Shown: positions 1 to 64,000 of the stretch, piece after piece
Position numbering within the stretch: the stretch's first letter is position 1
How the letters are laid out: each line of letters begins with the position of its first letter
Made by a program: the position numbers and the translations under genes
Assembly: GCA_010206265.1 (NCBI GenBank)
Contig: VIQV01000008.1
Coordinates: 1-64,000, forward strand
From: Lachnospiraceae bacterium MD329
Lineage (GTDB): Bacteria; Bacillota; Clostridia; UBA1381
Reading direction: 5' to 3'
DNA: 64,000 nucleotides
Notes under the pieces: generated by a model
What the model was told of the DNA's origin: nothing
What the model saw: the letters and a program-made list of their open reading frames with translations, nothing else
Databases searched by the model: none

Positions 1-765
1 ATATCCGAAAAAGGCTTAAACACACAAAACGGCTTGAGCCAGTCATCAGTAAAAAAAGTGTTTATTACACTTTCACAAGCTTGTAAACAGGCAGTGTCTG
101 TTAATATACTGTATCAAAATCCTTGTAATAGTGTGCAGCTCCCTAAAAAGCCGGCACGCGAGGCAACGGCATTTTCTGTTGATGAACAAAATAAATTCCT
201 TTCGTTCTGTAACGGTAACAGCACCTTTGAAAACCTATTTATATTTGCATTTAACACAGGTATGCGTTTGGGTGAAATGCTTGCTTTAACGTGGGATGAT
301 ATTGACTTGGAAAATAGAATGGTGAATGTTAATAAAAATTTAGTAGTAATCAATGATTACAATAAAAATGCCACAAAAAAAAGCAAAACCGTTATAGATT
401 CAACAACAAAAACAACAAGCGGCAAACGCGATATTCCGTTATCAGATGCGGCTGAAATGTGCGTAAAGCAGCAGCAAGAAAAAAATATAAATTCGCCATT
501 TGTGTTTTGTTCTGCAGCCGGTACGCCGCTTACAAAACGTAACATATACCGCGCCTTTAACGATAGATTAAAAAAAGCTAAAATCACAACACATCTGACA
601 ATACATTCTATGCGTCATAGTTTCGCAACGCGCCTTTTGGAAAAAGGCGCGGATATAAAGACCGTATCGGAACTGTTAGGACATAAATCCATACAAATTA
701 CATTGGATATATATAGTCACATATCCGCCAATCTAAAACACCAAACAATATCGTTATTAAATTAG
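1..765 (+). CDS. Tyrosine recombinase (phage/ICE-type integrase), C-terminal part
   Basis: Site-specific recombinase that integrates or excises a mobile element. The frame is open to the left edge, so the N-terminus lies outside the window. What is visible is the end of the core-binding domain (GLSQSSVKK onward) and the whole catalytic domain: the first Arg in TGMRLGEML, the HSMRHSFATRLLEKG block with His-x-x-Arg, LGHKS with the third His, and the nucleophile Tyr in DIYSHIS close to the C-terminus. All catalytic positions are present, so the enzyme looks functional. The gene points toward a tRNA-Lys 3' fragment about 120 bases downstream, the usual arrangement for an integrase next to its attachment site. 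The element itself therefore lies to the left. Confidence 0.93.
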   Translation: MSEKGLNTQNGLSQSSVKKVFITLSQACKQAVSVNILYQNPCNSVQLPKKPAREATAFSVDEQNKFLSFCNGNSTFENLFIFAFNTGMRLGEMLALTWDDIDLENRMVNVNKNLVVINDYNKNATKKSKTVIDSTTKTTSGKRDIPLSDAAEMCVKQQQEKNINSPFVFCSAAGTPLTKRNIYRAFNDRLKKAKITTHLTIHSMRHSFATRLLEKGADIKTVSELLGHKSIQITLDIYSHISANLKHQTISLLN

Positions 766-887
766 TTTGGTATTTGTGTGGTAGTTGATGTATATAAATA
801 CTATCGAAAAATATTAAAAAATATTGTGGTACTAAGGTTTTAAGCTCCTTTATAAAGTGGTAAGATAATATATATTGTATAATTATC

Positions 888-934
888 GACTTTTAATCAA
901 GTTGTCCGGGGTTCGAATCTCCGATGGCTCACCA
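888..934 (+). other. tRNA-Lys (TTT) 3' half, probable element attachment site
   Basis: The sequence matches the 3' half of a tRNA: anticodon loop CTTTTAA with anticodon TTT at 892-894, the 3' anticodon strand TCAAG, a perfect T-arm (907-911 pairing with 919-923 around TTCGAAT), acceptor 3' strand ATGGCTC, discriminator A and encoded CCA at 932-934. The D-arm and the 5' acceptor strand are absent upstream, and the 5' anticodon strand pairs only partly. This is what an attL/attR left by integration into tRNA-Lys looks like. The intact tRNA should be at the other end of the element, off-window. Confidence 0.85.
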
Positions 935-940
935 AGTACA

Positions 941-979
941 ATCCGAACTTGTTATTTAAGATAACAAGTTCGGATTTTT
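941..979 (+). terminator. Rho-independent terminator of the tRNA-Lys locus
   Basis: A 15-bp perfect stem (941-955 with 961-975), loop TTAAG, followed by a T run. It lies seven bases after the CCA of the tRNA fragment, so it is probably the native terminator of the tRNA gene and marks the chromosomal side of the junction. Confidence 0.88.
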
Positions 980-997
980 ATCTTTCTTTCATACAAT

Positions 998-1026
998 TTG
1001 ACATTGTCCCCCACCGAATATATAAT
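998..1026 (+). promoter_or_regulatory. Sigma-A type promoter of the two-component operon
   Basis: TTGACA (998-1003), 17-base spacer, TATAAT (1021-1026): full consensus. It sits about 45 bases before the response regulator start. Confidence 0.85.
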
Positions 1027-1070
1027 ATATTATGAAACAAACTATATTCGTTAATTCAAAGGAGCAGCAA

Positions 1071-1754
1071 ATGAAAATACTTATAATTGAAGATGATTTA
1101 AGTTTAGCAAGCGGATTATCATTCGCAATAAAAAAACAAGGCTATGACTTAGACCTTGCGCGCACGAGTGAAGAGGCATATAAAATATGGTCAGACGGCA
1201 AATACGACCTGATAATTTTAGACGTATCCCTCCCCGACGGTTCAGGCTTTGACATATGCCGTACAATCCGCCGCACTTCAAAAGTACCTATTATTTTTCT
1301 TACTGCCGCCGATGAAGAAACCAACATTATTATGGGACTGGACATAGGCGGCGACGACTACATTACAAAACCATTTAAATTAGCAGTTCTTATGTCAAGA
1401 ATAAATGCCCTTCTGCGCCGCAGCAACAATTTTAATCAGTCTGACTCAGAACTGTGTTCAAACGGCATAACCATACAGCTTTTAAAAAGTAAAGTATATA
1501 AAAACGGAGAACAAATTGACCTGACAGCAAGCGAATATAAATTACTATGTCTGTTTATGGAAAATCCTGATATTGTACTTTCAGCAGAACAGATTCTAAG
1601 CAAATTATGGGACTGCAACGAAAACTATGTAGACAGCAACACTCTTACAGTATATATACGCCGTCTGCGCGCTAAAATTGAAAATAATCCGAGTGACCCG
1701 AAAATGATACTTACAGTACGCCGTATGGGCTACAAATGGAATACCGAGATATAA
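1071..1754 (+). CDS. OmpR/PhoB-family response regulator
   Basis: DNA-binding response regulator of 227 residues. The receiver domain (about 1-115) has the acidic pocket Glu7/Asp8/Asp9, phospho-acceptor Asp51 in LIILDVSLPDG, the Thr in FLTAADE, and Lys100 in YITKPF. The C-terminal winged helix (about 130-225) has the YKLLCLFMENP and VYIRRLRAKIE blocks typical of the family. The ATG at 1071 is chosen because AAAGGAG lies six bases upstream; an in-frame ATG at 1032 has no ribosome site. The gene is followed after 14 bases by a histidine kinase and then an ABC exporter, an arrangement seen in VanR/BceR-like envelope-stress systems. The inducer cannot be read from the sequence. Confidence 0.93.
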   Translation: MKILIIEDDLSLASGLSFAIKKQGYDLDLARTSEEAYKIWSDGKYDLIILDVSLPDGSGFDICRTIRRTSKVPIIFLTAADEETNIIMGLDIGGDDYITKPFKLAVLMSRINALLRRSNNFNQSDSELCSNGITIQLLKSKVYKNGEQIDLTASEYKLLCLFMENPDIVLSAEQILSKLWDCNENYVDSNTLTVYIRRLRAKIENNPSDPKMILTVRRMGYKWNTEI

Positions 1755-1768
1755 AAGGTGATTTTACT

Positions 1769-2812
1769 ATGAAAATATTTACCGATAAAAAAATTAAATT
1801 TCTGTTTTTAAGAATGACGTTATACACATTGATATTTGTACTGTTTTCCGTTTTTCTTATTATTTTCAAAATCAACAATGCCGAGGTATATATTACCGTT
1901 TCTTCTATTCTTGCGTCTTTGGCTGTTTTTGCAGACTGCGGTATATACTTTAAAAACCAAAACCGAATTATCGAAAACGCAGAAATGCAGATTATAAAAT
2001 ATATTTCAGGCGACGAAACTGCACGTATTGAATGTGACAATGAGGGTGAACTATACAAACTGTTTCATAAAATAAACTCACTTGCCTCAACACTCAATGC
2101 ACATGCTGAAAACGAGCTTAAATCAAAAGAATTTTTAAAGAATACAATATCAGATATTTCACATCAGTTAAAAACCCCTCTTACCGCCCTGAATATATAC
2201 AACGGCATTATGCAGAGCGAAACAAAAAACCTGCCTGAAATTCAGGAATTTACGACCCTTACCGAACAAGAGCTTGACAGGATAGAAACACTTGTACAAA
2301 ATCTTTTAAAAATCACCAAGCTTGACGCAGGCACAATCATTATTGATAATTCTGAGGAAAACCTGTCTGATATAATTCAAACAATAAAAAATCACTTTTC
2401 GTTCCGCGCCGAACAAGAAGGAAAGCAAATACTCCTTTCGGGCAATGATTCAATAAATCTGTTATGCGACCGTTTATGGCTTACAGAGGCTCTTGACAAT
2501 ATCGTCAAAAATGCTCTTGACCATACTGCAAAAGGCGGTATCATTCAAATCGAATACAGACAATTTACGTCGGTTGTACAAATTATAATAAAAGATAACG
2601 GAAGCGGTATTCACCCTGAAGACCTGCACCATATTTTCAAAAGATTTTACCGCAGCCGATTTTCTAAAGACACTCAGGGCATAGGTCTTGGACTGCCTCT
2701 TGCCAAAGCGATTATCGAAGCACATAAAGGCACAATAGAAGTAGACAGTGAACCGAACAAAGGAACTGTATTTACCATAAATTTTATAACCTCAAATCCT
2801 ACAAAATTGTAG
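1769..2812 (+). CDS. Sensor histidine kinase with short membrane sensor
   Basis: Membrane histidine kinase of 347 residues, partner of the regulator upstream. Two transmembrane helices (about 10-33 and 39-61) are separated by only a handful of residues, so there is almost no extracellular sensor; such kinases often sense in the membrane or through a partner transporter. HisKA domain with His132 in ISDISHQLKTPLTAL; HATPase with N box (NIVKNALDHT), G1 box (DNGSGI), F box and G2 box (GIGLGLPLAK). Start ATG at 1769 follows AAAAGGTG at eight bases. The stop codon lies inside a 22-base near-palindrome that may serve the downstream transporter promoter. Confidence 0.92.
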   Translation: MKIFTDKKIKFLFLRMTLYTLIFVLFSVFLIIFKINNAEVYITVSSILASLAVFADCGIYFKNQNRIIENAEMQIIKYISGDETARIECDNEGELYKLFHKINSLASTLNAHAENELKSKEFLKNTISDISHQLKTPLTALNIYNGIMQSETKNLPEIQEFTTLTEQELDRIETLVQNLLKITKLDAGTIIIDNSEENLSDIIQTIKNHFSFRAEQEGKQILLSGNDSINLLCDRLWLTEALDNIVKNALDHTAKGGIIQIEYRQFTSVVQIIIKDNGSGIHPEDLHHIFKRFYRSRFSKDTQGIGLGLPLAKAIIEAHKGTIEVDSEPNKGTVFTINFITSNPTKL

Positions 2813-2860
2813 GATTAAATTCATATTACTGTAGGATTTTTGCGGTATTATTGTAATACT
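2795..2860 (+). promoter_or_regulatory. Putative response-regulator operator and promoter of the ABC exporter
   Basis: An inverted repeat AATCCTACAA-AA-TTGTAGGATT (2795-2816) is followed by a second TGTAGGATT. The two TGTAGGATT copies start at 2808 and 2830, exactly 22 bases (two helical turns) apart, which is the usual geometry of OmpR-family direct-repeat boxes. A TAATAC -10-like hexamer (about 2855-2860) lies 16-17 bases after the second copy, which would overlap the -35 region. No good -35 hexamer is seen, as expected for an activated promoter. Confidence 0.6.
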
Positions 2861-2884
2861 AACATAGAAAGAGGTGTTTACAAT

Positions 2885-3580
2885 ATGAATTTATTAGAAG
2901 TTAAATCCATTTCAAAAATCTACGGCAGCGGTGAAACCGCTGTACACGCATTAAAAAATGTCAGCTTTTCAGTACCTAAGGGTGAGTTTGTCGCAGTTGT
3001 TGGAGAATCCGGTTCGGGAAAATCCACACTGCTTAATATGATAGGCGCTCTTGATACACCGTCAAGCGGTAAGGTACTTATTGACGGCAGAGATATATTT
3101 TCTATGAAAGACAGTAAACTTACTGTATTCCGCCGAAGAAATATAGGTTTCATATTTCAGGCTTTCAACCTAATTCCCGAATTAACTGTTGAACAGAATA
3201 TAATATTCCCTATACTTCTCGACTACCAAAAACCTGACAAAAAATATCTCGAAGAATTACTGACGGTTCTTAACCTGAAAGAACGCCGCGCCCACCTTCC
3301 GAGTCAGCTTTCGGGCGGACAGCAGCAAAGGGTTGCAATAGGACGCGCTCTTATCACACGCCCCTCCCTGATACTTGCGGACGAGCCGACGGGAAATCTT
3401 GACACGCAAAACAGCAGCGAAGTAATTGCACTGCTGAGAGAGGCGTCAAAAAAATTCGAACAAACGATTATAATGATTACACACAACCGCTCTATTGCAG
3501 CCTCCGCTGACCGCGTACTAAACGTAACCGACGGTGTTTTAACCGATTTGGGAGGTGTTGGCAATGAAAAGTTATCTTAG
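2885..3580 (+). CDS. ABC transporter ATP-binding protein (MacB/LolD/BceA type)
   Basis: ATPase subunit of 231 residues for the two FtsX-type permeases downstream. Walker [10 protein letters not shown] at about 40-48, Q-loop in [13 protein letters not shown], signature [15 protein letters not shown], Walker [13 protein letters not shown] and the switch His in IMITHNRS. The LolD/MacB subfamily is indicated by length, the FNLIPELT block and the permease type. The ATG at 2885 has AGAGGTG upstream with about nine bases spacing. The 3' end overlaps the first permease by 17 bases, implying translational coupling. Confidence 0.93.
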
Positions 3581-5882
3581 TCTTATTCCCCGTTCCGCGC
3601 GTGTGCATAAAAAGCAAAACCGCCTGACACTTATATGTATAGTTTTAGCGGTATTTCTTGTAACAGTGATTTTTTCCATCACTGACGTATGGTTTTCCTC
3701 CGAAAAAGAAAGCCTTATTAAACGCCACGGAAATTATCATATAATACTCAATGACGTATCTGCAAATACCGCCGAACTTATCGGTATGCAGGATAACATT
3801 TCCGCGTCTTCGTGGTACAGCGCTCTAAATTACAACTCAACAGAAGGTTACTTTATAAATGATACCACTGTTGTTTTAAACGGTGCGGAAAAATCTTATC
3901 TTGACGATATACGCCAATTCCCGACAGAGGGCGAATACCCCCAAAGTGACAGCGACGTAATGCTGAGCGTCAGCGCAAAGGAACTTAATATAAATATCGG
4001 CGGAAATATAACGATAGAGACTCCCGCAGGAGATTTTGTATATACTGTATCCGGCTTTTGCGAAGACACCCTTGAAACACAGGACAGACACGGCATTATT
4101 TACGCATATATGAATATGACGGCATTGGATAGCTTGTGTACTGCTAATAATACGGACTATAAGCCTCAATATTATATTCAGTTTACCGAAAAAACAAAAA
4201 TAAATCAGGCGGTATCAGATATAAAATCGCAGTACAATCTAACGGACAGCAATATCAATGAAAATATGTTTGTTCTCGGATTGTCGGGACAAAGCACAAA
4301 ACAGCAAATGACAAGTCTTTATCCGCTTGCCGCTGCAATGTTTATACTGATTCTGATTGCAGGTGTACTGATGATTTCAAGCTGTATGAACAGTAATGTT
4401 GCCCAGCGAACGCAGTTTTTTGGAATGTTAAGATGTATAGGTGCAAGCAGAAAACAAATTATACGTTTTGTACGGCTGGAGGCGCTTAACTGGTGTAAAA
4501 CCGCTGTTCCGATAGGCTGCGGTTTTGGTGTTGCGGTAACGTGGGTTTTATGCAAAATTTTAAGATATCTGGTAGGCGGCGAATTTGCTGAATTTACATT
4601 TAAGTTTAGTATAATAGGTATAGTTTTGGGAATTGCAGTAGGAATTATAACCGTACTGCTTGCCGCTCATTCGCCTGCCAGACGCGCGGCAAATGTTTCG
4701 CCTATGTCAGCTGTTTCAGGTAGTTTGGCATATAAAAAAAATACTTCACAAGCCGCCAGCACACGTTTATTTAAGGTAGAAATCGCACTCGGAATAAATC
4801 ACGCGACATCTGCAAAAAAGAATCTTATACTTATTACGCTGTCGTTTGCGTTTACTATTATTCTATTTTTCAGCTTTTTTGCAGCGCTTGATTTTGCACG
4901 CGCACTTATGCCTACAGAGTCGGATTTCACAACGGATACGGCTGTCGTAAGCAAGAATTTTATGAACGATTTAGACAGCAATATGAAAACGGAAATGGAA
5001 CAGGTTTCTGGCGTGGATAAAGTATATTCTAATTCGTTCGCGCTTGAATTGCCCGCTGAAATTAACGGTACGGAAACAATCATTGATTTGATTTCATACG
5101 ATAACAATTTACTTGACTTGGGAAATTCAAACCTCATAAGCGGCGATATGTCAGGTGTTTACGGAAATTCATATTACGCGCTGACTGCGTTTAACGCCGA
5201 AAGCCGCCTTGACGTTGGCGATAAAATAAAAATCGGAGATGAAGAGCTTGAAATTGCGGCGGTAAGCTCTCAGAGTATATGGGGAGGCTCACGTCCGACA
5301 GTATACTGCTCCGAGGAAACCTTTACACGTATTACGGGCGAGAAAAACTATGTACTTCTTAATACAAGCCTGAATAAAGATGCCACGGAGGAAACCGTAA
5401 ACGAGCTCCGCACTATTGCAGGCGACAATGAATTTACGGACAGGCGCGAGGAAAATAAACAGAACAATTCCTCCTTCTGGGTAGCCCGTATTGCTGCTTA
5501 CAGTTTTCTGGCAATTATATCTCTGATTACAATTTTCAATATTATGAACAGTGTTTCAATGAGCGTATCGGCAAGAATCAGACAGTATGGCGCAATGCGC
5601 GCAGTCGGAATGAGTGTAAGACAGCTTACGAAAATGATTACAGCCGAGGCTGTAACATATGCCGTATGCGGACTTACAGTCGGCATTGCGGCAGGACTTT
5701 ATATGCATAAGCTTATAATTACAAAACTTATAGTAGAACATTTCGGCGGAAATTGGACATTCCCTGTCACACCGCTTATAGTAATACTTGCAATAGTTGT
5801 TCTGTCTTGTATTGCCGCTGTTTATACGCCTTCAAAACGTATACGAAATATATCTGTCACTGACACCATTCATAATCAGTAG
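3564..5882 (+). CDS. ABC transporter permease with two FtsX domains (copy 1)
   Basis: Membrane subunit of 772 residues. Layout: N-terminal helix (about 20-42, [15 protein letters not shown]), extracytoplasmic domain, three-helix FtsX block around residues 250-375 ([20 protein letters not shown] and [18 protein letters not shown]), another helix, a second extracytoplasmic domain and a second FtsX block at the C-terminus ([37 protein letters not shown]). Such permeases usually act mechanically on envelope substrates or export peptides and antibiotics; the substrate is unknown. The ATG at 3564 is chosen over a GTG nine bases earlier because it aligns with the MKSYLSLIP start of copy 2 and has GGAGG in range. 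Confidence 0.88.
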
Positions 5883-5897
5883 GAGGTACCGTTTACA

Positions 5898-8255
5898 ATG
5901 AAAAGCTATTTAAGTCTTATTCCTATTTCAGCAAAGATTAAGAAAAAACAGAATAAAATGACAATCATCTGTATTATTCTTGCGGTATTTCTTGTTACGG
6001 CAATATTTTCTATGGCAGATATGGAACTTCGAAGCCAGAAAATACGAGCAATTTCCGATTACGGCAACTGGCATATAACACTAAAAAACATATCTGAAAA
6101 TGACGCGGAACAGATTTCAGCAAGAGATGACGTTAAGGTTTCTTCGTGGTACGCTTCTCTCAATTATCGTTTAAAGGACGATTACTATATCGGAACAAAA
6201 CGTACAGCGATATGCGGAATTGAAGAACCTGTTATAACAGATATTCTGTCGGACGGTATTACCGAAGGTAAATACCCTAAAAACAATAATGAAATAATGC
6301 TTACAGAAAACGCAAAAGACAGCCTGAATATAAATTTGGGTGACAGCGTTTCACTGAAAACTCCGAGAAGTGAAGAAATATTTACTGTTTCAGGTTTTAG
6401 CGCGTCCACCGCAATGACAAATAAAGCTGACGCCGTTGTCGCGCTTATGCCTCTTGATACCTACAGCCGTTTTTACAGCGAGGCAACAGAAACTGCGCTT
6501 GAAGATTCGGATAAAGTATATTATGTGCAGTTTAAAGAACGCTGTAATATTAAAAAAGCAATTGCACAAATACAGAAACAATACAGCTTAACTGACGAAC
6601 AAATCAGTAAGAATTCCGCACTTTTAGGCATTATGGGATTCAGTACCGATTCATATATGCTCGGCTTGTATTTGATGGCGGCAGTTTTATTCTTTCTGGT
6701 GCTGATTTCCGGAATACTTATGATTTCAAGCAGTATGAACAGTAACGTCGCGCAGAGAACAAAATTCTTCGGAATGTTACGCTGTACGGGCGCAAGTAAA
6801 AAACAAATTATACGTTTTGTACGGCTGGAGGCATTAAATTGGTGTAAAACAGCTATTCCAACAGGCGTACTTGGAGGTATTATAATAACGTGGATTCTAT
6901 GCTCTATCCTGAGATTTTTAGGCGGACGTTATTTCTCAGATATGCCTGTATTTGCAATAAGCGGCGGCGGAATTGCGGCAGGAATTTGCGTTGGTATTCT
7001 GACCGTACTTCTTGCGGCACAATCACCTGCAAAAAAGGCGGCTAAGGTTTCGCCTCTTACGGCAGTTTCCGGTAATGCGGTATCGTCAAATATCTCCCGC
7101 CGTTCCCTGACCGCAGGATTTATTAAAATAGATACCTCGCTCGGCATAAGCCACGCGGTAAAGAGCAGGAAAAATTTTATTCTTATGGTCGGTTCATTTG
7201 CGCTCAGCATTACTCTTTTTCTGGCTTTTTCATCATTTATAGCATTTATGAACCACGCAATTACACCGCTGAAACCCTACACCCCCGACCTCTCAATAGT
7301 ATGCGGTGACAACTCGTGTTCAATTGACCGTTCGCTTGCAGAAAAAATCAGTTCAATGAGCGGAGTAAAACGTGTCTACGGTAGGAGCTTTGCTTATGAC
7401 ATTCCTGCTGAATGTGACGGTAAACTTAAAACCGTAACGCTCATTTCATATGAAAGCAACCAGTTTAACTGGATTGACGAGGAAAACTGGTCGGAGGATA
7501 ATATCGGTCTTGAAAAGGCTGTAAAGGACACTGACGAGGGTTATGTCATAGCGGCATATCACCCTGAAATAGCAATAAACAAAGGCGATAAAATACAAAC
7601 AGGACTTGGAGTTCTTATGGTTACGGACGTTGTTTCGCAAATACCGTTTAACCGAAAAGACGGTGAAGAAATATTGGTCTGTTCAGAAGCATTGTTTAAA
7701 ACACTGACGGGTAATAATAACTATACCATTATCGATATTCAGCTTGAACGCGGCGTAACGGAAGAAGAGGTAAACGCGATACGCAGTCTGTCCGAAGGAT
7801 TTCTCTTTTCCGACCAACGTATAAGCAACAGGGAAACAAAAGGCGCATACTACTCCTTTGCTCTGTTCGTGTACGGATTCTTAGCGGTTATTGCTATGAT
7901 TGCGATATTTAATATTATGAACAGTATTTCAATGAGCGTATCCGCACATATCAGACAGTACGGCGCAATGCGCGCTATTGGTATGAGCATACGCCAGCTT
8001 ATAAAAATGATTACAGCCGAGGCAGTAACATACGCCGTCTGCGGTTCTGCTGTCGGGTGCATAATTGGTCTGCCGGTGCATTATTTACTATTTAACAATC
8101 TCGTAACCGCACGCTGGGGTGACACGTGGACAATACCTTCCTCATCGCTTACAATTATTATACTGCTTGTGGTTTTATCCTCAGTCGCGGCTGTATACGC
8201 TCCGTCAAAGCGTATACAAAATATGTCCGTTACAGATACAATTCACGCGCAGTAA
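5898..8255 (+). CDS. ABC transporter permease with two FtsX domains (copy 2)
   Basis: Paralogue of the preceding gene (785 residues) with the same layout and near-identical segments, such as MKSYLSLIP at the N-terminus, [28 protein letters not shown] in the middle and [14 protein letters not shown] near the end. The two extracytoplasmic domains are more divergent than the membrane parts. AGGAGGT lies upstream; the gap to copy 1 is 15 bases. The pair probably forms a heterodimer served by one ATPase. A tandem duplication with divergence of the outer domains suggests the two halves contact different parts of a substrate or partner. Confidence 0.88.
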   Translation: MKSYLSLIPISAKIKKKQNKMTIICIILAVFLVTAIFSMADMELRSQKIRAISDYGNWHITLKNISENDAEQISARDDVKVSSWYASLNYRLKDDYYIGTKRTAICGIEEPVITDILSDGITEGKYPKNNNEIMLTENAKDSLNINLGDSVSLKTPRSEEIFTVSGFSASTAMTNKADAVVALMPLDTYSRFYSEATETALEDSDKVYYVQFKERCNIKKAIAQIQKQYSLTDEQISKNSALLGIMGFSTDSYMLGLYLMAAVLFFLVLISGILMISSSMNSNVAQRTKFFGMLRCTGASKKQIIRFVRLEALNWCKTAIPTGVLGGIIITWILCSILRFLGGRYFSDMPVFAISGGGIAAGICVGILTVLLAAQSPAKKAAKVSPLTAVSGNAVSSNISRRSLTAGFIKIDTSLGISHAVKSRKNFILMVGSFALSITLFLAFSSFIAFMNHAITPLKPYTPDLSIVCGDNSCSIDRSLAEKISSMSGVKRVYGRSFAYDIPAECDGKLKTVTLISYESNQFNWIDEENWSEDNIGLEKAVKDTDEGYVIAAYHPEIAINKGDKIQTGLGVLMVTDVVSQIPFNRKDGEEILVCSEALFKTLTGNNNYTIIDIQLERGVTEEEVNAIRSLSEGFLFSDQRISNRETKGAYYSFALFVYGFLAVIAMIAIFNIMNSISMSVSAHIRQYGAMRAIGMSIRQLIKMITAEAVTYAVCGSAVGCIIGLPVHYLLFNNLVTARWGDTWTIPSSSLTIIILLVVLSSVAAVYAPSKRIQNMSVTDTIHAQ

Positions 8256-8260
8256 TAAAA

Positions 8261-8290
8261 AAACTCCGTCTATTCAGACGGAGTTTTTCA
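8261..8290. terminator. Bidirectional terminator between exporter operon and GTPase gene
   Basis: An 11-bp stem (8261-8271 with 8276-8286), loop ATTC, with T runs on both strands. It ends the plus-strand exporter operon and the minus-strand GTPase gene. The last codons and the stop of the GTPase gene lie within the hairpin. Confidence 0.88.
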
Positions 8291-10841
8291 ATATCTCCTT
8301 TATTGCCTTTTCCGCGTCCTGTATCTCCTTCCACAGTTCACCTGCGGACACTCTGACAGCACCGTTACCAAGAATAATAATCTGTTCAAGGCTGTCGGAA
8401 GTTGCCACACGTACACGATGTTTTTTACCCAGCTCGTGGGTTGTTTTTTCAATATACATATCAGCAGTTTCCGCCTCTTTGGTATATACGACATTTATAT
8501 TGTGAACCTTTTCCACACTTCCCGTATTGCCCTTAACCTTGTACGCGTCAAATACGAGTATCAGCTCACACTGACTGAACCCCTGATAATTACACAAAAT
8601 ATCAATAAGCCTGTCGCGCGCCGACTGCAATGACTGTTTTGCAAGCTCCTTTGTTTCGTCCCACGCAAAAATAATGTTATAGCCGTCTACAAGCAGATAT
8701 TCCGGACCTGCAGGAACAGGCTTTGCTTTTTTATATTTTTTTTCGACAGGCGCGGACTTTTTTACAGAATACGACGATGTTTTCCTCGTTACGGCACCAT
8801 AAGTACGTTCAAAAATCTGCATAAGCTCGTTATCGTCCGCAACTGCGTCAATATAACGCTTTGCACGCTGACGGATAACTTCCTCCCCGTCCTCGCTGTC
8901 GTCGTCAAAACATATACCCTCAACGTGCATATGGTCGTAAACCTCATTCCATTTTACCGTGAAACCTGCGCCGTGCGAACAAAATACCGAATCGGCAGGG
9001 TTTTCAAGGTCTGTATCAAAATCGTAGCCTGTTTCCGCAATAACCTCATCGGCGTTATGGCATATGTCGTAGCCGCTGAGAATACAGTTCAGCCTTCCGC
9101 GTCCGCGTGTGTACCCGATTACCTCCTTGCTGTAATCACGCATTGTCGATACAGGAGCATTACCTGAAATACGCGTCATTTCTCCAACTGTTTCAGGCGA
9201 ATTGAACTCACCGCCCATCTGACCTATATCGGTCATTGCACGTCCTACGCACTCGGTAGGAATTTCGAGATGAAATTCATAATACGGTTCAAGCAGTATA
9301 CTTTTCGCCATTTTTAAGCCGTGACGTACCGCGCGGTAAGTCGCCTGACGAAAGTCACCGCCCTCGGTATGTTTTTGATGTGCCCGTCCTGCGACAAGCG
9401 TAATCTTCATATCAGTTATAGGAGAACCCGTAAGCACGCCTATATGCTGTTTTTCCTTTAAATGTGTTAAAATTAATCTCTGCCAGTTACGGTCAAGCTC
9501 GTCCTGCGGACAGTCCGACACAAACTGCATACCGCTGCCGCGCTCCGCAGGTTCAAGCAGTAAATGTACCTCCGCATAATGTCTTAAAGGCTCGTAATGT
9601 CCCACTCCCTCGGCAGGAGTTGAAATAGTTTCTTTATATGCAATAGAACCGTGACTGAAAGTGACTTTAAATCCAAAACGCTCCTGTATAATACGTTCAA
9701 GCACCTCAAGCTGTACTTCACCCATTACCTGAGTATGAATTTCACGTAACTGTTCACTGTATATTATCTTCAACTGTGGGTCCTCTACTTCAAGCTGACG
9801 CAAAGACGCCAAAGCCGTTGTCACGTCAATTTCAGGCGGAAGGTCAATGCGGTATGTCAGAACGCTTTCAAGCACTGCCTCTTTTGCGTCGGGCATATTG
9901 CCTATTCCCTCGCCTGCGTATGTTTTTGTAAGTCCCGTTACAGCGCATACCACTCCTGCTTCCGCCTCATCAACCGCGGTAAACTTTGCGCCCGAATAAA
10001 TACGTATCTGATTTACTTTATCCGTCCATTCTGTTTTTTTATTGCCTGTAAGCTGTTCCTTTACTCTAAGCTTACCGCCTGTAATTTTCATATGCGTAAG
10101 ACGTGTACCGTCTGCGTCCTCGGATATTTTAAATACACGCGCGCCAAAGTTGTCATCATAAATAAGACGGCGCGTATAAAGATTAAGCCCATACAGAAAT
10201 TCTTTTACACCGTCCAGTTTCAGTGCCGAACCAAAAAAACAAGGAAATACATTACGTTTTGCAATCGCATTTCGTATATCCTCCGTTTTAACACTGCCGT
10301 CGGACAAGAATGAATTCATTATATTCTCGTCACACATTGCAAGCGCGTCAAGAAAATCCGCGTCCCCTCTGTCCGCGCCAAAATCTATACAGCCGTCGCA
10401 AAGACGGTATTTTAATTCCTCCATCACTCCGTTGCGGTCAACATTTAAATCGGTTTTATTCACAAAAATAAATGTCGGAACATTGTATCTCTCCAAAAGC
10501 CGCCATAATGTTTCGGTATGGTTCTGAACACCGTCTGTTCCGCTTATTACAAGTATAGCGTAATCAAGCACACTTAACGTACGTTCCGCCTCTGTTGAAA
10601 AATCAACGTGTCCCGGCGTGTCAAGCAAAGTAAACGAGGTGTCTTGATATTCAAATACAGCCTCTTTGGAAAAAATTGTAATACCTCTGTCACGCTCTAT
10701 CTCGTCAGTATCAAGAAACGCGTCACGGTGGTCAACCCTGCCGAGCCGCCTTATTGCTCCCGACGTGTATAAAAGTCCCTCCGACAATGTCGTTTTACCC
10801 GAATCGACGTGAGCGAGTATTCCTATTACAAGTCTGTTCAT
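8274..10841 (-). CDS. Tet(M)-like ribosomal GTPase fused to a Rae1/YacP-like NYN nuclease domain
   Basis: Protein of 855 residues. Residues 1 to about 650 are an EF-G-like GTPase of the ribosomal protection family: G1 AHVDSGKTT (10-18), G3 DTPGH (74-78), G4 NKTD (128-131), then domains II-V including a GHYEPLRHYAEVHL block typical of Tet(M)/Tet(W). Classical Tet proteins end near 640. Here a linker leads to a NYN/PIN-type domain (about 712-855) that resembles Rae1 (YacP), the A-site mRNA endonuclease of Bacillus: LLVDGYNII (Asp719), LVFDAYKVKG (Asp765), ETADMYIE (Asp794) and VATSDSLEQ (Asp816), all candidate metal ligands. Start ATG follows GGGAG. Not next to mobile DNA or a resistance leader, so housekeeping ribosome surveillance is as likely as drug resistance. 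Confidence 0.88.
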   Translation of the reverse strand: MNRLVIGILAHVDSGKTTLSEGLLYTSGAIRRLGRVDHRDAFLDTDEIERDRGITIFSKEAVFEYQDTSFTLLDTPGHVDFSTEAERTLSVLDYAILVISGTDGVQNHTETLWRLLERYNVPTFIFVNKTDLNVDRNGVMEELKYRLCDGCIDFGADRGDADFLDALAMCDENIMNSFLSDGSVKTEDIRNAIAKRNVFPCFFGSALKLDGVKEFLYGLNLYTRRLIYDDNFGARVFKISEDADGTRLTHMKITGGKLRVKEQLTGNKKTEWTDKVNQIRIYSGAKFTAVDEAEAGVVCAVTGLTKTYAGEGIGNMPDAKEAVLESVLTYRIDLPPEIDVTTALASLRQLEVEDPQLKIIYSEQLREIHTQVMGEVQLEVLERIIQERFGFKVTFSHGSIAYKETISTPAEGVGHYEPLRHYAEVHLLLEPAERGSGMQFVSDCPQDELDRNWQRLILTHLKEKQHIGVLTGSPITDMKITLVAGRAHQKHTEGGDFRQATYRAVRHGLKMAKSILLEPYYEFHLEIPTECVGRAMTDIGQMGGEFNSPETVGEMTRISGNAPVSTMRDYSKEVIGYTRGRGRLNCILSGYDICHNADEVIAETGYDFDTDLENPADSVFCSHGAGFTVKWNEVYDHMHVEGICFDDDSEDGEEVIRQRAKRYIDAVADDNELMQIFERTYGAVTRKTSSYSVKKSAPVEKKYKKAKPVPAGPEYLLVDGYNIIFAWDETKELAKQSLQSARDRLIDILCNYQGFSQCELILVFDAYKVKGNTGSVEKVHNINVVYTKEAETADMYIEKTTHELGKKHRVRVATSDSLEQIIILGNGAVRVSAGELWKEIQDAEKAIKEILKNSV

Positions 10842-10926
10842 ACATAACTCCCTTTAAAGTAGTGTTATTATTTTATCACATTTTTAATATTTTGTCCAAC
10901 CTCTGCATAGAAATTTGCGATAATTA

Positions 10927-10955
10927 TTGACAATCTGAAATTATTATACTATAAT
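10927..10955 (+). promoter_or_regulatory. Consensus promoter of the ileS T-box transcript
   Basis: TTGACA (10927-10932), 17-base spacer and TATAAT (10950-10955), a full consensus match. Transcription would start near 10962, just before the T-box stem I. Confidence 0.88.
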
Positions 10956-10964
10956 AAGAAAAAG

Positions 10965-11200
10965 AAAGGCAATGACGAAGACAGTACGTTTTGTTAAAAG
11001 CGCAAAGCGAGCTATGGGCGGTGAAAGCATAGCGGCAAGTAAACAAAACAGAATATCACTTCCGAGCTGCGCACCGAACGGATACAAGTAGGCTGCGACG
11101 GCACTCCTCCGTAAACAGGAACGCATATGATAGTATGACGGGTGGTATAGCGAAACAATTGTTTTCGTCTTGTTGTATTTCGACAAGACGATTTTTTTAT
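10965..11200 (+). promoter_or_regulatory. T-box leader of ileS (isoleucine specifier)
   Basis: RNA leader that senses uncharged tRNA-Ile. Visible parts are stem I, closed by GTTTTGTT with AACAAAAC, with the GCGAGC and GGCGGTGAAAGC distal elements; a specifier loop GAATATCAC with codon ATC at 11055-11057; and the T-box GGGTGGTATAGCG (about 11140-11152), whose TGGT pairs with the tRNA end. The terminator stem 11165-11173 with 11183-11191 is followed by seven T residues. The GACG before the T-box can pair with CGTC inside the terminator stem, giving the alternative antiterminator. The specifier agrees with the downstream gene. Confidence 0.92.
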
Positions 11201-11235
11201 TAAAAAATCAAATTCTATTGAAAGGAATGGATTAA

Positions 11236-14200
11236 ATGTACAAAAAGGTTTCAACAAATCTCAACTTTGTTGAGAGAGAAAAAGAAGTCGAGAAATTTTG
11301 GAACGACAATAACATTTTCCAAAAAAGTATTGATGAAAGAAGTGAAGGCGAGGTTTACACGTTCTATGACGGTCCTCCGACCGCAAACGGCAAACCGCAT
11401 ATCGGTCACGTTCTTACCCGTGTAATCAAGGATATGATTCCCCGTTACCGTACAATGAAGGGCTATAAGGTACTGAGAAAAGCCGGCTGGGATACTCACG
11501 GTCTGCCTGTTGAGCTTGAAGTTGAAAAAAAGCTTGGTCTGGACGGTAAAGAACAGATTGAGGAATACGGTCTGGAGCCTTTTATTGCGGAATGTAAGGA
11601 AAGCGTATGGAAATATAAAGGTATGTGGGAGGACTTCTCAGGTACCGTCGGTTTCTGGGCTGATATGGACGACCCGTATGTAACCTACCATAACGACTTT
11701 ATCGAATCCGAATGGTGGGCGTTAAAGCAGATATGGGAAAAAGGACTTCTTTACAAGGGACATAAAATAGTCCCCTACTGCCCGCGCTGCGGCACTCCCC
11801 TGTCTTCTCACGAGGTTGCTCAGGGCTACAAAGACGTTAAGGAACGCAGTGCCACCGCCAAATTTACCGTTAAAGGCGAGGACAACACATATTTCCTTGC
11901 GTGGACAACAACTCCGTGGACTTTGCCGTCAAACGTTGCGCTATGCGTGAACCCTGCTGAAACATATGTAAAAATCAAAGTAGGCGACGAGTTCTATATC
12001 TTAGCTGAGGCGCTTGTTGAAAAGAATATCGAGGACGAATATGAGGTAATTGAAAAATATGTCGGTACAGACCTTGAATACAAGGAATACACACCGCTTT
12101 TTGATTTTGCCAAACCTGATAAAAAATGTTACTATGTAACGTGCGACAACTATGTAACGCTTACTGACGGTACAGGTATCGTTCATATAGCTCCTGCGTT
12201 CGGTGAGGACGACGCGAACGTCGGCAGAAAATATGATTTACCATTTGTACAGCTTGTTGACGGTAAAGGTGAAATGACAGCTGAAACACCTTGGGCAGGT
12301 ACTTTCTGCAAGGACGCTGACAAGGAAGTATTTATTGACCTTGACAAGCGCGGACTTCTGTTTAACGCGCCGAAATTTGAGCATAGCTATCCGTTCTGCT
12401 GGAGATGTGATACACCGCTTATCTATTATGCGCGTGACACTTGGTTTATTAAGATGACCGAAGTTAAAGATGACCTTATTAAAAATAACAATACAATCAA
12501 CTGGATACCGAAAACCATAGGTGAAGGACGTTTCGGCGCGTGGCTTGAAAACGTTCAGGACTGGGGTATCAGCCGTAACCGTTACTGGGGTACTCCGCTT
12601 AATATCTGGGAATGTGAGTGCGGTCACAGACACGCAATCGGTTCAATAGAGGAACTAAAGTCAATGTCCCAGAACTGTCCCGACGATATTGAACTCCACC
12701 GTCCGTTTATCGACGCAGTAACGATTAAATGTCCCGAATGCGGCAAGGAAATGCACCGTGTTCCCGAAGTTATTGACTGTTGGTTTGATTCGGGCGCAAT
12801 GCCGTTTGCACAATGGCATTACCCGTTTGAAAATAAGGATATATTTGAGGAAAACTTCCCTGCTGACTTTATCAGTGAGGCGGTTGACCAGACGCGCGGC
12901 TGGTTCTATTCACTGCTTGCGGAATCAACACTTATATTTAATAAAGCGCCTTATAAGAACGTAATCGTACTCGGACACGTTCAGGACGAAAACGGTCAGA
13001 AGATGTCCAAGTCAAAAGGTAACGCCGTAGACCCGTTTGACGCTCTTCAGCAGCACGGCGCAGACGCAATACGCTGGTATTTCTATTCAAACAGCGCACC
13101 GTGGCTGCCTAACCGTTTCCACGACGGAGCTGTATCTGAGGGTCAGCGTAAATTTATGGGTACGCTCTGGAACACATACGCGTTCTTTGTACTATATGCC
13201 AACATAGATAACTTTGACGCTACAAAGTATACGCTTGAATATGATAAATTGTCCGTAATGGATAAATGGGTACTTTCTAAGCTTAATACACTTGTAAAGA
13301 CAGTTGACGAAAATCTTGCAAACTACAGAATTACCGAAACTGCCCGCGCGCTTGATAACTTTGTCGACGAACTTTCAAATTGGTATGTACGCCGTTCAAG
13401 AACGCGTTTCTGGGTTAAAGATATGCCTCAGGATAAGATTAACGCGTATATGACGCTTTACACTGCGCTTGTAACTCTGTGCAAGACGGCTGCGCCTATG
13501 ATTCCGTTTATGACTGAGGACATTTATCAGAATCTTGTAAGAAGTATTGATAAAAACGCACCTGAAAGTATTCACTTATGCGACTTCCCGAAATACGACG
13601 AGGCTCTTATCGACGAACAGCTTGAAAAGGATATGGAAGAGGTTCTTTCAATTGTCGTACTTGGACGCGCCTGCAGAAACACTGCAAATATCAAGAACCG
13701 TCAGCCGATAGGTAAAATGTATGTAAAAGCGCCGTCTGCGCTGACAGAATTTTATACTCAGATAATCGAAGAAGAGCTTAATGTAAAAACCGTGGTATTT
13801 ACTGACGACGTTTCCGACTTTACTTCATACAGCTTTAAACCTCAGTTAAAAACACTGGGCAGACGTTTCGGCAAGAATATCAACGCTGTAAGAGAAATCC
13901 TTGCAGGTCTTGACGGAAACAAGGCAATGGCTGAGCTTAGAGAAACAGGCTCACTGAAAATAACGGTTGACGGAAATGAAGAGGCTCTTTCAGAAGAAGA
14001 TTTGCTTATTGAATCGGCACAGGCAGACGGTTTTGAATCAGGCAGTGACTATGGAATTACTGTTGTTCTTGACACCAACCTTTCCGAAGAGCTTATTGAA
14101 GAAGGATTTGTACGTGAAATAATTTCAAAAATTCAGACAATGCGTAAGGATTCGGGCTTCGAGGTTATGGACCATATCAAGGTAAGCTGCGAAGGCAATT

Positions 14201-14349
14201 CCAAAATTGCAGAGCTTATTTTAAGAAATGCTTCAATAATCAAAGATGAAACTCTGTCTGACGAAATTGATACGGCAAAAGCAGACGGAAACGCCAAGGA
14301 ATGGAACATCAACGGCGAAACAGTTACGCTTGGCGTCAAGAAACTATGA
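11236..14349 (+). CDS. ileS: Isoleucyl-tRNA synthetase, long form
   Basis: Charges tRNA-Ile and edits valine. 1,037 residues, the length of the type 2 (eukaryote-like, often mupirocin-tolerant) enzymes rather than the roughly 920-residue type 1. Class I signatures HIGH (55-58, PPTANGKPHIGH) and KMSKS (589-593) are intact. Cysteine pairs YCPRCGTPL, CECGHRH and CPECGKEMH suggest zinc sites. The C-terminal anticodon-binding domain includes WYVRRSRTRFW. AAAGGAA precedes the ATG. Expression is probably controlled by the T-box just upstream. The stop overlaps the next start (ATGA). Type 2 assignment is by length and general pattern, not alignment. Confidence 0.96.
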   Translation: MYKKVSTNLNFVEREKEVEKFWNDNNIFQKSIDERSEGEVYTFYDGPPTANGKPHIGHVLTRVIKDMIPRYRTMKGYKVLRKAGWDTHGLPVELEVEKKLGLDGKEQIEEYGLEPFIAECKESVWKYKGMWEDFSGTVGFWADMDDPYVTYHNDFIESEWWALKQIWEKGLLYKGHKIVPYCPRCGTPLSSHEVAQGYKDVKERSATAKFTVKGEDNTYFLAWTTTPWTLPSNVALCVNPAETYVKIKVGDEFYILAEALVEKNIEDEYEVIEKYVGTDLEYKEYTPLFDFAKPDKKCYYVTCDNYVTLTDGTGIVHIAPAFGEDDANVGRKYDLPFVQLVDGKGEMTAETPWAGTFCKDADKEVFIDLDKRGLLFNAPKFEHSYPFCWRCDTPLIYYARDTWFIKMTEVKDDLIKNNNTINWIPKTIGEGRFGAWLENVQDWGISRNRYWGTPLNIWECECGHRHAIGSIEELKSMSQNCPDDIELHRPFIDAVTIKCPECGKEMHRVPEVIDCWFDSGAMPFAQWHYPFENKDIFEENFPADFISEAVDQTRGWFYSLLAESTLIFNKAPYKNVIVLGHVQDENGQKMSKSKGNAVDPFDALQQHGADAIRWYFYSNSAPWLPNRFHDGAVSEGQRKFMGTLWNTYAFFVLYANIDNFDATKYTLEYDKLSVMDKWVLSKLNTLVKTVDENLANYRITETARALDNFVDELSNWYVRRSRTRFWVKDMPQDKINAYMTLYTALVTLCKTAAPMIPFMTEDIYQNLVRSIDKNAPESIHLCDFPKYDEALIDEQLEKDMEEVLSIVVLGRACRNTANIKNRQPIGKMYVKAPSALTEFYTQIIEEELNVKTVVFTDDVSDFTSYSFKPQLKTLGRRFGKNINAVREILAGLDGNKAMAELRETGSLKITVDGNEEALSEEDLLIESAQADGFESGSDYGITVVLDTNLSEELIEEGFVREIISKIQTMRKDSGFEVMDHIKVSCEGNSKIAELILRNASIIKDETLSDEIDTAKADGNAKEWNINGETVTLGVKKL

Positions 14350-14849
14350 TACACATTTACTGCGGCGACGGCAAAGGTAAAACAACCTCTGCCGTCGGGC
14401 TTGCCGTCAGAATTGCAGGGTACGAAAAACGTATACTGTTTATGCAGTTTCTAAAGGGCGGCGAAACAGGCGAATTGAAACTTCTTAACGCCTGTAATGA
14501 TATAACCGTTATGCGGTGCGATAAAGAGTACGGATTTTTCGGTTCTATGTCAGATACGGAAAAAGCCGATATAATTGAGTGCCATAATAACAATTTGCAG
14601 TATGTTACTGAACATATGAATGAATTTGATTTGATTGTTATGGACGAGATTTTCGCGGCATATAACTATGACTTAGCCGACAAAATGCTTGTACGTAAAA
14701 TCGTATCAAATTGTAAATGTGAACTTGTGCTGACAGGACGTAACCCTGAACAATGGTTCATTGACAGAGCAGATTATGTTTCTGAAATAAAAAAAATCAA
14801 ACACCCTTTCGATAACGGTATAGACGCTCGTAAAGGCATTGAATATTAA
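14346..14849 (+). CDS. cobO: Cob(I)yrinic acid a,c-diamide adenosyltransferase (CobO/BtuR family)
   Basis: ATP:corrinoid adenosyltransferase of 167 residues that makes the adenosyl form of B12 and its precursors. P-loop GDGKGKTTSA near the N-terminus, IVMDEIFAAYNYD as Walker B region, LTGRNPEQWFIDRADYVSEI, and the conserved tail HPFDNGIDARKGIEY of the family. The start overlaps the ileS stop as ATGA and has no ribosome site of its own, so translation is probably coupled to ileS and the gene would share the T-box control. No other cobalamin gene is in the window, so it may serve salvage. Confidence 0.92.
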   Translation: MIHIYCGDGKGKTTSAVGLAVRIAGYEKRILFMQFLKGGETGELKLLNACNDITVMRCDKEYGFFGSMSDTEKADIIECHNNNLQYVTEHMNEFDLIVMDEIFAAYNYDLADKMLVRKIVSNCKCELVLTGRNPEQWFIDRADYVSEIKKIKHPFDNGIDARKGIEY

Positions 14850-14851
14850 AT

Positions 14852-14880
14852 TTGACATTACCATTTTTTTATGATAGAAT
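14852..14880 (+). promoter_or_regulatory. Promoter of a small plus-strand RNA
   Basis: TTGACA (14852-14857), 17-base spacer, TAGAAT (14875-14880). It begins immediately after cobO and would give an RNA of about 85 bases ending at the terminator near 14965. Confidence 0.75.
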
Positions 14881-14886
14881 GTAGGT

Positions 14887-14970
14887 AAGAGGATAACCAA
14901 CGGTTATTCCGCAATCAGTAGTTTACTTAACGCAAACCGCTTACTTGCCAGAGTAAGCGGTTATTTCTTT
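14887..14970 (+). ncRNA. Candidate antitoxin RNA of a type I toxin-antitoxin locus
   Basis: Predicted transcript from the 14852 promoter to the terminator at 14935-14970. It contains a hairpin GGATAACC/GGTTATTCC and no ribosome site or convincing reading frame. It is convergent with, and overlaps at its 3' end, the predicted mRNA of a 24-residue hydrophobic peptide on the other strand, so the 3' ends can pair. This is the layout of par/fst and txpA/ratA type I modules. A second short stretch resembles the toxin leader region (AGAATAACCGCG versus AGGATAACCAACG), which could give additional pairing. RNA ends are inferred. Confidence 0.55.
14935..14970. terminator. Terminator shared by the convergent toxin and antitoxin RNAs
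   Basis: A 10-bp perfect stem AACCGCTTAC (14935-14944) with GTAAGCGGTT (14953-14962). On the plus strand it is followed by ATTTCTTT; on the minus strand by TTTGCG, a weaker T run. Confidence 0.7.
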
Positions 14971-15035
14971 ATGTATTTGATAACGTCGAATATAACAATC
15001 AAAATTATTAATTCAATAATCAAGTTCAAATCCAT
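14961..15035 (-). CDS. Candidate type I toxin, 24-residue membrane peptide
   Basis: Short reading frame coding MDLNLIIELIILIVIF followed by DVIKYIKK: one strongly hydrophobic helix and a Lys-rich tail, the look of Fst/TxpA-like toxins that insert in the membrane. The ATG is preceded by a perfect GGAGGTG at five bases. That ribosome site is buried in a 9-bp hairpin (15037-15065), as described for Fst mRNA. A minus-strand promoter lies 60 bases upstream and the stop codon abuts a bidirectional hairpin. A convergent small RNA covers the 3' end. Toxicity is inferred only from this architecture. It could instead be a small membrane regulator. Confidence 0.62.
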   Translation of the reverse strand: MDLNLIIELIILIVIFDVIKYIKK

Positions 15036-15036
15036 A

Positions 15037-15065
15037 CTAACACCTCCATTCTATAAAGGTGTCAG
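15037..15065 (-). promoter_or_regulatory. Hairpin hiding the ribosome site of the small toxin
   Basis: In the minus-strand RNA, CTGACACCT pairs with AGGTGTTAG (one G-U pair) around an 11-base loop. The 3' strand is part of the GGAGGTG ribosome site, so the site is closed unless the stem opens. Confidence 0.65.
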
Positions 15066-15095
15066 AATAACCGCGTACCCTCTTACCGTGTTGTT

Positions 15096-15124
15096 ATTTT
15101 ATCATATTCTGTCAAATCCCGCAA
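15096..15124 (-). promoter_or_regulatory. Promoter of the small toxin mRNA
   Basis: Read on the minus strand: TTGCGG (15124-15119), 17-base spacer, TAAAAT (15101-15096). The transcript would start near 15089, giving a 5' leader of about 55 bases. Confidence 0.55.
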
Positions 15125-15136
15125 GGGATTTTTTAT
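15114..15136 (+). terminator. Plus-strand terminator
   Basis: AAATCCC and GGGATTT around a GCAA tetraloop, followed by a T run. It probably stops plus-strand read-through from cobO before the two small RNA units. Confidence 0.7.
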
Positions 15137-15156
15137 TAGCGTATTTTTAAAAGCTA

Positions 15157-15185
15157 TTTACAATTAATTATTGATGTGGTATAAT
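15157..15185 (+). promoter_or_regulatory. Promoter of RNA unit A
   Basis: TTTACA (15157-15162), 17-base spacer, TATAAT (15180-15185). The surrounding AAGCTATTTACAAT is repeated almost unchanged in front of unit B. Confidence 0.8.
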
Positions 15186-15189
15186 ATGT

Positions 15190-15364
15190 TTGCAATATTG
15201 TTATAAATTTACTTGAATAAAAAAACCAACAAGGTCAATGTTAGTTAAAAACGTTGACTCTGATTTGTTATCCTTGTTGGTTTTTCAGGTATAACAATAT
15301 TGCAATTAGAATCATTGTCGCGTTTTTTTATGCGTGGCTTTGATTTAAAGCTACGCATTTTTAT
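15190..15364 (+). ncRNA. Unidentified rod-shaped small RNA, unit A
   Basis: Predicted RNA of about 175 bases with no ribosome site or reading frame. The ends form a perfect 16-bp stem (15190-15205 with 15290-15305). After an internal loop, mostly on the 5' side, a 14-bp stem follows (15221-15234 with 15272-15285), with a small apical hairpin (GTCAA/TTGAC). A separate terminator closes the unit: 12-base arms 15330-15341 and 15347-15358, then T residues. The closing stem, asymmetric bubble and apical stem recall 6S RNA, which occurs twice in some Firmicutes, but no sequence signature was recognised. Promoter and terminator match those of unit B. Confidence 0.65.
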
Positions 15365-15375
15365 TGCATAAGCTA

Positions 15376-15404
15376 TTTACAATAATGATTAAGTGTGTTA
15401 TAGT
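15376..15404 (+). promoter_or_regulatory. Promoter of RNA unit B
   Basis: TTTACA (15376-15381), 17-base spacer, TATAGT (15399-15404). Closely related to the unit A promoter. Confidence 0.8.
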
Positions 15405-15409
15405 ATAAG

Positions 15410-15605
15410 GGCAACAATTTTCAACTTTAAATAAACTCTTAGAATAAAATTCTAATATTCGAGATAGTATATAGTGTCAAAAACACTGTATGCTTTGTTT
15501 CTCATTAACTGCTCGAATATTAGAGTTAAGTTGAAAATGTGTTGCAGCATTAGAGCAAAGCTTGGTGTTTTTATGCGTTGCTTTAATGAAGTAACGCATT
15601 TTTTG
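15410..15605 (+). ncRNA. Unidentified rod-shaped small RNA, unit B
   Basis: Predicted RNA of about 195 bases, also without a reading frame. Closing helix GCAACA..TTTTCAACTT (from 15411) with AAGTTGAAAA..TGTTGC (to 15545), then a bubble, a perfect 12-bp stem CTAATATTCGAG/CTCGAATATTAG and an apical AGTGT/ACACT hairpin. The terminator arms ATGCGTTGCTT and AAGTAACGCAT (15573-15599) are followed by six T residues. The promoter and terminator are near copies of those of unit A, while the rod between them has a different sequence but the same architecture. This indicates an old tandem duplication under structural selection. Confidence 0.65.
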
Positions 15606-15655
15606 TTTATAAAATATAAATATAAGTTTATGAGGAATGGCTATTTGTAAAAAAC

Positions 15656-15678
15656 AAAAAAGGCTTATAGCCCTTTTA
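15656..15678 (-). terminator. Probable terminator of the XRE regulator gene
   Basis: On the minus strand AAAGGGCT-ATA-AGCCTTT, one bulged G, followed by a T run. It lies about ten bases after the stop. Confidence 0.6.
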
Positions 15679-15688
15679 TTTTGGTACT

Positions 15689-16018
15689 TTATTTAGAATC
15701 AATTGAATTAAGTTCCTTGACAAGGTCAAGAATTATATTTTGATTTTTTTCTGATAATTGTATCCAATTATGAAAAAGCTCACTCATTTTTGGAGTTAAA
15801 TCAATAACTTCATTATTTCCAGCAAAAAATTGAGCCATAGTAATACCAAAAGCTTTACAAATAGAAGACAACGTAGAAATTGTAGGAATAGTGTTTCGTT
15901 TATAAATGTTTGATATGGTACCTTGGGGTATATCTGCTCTTTTCGATAGTTGATAATCTGTCCAACCCAAATTATCTTGTAATTCTTTAAGTCTTACAAG
16001 CACTACATTGTCGTCCAT
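15689..16018 (-). CDS. XRE-family transcriptional regulator
   Basis: Small DNA-binding protein of 109 residues. An HTH_3 domain fills about residues 7-66: LKELQDNLGWTDYQLSKRADIPQGTISNIYKR is helix-turn-helix 1-3 and TIPTISTLSSICKAFGITMAQFF completes the fold. The C-terminal 40 residues (SELFHNWIQLSEKNQNIILDLVKEL) look like a dimerisation helix. GAGG lies about a dozen bases before the ATG. It is divergent from the lipoprotein gene at 16158, with a 139-base AT-rich gap, so it may control that gene or itself. No target was recognised. Confidence 0.9.
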   Translation of the reverse strand: MDDNVVLVRLKELQDNLGWTDYQLSKRADIPQGTISNIYKRNTIPTISTLSSICKAFGITMAQFFAGNNEVIDLTPKMSELFHNWIQLSEKNQNIILDLVKELNSIDSK

Positions 16019-16157
16019 ACCAAAACCTCACATTCCACCTATTATATAATTATTATACATCTATTATGCAAATAAAAATAGTGATAATGCGCGGTTATAT
16101 TTACCTACTTATATTTGAGTATTTTTATAATATATTATTTTTGAAAGGAGTATATAA

Positions 16158-16487
16158 ATGAAAAACAAAAGAACGACAATAGTTGCAGGAGGGTTAATAT
16201 GTATATGCTTACTATCAGGCTGTACATCAACCGCGTTAAAGGTAACACCGACAGCACTTCCGACAGTCACGCCAATCGTTGCAGTGTCGCCCACTGCGAC
16301 AAAATCACCCACCAACCTCCCCCAAAAACAGACGGAAGAAGTTATTTATATCGGTAATAAAAACTCTAAAAAGTTTCACCTCTCCAACTGCAACACTTTA
16401 CCGTCAGCAAAAAACAGGGTGAAATTTAAAAGCCGTGATGAGGCTGTAAAATGGGGTTATTCTCCCTGCTACAATTGTCAGCCATAA
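16158..16487 (+). CDS. Lipoprotein with a C-terminal Ada-like zinc-binding motif
   Basis: Secreted lipoprotein of 109 residues. The N-terminus has KNKR, a hydrophobic stretch and the lipobox LLSGC. Next comes a Thr/Pro-rich spacer of about 40 residues. The final 45 residues (YIGNKNSKKFHLSNC ... GYSPCYNCQP) have the His/Cys pattern of Ada-type metal-binding tails found at the ends of secreted nucleases and small clostridial lipoproteins. The catalytic domain of those nucleases is missing, so no reaction is assigned. GAAAGGAG precedes the ATG. The next gene starts 38 bases after the stop, so the two may be co-transcribed. Confidence 0.8.
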   Translation: MKNKRTTIVAGGLICICLLSGCTSTALKVTPTALPTVTPIVAVSPTATKSPTNLPQKQTEEVIYIGNKNSKKFHLSNCNTLPSAKNRVKFKSRDEAVKWGYSPCYNCQP

Positions 16488-16525
16488 ACTAAACAGTAAA
16501 GTAAGAAAGGAACAAAAGAACAATT

Positions 16526-17551
16526 ATGAATAAAAAATATGCCTTTAAAGTAGACAAAGTAAATATACTGATTATTACGAAAGACCCGAAACCATATGCT
16601 GATAAATTATATGATTATCTCCGTGAATATGATGATATTAACTGCAATAAAATTGAAGAAACAGAAGAATTTAATGAAGATGAAATGGGAATCCCCGACT
16701 TCTTGCTGAACACGGGATGTATTTCTGATAAACACCATATAGTTGAAAAAATAAGAAATCTCTATCCATCAGTATTTTGTATACAGATAGACCTCATTGA
16801 CCATTATATAAAAAACGAGTGCCGAAATAAAAAGTATCACGAATATGTTGACTGGGAAACCACTAATGAAGAATTATTACAACATCTTCAGGAAATTCGC
16901 AATCAAATAAAAGAAGGATTTGACTTTTATGAGTGCGGTTGCTCATATCTGAAATATAAAAAGAAGGATTTCCGCATTATTGCCGTTGATAATAGTATTA
17001 TCAGACTGCGTGATCTTGGCATAAGCCCTGCCGGTCCGTCTTTTATATTTCCTGACCAACAGCTTACATACCACGCTGATTTTTGCGCCGAAAATAACAG
17101 GCTTAAACTGGACAATTTAAATATTCAAGAAAATTCATTGATTTTACCTGTTCTTAATCGAATAAGCCCTAAACGTGATGAACAAAACAGGTATTCCTAT
17201 GATAACCTTGATATGAATCTGAACTATAGCGGTAATTTCATTGCAAGTGATTTAAGATGTTATTTGTTTCAACGTCCCTGTGTGCTGGATAAACTGTTTG
17301 GATGGCAGAATATGTATCTTTTCACAGTCAAAGACGGAATGATAGTAAGCTGTCAGAATATAAACAGAATGGTACGGTATGTACAGCATCAGCGAAAAAT
17401 AAAGATATGCTGGCAAAATAAAAAATATTTAACGCCTACGCAAGAAATGATACAGAAAGACCTGAACGACCGACAAACAAAAACACCTGAACAGCTCTAT
17501 AAGCGTTATGCGGAATATTTTGACGCTTTTTACCGCAAAAGTATAAAATAA
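16526..17551 (+). CDS. Protein of unknown function, 341 residues
   Basis: Not recognised. Cytoplasmic by sequence: no signal peptide or membrane helix. The first 95 residues start with a beta strand followed by a helix (VNILIITKDPKPYADKLYDYL) and contain PSVFCIQIDL, which might be a degenerate Rossmann or receiver-like fold without the acidic pocket. The rest is rich in Asp, Asn, Tyr and aromatic strands (FRIIAVDNSIIRLRDLG, MYLFTVKDGMIVSC) and ends in a basic helix (LYKRYAEYFDAFYRKSIK). There is an ECGC pair near residue 137. GAAAGGA lies about 16 bases before the ATG. Possibly in one transcript with the lipoprotein; a strong terminator follows at once. Confidence 0.8.
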   Translation: MNKKYAFKVDKVNILIITKDPKPYADKLYDYLREYDDINCNKIEETEEFNEDEMGIPDFLLNTGCISDKHHIVEKIRNLYPSVFCIQIDLIDHYIKNECRNKKYHEYVDWETTNEELLQHLQEIRNQIKEGFDFYECGCSYLKYKKKDFRIIAVDNSIIRLRDLGISPAGPSFIFPDQQLTYHADFCAENNRLKLDNLNIQENSLILPVLNRISPKRDEQNRYSYDNLDMNLNYSGNFIASDLRCYLFQRPCVLDKLFGWQNMYLFTVKDGMIVSCQNINRMVRYVQHQRKIKICWQNKKYLTPTQEMIQKDLNDRQTKTPEQLYKRYAEYFDAFYRKSIK

Positions 17552-17553
17552 AC

Positions 17554-17582
17554 AAAGGGACTGAAATTCAGTCCCTTTTAAA
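17554..17582 (+). terminator. Terminator after the unknown gene
   Basis: An 11-bp stem AAAGGGACTGA (17554-17564) with TCAGTCCCTTT (17568-17578). It is usable in both directions and also faces the gdhA 3' end. Confidence 0.85.
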
Positions 17583-17595
17583 TTACATTCTTAAA

Positions 17596-19128
<1,533 letters not shown>

Positions 19129-20994
19129 CTACTTAACAATCGGTTCAAAATTTTCGCCGTTCCATAAAAATGCTCTGTAATCACAGTCGGGTTTATTGGC
19201 GTTCAGCGTCACGCTGCTGTCAGGACCTACCTTATCAGAAGAAATTTTTATATTTCTGAGTATACCATCTCCGTCATATTCCGCGATATAAAGGTTAGGC
19301 TTTTTCTCTTTCTGAGTAGTATTTCTGACCGTTGCGGTTACAGTATCCGCGCTGTCTGTATTTATCTCACCGATTAATCTGCCCGTATTACTGCGTGAGC
19401 GGTTAATAATACCTACACTCTTAATCGCCTTGCCGTCAAAATCAAACAAAGTCGTGTTTTCAACTACATTTGAGTCCGCTTTATCGTCGCTTTCACGAAT
19501 AGCCCAGCCCGACAATGACTCATTGGGATTTTGTGTATCCTCAACGTGAATCATACAAGGGTCCCAGTACAAAATACCAATACATCTTCCGCCGTCAACG
19601 CCTTTCAGACCGTTTATAAGTTCAGCGATAAAACCTGCGTGACCGTCCTGCGTCGGCGGATATTTGTCCTTGTACACATCTGCCTCGATAAGCTGACCGC
19701 CGTAACCGTTCTTTTTTGTTGCGTTCCAGTTAAAGCCTGTTTCCATTATAAGAATATCTTTGTCATACTGCTTTGTAATCGTATTGCAGAAATCAACACA
19801 CGCCTCTACAGAATTACCTGTCCACGCAGGATAATATGACGCGCCGATTACATCATACTTTGCGCCTCGTTTATTAAGATCATTTAAAAAATAATCGAAT
19901 TTATTTACCTTTGAACCGTCGTCAAGATGAATAATGACCTGAGATTCAGGCGATACCGCCTTAACCGCGTCATAACCTGCGTTTATAAACTGCACAAGAC
20001 CGTCCCAGTCAGCAGGACATTTTATATCCTCCGAGTCATTCTTATCATCGCCGAATACAAGTTCAAAACGACTGCTGTTCATATTCGCCGCATATGTGTT
20101 TCCGAACGGGAAAAGCATACCGCCGCGTATTTCATTTCCAAGCGATACATATTCGGGAACGGTACCTTGATTTTTCAACTTCGTCATTATATCAAAGGTG
20201 TAGTCGTATACTATTTTTGCAAGAGCATTCTTGATTTCCGTTCTCTGCTTGGCTGTCATTGAATTTAAAAATGCCGCGTCCTTTATGTCATATCCAAACT
20301 CACTTTTTATCTGCTTAACCCATTCTGACGGTATTATCTGTCTTGAACCGTTAGACCAGTAATCAGAATAGTTAAATGTAAACTGTATTCCCATTCCTGC
20401 CGCCTTGGCGCGTCTTGCAAGGTCAAGGCAGTCCTTTTCGTCCTGAAAACCTTCGGGAAGATAATAGATGCCGTCGCCCGTGCCTTTCCCTGTTGTATTA
20501 CTTAAACGTATACGAGCCATATTCAGTCCGTTCGCCGCAAGATATTCAAACGGGTCAACTTTTTTTCCGTCAGCGTCCTTATATTTGCCGCCCAGACTTT
20601 CAATATAATTTACTTCGCTCATATCGCCGCCCACTATAAAATTATTAGGCTCTGACGGCACAAGCTCGGCATTTGAAACAGTAACTGTACTGTTATCGGA
20701 AACAACTCCTATTTCACACTTTCCGTCTGTAACTCCTATTCCCTTTACCGTAACTATAATATCTGTATCAGACTTCGGAATAACAGTTGAAGACATTGTA
20801 TGATTTTGTGAAACACCGTAAATATATGTATTTTCATCAACCGAGTTGTTTTTACAGGTAACGCGCAAATCATAATAGCTTTCTGTAAGACCTGTAATTT
20901 CCGTAGGTTCATTAAGCGATATTTCTACACTGTCGGCATATGCTGCAGTCGAAAACAATGCCGAAACAGCCAGTAAAATAAGCAATTTTTTCAT
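19129..20994 (-). CDS. Secreted arabinogalactan endo-beta-1,4-galactanase, GH53
   Basis: Cuts beta-1,4-galactan side chains of pectin outside the cell. 621 residues. Signal peptide MKKLLILLAVSALFSTAAYA, then a beta-rich domain (about 25-115), then the GH53 barrel from about 118 (FIVGGDMSEVNYIESLGG). Family blocks are NMARIRLSN, FNYSDYWS, the acid/base Glu288 in SLGNEIRGGM, and the nucleophile Glu418 in LIMETGF. YWDPCMI and a Gly/Trp-rich end complete it, followed by a C-terminal beta domain of about 100 residues. The ATG at 20994 has GAGGAG upstream. No sugar transporter or regulator is adjacent. Confidence 0.93.
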   Translation of the reverse strand: MKKLLILLAVSALFSTAAYADSVEISLNEPTEITGLTESYYDLRVTCKNNSVDENTYIYGVSQNHTMSSTVIPKSDTDIIVTVKGIGVTDGKCEIGVVSDNSTVTVSNAELVPSEPNNFIVGGDMSEVNYIESLGGKYKDADGKKVDPFEYLAANGLNMARIRLSNTTGKGTGDGIYYLPEGFQDEKDCLDLARRAKAAGMGIQFTFNYSDYWSNGSRQIIPSEWVKQIKSEFGYDIKDAAFLNSMTAKQRTEIKNALAKIVYDYTFDIMTKLKNQGTVPEYVSLGNEIRGGMLFPFGNTYAANMNSSRFELVFGDDKNDSEDIKCPADWDGLVQFINAGYDAVKAVSPESQVIIHLDDGSKVNKFDYFLNDLNKRGAKYDVIGASYYPAWTGNSVEACVDFCNTITKQYDKDILIMETGFNWNATKKNGYGGQLIEADVYKDKYPPTQDGHAGFIAELINGLKGVDGGRCIGILYWDPCMIHVEDTQNPNESLSGWAIRESDDKADSNVVENTTLFDFDGKAIKSVGIINRSRSNTGRLIGEINTDSADTVTATVRNTTQKEKKPNLYIAEYDGDGILRNIKISSDKVGPDSSVTLNANKPDCDYRAFLWNGENFEPIVK

Positions 20995-21065
20995 AATATA
21001 CTCTCCTCTCAATTTTTAATTTTACCCTGTTTTAATCATATCATATTTTGCCTTATCTTACAATA

Positions 21066-21093
21066 AAAAAACAGATAAAATTATCTGTTTTAA
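21066..21093 (-). terminator. Terminator of the methyltransferase gene
   Basis: On the minus strand AAAACAGATAA is paired with TTATCTGTTTT and followed by a T run. It lies about ten bases beyond the stop. Confidence 0.75.
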
Positions 21094-21101
21094 TTCATAA
21101 A

Positions 21102-21872
21102 CTATTTAACGGCCGTAAAGAAAAATCTTGGGAATCTGAATATAATTTCTCCGTTTGCCTGTATTGGATAGGCATTTACCACCTCATTAAAAACGTCTTT
21201 TTCAAATTCACGCGCGTCATTTTCGGAAAGCGCCTCCAGATAAGGGCGTAATCCCGTGCCTTTATACCACTCCATAATACTCTCGTGTGACGGCATTCTA
21301 TGGCAGTAAATTGTTTCCCATACCGAAAAATCAGACGATACCTCAGCAAGCAAATCAAAATATTCACTCTGCGTCAGATTATAGAAAATTCTCGGATTGT
21401 CAAATTTATTTTTCCATTTTAGACTTGAGCTCAATTCCGCAATTATCATATGAATAGGTTCTTTATAATTCATAGGTGTCTGTACTGCCATAACACCGCC
21501 GTCATTCAATATCCTCATCATATTTTTTATAAGGTCTCTATGATTCGGTATCCACTGGATACAGGCATTCGAAAATACAACATCAAATTTCTTGTTAAAT
21601 CCTGAAAAATCTCTGCTTGCGTCAAACAGCATAAAATCAAGCTCAGGATTTTGACTTTCTGCCTTATCAAGCATATTCTGAGAATTGTCGGCTCCAATGA
21701 TATGCGCTCCTGAAAATCTGTCCGCAAGAACACGCGTACTATTTCCCGGACCGCACCCTATATCGATAATTTCACGCGGATTTTCTATGTTTATCTTATT
21801 TGCCAAATCCACAGCAGGCTGTGTTCTTTCCTTTAGAAATTTAGTATACTGGTCTGCGTTCCATTCTGCCAT
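21102..21872 (-). CDS. tam: Trans-aconitate 2-methyltransferase-like SAM methyltransferase
   Basis: Class I SAM-dependent methyltransferase of 256 residues. SAM motif I is EIIDIGCGPGNSTRVLADRF, followed by GADNSQNMLDKA and FDVVFSNACIQWIPNH. The N-terminus MAEWNADQYTKFLKERTQPA and the length match Tam, which methylates trans-aconitate and so removes an aconitase inhibitor. The second of two close ATG codons (21872) is chosen because AAGGCGGA is nine bases away from it. The substrate is inferred from family resemblance. A citrate synthase gene is present elsewhere in the window but no aconitase. Confidence 0.85.
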   Translation of the reverse strand: MAEWNADQYTKFLKERTQPAVDLANKINIENPREIIDIGCGPGNSTRVLADRFSGAHIIGADNSQNMLDKAESQNPELDFMLFDASRDFSGFNKKFDVVFSNACIQWIPNHRDLIKNMMRILNDGGVMAVQTPMNYKEPIHMIIAELSSSLKWKNKFDNPRIFYNLTQSEYFDLLAEVSSDFSVWETIYCHRMPSHESIMEWYKGTGLRPYLEALSENDAREFEKDVFNEVVNAYPIQANGEIIFRFPRFFFTAVK

Positions 21873-21898
21873 TTTCATTCCGCCTTTCAATATATTAC

Positions 21899-21927
21899 TT
21901 GACTTTTTATATGTATTATGATAAAAT
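21899..21927 (+). promoter_or_regulatory. Promoter of tRNA-Ser
   Basis: TTGACT (21899-21904), 17-base spacer and TAAAAT (21922-21927), 17 bases before the tRNA. Confidence 0.75.
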
Positions 21928-21944
21928 ATCACGGTAAGATTTTT

Positions 21945-22033
21945 GGAGAAGTATCGAAGTGGTCATAACGGGGCGCACTCGAAATGCGTTTGTCTTAACG
22001 GACACGTGGGTTCGAATCCCACCTTCTCCGCCA
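21945..22033 (+). tRNA. tRNA-Ser (anticodon CGA)
   Basis: 89-base class II tRNA. Acceptor GGAGAAG pairs with CTTCTCC, followed by G and encoded CCA. Anticodon stem GCGCA/TGCGT with loop CTCGAAA, anticodon CGA at 21980-21982. A long variable arm (TTTGTCTTAACGGACACG), as in tRNA-Ser, and T-arm GTGGG/CCCAC around TTCGAAT. Confidence 0.96.
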
Positions 22034-22038
22034 CATTT

Positions 22039-22069
22039 CGGCAGGCATTTTAACCTGCCGTATTTTTTT
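22039..22069 (+). terminator. Terminator of tRNA-Ser
   Basis: CGGCAGG (22039-22045) pairs with CCTGCCG (22054-22060), followed by TATTTTTTT. Confidence 0.88.
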
Positions 22070-22070
22070 G

Positions 22071-22412
22071 TTATTTCTTCTTCAATTGTGTTGCCTGATG
22101 AAACAGTAATTGCAAATGTCCGTCAAAAATCCATACAGATGTACGGTAATAATCTTTACCGCCGCTTTTAGTCACATAATGCACCAGCCAGCAATTATCA
22201 TCTGCAACGTTATATTCAAAATTATATATTTCAATATCCCTGTCTTTTTTACACGTCAGCAGACTTTCAATTGTCATTTGTTTATTATACAATATTCCCG
22301 ATTTACCGCATTCCTTAAAATCTTTATGTAAAACATTATTTAACCATTCAACATCGGATATAAAACGCAGACTAAAAAACTTTTTTTCCATCTCAAGAAG
22401 TTTATCACGCAA
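22071..22412 (-). CDS. NTF2/SnoaL-like (DUF4440-type) protein
   Basis: Small cytoplasmic protein of 113 residues with the cone fold pattern of DUF4440: an N-terminal helix (LLEMEKKFFSL), the DVEWLNNVLHKDFKECGKSG segment, then strands ending in RTSVWIFDGHLQLLFHQATQL. Proteins of this fold bind or convert small molecules, but no catalytic residues could be identified. The start is TTG at 22412, with AAGGTGAG about six bases upstream. That ribosome site overlaps the stop of the preceding protease gene, so translation is probably coupled. An internal ATG (codon 8) is an alternative. Confidence 0.75.
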   Translation of the reverse strand: MRDKLLEMEKKFFSLRFISDVEWLNNVLHKDFKECGKSGILYNKQMTIESLLTCKKDRDIEIYNFEYNVADDNCWLVHYVTKSGGKDYYRTSVWIFDGHLQLLFHQATQLKKK

Positions 22413-22414
22413 AA

Positions 22415-24289
22415 TTACTCACCTTCTTTATATCTCTGAACCTCCATCAATGACATCATATCCCTATTCCAAACATAAACCAGTATATCGCAATCTTTAA
22501 ATTGAGCAGGAATACTAAAGTATAAAGTCATATCAGATAATTGCGGTGCCTGAATACATTGCAATACATTATTCTTTTTATATGCTATATAAACGCATAT
22601 ATCATCTTCTAAAGGAGGCGTTGTTTTTTCAAATATCAGTTTTGCTGAAACAATATTCTCTAACGACGCAAACACAACCCTGTCACTTGGCTCAGGAGTA
22701 GGAACTGGCGTTGGTGTTGGAGTCGGGGTGGAGGTGGGCGTTGGTGTGGGGGGCGGCGTGGGCGTAGGGGTCGGCGTTGGTGTCGGAGTTGGTGTGGAGA
22801 TGGACGTTGGCATTGGAGTTGGGGTCGGCTCTGGTGTGGGGGTTGGCGTTGGTGTTGGAGTCGGCTCTGGAGTCGGGGTCGGCGTTGGTGTAGGCGTGGG
22901 GGTAAACATCGGCTCCAGATATTTAACCGCCGCATACGCATTAAGCCTTGCTCCGCTCTTGACCTTACCCGTAAGCGAACCAAGCTTATCTCCGCTGTTC
23001 ATAAGCGCCTCTTTTATATCAGCAGGCGAAGCATTGGGATACTTTGCCTTAATCACCGCCGCAACACTTGTCACAAGCGGACACGCCATTGATGTACCGC
23101 TCTTATATGTATATCCCGTATTACTTGTTCTTGCGGCGCTGTAAATCGCTGAACCCGGCGCGGCAAGATCAACACTTTTTACTCCGTAATTAGACGAACC
23201 GTTTGTAAATACCGACAGATTATCGTCCATATCGGTTGACGCGACAGATATTACATTATCACATTCCGTTGTATATGACGCCGGATATATCGCTTTTAAG
23301 TCGTTATTATTACCTGTATTTCCTGCGGCAGTAATAAACAAGCTGTCAGGATATTTTTTTATCACTTCTCCCATATAAATATCCCGCGCTCCGGGAGTTG
23401 TCGTTCCCAGACTGCAGTTTACAATAGGAAAACCCATTCTTCCTGCATATTCTATAGCGGAAGAAATCGTTAGCGTCGTACCTCCCGATGTATCAAGCGC
23501 CTTAAGTGATACAATTTTTGCATTACGGGCAACTGACGCAATACCTTTACCGTTATTTGTAACCGCACCTACAATACCTGCGACGTGGGTTCCGTGACTT
23601 GTATTATCCTCAGGAATATTGTCATTACTTACGAAGTCCCAGCCCTGAACATCATCAATACAAGTATTATTTATTACCTTACCGTTAATATCAGTTGTTA
23701 TAAATCCGTTACCGTCATCATCAATTCCGTTATTCGGTATTTCATTAGGATTTGTCCATAAATTACTTTTCAAATCTTCGTGTGAAAGATTTATACCTGT
23801 ATCAATTACAGCTGTAACTACATCTGAACAGTCTATATTCATATCCCACACATACTCTGCCCCAATTTTTGTAAGGCTGTACTGTTCTCTGCTGTAATAT
23901 GTATCGTTAGGTACCGCATACGTATAATAACGATAATTGGGCTGAGCATACTTAACCTCTGAAAATCCGTTAAGCTCATCTACCATATCAAGCACGTTTT
24001 GTTCATCAGCATCAGCAAGAGTAAGCAAAAAAGCCTCCTCACTGCAGGACGCAGAAAAAAGTGAGATTTCACTCTTTTCAGTAAGAGGCATAATCTCACT
24101 TATATTAAACTTAGAAAAAAATTCTTTATAATCAAAACCGTCATAATTCGCAAACATACGCATTTCATTCTGCGGCTGCATAACGACAATAACCTCATTG
24201 TCATTAAATGCCTTATTTTCCGCATAGACGCTTGCCGTACCGCAAATCAGCGCAAATACCGCTGCGAGTATAACTATGTACCGTTTCAC
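22415..24289 (-). CDS. Secreted subtilisin-like serine protease (S8) with Pro-Thr linker
   Basis: Exported protease of 624 residues. The chosen start is GTG at 24289, behind GGTGGGGTG. Signal peptide (about 1-23, ending SVYA), an I9-like propeptide to about 125, then the S8 domain with Asp163 ([12 protein letters not shown]), His232 ([14 protein letters not shown]), the oxyanion Asn in TAAGNTG, and Ser400 (SGTSMACP). Next comes a linker of about 75 residues made of Thr-Pro repeats. The last 80 residues form a domain ([16 protein letters not shown] ... [15 protein letters not shown]) also found at the end of the M6 protease at 28591. That module probably serves attachment or folding. Confidence 0.92.
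22690..22910. repeat. Low-complexity repeat coding the Thr-Pro linker
   Basis: Plus-strand GGNGTN units repeat for about 220 bases, coding (Thr-Pro)n with Glu-Pro and Ser/Met interruptions on the minus strand. Such tracts expand and contract by slippage. Confidence 0.9.
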
Positions 24290-24384
24290 TTTCTTGTCAC
24301 CCCACCGACAATTATTTTCTATCTTCATTTTATCATAAAACAAAGTAATTTGTCAATTTATCCGATACAGTAAATATTTTGCAT

Positions 24385-24422
24385 TAAAAAAATACACGGA
24401 TTTTAATTCCGTGTATTTTATA
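24385..24422 (-). terminator. Terminator of pnp
   Basis: A 12-bp stem AAAATACACGGA (24389-24400) with TCCGTGTATTTT (24408-24419), with T residues on the minus strand after the stem. Confidence 0.85.
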
Positions 24423-24425
24423 TTC

Positions 24426-26510
24426 TTATTCTGCGTCCATAGTATCCTTATGTGAAAGTGAGATTTTACCTGTTTTCGGGTCAATTTTAATAACCTTTAC
24501 TTTCAGCCAATCGCCTTCTTTAACGACGTCCTCAACCTTTTCAACTCTATGGTCGGCAAGTTCAGAGATATGACAAAGACCGTCCTTGCCAGGAAGTATT
24601 TCAACAAATGCGCCAAAGGTCTGTATAGTCTTAACAAGACCGTTATATATTTCGCCTACTTCAGGCTCCTTAACGATGGTTTCAATAGCGTCTTTTGCCG
24701 CCTGACCTGATTCCTGATCAACTGCAAATATATGAATTGTACCGTCCTCTTCAATATCAATCTTTGCGCCTGTTTCAGCCACTATCTTCTGAATAACCTT
24801 ACCGCCCTGACCGATTACTTCGCGGATTTTATCAACGTCAATTTTCATTGTTTCAGCCTTTGGAGCGTACTGCGACAACTCTTCTCTCGGCTCAGGAATA
24901 GCCTTTAACAATATTTCGTCAATAATATAGTAACGCGCATCTCTTGTCTTTCTAAGCGCTTCTTCAATAACCTCATACGGCAGACCGTCATTCTTAATAT
25001 CAACCTGAATTGATGTAATACCCTTCTTTGTACCTGCCACCTTAAAGTCCATTTCGCCGTAGAAATCCTCAAGTCCTTGAATATCAACCATAGTTGTAAA
25101 ACCATTATCGGTTGTAATAAGTCCGCAGGAAATACCTGCAACAGGAGCTTTAATCGGTACACCTGCCGCCATAAGCGAAAGTGTTGAACCGCAGACACTT
25201 CCCTGTGATGTTGAACCGTTTGATGAAAGCACCTCAGATACAACTCTTATAGCATACGGGAACTCGTCCTCTGAAGGAAGTACGGGAACAAGTGAACGCT
25301 CTGCAAGCGCGCCGTGACCGATTTCACGTCTGCCTGGACCTCTTGAAGGTCTTGTTTCACCAACCGAGTATGACGGGAAATTATAGTGATGGATATATCT
25401 CTTTGTTTCTTCAAGGTCAATACCGTCAAGACGCTGATTTTCCGAAAGCGGAGCAAGTGTTGCCACTGAAAGCACCTGCGTCTGACCTCTCGTGAACATA
25501 CCGCTGCCGTGTACGCGCGGTAAAAGGTCAACCTCTGCGGCAAGCGGTCTGATTTCATCAAGACCTCTGCCGTCAACACGCCGTCCTTCAACAAGCCAAG
25601 CGCGCACGATTTCCTTTTGCATTTTGTACAGAATTTCACCGATTTGCTCATTTATATCAGGGAAACGCTCTTCAAGAGCAGGAATAATCTCGTCCGTAAT
25701 TACGCCGATTCTCTCGTCACGTACATTCTTATCATCTGTATCAAGAGCATATTGAAGTTTTTCATATGCCATATCCTTGATTGCGTCATATAAGTCGTGG
25801 TCAACGTCGTGAGCCTCGTAAGCGAATTTTTCCTTACCTATTTCAGCCTGAATACCGCTGATAAAATCACAGATTTCAATTATAGTCTTATGAGCTGTTT
25901 TGATACCCTCAAGCATAACGCTTTCTTCAACCTCGTTTGCGCCTGCCTCAATCATAACAACCTTCTGCTTTGTACCTGCAACAGTTACAAGCATTTCACT
26001 CTTTTCTCTCTCCTCGACAGTCGGGTTTATAACATACTTGCCGTCAATCAGACCAAGCCATACACCGCCTATAGGACCTGCCCAAGGCACGTCTGAAATA
26101 GAAATAGCAATTGAAGTACCAATCATAGCCGCAACCTCAGGAGGGTTGTCCTGTTCAACAGAAAGAACCGTTGCAACTACTGACACGTCATTTCTTAAAT
26201 CTGACGGGAACAGCGGTCTTATCGGTCTGTCGATAACACGGCTTGTAAGTATCGCCTTTTCAGACGGCTTACCCTCGCGCTTGATGTAACCGCCCGGTAT
26301 TTTACCTACCGAATACAGTTTTTCTTCATAATCAACGCTCAGCGGAAAAAAGTCAATTCCCTCTCTCGGCGCGCGCGACGCTGTTACGTTTACCATTACT
26401 ACCGTGTCACCGTAGCGTACAAGGCAGTGTCCGTTTGCAAGCTGAGCCATTTTGCCTGTTTCGACAATAAGAGGTCTGCCTGCAAGTGTTGTTTCAAATG
26501 TTCTGAACAT
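24426..26510 (-). CDS. pnp: Polyribonucleotide nucleotidyltransferase (PNPase)
   Basis: 3'-5' phosphorolytic exoribonuclease of the RNA decay machinery, 694 residues, typical length. Two RNase PH domains (about 1-215 and 315-540, with RPSRGPGRREIGHGALAER and DFYGDMDFKVAGT-like EDFYGEMDFKVAGTKKG), a KH domain (KIREVIGQGGKVIQKI) and an S1 domain (GEIYNGLVKTIQTFGAFVEI). AGGAGAAAAAA lies before the ATG. It follows rpsO, the conserved rpsO-pnp order. A long hairpin in its leader may mediate autoregulation. Confidence 0.97.
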   Translation of the reverse strand: MFRTFETTLAGRPLIVETGKMAQLANGHCLVRYGDTVVMVNVTASRAPREGIDFFPLSVDYEEKLYSVGKIPGGYIKREGKPSEKAILTSRVIDRPIRPLFPSDLRNDVSVVATVLSVEQDNPPEVAAMIGTSIAISISDVPWAGPIGGVWLGLIDGKYVINPTVEEREKSEMLVTVAGTKQKVVMIEAGANEVEESVMLEGIKTAHKTIIEICDFISGIQAEIGKEKFAYEAHDVDHDLYDAIKDMAYEKLQYALDTDDKNVRDERIGVITDEIIPALEERFPDINEQIGEILYKMQKEIVRAWLVEGRRVDGRGLDEIRPLAAEVDLLPRVHGSGMFTRGQTQVLSVATLAPLSENQRLDGIDLEETKRYIHHYNFPSYSVGETRPSRGPGRREIGHGALAERSLVPVLPSEDEFPYAIRVVSEVLSSNGSTSQGSVCGSTLSLMAAGVPIKAPVAGISCGLITTDNGFTTMVDIQGLEDFYGEMDFKVAGTKKGITSIQVDIKNDGLPYEVIEEALRKTRDARYYIIDEILLKAIPEPREELSQYAPKAETMKIDVDKIREVIGQGGKVIQKIVAETGAKIDIEEDGTIHIFAVDQESGQAAKDAIETIVKEPEVGEIYNGLVKTIQTFGAFVEILPGKDGLCHISELADHRVEKVEDVVKEGDWLKVKVIKIDPKTGKISLSHKDTMDAE

Positions 26511-26537
26511 AGTTTTTTCTCCTTTTCGTTTTTGTGC

Positions 26538-26615
26538 GGAGATATGTTAGCAGATAAATACAATGATAAATTACAGAAATTTATCTCTCTATTTATTTGC
26601 TAAACAAATATCTCC
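26538..26615 (-). promoter_or_regulatory. Long leader hairpin of pnp
   Basis: A 78-base imperfect hairpin: GGAGATAT at one end pairs with ATATCTCC at the other, then TGTTTAGCAAATAAATA with TATTTATCTGCTAACA, then GATAAATT/AATTTATC at the tip. In E. coli pnp, a leader duplex is cut by RNase III and then used by PNPase to repress itself. A similar role here is inference. Confidence 0.65.
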
Positions 26616-26623
26616 TTAAATAT

Positions 26624-26656
26624 ATATAGGCAAACGGGAAAACCCGTTTGCCCGAA
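26624..26656 (-). terminator. Terminator or attenuator between rpsO and pnp
   Basis: A perfect 10-bp GC-rich stem GGCAAACGGG/CCCGTTTGCC with a four-base loop. The run after it on the minus strand is TATATATATTT, so termination may be partial and allow read-through into pnp. Confidence 0.7.
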
Positions 26657-26668
26657 TATACAATAAAA

Positions 26669-26935
26669 TTACTTTCTAAGACCAAGCTTAGCAACAAGAG
26701 CACGGTATCTTTCGATATCCTGATTCTTCAGGTAGTTCATAAGACCGCGTCTTTTACCAACCATCATCAAAAGACCTCTTCTTGAATGGTGGTCCTTTTT
26801 ATGAACATTAAGATGGTCATTGTTAAGGTGGTTAATTCTCTCTGTTAAAAGAGCAACCTGAACCTCCGGCGAACCTGTATCGCCTTCGTGAGTAGCAAAT
26901 TCTTTAATAATCTGTTCCTTACGTTCCTTTGTCAT
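26669..26935 (-). CDS. rpsO: 30S ribosomal protein S15
   Basis: 88 residues, full length. Typical family segments: [31 protein letters not shown]-like start and [23 protein letters not shown]. It binds 16S rRNA early in small-subunit assembly. A strong AGGAGGTG lies upstream, and the 110-base leader can fold into a hairpin that may bind S15. Confidence 0.97.
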
Positions 26936-26941
26936 ATCGTT

Positions 26942-27030
26942 TCACCTCCTATGATAAATCATCGCCCTGTGCCGAGATACCGTTGGTGATTCGGTTTTCT
27001 AAGCACGGGTTCAACTTATAAACTAAAAAA
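26942..27030 (-). promoter_or_regulatory. Possible S15 autoregulatory leader
   Basis: In the rpsO leader, CCCGTGC pairs with GCACAGGG and an inner ACCG pairs with CGGT. The run GATGATTTATCATAGGAGG follows, where a small hairpin abuts the ribosome site. S15 leaders in Firmicutes regulate translation this way, though the structures vary. Assigned by position and foldability only. Confidence 0.4.
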
Positions 27031-27046
27031 ATGTTTTTTGCAGAAA

Positions 27047-27259
27047 TTAGTCCTGCTTTGTTTGTCTGTTGAAACGTCTGTTGAACTTTTCAACACGTCC
27101 GCCCGTATCAACAAGCTTCTGTTTACCTGTAAAGAACGGGTGACACTTTGAGCAGATTTCAACCTGAATATTTTCCTTTGTTGAACCTGTTTCGATTACC
27201 TCGCCGCAAGCACAAGTAATGGTAGTCTGCTTGTAATCGGGATGAAGTCCTTCTTTCAC
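27047..27259 (-). CDS. rpmE: 50S ribosomal protein L31 (zinc-binding type)
   Basis: 70 residues. The zinc-binding Cys pairs CAC (16-18) and CSKC (36-39) are present, so this is the C+ form made under zinc sufficiency. The tail [19 protein letters not shown] is typical. The start is GTG with AAGGAGG about ten bases upstream. Confidence 0.97.
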
Positions 27260-27341
27260 TACCTTCTGCCTCCTTCTTAAATTTTATAGTACAAAATATA
27301 CCATTGTTTAGTATAACACACACTAACGCTGTTTGCAAGCA

Positions 27342-28586
27342 TTATTTTTCTTTTTTCAAGAATTTTTTTCTTGCCTCTCCCGCAAGAAACAATGAACCGC
27401 ATACGCATACAACACCGCCTTTAGCGGCATTAACTGCAATTTTCAAAGCAGCGTCAATATCAGTATTTACAATTACATCTTTATTCATACCGCGTACAAT
27501 GTCACCGATTATATCCGCGTCAAGACATCGCGGCATATCAACCTCTGTTGCAACAATTGTTTTTGCAATCGGCGCAATTTCACGTATACAAGCCTCAAAA
27601 TCCTTGTCAGCCATCATTGCTGTTACAAGCACAATTTCACGGTTTAAATCCAAAAGCGATTTTTTTAAGGCTTTTATTCCGTCAATATTATGTCCGCCGT
27701 CTATTATCACATTGTCTGCAACAAATTCAAATCTCGCCACCCAGCGCACTGTTTTTAAACCTTCCAAAACGTCATTATCAGTAATATTTACGCCTTTTTT
27801 ACGCAAAACATCTATAACTTCCAGAGCTACCGCCGCATTTTGAGGCTGATATGCGCCCTTTAACGAAAGCGGATATTTTTTTTCTTTATATATAAAGCCG
27901 TTTTTCTCTCCTTCGGCATTTTCGGCAAATATAAGCTCCGCGCCCATTTTTTTGGCATAGTCTTTTATCAGACTGTTTAAACTGCCGTTCGGATATGAAA
28001 CAACCGTTCCGCCTCGGCGTATTATACCGCATTTTTCAAGAGCAATTTCTTCAAGTGTATTGCCGAGATACTGCGTATGGTCAAAACCTATTTTACATAT
28101 CACGCTCACAAGACTTTCTGAAATTACATTCGTTGCGTCAAGCTTGCCGCCCATACCAACCTCCAGCACAACAAAATCACACTGTTTTTCGTAAAAATAC
28201 AAAAACGCCGCGGCTGTCACAAACGCAAACTCCGATACAGGCGCATTATTTTGCTCCATTGCGTTTTTAACGCGCTCCGTATATACCGAAAGGTCACTGT
28301 TACTTATATTAATACCGTCTATACGCATACGTTCATTAAATACCTCAATAAACGGAGATGTAAAAAGTCCCGTTTTATAACCGCTTTGTTTCAGTATTTC
28401 AGCAATCATTGCAGAGGTTGAACCTTTGCCGTTTGTGCCTGCAACGTGAATAAATTTCAGACCGTCCTGCGGATTTCCCATCGCTTTAAGCAGTTTTGAC
28501 AGATTTTCATTGCCCAAAGGTCGTCTGAACTTAGGTATCTGATGTATATAGCTTAACGCCTCATTATAGTTCATTTGTACACTCAT
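27342..28586 (-). CDS. folC: Folylpolyglutamate synthase / dihydrofolate synthase
   Basis: Adds glutamate to dihydropteroate and folates; Mur-ligase family, 414 residues. ATP loop HVAGTNGKGSTSAMIAEIL (about 48-66), LFTSPFIEVFNERMRIDG, the carbamylated-Lys region GMGGKLDATNV, and ICKIGFDHTQYLGNTLEEIALEKCGI. C-terminal domain with IDGGHNIDGIKAL. ATG 28586 nearly touches an AAGGAA, so ATG 28574 (MNYNEALSYIH, the usual family start) is an equally good choice. The gene starts four bases after the upstream protease stop. Confidence 0.94.
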   Translation of the reverse strand: MSVQMNYNEALSYIHQIPKFRRPLGNENLSKLLKAMGNPQDGLKFIHVAGTNGKGSTSAMIAEILKQSGYKTGLFTSPFIEVFNERMRIDGINISNSDLSVYTERVKNAMEQNNAPVSEFAFVTAAAFLYFYEKQCDFVVLEVGMGGKLDATNVISESLVSVICKIGFDHTQYLGNTLEEIALEKCGIIRRGGTVVSYPNGSLNSLIKDYAKKMGAELIFAENAEGEKNGFIYKEKKYPLSLKGAYQPQNAAVALEVIDVLRKKGVNITDNDVLEGLKTVRWVARFEFVADNVIIDGGHNIDGIKALKKSLLDLNREIVLVTAMMADKDFEACIREIAPIAKTIVATEVDMPRCLDADIIGDIVRGMNKDVIVNTDIDAALKIAVNAAKGGVVCVCGSLFLAGEARKKFLKKEK

Positions 28587-28590
28587 TTCC

Positions 28591-30471
28591 TTACTTTATT
28601 TTTTGCACACCCATAATCGCCTTCATATCCTTATCCCATACATACGCGCTTATTTCACAATCCTCAAACGCTTTCGGAATTATAAAACTCGCGGTCATAT
28701 TAACCAACCGGGGCACTTCCGCGCTTTTTAATACTCCGTCTTTTTTATATGCGACAATTATCCATATATCGTCTTGCTTAGGCGGTTTTGTTTCCTCAAA
28801 TATGAGCGTTGCCGTAACCACATTGCCTGTCTGCTCAAGCTCAACCCTGTCGCCTGTTTTGGGTGTTGGGGTTGGGGTTAGCGTTGGACTTGGGGTCGGT
28901 TCTTCTGTCGGTGTCGGGCTTGGGGTTTCTCCTGTTTCTTCTATTCTGTACTCCTTATCAACATTGACCCTTACACGCATTGACGGACTAATATCGTCCA
29001 ATACTTCTATTGATATTCCGCTTTCTACATTCTGGGGATGACAATCTTCTGATAATGAACATTTTTCACCGAGTAATCTCGTTATATGAAAATTAGAGCT
29101 TGGTGTTGTTTCAGTATTTAATGTATTTCTTCCTGTCTTATTCAAATAAGCCCAAGAGTAATCATACGTGCTTTTGTTATTACTTTGTTCTACACTTATA
29201 AATGGGTGCATTTTAGCTTCGTTATTATGCTTGATATACTGAACATTTTCATCAATATGCCATATGACAATTCCGCCGCCAAAAAGATTATCATACGGGT
29301 ACTTAGCCATAATATTTAAGCACTCCAAGCCTTTGTCAAAACCTGTAAGCTGACGATTTTCAATAAGGAAATATTGCTTTGGGTCTGCTCTGCTCTGTAC
29401 CTTTATTACGTTATATTTACTGTCAGTTCCCATATCAGAAATACTGTTTATATTTCCGTCCCAATCACTTACAACCTCGGGAGTTATAAAACCGCATTGA
29501 ATTTTACACCACGGGTCTAAATGTGTCGGTACGTGTCCAGTATATTGTGCATAAGGGTCATCATATTGTTTATTTCTGTCAGTGTAGTCATATCGTCTTC
29601 CGCTGTTGCCGTTTGACATAAGAGTATATTTATTATCAACGCCCATTGCTTTTTCAGAATACAAATCGGGAAGATTAAAAACAGAATGTCCAAGCTCATG
29701 GCAAATAGTACCAATACCATATGGGACATCTAAAGAATACATTTCAGGCTGAACTGTATATCTGCCGAGAATTATACCTTTCGGGGTTTTTATACCTGAT
29801 GATGATGTAAAGCCCCGTATATGCCCTTTGCCTGCAGTGCCCTCAGCTATTAAAGCCCCATATCCTGCAAATATTGTTACAATATGCGGTTTTTCGGCTG
29901 TAAAATCCAAATTCTCCTCCAGCGCTCCTACTGCTGCCATAACCACTTTTTGCAAGCCGCTGCTGTTCTCGTTACCTGTCGGAGATGGGTGGGGAATGTC
30001 AAGCGAAATCCTGACAACACCTTCTGCGCGCTCTGCTATTTCATAATCTATATCAATATAATCCTTATAGCTTACCGTTCCTTTTCTGCCTGTTTCAACT
30101 CCTGAGGTGTCGGCAGGCTCAAAAATATCCAGACCGTTTGAATTTTCCTTCCAGTAATTCACAACGCTGAGCTTATCTCGCGTTGTATCAAACATTTCTT
30201 TATTCCAAAATTCACTGCACATTGTTATTTTTATATCGTTAAAATCAATTAAAATTGTAAGCAGTTTTTGATGTGTCAGTGGTTTTTGATATTCGTCCTC
30301 TGCCGAAAAAAACTCAATATCGATATCACCGCATAGTAGTTCACAGCCCGTCTGCGGTAATATCAGCTCGTCAAAGGACTGGTAAACAGGCGCCGCAAAC
30401 ACTGTACTTCCAAACATCATAACAACAAATACACATATACCGCACATATAAAACCTAATTCTTTTCAGCAT
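28591..30471 (-). CDS. Secreted M6-like metalloprotease with C-terminal module
   Basis: Exported zinc protease of 626 residues. Signal peptide to about residue 27 (STVFA). The M6 (immune inhibitor A-like) domain carries HELGH at 258-262 in GTICHELGHSVFNLPDLY, the extended zinc motif with a following Asp, and YTLMSNGNSG downstream. A Glu/Thr/Pro/Ser-rich linker (TPSPTPTEEPTPSPTLTP) precedes a C-terminal domain of about 80 residues (VVTATLIFEETKPP ... ISAYVWDKDMKAIM) shared with the S8 protease at 22415. AGGGTG lies before the ATG. It probably digests host or dietary protein; the substrate is not visible. Confidence 0.88.
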   Translation of the reverse strand: MLKRIRFYMCGICVFVVMMFGSTVFAAPVYQSFDELILPQTGCELLCGDIDIEFFSAEDEYQKPLTHQKLLTILIDFNDIKITMCSEFWNKEMFDTTRDKLSVVNYWKENSNGLDIFEPADTSGVETGRKGTVSYKDYIDIDYEIAERAEGVVRISLDIPHPSPTGNENSSGLQKVVMAAVGALEENLDFTAEKPHIVTIFAGYGALIAEGTAGKGHIRGFTSSSGIKTPKGIILGRYTVQPEMYSLDVPYGIGTICHELGHSVFNLPDLYSEKAMGVDNKYTLMSNGNSGRRYDYTDRNKQYDDPYAQYTGHVPTHLDPWCKIQCGFITPEVVSDWDGNINSISDMGTDSKYNVIKVQSRADPKQYFLIENRQLTGFDKGLECLNIMAKYPYDNLFGGGIVIWHIDENVQYIKHNNEAKMHPFISVEQSNNKSTYDYSWAYLNKTGRNTLNTETTPSSNFHITRLLGEKCSLSEDCHPQNVESGISIEVLDDISPSMRVRVNVDKEYRIEETGETPSPTPTEEPTPSPTLTPTPTPKTGDRVELEQTGNVVTATLIFEETKPPKQDDIWIIVAYKKDGVLKSAEVPRLVNMTASFIIPKAFEDCEISAYVWDKDMKAIMGVQKIK

Positions 30472-30507
30472 AATTTTTCACCCTTGATAACACAATTTTA
30501 TTTACGT

Positions 30508-32760
30508 TTATTCTTCTATTGAAAATTCCTTAGCTTCCGCAAAATTTCTGACTGCCATAAGCTTTTCCGCAAGACCTGTAAAACGACGGCGGTACTGATT
30601 ATTGTTCGTCATATTCTGTATGGTCTTTTCACTGCCTACAAGCACCACCATATCTCTGGCACGCGTAACCGCCGTATAAAACAGATTACGGCTCATAAGC
30701 ATAGGCGCGAACGAGCACACAGGCATTATAACTATCGGAAATTCATTACCCTGACTTTTATGCACGGTCATTGCATATGCAAGGTCCAGTTCGTCAAGGT
30801 TTGTAAACGGATACTCTACCGTCTTATCCTCATCAAACACCACTGTCATATATTTTTCACGGACAAATATATTTTCAATTATACCCATATCACCGTTGAA
30901 AATGCCCATACCGTCCTCACCTTTTTCACGTGAATACGGAATATCGTAATTATTCTTTGTCTGCATTACTTTATCACCTACACGGAAAATGGTGTTTCCG
31001 TAAATGTGCTGCGGACGGCGTTCGTCATATGGGTTTATATGCGACTGCAAAAGCTTATTTAATGCTATTGTTCCGGCATATCCTTTTTTTGTCGGACTTA
31101 ATACCTGTATCGACGATACGGGATTTACTCCGTAACTTTTCGGAAGTCTGTTTTTAAATAAGTCCATAACCGTAAATGCGCTCTCCTGAGGCGTTTTGCG
31201 TTTAAGGAAAAAGAAATCGCCCGATTTATCGTCAAGAAACGGCAGTTCACCGCGGTTTATTCTATGCGCGTTTACTATAATAAGGCTTTCCTCAGCCTGA
31301 CGGAAAATTTTGTTAAGCTGTATTACAGGTATTGTTTCGCTTTCAATAATATCGTGTATTACGTTGCCCGGTCCTACGGACGGCAACTGGTCTGCGTCAC
31401 CTGAAAGTATAAGTTTCGCACCGTATTTTACAGCTTTTAAAAATGACGACATCAGGCTTACGTCAATCATACTTACCTCGTCAAGTATAATCACATCTGC
31501 CGTAAGCGGATTTTCTTCGTTGTGCGTAAAAATACTGTATCCCTCGGCATTACGCTGAGTACCTAAAAGACGGTGAATTGTTTTCGCCTCACAGCCCGTA
31601 ACCTCGCTCATACGTTTTGCCGCCCGTCCTGTAGGCGCCGCAAGAGCAATGCTTAATTTCAAATCTTCAAGCAGGCGTATTATTGTATTTATTGTAGTCG
31701 TTTTACCTGTACCCGGTCCGCCCGTAAGCACCATACAACCGCAGGACAGGGCAGTTACAACCGCATTGCGCTGCTCAGGTGCAAGACACAGGTCAGTGTC
31801 CTTCTCCAAAACATCAATTGCCTTTTCCGCCGCGTCGCTTGTCATAGTAAATTTCTGAGTATTCTGCGACATAGCAACCAGACGGCGTGCTATATAATAT
31901 TCCGCCTCGTAATACTCATACGGATAATATACGTCCTCATTATCTGTCTTTGCATAGATAATTTCCTTTGCTGTGATAAGCTCCGACACAGCTGACAAAA
32001 CCTCGTCTTCTTCGACTTTAAGCGTGTACACCGCGTGTTCGATAAGTACGGTTTTGGGCAAGTAAACGTGTCCGTTTGTATAGCCTGCGTCACGAAGAAT
32101 ATATTTTATGCCTGCGCGTATTCTAAGCAGGCTGTTTTTAGGAAGTCCCATATTAAACGCAATCGAATCGGCTGTCTTAAACGAAATACCGTCCACCATA
32201 TCGGAAAGTATATACGGATTCTTCTTTATCATATCCACAGAATCCGCGCCGAGCGAATTATGAACCTTAACCGCCATATTAGCCGTGATTCCGTACTGCT
32301 GTAAAAACATTACTATATTTTGCATTGACTGCAGCTGAGCAAATGCCGCGCCTATCTTTCGTGCCTTTTCCTTGCTTATTCCTTTGATTTCCGAAAGTCT
32401 TTCAGGTTCCTGCAGCATAATATTCAACACATCACAGCCAAAATGCTCAACGAGCTTGTTTGCCGTAGCCTCTCTTATGCCCTGTACTATTCCCGAACCG
32501 AGATACTTTAAAATAGCCTCCTCGTCACTCGGTAAAACAGTTTCATAATACTCCGCTTTAAACTGCTCTCCATAATCGGGATGGGTTGTCCAGTTTCCCG
32601 ACAGCGCAACGCTTTCACCCTCGGAAATAAACGGCATATATCCCACTGCCGTAAAAAGTCCCTCATCTGCGCTGTCAATACCGCAGACTGTATAACCGTT
32701 ATCGGGATTTGTATATATTATTTCCTCTACTGTTCCCGTTACCGTAATTATTTCACTCAT
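30508..32760 (-). CDS. recD2: RecD2-type 5'-3' DNA helicase
   Basis: SF1B helicase of 750 residues, the stand-alone RecD found in organisms without RecBC. An N-terminal OB-like region (TVEEIIYTNPDNGYTV), tandem helix-hairpin-helix segments (about 85-205), Walker A GGPGTGKTT (347-355), LAAPTGRAAKRMSE (motif Ia), DEVSMID (Walker B), GDADQLPSVGPG (motif III) and the C-terminal TVHKSQGNEFP and FYTAVTRARDMV motifs. The ATG overlaps the stop of the upstream decarboxylase (ATGA), so the two are translationally coupled. Role: fork restart and repair. Confidence 0.95.
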   Translation of the reverse strand: MSEIITVTGTVEEIIYTNPDNGYTVCGIDSADEGLFTAVGYMPFISEGESVALSGNWTTHPDYGEQFKAEYYETVLPSDEEAILKYLGSGIVQGIREATANKLVEHFGCDVLNIMLQEPERLSEIKGISKEKARKIGAAFAQLQSMQNIVMFLQQYGITANMAVKVHNSLGADSVDMIKKNPYILSDMVDGISFKTADSIAFNMGLPKNSLLRIRAGIKYILRDAGYTNGHVYLPKTVLIEHAVYTLKVEEDEVLSAVSELITAKEIIYAKTDNEDVYYPYEYYEAEYYIARRLVAMSQNTQKFTMTSDAAEKAIDVLEKDTDLCLAPEQRNAVVTALSCGCMVLTGGPGTGKTTTINTIIRLLEDLKLSIALAAPTGRAAKRMSEVTGCEAKTIHRLLGTQRNAEGYSIFTHNEENPLTADVIILDEVSMIDVSLMSSFLKAVKYGAKLILSGDADQLPSVGPGNVIHDIIESETIPVIQLNKIFRQAEESLIIVNAHRINRGELPFLDDKSGDFFFLKRKTPQESAFTVMDLFKNRLPKSYGVNPVSSIQVLSPTKKGYAGTIALNKLLQSHINPYDERRPQHIYGNTIFRVGDKVMQTKNNYDIPYSREKGEDGMGIFNGDMGIIENIFVREKYMTVVFDEDKTVEYPFTNLDELDLAYAMTVHKSQGNEFPIVIMPVCSFAPMLMSRNLFYTAVTRARDMVVLVGSEKTIQNMTNNNQYRRRFTGLAEKLMAVRNFAEAKEFSIEE

Positions 32761-34103
32761 TTTATAACCGTAACCCTTCCGTCCGAAAGTCCTGTTATCT
32801 CCGCACCGCTTTTAATCAGTGTTTCAATATATTCTATCTGTTCAGCGCGTATAATTTCACCCGTATGTATCACAGGCACCCCCGGCGGATAAGGAGTTAC
32901 ACACACACAGGAAACACGTCCCGCGGCATTTTTCAGCTCTGTTTCCGTACTGTCCGCAAAAAATGCCCTTTGCGGAAACAATGTTTCCACAGTTACCGGA
33001 GGCGGCGCTATTATTATATTCTGTTTGCACGGCTTTAAATCTTTCATAATTTTTTTAAGCGCGGCAAACAATTTCTTCAAATCGCGCTTTGTATTTGACG
33101 GCGTAACTATCAGTGCTACATTAAACAGGTCTGCCGTTTCAACGTCAATTTTTTCACCGCACAGCTTTTCGCTTATTTCAAAGCCTGTAGTATCAAAATC
33201 CGAAAAATTGAGCACAAGCCGCGTCATATCGTCATTTTGCAGTGTACGGATGCCTAAGCTTTCCGCCTTCTCCTTAAATCGGCGGCACAGCTCATACGTT
33301 TTTCCCCAACCGTTTTTACCGCTTATTTCCGCTCTCGCCGTATCCGCGCTTGCCGCAACAGGATAAGACGGGCTTGACGACTGAAACATTGACAGCGCGC
33401 TTACACACCTCGCACGGTCAATCAGTCTGCCGTTTATATGAAGATACGCCGCGCCGTTTAACGCATTCAGCGTCTTGTGCGCGCTCTGACACACCGCGTC
33501 CGCATAATGCACTGCGGTTTCGGGAAAACGACCGTCCGACACAAAATGCGCTCCGTGCGCCTCGTCCACAAGCAGGGGTATATTTTTTTTATGACATTCC
33601 ACGGCTATTGCTTTTATATCCGAGCATATTCCGTAGTAATTCGGCGACGCTATTATAACAGCGTTAATATCGTCGGTCAGGTATTCAGCTATTGTTTCTA
33701 TTTTCTTTGTAACCGCAAATATTTCGTCAATTTCTTTCGGAAAAAAACGTATATTAATACCTGCAAGCGCGCAGGTGTTTATTACGCTCATATGACAGTC
33801 ACTTCCTGCGAGAAGTGTACCGCCCGTTTTCACAGCGCCGCATATCATAGACTGTACAGCGGCGGTGCTGCCGCCTGTCAGTATGTAGCTATGTTCACTT
33901 CCGTAAAGCTCCGACAGCCTTTCCTGCGCGCTTTTTACATACCTGTCAGGGTGGTGCAGATTCTCCGTCAAACTCAGCTCGGTTACGTCAAGCGACAGTA
34001 AATCCCGTTTTATTCCCCGACCGTTTTTATGACCGGGCATTGCAAATGATATTCTGTTCTCTTTGGCATACGATTTAAGCCGTTCATAAAGCGGCGCGGA
34101 CAT
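32757..34103 (-). CDS. Orn/Lys/Arg decarboxylase-family PLP enzyme
   Basis: Fold type I PLP enzyme of 448 residues, the short Gram-positive form. ISFAMPGHKNGRG at the N-terminus, TGGSTAAVQSMI for phosphate binding, LLVDEAHGAHF with the cofactor Asp and His, and the Schiff-base Lys in CQSAHKTLNALNGAAYLH. C-terminal PYPPGVPVIHTGE is the family end motif. It may make cadaverine, putrescine or agmatine; substrate not resolved. A potABCD polyamine uptake operon lies at 55.8 kb. ATG 34103 is chosen because GGGGGTG lies six bases upstream. Confidence 0.88.
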   Translation of the reverse strand: MSAPLYERLKSYAKENRISFAMPGHKNGRGIKRDLLSLDVTELSLTENLHHPDRYVKSAQERLSELYGSEHSYILTGGSTAAVQSMICGAVKTGGTLLAGSDCHMSVINTCALAGINIRFFPKEIDEIFAVTKKIETIAEYLTDDINAVIIASPNYYGICSDIKAIAVECHKKNIPLLVDEAHGAHFVSDGRFPETAVHYADAVCQSAHKTLNALNGAAYLHINGRLIDRARCVSALSMFQSSSPSYPVAASADTARAEISGKNGWGKTYELCRRFKEKAESLGIRTLQNDDMTRLVLNFSDFDTTGFEISEKLCGEKIDVETADLFNVALIVTPSNTKRDLKKLFAALKKIMKDLKPCKQNIIIAPPPVTVETLFPQRAFFADSTETELKNAAGRVSCVCVTPYPPGVPVIHTGEIIRAEQIEYIETLIKSGAEITGLSDGRVTVIK

Positions 34104-34184
34104 ATTTTTCACCCCCAAAATAAATTCATTCCTTAATTATATCCGAATTTTTATGGTATGTAAAGATATTATCCCGAATATTGA

Positions 34185-34213
34185 TTGAAAAAACGAAAAA
34201 ACTATGGTAAAAT
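34185..34213 (+). promoter_or_regulatory. Promoter of the nitroreductase gene
   Basis: TTGAAA (34185-34190), 17-base spacer, TAAAAT (34208-34213), 27 bases before the start codon. Confidence 0.7.
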
Positions 34214-34240
34214 ATATAAAAAACAGAAGGAGTAAAATCT

Positions 34241-34810
34241 ATGAACGTATATGATGCAATAATGGCAAGACGTACAATAAGGAAATTTACGGACCGCAAA
34301 ATCCCTCAGGAGGATTTAATAAAACTGGTTGACTGCGCGCGCGTGGCGGCATACGGAGCGAATGTACAGCCTCTTAAATTCGCGGTTATTACTGATAAGG
34401 ATAAACTAAACGATATTTACCCTTTTACAAAATGGGCAGGATATCTGACCGACGGCGCGCCAAAGGAAAACGAACGTCCGACGGCATACATTGCCGTTCT
34501 CGGCGACACAAGCATAAAACAAAACGGTAATTTTGAAGTTGAGGCAGGAGCCGCAGTAACCACAATAATGCTTGAGGCGGTTGAACTTGGGCTTGCCTCC
34601 TGCTGGCTCGGCGCAATTGCTCGTGACGAGATAAAAAACACACTCGGTCTGGACGATAAGCTTAACGTGGTATATCTGCTTGCCCTCGGTTATCCCAAAC
34701 AGGAAAGCCGTATGGCTGAATTTAAAGGCGACATAAAATATTTCGAGGACGAAAACGGAACAATTAACGTACCCAAACGTCCGCTTGAAGAAATTTTGAT
34801 TAAATTATAA
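34241..34810 (+). CDS. Nitroreductase-family flavoprotein
   Basis: FMN-dependent oxidoreductase of 189 residues. MARRTIRKFTDRKIP is the FMN phosphate-binding start, AYGANVQPLKFAVI the second contact, EAGAAVTTIMLEAVELGLASCWLGAI the core helix and cofactor region, and LLALGYPKQES the usual end. Members reduce nitro groups, quinones or flavins. GAAGGAG is about nine bases before the ATG. It has its own promoter, and a second promoter starts right after it, so it is probably monocistronic. Confidence 0.92.
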   Translation: MNVYDAIMARRTIRKFTDRKIPQEDLIKLVDCARVAAYGANVQPLKFAVITDKDKLNDIYPFTKWAGYLTDGAPKENERPTAYIAVLGDTSIKQNGNFEVEAGAAVTTIMLEAVELGLASCWLGAIARDEIKNTLGLDDKLNVVYLLALGYPKQESRMAEFKGDIKYFEDENGTINVPKRPLEEILIKL

Positions 34811-34818
34811 ACTTTTTC

Positions 34819-34847
34819 TTGACAACGACATATAATTATTATATAAT
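34819..34847 (+). promoter_or_regulatory. Promoter of the TrpXYZ-like transporter
   Basis: TTGACA (34819-34824), 17-base spacer, TATAAT (34842-34847): full consensus. Transcription would start near 34853-34855, at the first of a series of NAG triplets. Confidence 0.85.
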
Positions 34848-34852
34848 TTAAG

Positions 34853-34950
34853 CAGATTAGATGAGATTAGAACAGATGAGCATATTGATTAGTTTATTTT
34901 TAATATGATTTTTATGCCCTTGCGTACTTTTCTCGCAAGGGTTTTCTGTT
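34853..34950 (+). promoter_or_regulatory. Attenuator leader with TRAP-like NAG triplets
   Basis: CAG, TAG, GAG, TAG, CAG and GAG start at 34853, 34858, 34863, 34868, 34873 and 34878, exactly five bases apart with AT or AA spacers. A further TAG lies at 34890. This is the pattern bound by TRAP, the tryptophan-activated RNA-binding ring of Bacillus. A terminator hairpin follows: CCCTTGCG (34917-34924) with CGCAAGGG (34934-34941), then TTTTCTGTTTT. It sits before the coding start of a transporter of the tryptophan-type family. mtrB (TRAP) itself is not in the window. Confidence 0.5.
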
Positions 34951-34979
34951 TTATCTTGAAAAAGAAAGGAAGATGTAAA

Positions 34980-35999
34980 ATGAAAAATCTAAAAAAAGTA
35001 TTGGTAATGGGAATTGCGGCGGCGTTATGCGTTGGTTCGCTTGCAGGCTGCGGAAACAAAATAGGCGGTAATGACGGACCTACCGACATTGAAGTAGGCG
35101 ATACATACAAAATAGGCGTATTGCAGTATGCCGACCACCCGTCGCTTGACAATTGTCGCGAAGGCTTTAAACAGGGACTTGACGCGGAAGGTATTAAATA
35201 TGAACTTACAGCACAGTCGGCAAAGGCTGACGACGCTACCAATACACAGATTGCACAGCAGTTCGTGTCACAGGGCGTTGACCTCATATGCGGTATCGCA
35301 ACACCGTCGGCGCAGGCTTGCTACAATGCGGCTTACGAAGCAAAAATACCTGTAATTTTCAATGCGGTTTCAGACCCTGTTGCCGCAAAGCTTGCTAAAA
35401 GCGAAACCGAGGCAATGGATGGTATTACAGGTATAAGCGACAAACTTCCCGTTGAGGCACAGTTAAAGCTGATACGTGAAATGCTGCCTGACGCAAAGAA
35501 AATCGGTATACTTTATACAACAAGCGAGGCTAACTCAGTTTCAACAATTGCAGACTACAAATCAAAAGCAGATGAATACGGCTTTGAAATAGTTGACAAG
35601 GGCATTACAAACGCTGCTGAAATTCCGCAGGCTGTCGATTTACTGTTAAATGAGGTTGACTGTATTTCAAATATGACAGACAACACTGTAGTTGACAACC
35701 TGCCAATACTTCTTGAAAAAGCTGCTGCGAAGAACATTCCCGTATTCGGCAGTGAAGAAGAGCAGGTAGGCAACGGCTGTATAGCCTCAGCAGGTATAGA
35801 CTACATTGAGCTTGGCAAAAAAGCAGGGGTTATGGCGGCAAGAGCGCTGAAAGGCGAAGCTGTTGAAACAATGCCTTATGAAACAATGACAGAAAGCAAA
35901 ATTACAATAAACACAGACACATCAGTAAAAATCGGAGTTGAGATTCCTCAGTCAATAACCGAAAGAGCAGAGGTTAAAAATACTCCGTCGGAGGCATAA
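34980..35999 (+). CDS. ABC substrate-binding lipoprotein, TrpX-like (PF04392 family)
   Basis: Extracellular binding protein of 339 residues, with lipoprotein signal MKNLKKVLVMGIAAALCVGSLAGC (lipobox LAGC) split by the usual charge-hydrophobic pattern. The mature part has the family blocks YKIGVLQYADHPSLDNCREGF, LICGIATPSAQACYNA, IPVIFNAVSDPVAA, KKIGILYTTSEANS and IDYIELGKKAGVMAARAL. Known members take up tryptophan or tyrosine. GAAAGGAAG precedes the ATG at 34980; the in-frame extension upstream overlaps the terminator hairpin and is not coding. The permease starts on the next base after the stop. Confidence 0.9.
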   Translation: MKNLKKVLVMGIAAALCVGSLAGCGNKIGGNDGPTDIEVGDTYKIGVLQYADHPSLDNCREGFKQGLDAEGIKYELTAQSAKADDATNTQIAQQFVSQGVDLICGIATPSAQACYNAAYEAKIPVIFNAVSDPVAAKLAKSETEAMDGITGISDKLPVEAQLKLIREMLPDAKKIGILYTTSEANSVSTIADYKSKADEYGFEIVDKGITNAAEIPQAVDLLLNEVDCISNMTDNTVVDNLPILLEKAAAKNIPVFGSEEEQVGNGCIASAGIDYIELGKKAGVMAARALKGEAVETMPYETMTESKITINTDTSVKIGVEIPQSITERAEVKNTPSEA

Positions 36000-36896
36000 A
36001 TGGAAGGACTAATAATCGGCATACTGGAACAGGGACTTATCTACGGAATAATGGCAATGGGCGTATACATAACCTACACCATTCTTGACTTTCCCGATTT
36101 GTCTGTTGACGGCACTTTTCCGCTCGGTATCGCGGTATGCTTTGTAATGATAAACAACGGACTTAATCCGTGGCTTGCGCTTATAGCCGCATTTATCGCA
36201 GGAAGTATAGCAGGAATGTTTACAGGTATATTCAATGTAAAACTGAAAATACGCAATCTGCTTTGCGGTATACTGACAATGACGGCTCTCTATTCGGTGA
36301 ACTACGGCATTGTCGGTAAGGCATCAGACTTTTTAAGTATGGATTCCGTAACAATATTTTCACAGACCTCGTTCCTGTTTGGAAACGGTCATATGGCAAT
36401 GTATTCAAAGCTTGCTGTGATACTGGTTATAGCGCTTATTGCAAAACTGGCGCTTGACTGGTATATGCGTACCAAGTCGGGATTTCTTTTAAGAAGCGTC
36501 GGAGATAACGAGGGACTTGTCATAACTCTTGCCAAAAATCCCGGCACTGTTAAAATTATCGGTCTTGCAATTGCAAACGGTCTTGTTTCCCTTGCGGGCG
36601 CGGTTTACTGCCAGTACGGCAGAGCGTTTAACGTTGGTTCGGGTACAGGCACAGTAGTTATGGGACTTGCGGCAGTTATTATCGGCGGTACCGTATTTAA
36701 AAAGATTAAATTTCTCAGGGTTACAACAGGTGTACTGCTTGGTATGATTGTTTATAAGGCGTGTATTTCAATTGCGCTTGCGCTTGGACTGCCGTCACAG
36801 AATACTAACCTGATGATAACCGTTCTGTTTATACTTACGCTTATGTTAAATGAATTTGTACTTGAAAAGAAGGTCGGGGTGAATAAGAATGCTTGA
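36000..36896 (+). CDS. ABC transporter permease, TrpY-like
   Basis: Membrane subunit of 298 residues with about eight helices, of the LivH/BPD_transp_2 fold. It includes YITYTILDFPDLSVDGTFPLG, the coupling-region segment RTKSGFLLRSVGDNEGLV, and GLAAVIIGGTVFKKIKFLRVTTGVLLG. The start is directly adjacent to the substrate-binding gene stop and the 3' end overlaps the ATPase gene by eight bases, so all three are one operon. Confidence 0.92.
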   Translation: MEGLIIGILEQGLIYGIMAMGVYITYTILDFPDLSVDGTFPLGIAVCFVMINNGLNPWLALIAAFIAGSIAGMFTGIFNVKLKIRNLLCGILTMTALYSVNYGIVGKASDFLSMDSVTIFSQTSFLFGNGHMAMYSKLAVILVIALIAKLALDWYMRTKSGFLLRSVGDNEGLVITLAKNPGTVKIIGLAIANGLVSLAGAVYCQYGRAFNVGSGTGTVVMGLAAVIIGGTVFKKIKFLRVTTGVLLGMIVYKACISIALALGLPSQNTNLMITVLFILTLMLNEFVLEKKVGVNKNA

Positions 36897-37662
36897 ACTT
36901 TCAAACATATATAAGACCTTTAATAAAGGTACAATTGATGAAAAAGTGTTGTTTTCGGATTTCAGTCTGACGATTGAAAACGGCGAGTTTGTCGGCGTTA
37001 TCGGTTCAAACGGTTCAGGTAAAACAACAATGCTCAACATCATTTCGGGAGATATGCCGATTGACGGAGGCAATGTAACGCTTGACGGCACACCGCTTAA
37101 CGGTATGAAAAACTTTAAACGCGCAAGAAAAATAGGACGCGTTTTTCAGAATCCGTCAATGGGTACCTGTCCGTCAATGACTATATGGGAAAATATGTCG
37201 ATTGCCGACAATAAAGGAAAAATCTACGGTCTGTCTTTCGGTCTTAATAAACGCCGCAGAGATTTTTACTGTTCACAGCTCGAACTGCTCGGAATGGGTC
37301 TGGAAAACAGGCTTTCAACACAGGCAGGCTCGCTTTCAGGCGGACAGCGGCAGGCGCTTGCGCTTATAATGGCGACAATGATACGTCCTGACCTGCTCTT
37401 GCTTGACGAGCACACAGCAGCGCTTGACCCAAAATCGTCCGATACTGTAATGACACTTACTGAAAAAATTGTAAGAGAAAAGAAGATTACAACGCTTATG
37501 GTAACTCATAATCTGCGTTATGCCGTTGAATATGGTTCGCGCGCAATTATGATGCACGACGGCAATGTGATTATGGACGTTAAGGGAGAAGAAAAAAAGA
37601 ATAAATCAATAAATGATTATCTGAAAGTATTTAATGAAATCAGCATTGAATGCGGTAATTAA
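36889..37662 (+). CDS. ABC transporter ATP-binding protein, TrpZ-like
   Basis: ATPase subunit of 257 residues. Walker A GSNGSGKTT, Q-loop VFQNPSMGTCPSMTIWEN, signature LSGGQRQALALIMA, Walker B LLLLDEHTAALD and switch His in LMVTHNLRYAVEYGS. The DEHTAALDPKSS block is typical of the family that partners PF04392 binding proteins. GGTCGGGGTG precedes the ATG. A bidirectional terminator follows the stop. Confidence 0.92.
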   Translation: MLELSNIYKTFNKGTIDEKVLFSDFSLTIENGEFVGVIGSNGSGKTTMLNIISGDMPIDGGNVTLDGTPLNGMKNFKRARKIGRVFQNPSMGTCPSMTIWENMSIADNKGKIYGLSFGLNKRRRDFYCSQLELLGMGLENRLSTQAGSLSGGQRQALALIMATMIRPDLLLLDEHTAALDPKSSDTVMTLTEKIVREKKITTLMVTHNLRYAVEYGSRAIMMHDGNVIMDVKGEEKKNKSINDYLKVFNEISIECGN

Positions 37663-37668
37663 AACAAT

Positions 37669-37702
37669 AAAATACGCCTTCCAAACAGGAGGCGTATTTT
37701 TT
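37669..37702. terminator. Bidirectional terminator between transporter and citrate synthase
   Basis: AAAATACGCC (37669-37678) pairs with GGCGTATTTT (37691-37700), with inner CC/GG and T runs on both strands. Confidence 0.88.
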
Positions 37703-37705
37703 ATT

Positions 37706-39088
37706 TTATTCGCGTTCCAAAAGCGGCACATATTCCTTATGCTCCGCAACCGTTTTATATGACGGACGTATAATCTTACCCGGATTTACAAGTTCTTCAA
37801 TCCTATGCGCCGACCAGCCTGCAATACGTGCCACAGCAAACATAGGCGTATATAATTCCATCGGTAAATCAAGCATACTGTACACAAAGCCCGAATAGAA
37901 ATCCACATTTGCACTTACGCCCTTATACATCTTGCGTTCACTCGCAATCACCTGCGGCGCAAGACGTTCAACGCGTGAATACAGGTCAAATTCATCTTCC
38001 CTGCCCTTTTCCTTTGACAGATTTTCCACAAAGGATTTAAATACATTCGCGCGAGGGTCGGAAAGTGAATAAACCGCGTGACCCATACCGTAAATAAGAC
38101 CTGCTTTATCAAATGCTTTTTTATTAAGTAAATCTGATAAATACTGCTCTATTTCCTTATCGTCATTCCAATTTTTGACGTTCTTTTTCATATCGTCAAA
38201 CATCTGAGTAACTTTTATATTGGCGCCGCCGTGTTTCGGTCCTTTTAAAGCACCAAGTGACGCAGCAACCGTTGAATATGTATCTGTTCCCGTTGAAGTT
38301 ACAACGTGAGTTGTAAAAGTAGAGTTATTACCGCCGCCGTGTTCTGCGTGCAGTACAAGAGCCATATCAAGAATTTTCGCTTCCAGCTCGCTGTAATTGC
38401 TGTCGCGCCTTAGCATATGCAATATATTTTCAGCGGTTGAAAGCTCTGCCTTGGGAGCGTGCACAACAAAGCTGTCGTTTTCGTAATAATAACGGAACGC
38501 CTGATAGCCGTACACAGCCAGCAGCGGAAACTGAGCAATAAGCTGAAGACACTGCCTTAACACGTTGGGCAGCGAAACATCATCTGCCTTATCGTCGTAT
38601 GCGTACATAGTCAGAACACTTCTTGAAAGCGCATTCATCATATCCTTACTCGGCGCCTGCATTATTATATCCCGCACAAACGACGGCGGAATGGTTCTAA
38701 GCGCCGCAAGCGTACTTTGAAATATGTTAAGCTGTTTCTGATTCGGCAGTTCGCCGAACATTAAAAGGTATGTTACCTCTTCAAAGCCGAAACGTTTATC
38801 CCTGTTAAAACCGTCTATAAGGTCTTCGACATTGTAGCCGTGATAATACAGTTTGCCGTGACACGGCTTTGAAGAACCGTCAGGAAGTGTGTCATAGGCG
38901 TGAATTTCGCCTATCTCGGTAAGTCCAGCGAGCACACCTTTACCGTTTATATCCCTCAGCCCCCTTTTCACATCATATTTAGTGTATAAATCAGGATTAA
39001 TTGTTTTGTTTCGTTTACAAATTTCCAGCATATTCATCATTTCATCGGTAACTTCTACCGGTATGATTTTATCCTTATTTTTTAACAT
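37706..39088 (-). CDS. Citrate synthase (citrate/2-methylcitrate family)
   Basis: Condenses acetyl-CoA with oxaloacetate, 460 residues from ATG 39088 behind AAAGGAG. Family blocks are CHGKLYYHGYNVEDLI, FEEVTYLLMFGELP, catalytic His in VLHAEHGGGNNSTFTTHVV, GALKGPKHGGANIKV, and GMGHAVYSLSDPRANVFK with the second active-site His. The catalytic Asp region is VDFYSGFVYSMLDLPMELYTPMFAVARIAGWSAHRIEEL. No aconitase or isocitrate dehydrogenase is adjacent. In fermenting Clostridia this enzyme usually feeds glutamate synthesis; gdhA at 17.6 kb would fit. Confidence 0.93.
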   Translation of the reverse strand: MLKNKDKIIPVEVTDEMMNMLEICKRNKTINPDLYTKYDVKRGLRDINGKGVLAGLTEIGEIHAYDTLPDGSSKPCHGKLYYHGYNVEDLIDGFNRDKRFGFEEVTYLLMFGELPNQKQLNIFQSTLAALRTIPPSFVRDIIMQAPSKDMMNALSRSVLTMYAYDDKADDVSLPNVLRQCLQLIAQFPLLAVYGYQAFRYYYENDSFVVHAPKAELSTAENILHMLRRDSNYSELEAKILDMALVLHAEHGGGNNSTFTTHVVTSTGTDTYSTVAASLGALKGPKHGGANIKVTQMFDDMKKNVKNWNDDKEIEQYLSDLLNKKAFDKAGLIYGMGHAVYSLSDPRANVFKSFVENLSKEKGREDEFDLYSRVERLAPQVIASERKMYKGVSANVDFYSGFVYSMLDLPMELYTPMFAVARIAGWSAHRIEELVNPGKIIRPSYKTVAEHKEYVPLLERE

Positions 39089-39215
39089 CGCCTGCTCCTT
39101 TCTGACGTAATTGCCCGTAAAATACAAATATATAATTTTTTGTAGTCCGATATTACTATTTTAATACATTGTATCAAATTTTTCTTGAAAATACAATTAA
39201 AATTATGTAAACTTA

Positions 39216-39244
39216 TTGTGAACTATTATATTTTGTGGTATAAT
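39216..39244 (+). promoter_or_regulatory. Promoter of the DJ-1/FAU1/TatD/RNase H operon
   Basis: TTGTGA (39216-39221), 17-base spacer, TATAAT (39239-39244), 32 bases before the first start. Confidence 0.72.
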
Positions 39245-39276
39245 ATACGCATATTTCACGGAAAGGATAGATTATT

Positions 39277-39810
39277 ATGGTATATGTACTGCTTGCGGAC
39301 GGCTTTGAAGAAGTCGAGGCAATAGAACCGATAGATATTTTAACTCGCGGAGGCGTTGAGGTTACGACTGTCGGAGTAACAGGTAAGGTTGTAACCGGCG
39401 CGCACGGCATACCCGTAACTGCGGATATAGAAATAAACGAGGTAACTCCCGATGATATGGAGCTTTTAATGCTTCCGGGCGGTGCAGGACACGAACTGCT
39501 GGACGCGTCAAACGAGGTACACGGGCTTATTAATTACGCCGTATCAAACGGTCTGTATATATCAGCAATATGCGCCGCACCGTCAATCCTCGGTAAAAAA
39601 CAATTACTTGACGGTAAAAAAGCCACCTGTTTCCCCGGTTATGAAAAATACCTCTACGGAGCAGATGTTACAGCCGAAAAAGCTGTTGTTGACGGAAAAA
39701 TTATTACAGGCAAGGGCGCAGGCGCAGCGGCAGAGTTCGGATTTACTATGCTTAAAATCCTAAAGGACGCTGAAACCGCAAACCGCATAAAGGAGATAAT
39801 GCAGTATTGA
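39277..39810 (+). CDS. DJ-1/PfpI-family protein
   Basis: 177 residues of the DJ-1 clade. Glu in LADGFEEVEAIEP and the reactive Cys at the nucleophile elbow YISAICAAPSILG are present. LMLPGGAGHELLDAS and TGKGAGAAAEFGFTMLKIL complete the fold. Members act as glyoxalase III, deglycase or redox chaperones; the exact function is not predictable. GGAAAGG precedes the ATG. First gene of a tight four-gene cluster with overlaps. Confidence 0.92.
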   Translation: MVYVLLADGFEEVEAIEPIDILTRGGVEVTTVGVTGKVVTGAHGIPVTADIEINEVTPDDMELLMLPGGAGHELLDASNEVHGLINYAVSNGLYISAICAAPSILGKKQLLDGKKATCFPGYEKYLYGADVTAEKAVVDGKIITGKGAGAAAEFGFTMLKILKDAETANRIKEIMQY

Positions 39811-40379
39811 CAAAGGACGAATTACGAACGAATATACGAGCCCAAAGACGCGCTCTTAACACAAATGATATATATAATTTAAGCACACAGATACACAAAT
39901 ATCTTTTTTCGCTTGAATGTATCAAAACGGCAAAAACGGTATGCACGTTTCTTTCAGCGTTTAAAGAACCCGATACTTTTGAAATTGTAAAACGTCTTTC
40001 GGCTGAAAAAAAACGTATCGCCGTACCTGTAACAGACATTGAAAATACCGTTCTGTCGCTGTCTTACATCAGCGGTACGAACAGTTTGATTAAAGGCGCG
40101 TACGGAATATATGAGCCGTCTGAAATCCGCCCTGTCAGCATAAGCCATATTGACGCGCTTATAATACCGGGACTTGCTTTTGACCGTCAGGGAAACAGAA
40201 TGGGATTCGGCAAAGGATACTACGACAGATTATTAAATGATTGTACTTGTCCGAAAATCGGTCTTTGTTATGATTTTCAGTTGTTTGACGAAATCCCGAC
40301 AGAGCCGCACGACATACAAATGAATTTTATTATTACGGAAAAAGAAATTATAACGGTAGGTGAAAAATATGCTGTTTGA
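39807..40379 (+). CDS. 5-formyltetrahydrofolate cyclo-ligase
   Basis: ATP-dependent enzyme turning 5-formyl-THF into 5,10-methenyl-THF, 190 residues. The N-terminal basic helix RTNIRAQRRALNTNDI, TVCTFLSAFKEPDTF, and the signature LIIPGLAFDRQGNRMGFGKGYYDRLL identify the family. The start is TTG at 39807, overlapping the DJ-1 stop as TTGA, with AAGGAG ten bases upstream. The 3' end overlaps tatD by 11 bases. Confidence 0.92.
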   Translation: MTKDELRTNIRAQRRALNTNDIYNLSTQIHKYLFSLECIKTAKTVCTFLSAFKEPDTFEIVKRLSAEKKRIAVPVTDIENTVLSLSYISGTNSLIKGAYGIYEPSEIRPVSISHIDALIIPGLAFDRQGNRMGFGKGYYDRLLNDCTCPKIGLCYDFQLFDEIPTEPHDIQMNFIITEKEIITVGEKYAV

Positions 40380-41139
40380 CTCACACGCACATTATAATGA
40401 TGAAAGATTTAACAACGACAGAGATGAAATTTTATCCTCAATGTCCGAAAACAACGTAGGGCTTATATTAAACTCCTGTTCATCGCTCGACGAAATTGAT
40501 GATATTTTTGCAATTTGCAAAAAGTATCCGTTTGTATATGCGTCAGTCGGAATACACCCTCACGAGGCGGAAAACGTGACTGAAAAGGATATGGATAGTC
40601 TTATTGAATATTCAAAACAGCCGTTTGTCAAGGCAATCGGTGAAATAGGTTTAGATTATTATTATGACTTCTCACCGCGTGAAACACAGCAGAAATGGTT
40701 TGCACGTCAAGTAGATATTGCACGTGAATTAAATATGCCGGTTGTTATACACGACCGCGACGCGCATAAGGATACAATGGATATTTTGCGTACACATAAC
40801 ATAAAAGAAATCGGAGGTGTATTCCACTGTTATGCAGGCAGTGTTGAAATGGCGCGTGAAATTCTTGACTGGGGAATGTATATCGCATTTGGCGGCACAC
40901 TTACTTTTAAAAAGTCGGTACGTCCTGTCGAGGTTGCAAAATATGTTCCGCTTGACAGAATTGTAATTGAAACCGATTCACCGTATCTTACACCCGAACC
41001 AAACCGAGGCAAGCGCAACAGCTCACTTTATATACACTACGTTGCCGAAAAGCTTGCGGAAATAAAGGGACTGTCCGTGGACGAAATTGAACAGGCAACA
41101 TTTGAAAATGCAAAAAAATGCTTTAATATAGGAGATTAA
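40369..41139 (+). CDS. tatD: TatD-family metal-dependent hydrolase (DNase)
   Basis: Two-metal TIM-barrel nuclease of 256 residues. Metal ligands are in FDSHAHYND, GIHPHEAEN, AIGEIGLDYYYD (Glu), PVVIHDRDAH, VFHCYAGS and the Asp in VIETDSPYLTPEP. The ATG at 40369 is chosen over GTG 40360 because AGGTG lies directly before it; it overlaps the previous gene. It probably acts in DNA repair or turnover. Confidence 0.94.
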   Translation: MLFDSHAHYNDERFNNDRDEILSSMSENNVGLILNSCSSLDEIDDIFAICKKYPFVYASVGIHPHEAENVTEKDMDSLIEYSKQPFVKAIGEIGLDYYYDFSPRETQQKWFARQVDIARELNMPVVIHDRDAHKDTMDILRTHNIKEIGGVFHCYAGSVEMAREILDWGMYIAFGGTLTFKKSVRPVEVAKYVPLDRIVIETDSPYLTPEPNRGKRNSSLYIHYVAEKLAEIKGLSVDEIEQATFENAKKCFNIGD

Positions 41140-41140
41140 T

Positions 41141-41746
41141 ATGGCTAAATTTTATGCCGTAAAAAACGGATATCATATAGGTATTTTTAATACTTGGGAA
41201 GAGTGTCAGAAGGAAGTCATCGGTTACAGCGGCGCGGAGTTTAAAAGCTTTTCATCACGCCGTGACGCGGAGGAATATCTCGGCATAAATCATCAGATAA
41301 GCCTTTTTGACAACGCTGTGTCTGATAATACAGCAGCAGTGGCGTATGTTGACGGCAGCTATAATATTTCCACACAAAAATTCGGCTGCGGTGTTGTAAT
41401 TTTCCATCAAGGAGAAGAACACCGTTTCAGCGAATGTTTTGACGACCCCGAAATGGCGCAGATGCGTAATGTTGCAGGTGAAATCGAAGGCGCAAAAAAA
41501 GCAATGCAGTGGTGTTTGCAAAACAATATTGCAGAGCTTGATATTTATTATGACTATGAGGGTGTAGAAAAATGGTGTACCGGAGCGTGGAAAGCAAATA
41601 AAGAAGGTACAATTGCATACAAGCAATTCTATGATGAAATAAGCCGTAATTTACGCGTTTCCTTTAATAAAGTACGGGGTCATAGCGGCGACAGGTTTAA
41701 TGATTTAGCTGATACTCTCGCAAAACAAGCCGTTGGAATAGAATAA
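41141..41746 (+). CDS. rnhA: RNase H1 with N-terminal hybrid-binding domain
   Basis: Degrades RNA in RNA-DNA hybrids, 201 residues. The N-terminal domain (1-47, KFYAVKNGYHIGIFNTWEECQKEVIGY) is the caulimovirus viroplasmin-like HBD. The RNase H domain carries Asp71 (AYVDGSYN), Glu114 (GEIEGAKKAM), Asp138 (YYDYEGVEKW) and Asp188 (GDRFNDLAD). It starts one base after tatD. Last gene of the cluster. Confidence 0.94.
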   Translation: MAKFYAVKNGYHIGIFNTWEECQKEVIGYSGAEFKSFSSRRDAEEYLGINHQISLFDNAVSDNTAAVAYVDGSYNISTQKFGCGVVIFHQGEEHRFSECFDDPEMAQMRNVAGEIEGAKKAMQWCLQNNIAELDIYYDYEGVEKWCTGAWKANKEGTIAYKQFYDEISRNLRVSFNKVRGHSGDRFNDLADTLAKQAVGIE

Positions 41747-41748
41747 CG

Positions 41749-41785
41749 AAACAGCAAAAAAAAGTATTGACTTTTTTTGCTGTTT
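41749..41785 (+). terminator. Terminator of the RNase H operon
   Basis: A long A/T-rich hairpin AAACAGC-A8-GT with AC-T7-GCTGTTT around a short loop. Its 3' arm also carries the -35 hexamer of the tRNA-Trp promoter. Confidence 0.8.
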
Positions 41786-41795
41786 GTAGTAAAAT
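41767..41795 (+). promoter_or_regulatory. Promoter of tRNA-Trp, inside the preceding terminator
   Basis: TTGACT (41767-41772), 17-base spacer, TAAAAT (41790-41795). The -35 hexamer and spacer form part of the terminator stem, so the two signals share the same bases. Confidence 0.75.
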
Positions 41796-41812
41796 AATAG
41801 GGTAGTTGTTAT

Positions 41813-41888
41813 AGGGGTATAGCTCAGTTGGTAGAGCAGTGGTCTCCAAAACCACGTGCCGAGGGTTCAAGTCCTTCTGCCCCTGCCA
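41813..41888 (+). tRNA. tRNA-Trp (anticodon CCA)
   Basis: 76 bases. Acceptor AGGGGTA with TGCCCCT, discriminator G, encoded CCA; D-arm GCTCAGTTGGTAGAGC; anticodon stem GTGGT/ACCAC with loop CTCCAAA, anticodon CCA at 41846-41848; T-arm GAGGG/CCTTC around TTCAAGT. Confidence 0.97.
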
Positions 41889-41890
41889 AG

Positions 41891-41920
41891 ACGGAACGGC
41901 AAAGCCTGTTCCGTTTTTTG
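41891..41920 (+). terminator. Terminator of tRNA-Trp
   Basis: ACGGAAC-GGC pairs with GCC-T-GTTCCGT, followed by six T residues. Confidence 0.88.
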
Positions 41921-41933
41921 TATATTAGACACA

Positions 41934-41963
41934 AAAAAGACATCTCAATGAGATGTCTTTTCA
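41934..41963 (-). terminator. Terminator of secG
   Basis: A 12-bp stem (41935-41946 with 41950-41961) of AAAAGACATCTC type, ten bases beyond the secG stop, with T residues on the minus strand. Confidence 0.82.
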
Positions 41964-41971
41964 ATTTCTTA

Positions 41972-42208
41972 TTAAAGAATTACAAGCACCATTGTTGTTA
42001 TAAGGAAAAGGATAGCTACAGTAGTAGTCAGCTTAGTAAACATAGCCTCCTTTGTAGTTCCGCCGTTTTTCTTAAAGAACGAATCTCCCATATCTGATGA
42101 TGCGCCCTGAATACCTCTCATACCCGGATCTTTACCCTCCTGAGCCATAACTACAAGTATAAGTATAAGCGCAACAATTAAGTGCAATATTACAAATAGC
42201 GTCTGCAT
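41972..42208 (-). CDS. secG: Preprotein translocase subunit SecG
   Basis: 78-residue membrane protein of the SecYEG channel. Two hydrophobic helices (about 3-21 and 57-77) flank a polar loop with GIQGASSDMGDSFF, the usual SecG pattern. A GGAGG-type site precedes the ATG. Monocistronic with its own terminator. Confidence 0.93.
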   Translation of the reverse strand: MQTLFVILHLIVALILILVVMAQEGKDPGMRGIQGASSDMGDSFFKKNGGTTKEAMFTKLTTTVAILFLITTMVLVIL

Positions 42209-42310
42209 AAATTAACCTCCTTCACTGTTTAATGTTAGTCCAAAGAATATTATACCATAGATTTTAAATATTACAAGAGTTTTCTTGAAAAAAGTTTATT
42301 TTTTGTCATA

Positions 42311-44173
42311 TCACTTACTCTGACTTTCCAGCCATACTACCAATACAGACACATCCGCAGGCGAAACACCTGAAATACGCGACGCTTGTCCAAGTGATTT
42401 CGGCTGTATTTTATTCAGCTTTTGCCGCGCCTCCAGCCTCAGACCGTGAATATCGGAATAATCCTGATTTTCAGGCAGCAGCCGAGCCTCCATCTTTTTA
42501 AATTTTTCCGCCTCGGCAATCTGACGTTTTATATATCCGTCATATTTCAGTTTAATTTCTACATGTTCCGTTACCGCGTCAGGCAATTGCGGTCTGTTCG
42601 GGTCTGCGTCGGCAAGCTTTTCATAATCAAGCTCAGGACGTTTTAACATATCGCTTAAAAATATACCTGTCTTAACAGGTGTAGAATTATATTTTTCTAA
42701 AATCGGATTGGCTGTCTTAGGTGGAACTACGACGCTTGTTACACGCTGTATTTCCTGCTCTATCATATCCTGTTTTTTCAAAAAGTTTTTATAACGTTCT
42801 TCACTGATAAGTCCCACTCTGTAACCAAACGGTGTAAGACGTTCGTCTGCATTATCCTGTCTTAAAAGAAGCCTGTATTCTGAACGTGAAGTCATCATTC
42901 TGTACGGCTCATTTGTACCCTTTGTAATCAAGTCGTCAATAAGAGTTCCTATATATCCGTCCGAACGTTTTAATATAAGAGGTTCCTCGCCTTTTAACTT
43001 TAACGCGGCGTTAATTCCTGCTACAAGTCCCTGCGCTGCCGCCTCCTCATAGCCTGATGTACCATTAAACTGTCCCGCGCCGTACAAACCCTTTAATGAC
43101 TTAAATTCCAAAGTGGCATCGAGCTGAGTAGGGTCACAGCAGTCATACTCTATAGCATATGCACTTCTCATTATCTCCGCATTTTCAAGCCCTTCCACAC
43201 TTCTGTACATTGCAAGCTGAACGTCCTCAGGCAGGCTTGTGGAAAATCCCTGCGCGTACATTTCCTTTGTATCAAGTCCCATAGGCTCCATAAAAAGCTG
43301 ATGACGTTCCTTGTTCGCAAAACGTACCACCTTATCCTCAATTGACGGACAGTAACGCGGACCAACACCCTCTACCAAACCGCTGTACATTGCAGAACGG
43401 TGCAGGTTTTCGTGAATAATCTGATGTGTTTTTTCGTTTGTATAGACAAGATAGCAGGATACCAGATTCTCCCCTGTTGCCTCAGTTTCAAACGAAAACG
43501 GCACTATTTTTTCATCGCCTTTTTCAATCTCCATCTTTCTGTAATCAAGAGAATCTGCGTGTATACGCGCTGGCGTACCTGTTTTAAAACGCTTTAACTC
43601 AATTCCCAGACGTTTCAGATTTTCTGACAGTTCATTTGCAGGAAACATACCGTCGGGACCGCTCTCGCGCGAATAATCGCCTATTAGAATCTTACCGCGA
43701 AGATATGTACCGCTTGCGCAAATAACGGCTTTTGCGCCGTACTCCGCGCCCGTATGCGTTACCACACCCGAAACACCGTTTTCATCAGTTAAAATATCAA
43801 CTATTTCCGCCTGCTTTACATACAGATTAGACTGATATTCAAGACGTTTTTTCATTTCAGCGTGATATTTTTTTCTGTCCATCTGGGCGCGTAGAGAATG
43901 TACTGCCGGACCTTTACCGCGGTTAAGCATTTTCGACTGTATAAACGCCGCGTCTGCCGCCTTGCCCATTTCACCGCCGAGCGCGTCAACCTCACGTACA
44001 AGATGTCCTTTTGCCGTACCGCCGATACTCGGATTACACGGCAAATTACCTATCGCGTCAAGACTTATCGAAAACATTACCGTTTTCATACCAAGCCTTG
44101 CCGCCGCCAGAGCCGCCTCACAACCTGCGTGTCCTCCGCCTATTACAGCAATATCATATTCGCCCAAGCGCAT
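42311..44173 (-). CDS. mnmG: tRNA uridine-5-carboxymethylaminomethyl modification enzyme MnmG (GidA)
   Basis: FAD enzyme that with MnmE modifies U34 of several tRNAs; 620 residues. FAD-binding [19 protein letters not shown] at the N-terminus, [68 protein letters not shown], and the C-terminal MnmE-binding tail [31 protein letters not shown]. The start codon shares a base with the upstream stop (TAATG). No mnmE in the window. Confidence 0.97.
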
Positions 44174-45078
44174 TATTCGTCCTCCCCGATATATTCAATT
44201 TCCGGCTGTTTTTCTTTCATATCCCTGAGTATTGAACGCTCAATTACACGCGCCGCATAAAACTCCGCAGGATAACGAGTTATGCACAAACCGACAATAA
44301 ACATTACAAGCGTTGCCGCAAGCGGATTTAAGATTGTAAACAAGCCGTAAATAATCACTGCCCCAATTACAAGTAAAAGCACATTCATCGGCAGTTTCGC
44401 AATTGTTATTATAAGCGCATTTTTATAAATAGCCCATATACTTGAATCAAACGTAACCATAAGCTGATATATATACGGGTGCATCATTGTGTAAACAACC
44501 GATATCAGTACAATAATGTAAGAAAGCGCAAGCCACAATGTACTTGATGTATTCAGATATAATGTATAATAAAAATGTACCGCATTTACAGCAAATATAA
44601 GTATAATTGCGTCAAACAGTACAACCAGCATTCCCTGTTTAAAATTCTGTTTAAACTTGTCCGCGCCGTCGCTTAACACCCACGCGTGTTCACCGCGTGT
44701 AAAACAGCGGTTTATATAGGCATAAGCCGCAGACGAAGGACCTGAACCCCATAGCGTAAATATTCCAACCGCAAATACAAGCTGTAACAACAGCATTATA
44801 CTGCCCTGCATTTCCTCTGCGCTAATTCCCGATTCTACCGCGCTGATACTTTCCGCAATACTTCCAACTATACCTGTACTTCCTATTACAATTCCGCCGA
44901 ACAAATATAAAAACGCAATCCAAATTATACTTGTAACCGCGTAAAGACAGTTTGCGCCGATTAGTTTTGAAATCTTATGAATAAGTATGTCTATAAACAG
45001 AAAAAAACCTTTCTTTTTAGGAGCATTTTTATCAATGCCCTTTCCTTCTTTGAGATAGCCTCCGCCGAATATTCCCAT
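44173..45078 (-). CDS. YesL-like (DUF624) membrane protein
   Basis: Membrane protein of 301 residues with about six helices. It starts [24 protein letters not shown], then [64 protein letters not shown], which is the DUF624 signature region, and further helices to about 270. Function unknown; relatives are often near sugar uptake genes, but not here. AGGAGAAAC precedes the ATG. It overlaps mnmG by one base. Confidence 0.85.
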
Positions 45079-45112
45079 AGTAAGTTTCTCCTTTGATAAT
45101 TGATAATATATA

Positions 45113-45141
45113 TTGTAACATAATTCTTTTTGTGTTACAAT
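45113..45141 (+). promoter_or_regulatory. Plus-strand promoter left of the insertion sequence
   Basis: TTGTAA (45113-45118), 17-base spacer, TACAAT (45136-45141), followed by AGGAG and a TTG codon at 45170. It points into the insertion sequence and was probably the promoter of the rluA side before insertion. Confidence 0.6.
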
Positions 45142-45169
45142 AGAGAATATTCATAATTAGGAGAAAAGG

Positions 45170-45211
45170 TTGAAACAAAAATCAAATAAAGAAAAATATA
45201 ATACAGAATAA
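45170..45211 (+). pseudogene. Possible 5' fragment of a small gene interrupted by the IS
   Basis: TTG start with AGGAG nearby; it codes MKQKSNKEKYNTE and then a stop, close to where the IS110 element should begin. On the far side of the element, 46732-46791 reads FNTKFGMLLYCFGFITFCAL and stop, a hydrophobic helix, just before rluA. Together they could be the two halves of one small membrane protein split by the insertion. The junction bases are not known, so this stays tentative. Confidence 0.3.
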
Positions 45212-45264
45212 AAAGGCATGGCAAACAGACCATCGTTAAATGGTCAAAAAGATTTGCATAATGG

Positions 45265-46506
45265 TCAGACTGGTGAGGGTGTCACAATATATCCTTGACG
45301 CTGCAAAATGTAAACAGCTTCGTCAACAGTGACTGTTCTCTGTACCGGCGGCTTGTCTGCCTGACGGTAGAGGTCGGCATTGTACGGTTCGTTCTTTTTA
45401 AGAATATTGTAAATTGCCGTTAAGAGCATTCTTGCGATGGCAATAATAGCTTTCTTATGACCTCTGCGTTTCTTAATAGAAAGATAACGATTCCGTATTT
45501 CGGGATTGCTTTTCTTGCGAATTGCGTTAAGAGCACACTGAACAAGCAATGGTTTTATGTATGCACCTGCGCGACTGATTCTGGTAGTTTTCTTCTTTCC
45601 GGCACTTTCATTGTTTTGCGGAGTAAGACCAGCCCATGAGCATAAATGCTTTGAGGTTGGGAACACGGACATATCAACACCGATTTCTGAGATTACAGTG
45701 ATAGCAGAAAAGGTTTTGATACCCGGCACCGTCAAAACAAGATTTAATTTCGGAAGATATTTCTCACTTACAGAAAGAATGATAGACTCTAAATTCAGCT
45801 TGCAGAGTTCAAGGCTATCCATATGAGTATGTATAATACGCATCTTTTCGGCTTGTTCTGCGCATATACAACCGTCGATGGCAGACAGAACTTCCTCGTC
45901 AGATGCTTTCATGCCCTTTGTACGAAATCCGGAAACATCGTTCAGTTTTTCAGAGGGATTAGAAAGCAAGTGATTTATGATATTTGTAGAAGCCTTACCG
46001 AAAACATCGGAGAATACATCATCTAATTTTAGATTGGAAACAGTAAGACAATTCTGCATACGGTTTTTCTCACCTATCATGAAATTTGTCAGCTTAAAAT
46101 GATAGCGCATTAAATCTCGGAGCTGGCGAATATCAACGGGAGGCATAAAGCTGCCGGAAACAAGGTCATGCTTAAAGATGTCAGCAATCCATTTAGCGTC
46201 CTTTTTATCGGTTTTCTTACCCTTGATAGATTTAACATACTTAGGGTGGGCAAGAACAATATTACAGGAGTTTTCAAGGATATTGTAGATTGGAATCCAA
46301 TATTTACCGGTAGATTCCATACAGACATCTTTACAGTTGTTTTCGGCAAGCCACCTGGCACAGAAACGCAAATCATTGGTAAAAGTTGAGAAACGTTTGC
46401 TTTTGTAGGTAGTAACGCCTTTATCGTTGGTTGAGGCAATACAAGCTACAATAAACGATTTGTGGACATCCATGCCGCAGCAAATAGGATAAACGATTTT
46501 TAACAT
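45265..46506 (-). CDS. IS110-family transposase (DEDD recombinase)
   Basis: 413 residues. The N-terminal RuvC-like DEDD domain starts with [15 protein letters not shown] (first Asp), [15 protein letters not shown] (Glu), [24 protein letters not shown] with the two later Asp residues. The C-terminal transposase_20 domain has [61 protein letters not shown], which carries the conserved serine region. AAGGAG lies upstream of the ATG. No frameshift or stop, so it looks active. Confidence 0.95.
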
Positions 46507-46529
46507 AACACACTCCTTAAAAATATATT

Positions 46530-46735
46530 TTTGAGGACAACAGGCAGGGACTGGATACTCGCTGAAAGATTGAAGTAGACTGTCTCTCCAAAGATAAGGT
46601 TACAGGGTGCAAAGCCCTACTCATTTGTGCTTGAAAGAGTATCCGGCACACATAACTATGCGGTCAGTCAAAATGACTGTTCCCACTCACCTCCACGTGC
46701 TGTGTAGTGTGCCTGTATCTTCAAGTATCATTTTA
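46530..46735 (-). ncRNA. Probable bridge RNA of the IS110 element
   Basis: The non-coding stretch before the transposase, read on the minus strand, contains a 5' hairpin CAGTCA-TTT-TGACTG (46665-46679) and a long-range stem GGATACTC/GAGTATCC (46637-46644 with 46553-46560). That stem encloses about 75 bases with an inner AGGG/CCCT hairpin. In IS110 elements such as IS621 this region makes a bridge RNA, with one loop for the target and one for the donor. The guide bases cannot be assigned without the element ends. Confidence 0.6.
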
Positions 46736-46820
46736 ACACAAAATTTGGAATGCTGCTCTACTGTTTTGGTTTCATAACCTTTTGTGCCTTGTAGCGCAGC
46801 GGAAAGGAATGGTCATAACT

Positions 46821-47747
46821 ATGAAAGAAGTCACTATAAACAAAAATGACGCTGACCAGCGTCTTGATAAATTCCTTACAAAATATCTTATAAACCTGCC
46901 GCAAAGTATGCTTTATAAATCGCTGCGCAAAAACTGCGTACGTGTAAACGGCAGACACGTCCGTGACGGCAGATATATGCTGCGTGAAAATGACGTTTTA
47001 ACGCTTTATTTCCGCGACGAGTTTTTTTCTGCCCCGTCCGTCTTCACTCCCTCCGACGAAACAATTGATGTCGTATATGAAGATGAAAATATAATACTTA
47101 TAAATAAGCCTCACGGCGTAGTTGTACATTCAGATGATAACGGCACGTCCGACACGTTGCTTTTGCGTATGCAAAGCTACCTATATAAAAAAGGCGAATA
47201 CAAACCCGACCACGAACAGAGTTTCGCACCTGCCTTCTGCAACAGGCTTGACCGTAACACCACAGGACTAATAATAGGCGCAAAAAATGCCGCCGCACTT
47301 CGTATTATAAATGAAAAAATAAGAACGCGGGAAATAAAAAAGCTGTATATGTGCATTGCCGAAGGTGAAATGAGCGGCAGCGGCACGCTTAGCGCGCACC
47401 TTACCCGCGGTGAAAAAAAAGTGACCGTCACAAACAGCGCAACGGACACATCAAAGGCAGTAAACCTTCATTATACAGTATTAAAAACAGAAAATAACCT
47501 GTCATTTCTGGAAATAGAACTGGGCACCGGACGTACCCACCAGATACGTGCGCAACTCGGCGCCATAGGTCATCCGCTCGCAGGTGACAAAAAATACGGC
47601 TCAAAACACGGCGGAAAAATGTTTCTGACGAGTTACAAGCTGAATTTTGCTTTCACCTCCGACGCGGGTATTTTAAACTATCTCAAAGACAAAGAATTTC
47701 AGATTAAAACAAGCTTTTTCCACAATTCCACAGCCGAAAAATTATAA
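46821..47747 (+). CDS. RluA-family rRNA pseudouridine synthase
   Basis: 308 residues. An S4 RNA-binding domain at the N-terminus (DADQRLDKFLTKYLINLPQSMLYKSLRKNCVRVNGRHVRDG), then the catalytic domain with INKPHGVVVHSD, the catalytic Asp in CNRLDRNTTGLIIGAKN, and GRTHQIRAQLGAIGHPLAGDKKYG. Probably an RluC/RluD-type enzyme for 23S rRNA. ATG 46821 begins the S4 domain; GGAAAGGA is 12 bases upstream. Its 3' end overlaps the convergent glycosyltransferase gene by 49 bases. Confidence 0.92.
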   Translation: MKEVTINKNDADQRLDKFLTKYLINLPQSMLYKSLRKNCVRVNGRHVRDGRYMLRENDVLTLYFRDEFFSAPSVFTPSDETIDVVYEDENIILINKPHGVVVHSDDNGTSDTLLLRMQSYLYKKGEYKPDHEQSFAPAFCNRLDRNTTGLIIGAKNAAALRIINEKIRTREIKKLYMCIAEGEMSGSGTLSAHLTRGEKKVTVTNSATDTSKAVNLHYTVLKTENNLSFLEIELGTGRTHQIRAQLGAIGHPLAGDKKYGSKHGGKMFLTSYKLNFAFTSDAGILNYLKDKEFQIKTSFFHNSTAEKL

Positions 47748-48823
47748 AGTTCCTCGGCGGCATTCGGTTTACCGAGCCTTTTAACGCTTTCTTTAATCAT
47801 ATCTAACCGCCACGGGCAGTTAAATACCATATTTAAAGCGTCAAGCACCGAATAATTGTTATCAACCATAATTGCCGCGCCGTTATTTACAAGAAAGCTC
47901 AGATTCCTGTCCTCCTGACCGGGGATAGGATTCATTGTTATTATCGGCAGACCTTTTGCAAGCGCCTCAGACGTTGTCAGACCGCCCGGCTTTGTTATTA
48001 TAAAATCCGAGGCGTCCATCATCAAATCAATGTTATTTACAAATCCGTATGTGTACATAGGATGTTTCCATAAATATTCTTCAATACCTGTTTTAAGCTT
48101 TTTATTGGAACCGCACACACACAGAATCTGAAACTTGTAATTGCAGTTATCCATTTCGGCAAGTGCTTTTTTTATATTACCGTAACCCATTGAACCCATC
48201 ATAACAAGCACTGTCGGAAGATTTTGCAAACCAAGCTTTTTACGCGCCTCCTGTTTGTCCGATTTTTCCGAGAACTTATTTCCAATCGGCATACCAAACG
48301 GCAGCAGCTTTTCAGAGGCTATACCCTTCTTCTGCATTTCAAACCCAATCATTTCATTAGGTATTACATAATAATCAAGCGACGTACTTTCCCAGAATGG
48401 ATGAACAGTAAAATCGGTAACAATACCTATTGTCGGACAGCTTGTTACACCGCGGTCAGAAAGAATACTCATACAAACCCCTGCATAACTATGCGTTCCT
48501 ATCATTAAATCGGGTTTATAATTACGGATAAAGCGTTCAAGTCGCTTTGATACAAACCGCGACAAAAAAGCCATAAGCGAATTATGGTCATACGGTTCGT
48601 CCTTTCGTGTCAGCTTACCGTACGCTTTTCCATACGCTTTGGGAAGATATTTGGTTGATATTAAATAACCGTCTTGAATTGATTCACCCAGACGGTGGTT
48701 TATATAGTCAAAGATGTCAAGCATTTCACATTGATGACCGTTCTTTTCAAAACATTCCATTATAGCCTTAGCGGTGGAATGATGTCCGTAGCCCGCCTTG
48801 ACGGACAATAATAATACCTTCAC
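47699..48823 (-). CDS. MGDG-synthase-like glycosyltransferase (UgtP family)
   Basis: GT28 family enzyme of 374 residues that probably moves a sugar from UDP-sugar to diacylglycerol, making membrane glycolipid. The N-terminus VLLLSVKAGYGHHSTAKAI has the conserved GxGH; VTDFTVHPFWES follows. The donor half has TVLVMMGSMGYGNIKKAL, CGSNKKLK, the ASDFIITKPGGLTTSEALAKGLPIITMNPIPGQEDRN signature and a C-terminal helix. GTG start with AGAGGGG eight bases upstream. It overlaps the rluA 3' end. Confidence 0.9.
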   Translation of the reverse strand: MKVLLLSVKAGYGHHSTAKAIMECFEKNGHQCEMLDIFDYINHRLGESIQDGYLISTKYLPKAYGKAYGKLTRKDEPYDHNSLMAFLSRFVSKRLERFIRNYKPDLMIGTHSYAGVCMSILSDRGVTSCPTIGIVTDFTVHPFWESTSLDYYVIPNEMIGFEMQKKGIASEKLLPFGMPIGNKFSEKSDKQEARKKLGLQNLPTVLVMMGSMGYGNIKKALAEMDNCNYKFQILCVCGSNKKLKTGIEEYLWKHPMYTYGFVNNIDLMMDASDFIITKPGGLTTSEALAKGLPIITMNPIPGQEDRNLSFLVNNGAAIMVDNNYSVLDALNMVFNCPWRLDMIKESVKRLGKPNAAEELYNFSAVELWKKLVLI

Positions 48824-48933
48824 TTTTAAACCCCTCTTGTCTTTTTATGTAATAATATTTTATCATATAATAATCAAAATTTCAACCTGTTGAATTATCA
48901 GAGAAATAAATTTAAAATAATCCAATTTTTATA

Positions 48934-48962
48934 TTGACTTTACAGTCTGAATAGTCTATAAT
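48934..48962 (+). promoter_or_regulatory. Promoter of the MATE transporter gene
   Basis: TTGACT (48934-48939), 17-base spacer, TATAAT (48957-48962), 32 bases before the start. Confidence 0.78.
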
Positions 48963-48994
48963 AGCATAAATTTTAATTTTAGGGGGCGGTCAAT

Positions 48995-50332
48995 ATGGTA
49001 TATGATATGACCAAAGGAAATCCGTTAAAACTTATACTTGCATTTTCTGTACCTATGCTTATAGGCAACATATTTCAGCAGGTATATAATTTTGTTGACG
49101 CGGCGGTTGTGGGAAAATTCGTCGGCGCGCAGGCTCTGGCAGCGGTTGGTTCGACGGGAACCATTATTGCCGTTATGATTTGTCTTATGATGGGACTTAC
49201 AGGCGGCGCAGGAATTATTATAGCGCAATGTTTCGGAAAACGTGATTTTAATGAAATGCGGACGACGGTAACGGGGCTTATATATACCGTACTCGTGCTG
49301 TCAGTTGTCACCTCTGCAGCAGGTATAATGTTTTCAAGAAAAATACTTCTGCTTTTAAACACACCTGCAAATGTCATTGACGACGCAGTTAAATATGTAA
49401 ATATCATATTTATATTTACCATAGGCACCGCTATGTACAACGGTTCGAGCGCAATACTCCGAAGTCTGGGCGACAGCCGTACTCCGCTGTACGCATTGAT
49501 ATTGTCATCACTTTTAAACGTAGGACTGGATTTACTGTTCGTTGTTGTGTTCAGGCTTGGGGTTGCAGGAGCGGCATATGCAACAGTCATATCTCAGATT
49601 ATAAGCAGTATATACTGCATTGTACATATTATAAGGTACCGTGAACAGCTTAACCTTGAAGGTATCAGTTTTAAAACTACACGCCGCGCCATAAAGAGAA
49701 TATTCCGCGCAGGCGTACCGGCGGCATTGGAGAGCTGTCTTATTTCACTCGGCACAATGAGTGTTCAAAGACTTGTAAACTCCTTCGGCTCAATCACTAT
49801 GGCAGGCTATACCGCCGCAATAAAAATTGACTCTATAGCAATTGCCCCGATATGCTCAATCGGTTCGGCGCTGTCCGTATTTGCAGGACAGAATATGGGC
49901 GCAGGCAATATTGACAGAATTAAAAAGGGTATGTATCAGACGCTTGTATCGCTTATCGGAATATGTGTTGCGCTTGCAGTGCTTATAGTTCTGTTCCGCC
50001 GTCAAATGCTCGGTTTGTTCCTTGATAGCGATAACGCCTCGCTTGCTATTGATATCGGCGCAAAGTATCTTACAATAGTATGTGTGGCATATATAGTGGC
50101 GGCGGTTATGCGTACATACCTTAACGTACTGCGCGGCGCAGGTGATGTGAATACCTCCGCAATTGCAGGCGTTACAGAATTAATGGGCAGAATTATATTC
50201 GCATATATTCTTGTCGGACCATTAGGTTCAACAGGTATATGGATTGCAACCCCTCTTGCGTGGGCAATGGGCGCGGCTGTACCGCTTATACGCTATTATT
50301 CAGGCAAATGGAAAACAAAAACATTGGTATAA
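48995..50332 (+). CDS. MATE-family efflux transporter
   Basis: Multidrug or metabolite exporter with 12 helices, 445 residues. GNPLKLILAFSVPMLIGNIFQQVYNFVDAAVVGKFVG at the N-terminus is the NorM/DinF-type motif; AGVPAALESCLISLGTMSVQRLVNSFG begins the second half. Cation and substrate are not predictable. A GGGGGCGG site precedes the ATG. Own promoter and terminator, so monocistronic. No regulator alongside. Confidence 0.92.
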   Translation: MVYDMTKGNPLKLILAFSVPMLIGNIFQQVYNFVDAAVVGKFVGAQALAAVGSTGTIIAVMICLMMGLTGGAGIIIAQCFGKRDFNEMRTTVTGLIYTVLVLSVVTSAAGIMFSRKILLLLNTPANVIDDAVKYVNIIFIFTIGTAMYNGSSAILRSLGDSRTPLYALILSSLLNVGLDLLFVVVFRLGVAGAAYATVISQIISSIYCIVHIIRYREQLNLEGISFKTTRRAIKRIFRAGVPAALESCLISLGTMSVQRLVNSFGSITMAGYTAAIKIDSIAIAPICSIGSALSVFAGQNMGAGNIDRIKKGMYQTLVSLIGICVALAVLIVLFRRQMLGLFLDSDNASLAIDIGAKYLTIVCVAYIVAAVMRTYLNVLRGAGDVNTSAIAGVTELMGRIIFAYILVGPLGSTGIWIATPLAWAMGAAVPLIRYYSGKWKTKTLV

Positions 50333-50337
50333 CAGAA

Positions 50338-50368
50338 AAGAACTGCTGTAAAAAGCAGTTCTTTTTTA
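50338..50368. terminator. Bidirectional terminator between MATE gene and alaS
   Basis: AAGAACTGCT (50338-50347) pairs with AGCAGTTCTT (50354-50363), with T residues on the plus side and a weaker run on the minus side. Confidence 0.85.
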
Positions 50369-50386
50369 ATACTTAATTGTCGGGAC

Positions 50387-53032
50387 TCAGGACAAATTTG
50401 TCTGCTGAGCTACTATTTCATCAACACGTGCAAGCGCGTCGTCAATCTTGCTTGCGTCAGCGCCGCCGCCCTGCGCCATATCAGGCTTACCGCCGCCGCG
50501 TCCGCCTGCAACAGCAGTTATTTCCTTAATAATATTTCCGCAGTGGACGCCCATTTTTACAGCGTCCTTTGACGCCATTGCCACAAACGTAATTTTACCG
50601 TCTGTCTGCGCGCCCATAACCGCAACACTGTTTTCTACTTCAGCTTTAACCTTATCAGCCATTGACTTCATTTCGTCAACACCCATACCGTCAACCTGAG
50701 CGGTCAGAAGATTAATCTCACCGATATGCTTAATGCCTGCCATAATGTTGCTTACTTTTGCAGCTGCCATCTTTTCCTTAAAACCGTCAATCTGCTTTTC
50801 AAGCTCACGGTTTCTTTCCATTGCGCTTTCAGCTTTTTTATCAATTTCACCTAACAGGTTTGTCTTTAACGCGGCCGCCGTACTTGCAATAAGCTTATCA
50901 TTGCTTTCAATATATTCAAGCACTCCTTTGCCTGTAATCGCCTCAATACGTCTTACACCTGCTGCAACACCGCCTTCGGAAACGATTTTAAACAATCCGC
51001 ATTGCGCCGTATTTGCAAGATGTGTACCGCCGCAAAATTCAATACTGTAATCTCCTACAGAAACTACTCTTACCACGTCGCCGTACTTTTCACCAAACAG
51101 CGCAATCGCGCCAAGCTTTTTCGCCTCATCAATAGGCAGTTCCTGAACATTAACGTCAATACATTCCAGTATTTTCTGATTTACTATTCTTTCTGTTTCT
51201 TTTATCTGCTCAGCTGTCATTGCCTCAAAGTGAGAAAAGTCAAAACGAAGTCTGTCCGCCTCAACAAGCGAACCTGCCTGAGCAACGTGTGAACCGAGCA
51301 CATCTCGGAGCGCCTTATCTAAAATATGAGTTGCAGTATGGTTACGGCAAACCGACATTCTGACTGTTTTATCAACTGACATTGTAACAGCGTCACCCAA
51401 TTTTACAGCCGCGGCTGACGTCTTCACCTCGTGCATATAATATCCGTCGGCAGTTTTTGTCGTATTAACCACCGTAACGGCATTTCCGTTTACATTGATT
51501 ATTCCGATGTCGCCTGTCTGTCCGCCCATTTCAGCGTAAAACGGTGTTTTATCGGTAACAATAAATCCTGATTGATTTACGTACATCATATCTGCAACGC
51601 CATTATCGGCAACAACTATGCCGACAACCTTCGCTTCTGTTTCAAGCGTGTCATATCCGACAAACACGGTAGGTTCAGCGTTTTCAAACACGTATGTTTC
51701 GTCGCCGTCCCAGCTTGAACCGTCAGCGCGCGCGTTTCTCGCAGTGTCCTTCTGCTCCTGCATTGCCTTGTTAAAGCCGTCAACGTCAACCTCCAAGCCC
51801 TTTTCCTGAGCCATTTCAATCGTTAAATCAAGAGGGAAACCGTAGGTATCGTGCAGTTTAAACGCCTCGCCGCCTGTAAGACTTTTGCGATTTTCCTTTT
51901 TAGCGTTTTCAATATAGCCGTTTAAAACGACAATACCGTTATCTATAGTAGCGTCAAAACGCTCCTCCTCTTTTTTGATTATATTTTTAATATATTCACG
52001 CTTTTCCTCCAATTCGGGATAAGCGTCCTTTGAACAGTTGATAACCGTGTCGGCAACCTCAAAAAGGAACTGTCTGTCGATATTTAAAAGCTTACCGTGA
52101 CGCGCGGCGCGTCTTAAAAGACGGCGCAGAACATAACCGCGTCCCTCGTTCGACGGAATAACGCCGTCGGAAACCATCATAACCGTACTTCTTATATGGT
52201 CGGCAATAACGCGGAGTGAAACGTCCTTTTTGTCGTTCTTTTTGTACTCAATACCTGCGACGCGGCAGATATGCCTGATAACGTCCTGAACAGTATCGAC
52301 CTCAAACAGGTTATCCACACCCTGCATAACAACCGCAAGTCTTTCCAGTCCCATACCGGTATCAATATTCGGGTTTGGCAGAGGGTTGTAATTACCGTCC
52401 TCGTCCTTATCAAACTGCGTAAACACAAGATTCCAGACCTCCATAAAACGGTCACATTCACAGCCAACTCCGCAGGTCGGTTCACCGCAGCCGTATTCCT
52501 CGCCTCTGTCAAAGTAAATCTCACTGCACGGACCGCACGGACCTGTACCGTGCTCCCAGAAATTATCGTCCTTGCCGAGCTTAACTATATGCGAGGGGTC
52601 AACGCCCACTTCATTTACCCATATGTCCCTTGCCTCGTCGTCGTCCTCGTAAACCGAAATCCACAAACGTTCTTCAGGTATTTCCATAACCTTTGTAAAA
52701 AACTCCCACGCCCAAGCGGTAGCCTCGTGCTTAAAGTAATCTCCGAACGAGAAATTACCGAGCATTTCAAAAAATGTACCGTGGCGGGCGGTTTTACCCA
52801 CATTTTCAATATCTCCCGTACGGATACACTTCTGACAGGTGGTAACACGTCTTTTCGGCGCGGTTTCGGGATTCTGGAACCACGGTTTCATCGGCGCCAT
52901 ACCTGAATTTATCAAAAGCAGGCTGGCATCATTTTTAGGAATAAGCGGAAAGCTGCCGAGCCTTAAACAGTCCTTCGACTCGAAAAAGCTTAAAAACTTT
53001 TCGCGGATTTCATTTACACCCATTGATTTCAT
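50387..53032 (-). CDS. alaS: Alanyl-tRNA synthetase
   Basis: Class II synthetase, 881 residues, full length. Catalytic core from REKFLSFFESKDC, LLINSGMAPMKPWFQ and VTTCQKCIRTGDIENVGKTARHGTFFEMLGNFSFGDYFK. The editing domain has HTATHIL and CGGTHLANTAQCG zinc motifs. The C-Ala domain ends with AVAGGRGGGKPDMAQGGG. AAAGGAG precedes the ATG. No T-box is seen in the 40-base leader; the promoter has full consensus. Confidence 0.97.
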   Translation of the reverse strand: MKSMGVNEIREKFLSFFESKDCLRLGSFPLIPKNDASLLLINSGMAPMKPWFQNPETAPKRRVTTCQKCIRTGDIENVGKTARHGTFFEMLGNFSFGDYFKHEATAWAWEFFTKVMEIPEERLWISVYEDDDEARDIWVNEVGVDPSHIVKLGKDDNFWEHGTGPCGPCSEIYFDRGEEYGCGEPTCGVGCECDRFMEVWNLVFTQFDKDEDGNYNPLPNPNIDTGMGLERLAVVMQGVDNLFEVDTVQDVIRHICRVAGIEYKKNDKKDVSLRVIADHIRSTVMMVSDGVIPSNEGRGYVLRRLLRRAARHGKLLNIDRQFLFEVADTVINCSKDAYPELEEKREYIKNIIKKEEERFDATIDNGIVVLNGYIENAKKENRKSLTGGEAFKLHDTYGFPLDLTIEMAQEKGLEVDVDGFNKAMQEQKDTARNARADGSSWDGDETYVFENAEPTVFVGYDTLETEAKVVGIVVADNGVADMMYVNQSGFIVTDKTPFYAEMGGQTGDIGIINVNGNAVTVVNTTKTADGYYMHEVKTSAAAVKLGDAVTMSVDKTVRMSVCRNHTATHILDKALRDVLGSHVAQAGSLVEADRLRFDFSHFEAMTAEQIKETERIVNQKILECIDVNVQELPIDEAKKLGAIALFGEKYGDVVRVVSVGDYSIEFCGGTHLANTAQCGLFKIVSEGGVAAGVRRIEAITGKGVLEYIESNDKLIASTAAALKTNLLGEIDKKAESAMERNRELEKQIDGFKEKMAAAKVSNIMAGIKHIGEINLLTAQVDGMGVDEMKSMADKVKAEVENSVAVMGAQTDGKITFVAMASKDAVKMGVHCGNIIKEITAVAGGRGGGKPDMAQGGGADASKIDDALARVDEIVAQQTNLS

Positions 53033-53071
53033 ATCTATTATTTCTCCTTTTATTTAAATGCCATATTTTTT

Positions 53072-53100
53072 ATTATATAAAATTCAGCAATATATGTCAA
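53072..53100 (-). promoter_or_regulatory. Promoter of alaS
   Basis: On the minus strand, TTGACA (53100-53095), 17-base spacer, TATAAT (53077-53072): consensus match 40 bases before the start. Confidence 0.85.
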
Positions 53101-53115
53101 GGGCTGAGGGCACAA

Positions 53116-53152
53116 AATAACCGCTATCCTATCAGAAAAGACAGCGGTTATA
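53116..53152 (-). terminator. Terminator of rodA
   Basis: ATAACCGCT (53117-53125) pairs with AGCGGTTAT (53143-53151). On the minus strand TTATTTTG follows. It lies ten bases beyond the rodA stop. Confidence 0.7.
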
Positions 53153-53161
53153 CAATATTTT

Positions 53162-54295
53162 TTAATATACATCAAAAACACTCCGCGGTTTATTATGATA
53201 CGCCACACTCAGCACCAGCCCCATCGCAATCATATTCACCACAAGCGACGTACCTCCATAACTTAGAAACGGCAGCGGAATTCCTGTTACGGGCATAAGT
53301 CCGATACACATACCAACGTTTTCAAAAACGTGGAACAACATCATTGCACCAACTCCGACGCATATATATCTGCCGAAAGCATTATCAGCTTTCTGCGCCG
53401 TTTTAAAGCATTTATAAATAAGCGCGAACATTACTCCGACGACAATAACCGCGCCTATAAATCCAAGCTCCTCGCTTATAATACTGAAAATAAAGTCGGT
53501 ATGCTTTGCGGGAAGATATCCCATCTGGTTCTGGGTACCCTGCAAATAACCCTTACCCCATAGCTGTCCCGAACCTACCGCAATCTTGGACTGCATTACG
53601 TTATAGCCCTCCTTTAACGGAGCAAGGTCAGGATTTAAAAATACTTGTATACGCCACCGCTGATGGTCCTGAAGCACATATTTATATACAAGAGGCAGCG
53701 ACGCCACAAATAAAACACAAACAGGTATTATATACTTATACGAAAGCTTTGCCGCAAACATAAAGCATACGAACATAAATACAAACACAAGCGCACTTCC
53801 CACGTCAGGCTGGAGCGCTATCAGTCCGAGCAGTACGCCGATATGCAGCAAAAGTCCGAGAATAACAAGCGGTTTGTTAATATCGTCGTGTACTTTGGAA
53901 AGATGATACGAAAACGTTATAATAAAACATATTTTCGCAAGCTCCGACGGCTGTACGCCGATAGGTCCGAAACGTATCCAGCTGTTAGCGCCCCACTCGT
54001 CGTTACCCACTCCGATAAGCAATACCAGTATCAGTATCGCGACGGCAAAAATATAAATCGGTTTCACAAGATTTTTAAACTGTTCATAGTCAAAAAAACA
54101 TACCGCAAGCATTGCCGCACAGCCTATGACAAACGCGCCCGATTGTATAATCACACGTGAATTTGAATCGTCGGTACGTGTTGCGGAATATATCATTACT
54201 ATTCCGAAAATAGCCAGTAACACCGTTATTATAAATAAAACCCAGTCAAATTCCATCAGTATAACCGATTTTTTTGACACACTCTTTTTTTTCAA
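53162..54295 (-). CDS. rodA: Rod-shape SEDS glycosyltransferase RodA
   Basis: Membrane peptidoglycan polymerase of the elongation machinery, 377 residues and about ten helices. Typical RodA blocks: DWVLFIITVLLAIFGIVMIYSAT, GANSWIRFGPIGVQPSELAKI, VLLGLIALQPDVGSALVFV with the catalytic Asp, QNQMGYLPAKHTDFIFSIISEELGF, and GICGLMPVTGIPLPFLSYGG-like IGLMPVTGIPLPFLSYGGTS. The start is TTG at 54295, with AGGTG spaced five bases; this site overlaps the rho stop. An ATG at codon 14 is the alternative. Confidence 0.93.
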   Translation of the reverse strand: MKKKSVSKKSVILMEFDWVLFIITVLLAIFGIVMIYSATRTDDSNSRVIIQSGAFVIGCAAMLAVCFFDYEQFKNLVKPIYIFAVAILILVLLIGVGNDEWGANSWIRFGPIGVQPSELAKICFIITFSYHLSKVHDDINKPLVILGLLLHIGVLLGLIALQPDVGSALVFVFMFVCFMFAAKLSYKYIIPVCVLFVASLPLVYKYVLQDHQRWRIQVFLNPDLAPLKEGYNVMQSKIAVGSGQLWGKGYLQGTQNQMGYLPAKHTDFIFSIISEELGFIGAVIVVGVMFALIYKCFKTAQKADNAFGRYICVGVGAMMLFHVFENVGMCIGLMPVTGIPLPFLSYGGTSLVVNMIAMGLVLSVAYHNKPRSVFDVY

Positions 54296-54299
54296 GTTA

Positions 54300-55610
54300 T
54301 CACCTACCGTAATTCTTAATCATAAGCTCCGCAAAGTCCTGATTATTATTTGTATTTTTAAGATACTGCAATAAATTCGCCGTAGTTTCCGCGCTCTTGC
54401 TCTTTCCCAGTTCACGTCTTATAATACGGCTCGCCTCAAGTTCTCTGCCGTTTAACAAATCCTCTTCACGGCGCGTACCTGATTTTAAAATATCTATCGC
54501 AGGGAAAATACGCTTTTCCTGCAAAGACCTGTCGAGCTTTAACTCCATATTACCAGTACCCTTAAATTCCTCAAAAATAACGTCGTCCATACGGCTGCCC
54601 GTTTCCACAAGCGCTGTTGCCAGAATTGTAAGACTGCCGCCCTCCTCAATATTACGCGCCGCGCCGAAAAATTTCTTAGGCTTAAACAGTGCGTCGGGGT
54701 CAAGTCCGCCCGAAAGCGTTCTTCCTGTCGGTGCGACAGTCAGATTGTAGGCTCTTGCAAGACGCGTTATCGAATCAAGCAGAATCACAACGTCCTTTTT
54801 CTGTTCAACCAGCCTTGACGCTCTTTCAAGCACCATTTCCGCTACCTTGCAATGATTTTCAGGCATTTGGTCAAATGTGGAATAAATAACCTCCCCGTCG
54901 ATTGAACGCTTTATGTCTGTTACCTCTTCGGGACGTTCATCAATTAACAGAACTATCAGCTTTATATCAGGATAATTTTTTGAAATCGACTGGGCAATCT
55001 GTTTAATAATTGTGGTCTTACCTGCCTTTGGCGGAGCAACAATCATACCGCGCTGACCTTTGCCTATCGGCGCAATTAAATCAATCAGACGCGACGCGCT
55101 CCTTTCCTTATCACCCGTATCAAGCGACAGCTTTTCTTTCGGATAAATCGGCGTCAGACGTTCAAAAGGACGTCTTTTCAACGCTACATCTATACTGTCC
55201 CCGTTTATTGTTTTTACAAACAGCAGCGGTGAATATTTATCTTCGTCCTGCGACGGACGGCAATCGCCGAGTATTTCATCACCTGTTTTCAAATTAAATC
55301 TTCTTATTTGTGTAGGTGAAACATAAATATCATTTTTACTTGACATATAATTCTCAACGCGTAAAAAACCAAACCCGTCCGACATTACGTCAAGAACTCC
55401 GCATACCTCTACAGCGTCGGCAGGGCGTTCGCGTTTCTTTGTCTGCGCGTTCTTTTTCGCCTCTTCCTCCGCCATTCTTTCACGGGCAGCGTTTATCCGT
55501 TCGATTATTTCATCTTTTCTGAGCGCGGAAATCTTTTCAATTCCCAAGCCCTGCGCTATTTGTTTAAGCTCCTCTTTCGTTTTGCGTTCAAGCTTTATTT
55601 CGTCCTGCAT
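54300..55610 (-). CDS. rho: Transcription termination factor Rho
   Basis: Hexameric RNA helicase, 436 residues. N-terminal SAP-like helix bundle ([15 protein letters not shown]), cold-shock RNA-binding domain ([35 protein letters not shown]), Walker [17 protein letters not shown] (about 192-200), [28 protein letters not shown] and the R-loop [16 protein letters not shown] 55610 is chosen, behind AAAGAGAG; ATG 55628 is possible. rodA starts five bases after the stop. Confidence 0.96.
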
Positions 55611-55711
55611 AAATACGCTCTCTTTCATATTTTCGTTAATATATATTATATTGCATATGCCAGTATTTGTCAACGAAAGTATTAATTTATTAACAAAATT
55701 TAATAAAAATA

Positions 55712-55741
55712 TTGCAATGAACCAAACGCGTATGTTATAAT
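55712..55741 (+). promoter_or_regulatory. Promoter of the potABCD operon
   Basis: TTGCAA (55712-55717), 18-base spacer, TATAAT (55736-55741). The leader has a small CTGC/GCAG hairpin before the ribosome site. Confidence 0.65.
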
Positions 55742-55785
55742 TCTTTTACTGCTTTAGCAGATAAAATTAAAGGGGAGGCTGAAAA

Positions 55786-56823
55786 TTGAACAAAAATATT
55801 ATAAGTCTTGAAAACATCAATGTTTCCTTTGATGGGGAACAAATTTTAAACAACCTGAGCCTTGATATACGTGACAAGGAATTTGTTACGCTTTTAGGTC
55901 CGTCAGGCTGCGGAAAAACAACCACTTTACGCCTTATAGGCGGTTTTTTGCAGCCTGATGGCGGAAATATCAGGTTTGAGGGTAATATAATAAACGGTAT
56001 TCCGCCCTTTAAAAGGAATGTAAATACCGTATTTCAGCGTTACGCGCTTTTTCCGCATTTAAATGTATTTGAAAATATAGCGTTCGGTCTTAAAGTTAAA
56101 AAATTTCCCGATAGGGAAATTCAGTCGCGCGTTGCCGAAATGCTGGAGCTTGTAAATTTACGCGGTTTTGAAAAGCGTTCAATAGACCGTCTTTCGGGCG
56201 GACAGCAGCAGCGTATTGCGATAGCGCGCGCGCTTGTAAATGAACCAAAGGTACTTTTGCTTGACGAACCTTTGGGCGCTCTTGATTTAAAACTAAGAAA
56301 AGAAATGCAGACAGAATTAAAACGTATACAGCAAAGCCTTGAAATTACGTTTATTTACGTTACGCACGATCAGGAAGAGGCGCTTACAATGAGCGATACA
56401 GTTGTCGTAATGAATAACGGTGATATTCAGCAGATAGGCTCGCCCGTAGATATTTACAACGAACCGAAAAATGCGTTTGTAGCTGACTTTATCGGTGAAA
56501 GCAATATATTAAATGGTATGATGGTTAAGGACCTGCTTGTTGAAATAAGCGGACATCAGTTTGAATGTGTAGATACAGGATTCGGAACAAATAAGCCTGT
56601 TGACGTTGTTATACGCCCTGAGGACATAAAGCTCGTAAATCCCGACGAGGCAAAGCTTTCGGGTGTTGTGCAGTCCGTTACGTTTAAGGGCGTACATTAT
56701 GAAATGCTTATTGAGGCGTATGACCACGACTGGCTCGTACATTCTACAAAAGCGGCTGAAACAGGGTCAACAGTGGGTATTACATTCGACCCCTATGATA
56801 TACACATAATGAATAAGATGTAG
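55786..56823 (+). CDS. potA: Spermidine/putrescine ABC transporter ATPase
   Basis: ATPase of 345 residues. Walker [11 protein letters not shown] (37-46), [21 protein letters not shown], signature [15 protein letters not shown], Walker [12 protein letters not shown], switch [13 protein letters not shown] and the C-terminal TOBE domain ([12 protein letters not shown]). PotA is preferred over other CUT1/MOI ATPases because potB, potC and potD follow. TTG start behind AGGGGAGG. Confidence 0.93.
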
Positions 56824-56835
56824 GGAGGTAACGAT

Positions 56836-57642
56836 ATGAAAAAACTAATTTCCGCCCCTTACATACTATGGATGGCAGTATTTATAATAGTACCGCTTTT
56901 AATGGTGGCATACTTCGCTTTTACTACCGATACAGGTGAATTTACGCTTGACAATCTTGCCGCAGTATCACAATACAGCAACATTTTTATACGTTCCATA
57001 TGGCTTGCGGCTATTTCAACCGTAATATGTTTAATTATCGCATATCCACTTGCAATCATACTTGCGCGTACCGACAAAAGCTATCAGAGCACAATACTTA
57101 TGATAGTAATGCTGCCAATGTGGATGAACTTTCTTTTAAGAACATATGCTTGGATGACGCTTTTAGGCAACAACGGACTTATAAACGGCTTTCTCGGACT
57201 AATCGGTATAGCGCCGCAAAAACTGCTTAATACGCAGGGCGCAATAGTCCTCGGAATGGTTTACAACTATTTGCCCTATATGATACTGCCGCTTTATACG
57301 GTCATTGAAAAAATTGATAACAGTGTTATCGAGGCGGCACAGGATTTGGGATGTAACAGCGCGCGTACAATGCTTAAAGTTATTTTACCGCTAAGTATGC
57401 CGGGAATAATGTCAGGTATTACAATGGTATTTGTACCTGCAATCAGCACGTTTATTATTTCAAGAATGCTGGGCGGCGGTTCAAATCTGCTTATAGGCGA
57501 CCTGATTGAAATGCAGTTTCTGGGAAATTCCTATAACCCGAATCTCGGCGCGGCAATTTCGCTTGTGCTGATGGTTATTATACTCCTAATAATGACTATA
57601 CTGAACCAGTTTGATGACGACGAAGACAGAGTTCTGATGTAA
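56836..57642 (+). CDS. potB: Spermidine/putrescine ABC transporter permease PotB
   Basis: Inner-membrane permease, 268 residues and six helices. YILWMAVFIIVPLLMVAYFAFTT at the N-terminus, MLPMWMNFLLRTYAWMTLLG, and the EAA loop EAAQDLGCNSARTMLKVILPLSMPGI. GGAGGTAACG precedes the ATG, 12 bases after potA. Confidence 0.94.
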   Translation: MKKLISAPYILWMAVFIIVPLLMVAYFAFTTDTGEFTLDNLAAVSQYSNIFIRSIWLAAISTVICLIIAYPLAIILARTDKSYQSTILMIVMLPMWMNFLLRTYAWMTLLGNNGLINGFLGLIGIAPQKLLNTQGAIVLGMVYNYLPYMILPLYTVIEKIDNSVIEAAQDLGCNSARTMLKVILPLSMPGIMSGITMVFVPAISTFIISRMLGGGSNLLIGDLIEMQFLGNSYNPNLGAAISLVLMVIILLIMTILNQFDDDEDRVLM

Positions 57643-57662
57643 GAAAGGACGTGGGATTTGAA

Positions 57663-58454
57663 TTGAAAAAACTATCTAAAGCTTATATAGCGCTTGTTCT
57701 GCTGTTTCTGTATATGCCGATTTTTGTGCTTATAATTTTTTCTTTTAACGTGACAAAAAGCCGTTCCGTATTTTCGGGATTTACTTTTGACTGGTACATA
57801 AAACTGTTTCATAACGAACTGATTATGAAATCATTTTTAAATACAATAATCGTTGCCGTTATAGCGTCCATTGCCTCAACGGTTCTCGGAACAGCAGCGG
57901 CAATCGGAATAAATAATATGAAAAAACTACCGCGTACAATTATTATTCAGGGTACTAATATACCTATTGTCAATCCTGAAATTGTAATGGGCGTTTCAAT
58001 GATGTTATTGTTCGTGTTTTTCGCGGCGCGTATGAACTTTGAATTTGGTTTTGTTACTCTGATTATAGCGCATATCACCTTTGATGTGCCGTATGTTATA
58101 TTAAGTATTATGCCTAAATTCAGACAAATGACGCCGAATATTTACGACGCGGCACAAGACTTGGGCTGTAATCCTGTATCGGCTTTCTTTAAAGTAATTC
58201 TTCCTGAAATTATGCCCGGCGTAGTATCAGGATTTCTTATGGCGTTTACGTTCTCGCTTGACGATTTTGTCGTAAGTTATTTTACAAGCGGTACAACTCA
58301 GACATTACCCATAACCATTTATTCAATGACGCGACGTAAGGTAAGCCCTGAAATTAACGCGCTGTCAACAATTATATTTGTTGTGGTAGTTGTTGTACTT
58401 GTGATTAAAAATATTATAGAACGAAGAAATGCAGTAAAGCGAGGTGTTAAATAA
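57663..58454 (+). CDS. potC: Spermidine/putrescine ABC transporter permease PotC
   Basis: Second permease, about 263 residues. ALVLLFLYMPIFVLIIFSFN start helix, NTIIVAVIASIASTVLGTAAAIG, and the EAA-like loop DAAQDLGCNPVSAFFKVILPEIMPGVVSGFLMAFTFSLDDFVVSYF. The start is uncertain: TTG 57663 (KKLSKAY) has a weak GGGA six bases upstream and matches the usual family start, while GTG 57651 is only one base from AAAGGA. The stop shares a base with the potD start. Confidence 0.92.
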   Translation: MKKLSKAYIALVLLFLYMPIFVLIIFSFNVTKSRSVFSGFTFDWYIKLFHNELIMKSFLNTIIVAVIASIASTVLGTAAAIGINNMKKLPRTIIIQGTNIPIVNPEIVMGVSMMLLFVFFAARMNFEFGFVTLIIAHITFDVPYVILSIMPKFRQMTPNIYDAAQDLGCNPVSAFFKVILPEIMPGVVSGFLMAFTFSLDDFVVSYFTSGTTQTLPITIYSMTRRKVSPEINALSTIIFVVVVVVLVIKNIIERRNAVKRGVK

Positions 58455-59704
58455 TGAAAAAATTATTTTTACTTATGCTGACGCTTACTGCTTCACTTTA
58501 TGTATACGGCTGCGCTCATATTGAGGACGATTCAGACGAAGACGAGAATATAACAGGCATACAGGTAGAGGACAGCGAATACTATACTCGTTTTAAAGAC
58601 GACGGTTTATCTATAAACGTATATAACTGGGGTGAATATATTCCTGACGGAAGTACGGAGGATACAATTAATCTGAATGACGAATTTACGCGTCTTACAG
58701 GTATACGCGTAAATTATACCACATATGCAACCAATGAAGAGCTTTACGCAAAACTTAAAGGCGGCGGCGCAATATATGATGTTGTAGTACCGTCCGATTA
58801 TATGATTTCAAGAATGATTAAAGAAGATATGCTTGAACCTCTTGATTTCACTGCAATACCGAACTATAAAAATATAATGGATAAATTTCAGGTTACGGAG
58901 TATGACCCGCAGACTATGTATTCCGTACCGTACACCTGGGGTACAGTAGGAATTATATATGATAAAACAGCGATTGATGAGACTGAAATTGACTGGGATA
59001 TTCTCTGGAATGAGAAATATTCAGACAGCGTACTTATGTTTGACAATCCGCGCGACGCTTTTGCAATAGCTGAAACTATGCTTGGTTTTTCGCTTAATAC
59101 CGAAAACATAGATGAGCTGAAAAAAGCCGCTGAAAAGCTGACTGAACAGAAAAAAATTGTTCAGGCATATGTAATGGACGAAATTTTTGATAAAATGGGC
59201 GCCGGTGAGGCTGTACTTGCGCCGTACTATGCAGGCGACGCGATAACTCTTATGGACGATTTTGACCATATTGATTTTGCCATTCCGAAAAGCGGAACAA
59301 ACCTGTTTATCGACGCGATGTGTATTCCGCGGGGCTGTCGAAATAAAGAGGCTGCCGAAATGTATATAAACTTTATGTGCGAGGCTGATTCAGCATATGC
59401 GGTAAGTGATTATATAGGCTATTCGACGCCTAATCAGGCGGCATATGAAATGCTTTCGGACGACATTAAAAACGACGGCATATCCTATCCTGACGACGAA
59501 TTTATTGAAGAACACACCACAATATTCCGCAATCTGTCGGACGAAGCAAACTCGACTATGCAAACACTATGGACTGAAATGAAATCCTCTGAGGAACAAA
59601 CGCCTAACCGCGTTATTGTTCCTGCGTTTATGGTAATATGTATCATAGCGTCACTGGCAATTCTGATAAAACGGTACATTAAAAAGAAAAAAGACGTTTT
59701 TTAA
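58454..59704 (+). CDS. potD: Spermidine/putrescine-binding protein PotD with C-terminal membrane helix
   Basis: Binding protein of 416 residues. Lipoprotein signal ending YVYGC, an acidic linker, then the PotD fold: LSINVYNWGEYIPDGS, VPSDYMISRMIKEDMLEPLD, VPYTWGTVGIIYDKT, DNPRDAFAIAETMLGFSLNT and FIDAMCIPRGCRNKEAAEMYINF. The usual protein ends near residue 375; here VIVPAFMVICIIASLAILI followed by KRYIKKKKDVF adds a membrane helix with a cytoplasmic basic tail. It would be anchored at both ends. TAATG overlap with potC. Confidence 0.92.
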   Translation: MKKLFLLMLTLTASLYVYGCAHIEDDSDEDENITGIQVEDSEYYTRFKDDGLSINVYNWGEYIPDGSTEDTINLNDEFTRLTGIRVNYTTYATNEELYAKLKGGGAIYDVVVPSDYMISRMIKEDMLEPLDFTAIPNYKNIMDKFQVTEYDPQTMYSVPYTWGTVGIIYDKTAIDETEIDWDILWNEKYSDSVLMFDNPRDAFAIAETMLGFSLNTENIDELKKAAEKLTEQKKIVQAYVMDEIFDKMGAGEAVLAPYYAGDAITLMDDFDHIDFAIPKSGTNLFIDAMCIPRGCRNKEAAEMYINFMCEADSAYAVSDYIGYSTPNQAAYEMLSDDIKNDGISYPDDEFIEEHTTIFRNLSDEANSTMQTLWTEMKSSEEQTPNRVIVPAFMVICIIASLAILIKRYIKKKKDVF

Positions 59705-59721
59705 TTAAGGAGCTTTTAAGA

Positions 59722-60486
59722 ATGATACTTGCAATTGATATAGGAAACACAAATATAGTAATGGGTGTATGCGAAGGTCAGCGCATACTGTTTATGGAAC
59801 GGATAACTACCAATCACACTGCGACAGACGCTGAATATGCTATAATATTAAAACAGATTTTTGAACTGAAAAACATTGACGCGTCAACTGTCGAAGGAGC
59901 AATTATATCCTCTGTTGTACCGTCAGTCACAAACAGCGTCAAAAATGCGATCAGAAAAATCAACGGCATAGACGCGCTTGTGATAGGACCCGGCATTAAA
60001 ACAGGACTGAGCATTAAAACAGATAATCCCGCGCAATTGGGCAGCGACCTCGTCGTAGACGCCGTCGCCGCACTTCAATATTATAGCGCGCCTCTTATTG
60101 TATTTGATATGGGCACCGCAACAACAGTTTCAGTAATTAACAAAGACAAGGAATATCTCGGCGGAATGATTATGCCCGGAATGATGATTTCACTTAATGC
60201 AATGGTAAGCGGCACCTCTCAGCTACCCAAAATCGGTCTTGACAAACCGAAAAAGCTGATAGGCGCCAACACAACCGATTGTATGAAAAGCGGTATTCTT
60301 TACGGAACCGCCTCTTCTATCGACGGTATAATTGACCGTATAAAAGAGGAAATAGGCAATGCAACAGTCGTTGCAACAGGCGGTCTGGCAGGTACGGTTA
60401 TTCCGCTTTGTAAAAATGAAATTATCCTCGACGACGAACTTTTAATAAAAGGTTTAATGATAATTTATAATAAAAACGTCCAATAA
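59722..60486 (+). CDS. coaX: Type III pantothenate kinase
   Basis: First step of coenzyme A synthesis, 254 residues. ASKHA fold with AIDIGNTNIVMGVCEG (phosphate 1), VIGPGIKTGLSIKTDNPAQLGSDLVVDAVAAL with the catalytic Asp, FDMGTATTVSVINKD (phosphate 2), GGMIMPGMMISLNAMVSGTSQLP and ATGGLAGTVIPLC. AAGGAG lies nine bases before the ATG, 17 bases after potD, so it may be read with the pot operon. Confidence 0.95.
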   Translation: MILAIDIGNTNIVMGVCEGQRILFMERITTNHTATDAEYAIILKQIFELKNIDASTVEGAIISSVVPSVTNSVKNAIRKINGIDALVIGPGIKTGLSIKTDNPAQLGSDLVVDAVAALQYYSAPLIVFDMGTATTVSVINKDKEYLGGMIMPGMMISLNAMVSGTSQLPKIGLDKPKKLIGANTTDCMKSGILYGTASSIDGIIDRIKEEIGNATVVATGGLAGTVIPLCKNEIILDDELLIKGLMIIYNKNVQ

Positions 60487-60540
60487 AACCGAAAATAATA
60501 AAAAAATTGTAAAAATACATCAAAAAATACGCTGTAACAC

Positions 60541-60569
60541 TTTACAACAATAAAAAAACGATATATAAT
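60541..60569 (+). promoter_or_regulatory. Promoter of the branched-chain aminotransferase gene
   Basis: TTTACA (60541-60546), 17-base spacer, TATAAT (60564-60569), 56 bases before the start. The leader has a short ACAAAT/ATTTGT hairpin. Confidence 0.78.
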
Positions 60570-60625
60570 AAAGAGTGGAAACAAATTTTATTTGTGTATA
60601 TGAAAAATTAAAGGAGTGTTCATAA

Positions 60626-61696
60626 GTGGAAATCAAAATCACAAAAACAACTAACCCAAAGCAAAAGCCTGCGGACCAGTCCAAGCTTAGCTTTGGTAAG
60701 TATTATACCGACCATATGTTCATTATGAACTATGACGAGGGACAGGGCTGGCACGACCCCAGAATAGTCCCCTATGCTCCGTTTGAAATAGACCCCGCAT
60801 CAATGGTACTGCATTATGCTCAGGAGCTTTTTGAAGGACTTAAAGCATACCGCACGGACGACGGCTCAATACAGCTTTTCAGACCGGAAAAGAATATGGC
60901 AAGAATGAATGTTTCTTGTGAAAGACTTTGTATTCCGAAAATCGACGAGGAATTTGCAATCGAGGCAATAAAGACGCTTGTTAAGGTTGATGAAGACTGG
61001 GTTCCGTCACTGCCTGAAACCTCATTGTATATAAGACCGTATATTTTTGCAAACGACGTTCATATAGGCGTTCACCCTGCAAAGCACCTTATCTTTGCAA
61101 TAATCCTTTCACCTGTCGGCGCATATTATCCGAACGGTATTGAACCCGTTAAAATTTTCGTTGAACAGAAATATGTGCGCGCAGTGATAGGAGGAACGGG
61201 CTTTACAAAAGCAGGCGCAAACTACGCTATTTCTCTTAAAGGTCAGGAGGAGGCAGAGGCGCAGGGATATATTCAGACGCTCTGGCTTGACGGTATTGAG
61301 AGAAAGTATATTGAAGAAGTTGGCTCAATGAATGTATTCTTTAAGATTGACGGCGAAATTGTTACTCCATCGCTTGAAGGCTCTATTCTGAGCGGTATCA
61401 CAAGAATGTCGATAATCGAGCTTTTAAAAGCAAGAGGCTATAAGGTTTCCGAAAGACGAATTTCTATCGACGAGCTTTCGGAGGCATACAGAAACGGTAA
61501 GCTTGAAGAGGCTTGGGGCACAGGTACAGCCGCAGTTATTTCGCCAATCGGTGAGCTTAAATACGGTGACTTGGTTATGCCCGTAAATAACGGTGAAATC
61601 GGAGAGGTTTCACAAATGCTTTACGATACTCTTACAGGTATCCAGTGGGGCAAGCTGAAAGACGAATTCGGCTGGACGGTTAAAATTGATAAATAA
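60626..61696 (+). CDS. ilvE: Branched-chain amino acid aminotransferase
   Basis: Fold type IV PLP enzyme of 356 residues, the longer BCAT2-like form. ALHYAQ-like VLHYAQELFEGLKAY, LFRPEKNMARMNVSCERLCIP, the Schiff-base Lys195 in GGTGFTKAGANYAISLKGQ, WLDGIERKYIEEVGSMNVFF and SGITRMSIIELLKARGYKVSERRIS. It makes or breaks down leucine, isoleucine and valine. GTG start with AAAGGAGTG eight bases upstream; a terminator follows. Confidence 0.95.
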   Translation: MEIKITKTTNPKQKPADQSKLSFGKYYTDHMFIMNYDEGQGWHDPRIVPYAPFEIDPASMVLHYAQELFEGLKAYRTDDGSIQLFRPEKNMARMNVSCERLCIPKIDEEFAIEAIKTLVKVDEDWVPSLPETSLYIRPYIFANDVHIGVHPAKHLIFAIILSPVGAYYPNGIEPVKIFVEQKYVRAVIGGTGFTKAGANYAISLKGQEEAEAQGYIQTLWLDGIERKYIEEVGSMNVFFKIDGEIVTPSLEGSILSGITRMSIIELLKARGYKVSERRISIDELSEAYRNGKLEEAWGTGTAAVISPIGELKYGDLVMPVNNGEIGEVSQMLYDTLTGIQWGKLKDEFGWTVKIDK

Positions 61697-61700
61697 TTGA

Positions 61701-61728
61701 AAAGCGCTGCTTTTAGCAGCGTTTTTTT
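61701..61728 (+). terminator. Terminator of ilvE
   Basis: AAAGCGCTGC with GCAGCGTTTTTTT around loop TTTTA. Confidence 0.88.
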
Positions 61729-61743
61729 ACAGAAAGGAACTTT

Positions 61744-62391
61744 ATGAAATATAAATACATATTTTTTGACCTTGACGGTACACTGACCGACCCTCAGGAG
61801 GGTATAACAAATTGTGTGCGTTATGCGCTTGAATATTACGGAATAAACGAAACAGATTATTCAAAGCTAATGCGGTTTATAGGACCGCCGCTTGTGTATT
61901 CGTTTCAGGAATATTACGGCTTTGACAAAACAAAAGCTCTTGAGGCAGTAGAAAAATACCGCGAAAGATTTTCTTCCATAGGGCTTTTTGAAAATAAAGT
62001 ATACGACGGTATTTACGAGCTTTTGCAAACACTCACTGATAGCGGACATTTGCTTGTGCTCGCGACTTCAAAGCCTCGTGTTTTTGCAGAAAAAATTATG
62101 GCTAAATACCGCCTGCGTCCGTATTTTAAAATGATAAGCGGCTCGGAGCTTGACGGTACGCGCAACGATAAAAATGAAGTTATTGAATACGCCATTGAAA
62201 AACTCGGCTGTCCACGTGATAAAATTATAATGGTAGGCGACAGAAAACACGATATACTCGGCGCAAAAAAATGCGGCGTCGCCTCGTGCGGAGTTCGGTT
62301 CGGCTATGCTGAAGAAAACGAACTTGAGAATGCAGGTGCAGACTATATTGCCGATACGCTTGACGAGCTTTTACCGATACTTATGCAATAG
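61744..62391 (+). CDS. HAD-family phosphatase (phosphoglycolate phosphatase-like)
   Basis: HAD subfamily IA hydrolase of 215 residues. Motif I FFDLDGTLTD, cap domain about 16-80, motif II LATSKP, motif III Lys in NDKNEVI/KLGCPRDK and motif IV IIMVGDRKHDILGAKKCGV. Close to Gph/PpaX-type enzymes; substrate not resolved. AGAAAGGAAC precedes the ATG. Confidence 0.92.
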   Translation: MKYKYIFFDLDGTLTDPQEGITNCVRYALEYYGINETDYSKLMRFIGPPLVYSFQEYYGFDKTKALEAVEKYRERFSSIGLFENKVYDGIYELLQTLTDSGHLLVLATSKPRVFAEKIMAKYRLRPYFKMISGSELDGTRNDKNEVIEYAIEKLGCPRDKIIMVGDRKHDILGAKKCGVASCGVRFGYAEENELENAGADYIADTLDELLPILMQ

Positions 62392-62392
62392 A

Positions 62393-62425
62393 AAAAACGG
62401 CATATATACTATGCCGTTATTTTTC
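62393..62425. terminator. Bidirectional terminator between HAD gene and eutP
   Basis: AAAAACGGCATA pairs with TATGCCGTTATTTTT around a five-base loop. The eutP stop lies within it. Confidence 0.82.
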
Positions 62426-62872
62426 TTCCCACGGCATAATATCGCCGTCCTCACGCAGATAATCTATAATCTGCCATATTCCGTCACCTGTTTTTGAATC
62501 AACGCGAAACACTGTCTGACAGCCTGCCAGCCTGAGCCAACGCTCCGCCCTGTCCGGGTCTGCCCCCTCACGTTCCGTCTGTGTAACAATACCTATAACA
62601 GGTCTGTTACATACAGGCGTAACACACGGCGGATACAGCGAATACGGTTCCAGCGCGCTTATCAAAAGTCCTACAACGTCCGCCTCAAATGTATACATTG
62701 CCAGAGCATTACCCAAATTCTTAGTTTGTATGTATTCACCCGGCGTATCAATTATCACATCAAAACGATTGACATACTGCGTTTTGTGATAATGAATCTT
62801 TTCACCCTTTAACGCTTGTGTGAGCGTCGTTTTGCCGCACTCACTGCGTCCCACAAGTATTATCTTTTTCAC
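62417..62872 (-). CDS. eutP: EutP/PduV-like small GTPase
   Basis: P-loop protein of 151 residues linked to bacterial microcompartments. Walker A LVGRSECGKTTLTQAL, switch and G3 DVIIDTPGEYIQ, then ALAMYTFEADVVGLLISA, G4-like IVTQTE, and VDSKTGDGIWQIIDYL. GTG 62872 is chosen because KKIILVG is the usual family start and the codon overlaps the eutS stop (GTGA); ATG 62890, six codons earlier, is possible. Both have weak ribosome sites. Only eutS is nearby; no ethanolamine enzymes are in view. Confidence 0.85.
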   Translation of the reverse strand: MKKIILVGRSECGKTTLTQALKGEKIHYHKTQYVNRFDVIIDTPGEYIQTKNLGNALAMYTFEADVVGLLISALEPYSLYPPCVTPVCNRPVIGIVTQTEREGADPDRAERWLRLAGCQTVFRVDSKTGDGIWQIIDYLREDGDIMPWEEK

Positions 62873-63246
62873 GTCTTTGTTATCTCGCATACCGTAAATT
62901 TCAAATTCCGTTCAGCATAATCCATAATTGAACGAAGCGACGTTTCAACGTCCGCAACCATACCCGTAATTATAAGCGTACCGCTGAAACGGTCAACAAA
63001 GCTAAGGTCAACATTTGAGGTTTTTGTCGCAATATCAGCGGCAATAATTGCTGTTTCCGCAGGGCTTATGGTAAGTATGCCAATTGCGCTCCTGCCAAAA
63101 TCCATTTCGGGATTAAGTCCGAGCTTGGTGTACAAAATCGGGTCAGGGCTTGCAATAACGTGTGCAAGAGTAATCTGTTTACCCGGAACAAGTTCCTGAA
63201 TTATTCTCAATTTATCATCAACAGACAAAACATCTTTTAAATCCAT
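62869..63246 (-). CDS. eutS: EutS/PduU-like microcompartment shell protein
   Basis: BMC-domain shell subunit of the circularly permuted EutS/PduU type, 125 residues. RIIQELVPGKQITLAHVIASP forms the N-terminal strand that builds the capped barrel, followed by IGILTISPAETAIIAADIATK, VDLSFVDRFSGTLIITGMVADVETSLRSIM and the end LKFTVCEITKT. The N-terminus is about 10 residues longer than usual (MDLKDVLSVDDKL). AAAGGACG precedes the ATG. No other shell gene or encapsulated enzyme is present in the window. Confidence 0.9.
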   Translation of the reverse strand: MDLKDVLSVDDKLRIIQELVPGKQITLAHVIASPDPILYTKLGLNPEMDFGRSAIGILTISPAETAIIAADIATKTSNVDLSFVDRFSGTLIITGMVADVETSLRSIMDYAERNLKFTVCEITKT

Positions 63247-63313
63247 TTTATCAACGTCCTTTCTTACGTTAATATTTATTTTATCACACTTACAGGGAAA
63301 TTTCCATAGTTTT

Positions 63314-63769
63314 TTAGAAAAATGTCCAGAATGCTAAAAATCCCAGTACAAAACTATCTATAATAAGCTGTAAAACAAACAGAATCGGTATGCCTACGGA
63401 AAACCGTTTTTTCTGTGTTTTATGATTAAAGACGTGCATACCAATCATTCCGCCGACCGCACCGCCGAAAAAGCATATGCGGAACAGCTTACCCTCACGA
63501 ACACGGCGCTGTTTGCGTTTTGCTTTTGATTTATCACTGCCGAACAATGCAAATGCCCATATATTCATAATTAAAAGGAATACCGATATACCAAAAAACA
63601 AATACCTGTTTGCCATATCATTACTGAAAAGCTTAATCGCAGTCGGCAGCGGCAATGTCGCGTACCACGCGGAAATAGCTTTCCACAGCCATATTGCGCC
63701 GTCTTTAATCGCAATGCCTGCCATATACAGGTATTGTCCTATCTGCTGTAAAACCTCTTTTGCTTCCAT
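63314..63769 (-). CDS. DUF1294 membrane protein
   Basis: 151 residues. An N-terminal segment of about 60 residues, then helix FFGISVFLLIMNIWAFALFG, a basic KSKAKRKQRRVREG stretch, helix FRICFFGGAVGGMIGMHVF, the DUF1294 motif NHKTQKKRFSVGIP and a last helix. Function unknown. It starts four bases after the upstream dehydratase stop, so the two may be read together. Confidence 0.85.
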   Translation of the reverse strand: MEAKEVLQQIGQYLYMAGIAIKDGAIWLWKAISAWYATLPLPTAIKLFSNDMANRYLFFGISVFLLIMNIWAFALFGSDKSKAKRKQRRVREGKLFRICFFGGAVGGMIGMHVFNHKTQKKRFSVGIPILFVLQLIIDSFVLGFLAFWTFF

Positions 63770-63773
63770 TTTC

Positions 63774-64000
63774 TTACCCCGTTATTTTAAACATTATTTT
63801 TCTTATTCCATCTCTGTCCTGTTCTGCCGCCATTCTATACAGCTCTTTAATGGCAGCGCCAAGTTCTGCCGCGCTGCTTCCCTGTACCCTAAAAAGCCTT
63901 TCAACCGCGGTTTTTTCAGGTTTTTCAAAATCATAAAATAATTTTTCCGTGAGCTTGTCCCCGTCACGCAGACCTGTAAATTTGATTTTTATATCCTTAT
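63774..64000 (-). CDS. C-terminus of a nucleotide-sugar 4,6-dehydratase/epimerase (CapD/WbpM-like)
   Basis: Only the last 75 residues are in the window. They begin KDIKIKFTGLRDGDKLTEKLFYD, matching the GLRPGEKLYEELL motif near the end of PF02719 enzymes that make sugar nucleotides for capsule or glycans. The usual Pro is Asp here. The tail (LFRVQGSSAAELGAAIKELYRMAAEQ) is helical. The rest lies right of the window. Confidence 0.7.
   Translation of the reverse strand, partial: KDIKIKFTGLRDGDKLTEKLFYDFEKPEKTAVERLFRVQGSSAAELGAAIKELYRMAAEQDRDGIRKIMFKITG

Follow-up and report, generated by a model that had tools for sequence, protein, structure and literature searches.

An EF-G-like GTPase joined to a YacP/Rae1-type nuclease domain appears to have replaced free-standing Rae1 in many gut Clostridia

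The window (the whole analysed stretch of 64,000 nucleotides) contains an 855-aa open reading frame on its minus strand (8274..10841, stop codon included) with an ATG start. A probable ribosome-binding site, AAAGGGAG, can be read from the sequence six bases 5' of the start codon (10848..10855, minus strand). The analysis confirmed that the encoded protein is composed of an EF-G/Tet-like GTPase (residues 1–640), a linker (residues 641–713) and a YacP/Rae1-type NYN nuclease domain (residues 714–855). The G domain (residues 4–219; 10185..10832, minus strand) is matched by Pfam GTP_EFTU at 1.2e-47 and carries the motifs AHVDSGKTT, RGIT, DTPGHVDF and NKTD. EF-G domain IV (residues 398–513; 9303..9650, minus strand) is matched by EFG_IV at 3e-19 and includes a tip loop, residues 485–498, GRAHQKHTEGGDFR (9348..9389, minus strand). 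EF-G domain V (residues 516–596; 9054..9296, minus strand) is matched by EFG_C at 1.2e-18. Domains II and III give only weak Pfam matches under their cut-offs; despite this, the structural match extends over residues 1–610. A C-terminal extension (residues 597–640; 8922..9053, minus strand), common to the GTPase-only sister family described below, follows domain V. Its residues C621, W631 and H639 are largely conserved, and C594 just precedes it. The linker (8703..8921, minus strand) is mostly disordered in the predicted structure, with pLDDT values below 50 at residues 645–656, 661–670 and 679–708. The nuclease domain (8277..8702, minus strand) contains the residues D719, N722, D765, D794 and D816.

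The same fusion is present in dozens of genomes. Because these other copies share 46–80% identity with the window protein, a chance or assembly join is ruled out. Carriers with a name among the matches listed in the locus search include Lawsonibacter, Merdimonas, Pseudobutyrivibrio, Monoglobus pectinilyticus and Agathobacter rectalis, and large plasmids of Monoglobus and Agathobacter carry fusions. A mobile or phage gene was considered and rejected, as the two records labelled 'phage' (H21 and H22) look like pieces of bacterial chromosome when their open reading frames are inspected by eye.

The original prediction supposed that similar fusions may exist in other Clostridia and knew of no functional description. 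The fusions do exist, but the architecture was already in print in 2015 with a different guess at its function (rRNA RNase, resistance). The available passages of that article describe a YacP-like NYN domain in Tet proteins of ten Clostridiales species and propose that these be assayed as RNases of rRNA, which might contribute to resistance (PMC4342817). Compared by description only, the window protein agrees with these proteins in architecture, a Tet-subfamily GTPase and a YacP-like NYN domain in one polypeptide, and in its occurrence in Clostridiales (PMC4342817). The two accounts differ in interpretation, since the passages at hand treat these as Tet proteins that may act in resistance, whereas the present analysis places them in a separate subfamily that appears to have replaced free-standing Rae1.

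The GTPase half has the features of an EF2-family translational GTPase: the G1–G5 motifs are intact, the catalytic histidine is present and the domains are EF-G-like. Residues D13, K16, T55, D74, H78, K129 and D131 are found in all 49 aligned fusions and T17 in 48 of them. The motifs originally described as Tet(M)-type are thus present, but they are generic to the EF-G/EF2 family, and the protein is only 28–32% identical to Tet(M)-like proteins. The protein is no typical EF-G either. It scores 281.2 bits against the EF-G profile TIGR00484, below the true-translocase threshold of 659.4, and a separate EF-G-like gene exists in the same genome. Among the window protein and 12 relatives (78 pairs, with synonymous sites nearly saturated in many), pN/pS amounts to 0.246 in the GTPase and 0.199 in the NYN domain, against 0.477 in the linker. 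Both enzymes thus appear to be kept by selection. With catalytic residues conserved in each, both halves of the fusion look intact.

Several lines of evidence separate the GTPase from the ribosome-protection proteins Tet(M) and Tet(O) (PDB 3J9Y, 3J25 and 4V6V), with which it shares an EF-G-like multi-domain organization and approximately 30% identity. The window fusion reaches 405.1 bits against the NCBIfam profile tet_protect (cut-off 775), whereas two Tet control proteins (L130 and L133) score 876.4 and 852.7 bits; two GTPase-only relatives score 430 and 436 bits. The tip of domain IV reads YYSPVST in Tet(M) and AHQKHTE in the window protein, and fusions generally have AHxKHTE. The position of Tet(M) Pro509 is occupied by Lys490 in the window protein and never by proline in 49 fusions (Lys in 43, Ser in three, and Val, Gln and Thr in one each). 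The tip loop instead carries an EF-G-type histidine, His488, which is found at the same place in the EF-G of the window's own genome. In the GTPase tree, the window protein lies outside the Tet clade on a separate branch. Furthermore, the C-terminal extension differs from that of Tet(M) and Tet(O), which also lack the nuclease. Profile score, tip loop and tree thus rule out a canonical Tet(M)-like protein and agree with the original doubt about a resistance function.

On these sequence grounds, the best reading is that the fusion is not a resistance protein. A tetracycline-resistance protein whose RNase adds to the mechanism, as proposed in 2015, is highly unlikely. The automatic label on some records takes the same view: among the matches listed, NCBI assigns a tetracycline-resistance label to one of two fusions seen on plasmids (that of Agathobacter rectalis) and to 17 of 18 GTPase-only rows of Ligilactobacillus salivarius. 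The literature passages available report no tetracycline phenotype for strains carrying a GTPase-only gene. Tet-like genes besides the fusion are present in two of the 74 fused genomes of the class sample (two copies in G014 and one in G556). They share 29–32% identity with the window protein, and one of the G014 copies scores above the profile cut-off.

The GTPase half has a GTPase-only sister family, found in Neobacillus, Intestinibacter and plasmids of Ligilactobacillus salivarius. The nuclease domain is absent from this family. Among the matches listed, its members share 41–50% identity with most of residues 1–641 of the fusion, and the aligned rows have the same tip loop and C-terminal extension.

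The identification of the C-terminal part as a YacP/Rae1 domain was borne out by both profile and active-site residues. The region originally singled out for comparison with NYN_YacP, residues 700–855, is matched at residues 716–852 (9.7e-51; 172.5 bits, cut-off 24.6), and the four aspartates at 719, 765, 794 and 816 had been placed correctly. D719, N722, D765, D794 and D816 show no variation across 22 diverse fusions, nor across the 59 fused and 21 free-standing NYN domains extracted. The four aspartates align with D7, D53, D81 and D104 of Bacillus subtilis YacP (PDB 5mq8), and N722 corresponds to N10. In the predicted structure the aspartates lie at or just past strand ends or at a helix start of a well-folded domain, a placement as would be expected of a PIN-like active site; this goes part of the way towards the clustering originally asked for. 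The matches listed in the fold comparison cover residues 1–641 only; the NYN fold therefore rests on sequence and on the predicted model. The script that located the NYN motifs passed over two further loci, L114 and L121, whose Asp motifs were found by eye to be kept.

The fused and free-standing nucleases differ at the C-terminus. B. subtilis YacP, which has no GTPase, ends in the segment F-E-K-W164-R165-R166-G, in which R166 is the last arginine of WRR (the entry PDB 5MQ9 differs from the 5MQ8 sequence by W164L). The window protein ends ahead of the counterpart of this FEKWRR segment. Of the 21 free-standing NYN domains 16 contain WRR, as against none of the 59 fused ones; for a looser motif (E, any residue, hydrophobic, R, R/K) the numbers are 19 of 21 and one of 59. 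The free-standing domains come from the 24 loci that had the best E-values in a set of 219 genomes matching YacP (L066, L077 and L085 were missed by the extraction script), so this sample leans to good matches. According to the accessible part of the report, R166P was isolated in B. subtilis among suppressors that its authors read as loss of function (PMC6613710). We infer that WRR helps Rae1 to bind the ribosome and that this role has passed to the GTPase. As two of the 21 free-standing domains lack even the loose motif, loss of WRR may predate the fusion.

The missing segment also bears on the view that the fusion merely couples expression and local concentration of two independent factors, with cutting not controlled by GTP. 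A long, mostly disordered and less constrained linker would suit such an arrangement, and a GTPase-only gene and YacP occur as separate genes in six of 196 class genomes. The nuclease, however, lacks the segment whose R166 matters in B. subtilis, to go by the part of that study available (PMC6613710), which suggests that it depends on its GTPase partner for binding. Mere coupling is therefore considered quite improbable.

Phylogenetic trees were calculated for both halves. In the tree of 71 GTPases, the 49 fusions lie on one side of a branch with an SH-aLRT value of 99. They adjoin the GTPase-only family (together SH-aLRT 99) and are set apart from the Tet(M)-like proteins. This tree omits four broken or cut sequences (L013, L015, L018 and L136), one duplicate (L122, identical to L114) and three sequences whose motif was missed by the script (L027, L028 and L125). 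In the NYN tree, for which three near copies among the 59 fused domains were dropped, 56 fusions are separated from 21 free-standing YacP domains by a branch with an SH-aLRT value of 97. Both trees fit a fusion that apparently arose once. GTPases of Bifidobacterium and Collinsella that have no NYN domain are nested inside the fusion clade, which suggests transfer to Actinobacteria and subsequent loss of the nuclease. A single fusion-only clade with the Actinobacterial genes outside is not rejected (p-AU 0.498). GTPase-only genes belonging to the family of the window protein may or may not have lost an NYN domain (p-AU 0.0455; 37 chosen rows). The tree used for the Actinobacterial genes leaves out 12 rows of the GTPase tree (long branches and near copies) and the newly fetched sequences L144, L148 and L157 onwards.

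The fusion and the free-standing nuclease exclude each other in the genomes sampled. Within the window's order, 27 of 41 genomes, including the window's own, have a YacP match, which always belongs to a fusion, be it whole, broken or split between contigs; free-standing YacP is found in none of the 41. A separate yacP gene had been proposed as a test of the original idea, and none was found in the window's own genome (assembly approximately 91% complete). For the class, an even draw of 196 genomes was used, 133 of which have a YacP match above the cut-off. By length of the open reading frame, 70 of these matches lie in frames of at least 600 aa, 59 in frames of at most 220 aa and four in between. 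All 70 long frames match the GTPase too, and the four intermediate ones are split fusions. Thus, 74 genomes carry the fusion, 59 carry free-standing YacP and none of the 196 has both above the cut-off (Fisher p = 5e-16). Two fused genomes (G543 and G590) have a second, partial YacP match of 21 bits, which is below the cut-off and was excluded from the co-occurrence count. In a phylum sample of 398 genomes, each of the 28 fused genomes has exactly one YacP match (p = 4e-9). Since the mutual exclusion is partly inherited through shared ancestry, the Fisher values overstate the independence of the observations.

The GTPase-only sister is present in 11 of the 196 class genomes, although in G565 just a part of it was seen. 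The fusion is found in none of these 11 (Fisher p = 0.005); six have free-standing YacP and five have no YacP at all. The phylum sample contains six GTPase-only genomes, four with free-standing YacP and two without any. Among unfused class genomes, free-standing YacP is no commoner with a GTPase-only gene than without one (p = 0.76). Together with the five of 11 and two of six genomes that lack YacP, this indicates that the separate genes are not obligate partners.

The gene neighbourhood is consistent with replacement. In all 24 free-standing loci examined (those with the best E-values among the 219 matching genomes), yacP lies directly downstream of rlmB. The fusion gene does not occupy this place. 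In the same comparison of 30 loci, six fused loci have no rlmB, but their flanks consist mostly of the fusion gene itself; the search was therefore made over 73 fused loci, two of them repeats. None has rlmB nearby, within flanks of mostly 1.5 or 6 kb and within the whole window. The window's own genome does contain rlmB, with no yacP adjoining. Downstream of it come two open reading frames, 89 and 455 aa long, and then, approximately 2.3 kb away, frames identified by inspection as NusG-like and ribosomal protein L11-like. In B. subtilis, yacP sits between rlmB and this same nusG-rplK cluster. The free-standing gene thus appears to have been lost from its former site, its domain persisting as part of the fusion, and the fusion appears to have replaced free-standing Rae1 in many gut Clostridia.

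No convincing operon partner of the fusion gene was found among 16 fused loci. Clusters of 4–14 fused loci consist of antisense open reading frames of the fusion or, at five loci, of an ABC-ATPase-like family. Two clusters comprise three loci each, one of them response-regulator-like, and the remaining clusters are pairs. A conserved site beside ileS was also considered and dropped, as among the loci compared, within flanks of mostly 1.5 or 6 kb, it is shared only by G019, which carries a GTPase-only gene.

The replacement pattern points to Rae1's job for the fusion, so that the original idea of a rescue factor that cuts the message is supported in part. Rae1 is reported, in the accessible part of the source, to target mRNA at the A site of the ribosome (PMC12320835). 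Such cleavage is described, in the passages available, as what makes the site accessible to tmRNA (PMC12320835, PMC6613710). The fusion is probably, by a modest preference, a ribosome-targeted mRNA endonuclease in which a dedicated EF-G-like GTPase now delivers the Rae1 nuclease to ribosomes; by analogy with the characterised proteins, ribosome binding, GTP hydrolysis and mRNA as the substrate would be expected of it. The GTPase part would bind the factor site of a paused ribosome like EF-G or Tet(M), and domain IV would reach the decoding centre, where it may probe or clear the A site. Upon GTP hydrolysis the GTPase would withdraw from the ribosome. The nuclease, on its flexible linker of approximately 70 residues, could then cut mRNA within the A site thus freed, or close to it, and the truncated message would pass to tmRNA, whose gene is present in the window's own genome, and to exonucleases. 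The order of these events and cutting within the A site are purely inferential. More tentatively, GTP hydrolysis may time the moment at which domain IV yields the A site to the tethered Rae1 domain; in much of the Clostridia this single enzyme would have replaced free-standing Rae1, and the GTPase would have assumed the part of Rae1's own ribosome anchor.

EF-G places domain IV in the A site. Tet proteins do likewise, according to the passages at hand (PMC4342817). Since the A site would be the place of action of this domain and of Rae1 alike, a difficulty absent from the original prediction, the two halves of the fusion would have to act in turn or the nuclease would have to work elsewhere. 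Alternatively, the nuclease may act where mRNA enters the ribosome, or its target may be a different RNA. The latter leads to a different kind of enzyme, in which the GTPase, as a rescue or translocation-like factor, resolves stalls alone and the nuclease cuts rRNA, A-site tRNA or tmRNA in ribosome or tRNA quality control. Its case is built on the GTPase-only sisters in Bacilli and Clostridia and on the Actinobacterial copies nested among the fusions, which imply that the GTPase is useful by itself. The EF-G-type histidine at the tip favours a stall-resolving GTPase, and PIN-like nucleases are able to cut many RNAs, which also counts for another RNA target. Two observations speak against this account: the fusion stands in for Rae1 genome by genome, and the nearest characterised nuclease is Rae1 itself, an enzyme of A-site mRNA according to the part of the source available (PMC12320835). 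A quality-control enzyme of this kind is thus judged unlikely, and a ribosome-targeted mRNA endonuclease is preferred.

A literature search of partial coverage, with the principal Rae1 papers lying outside it, returned no description of the fusion besides PMC4342817, itself available in part. Within the literature covered, the architecture is known, its function is undescribed and the replacement pattern seems unreported.

For surveys of resistomes, the finding concerns proteins that are sometimes labelled as resistance proteins although the window fusion and two GTPase-only relatives score far below the curated cut-off. If the preferred reading is right, a large share of gut Clostridia would handle paused ribosomes with a factor for which no experimental study was found in the literature covered. 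The fusion would then offer a direct route to ask how Rae1 reaches ribosomes and whether GTP times the cutting of mRNA.

The fusion gene is flanked on one side by an ORF (starting at position 11236 of the window) that reads as isoleucyl-tRNA synthetase. Upstream of this ORF, on the + strand, a promoter that matches the consensus perfectly (TTGACA-17-TATAAT, 10927-10955) precedes a diverged T-box leader (10963-11175), and a hairpin resembling a terminator comes next (11165-11191). The leader was detected with 78.8 bits (E 1.3e-17), which is below the Rfam gathering score of 93 for T-boxes. In locus L029 of genome G019 (different genus, same family), a GTPase-only gene lies beside ileS at the position matching that of the fusion gene in the window.

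The other side is occupied by a convergent set of + strand genes (1026-8255), whose end is 18 bases from the fusion gene. By inspection, one of these genes looks like a response regulator, another like a histidine kinase and a third like an ABC ATPase; two more look like tandem permeases (775 and 785 aa) that are related to each other. Together they resemble a sensor-transporter module.

The fusion is also present in two unverified 'Bacteriophage sp.' records, L233 (MT835563) and L234 (MT835514). Judged from their ORFs, both look like pieces of bacterial chromosome. In two genomes of the window's genus (G009:C13:55758-58316 and G003:C9:53027-55605), a stop codon or a break in the reading frame interrupts the fusion gene, possibly due to assembly errors.

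GTPase-only ORFs of Bifidobacterium and Collinsella (L149, L151 and L153) share 52-57% identity with the window protein and are placed within the fusion clade of the tree. Domain IV of the B. avesanii GTPase-only copy carries an insertion of several dozen residues.

Four residues encoded at 8925-9062 are largely conserved in the aligned fusions (C594 in 49/49, C621 in 42/49, W631 in 47/49 and H639 in 44/49) and in the 11 aligned GTPase-only proteins, where only W631 deviates (10/11). These residues may form a metal site. The GTPase-only gene on plasmid pMP118 of Ligilactobacillus salivarius UCC118 (L219, 5402-7920) adjoins genes for ribosomal protein S14 and a putative metal-homeostasis protein, neighbours that possibly hint at a link to metal-limited ribosomes.
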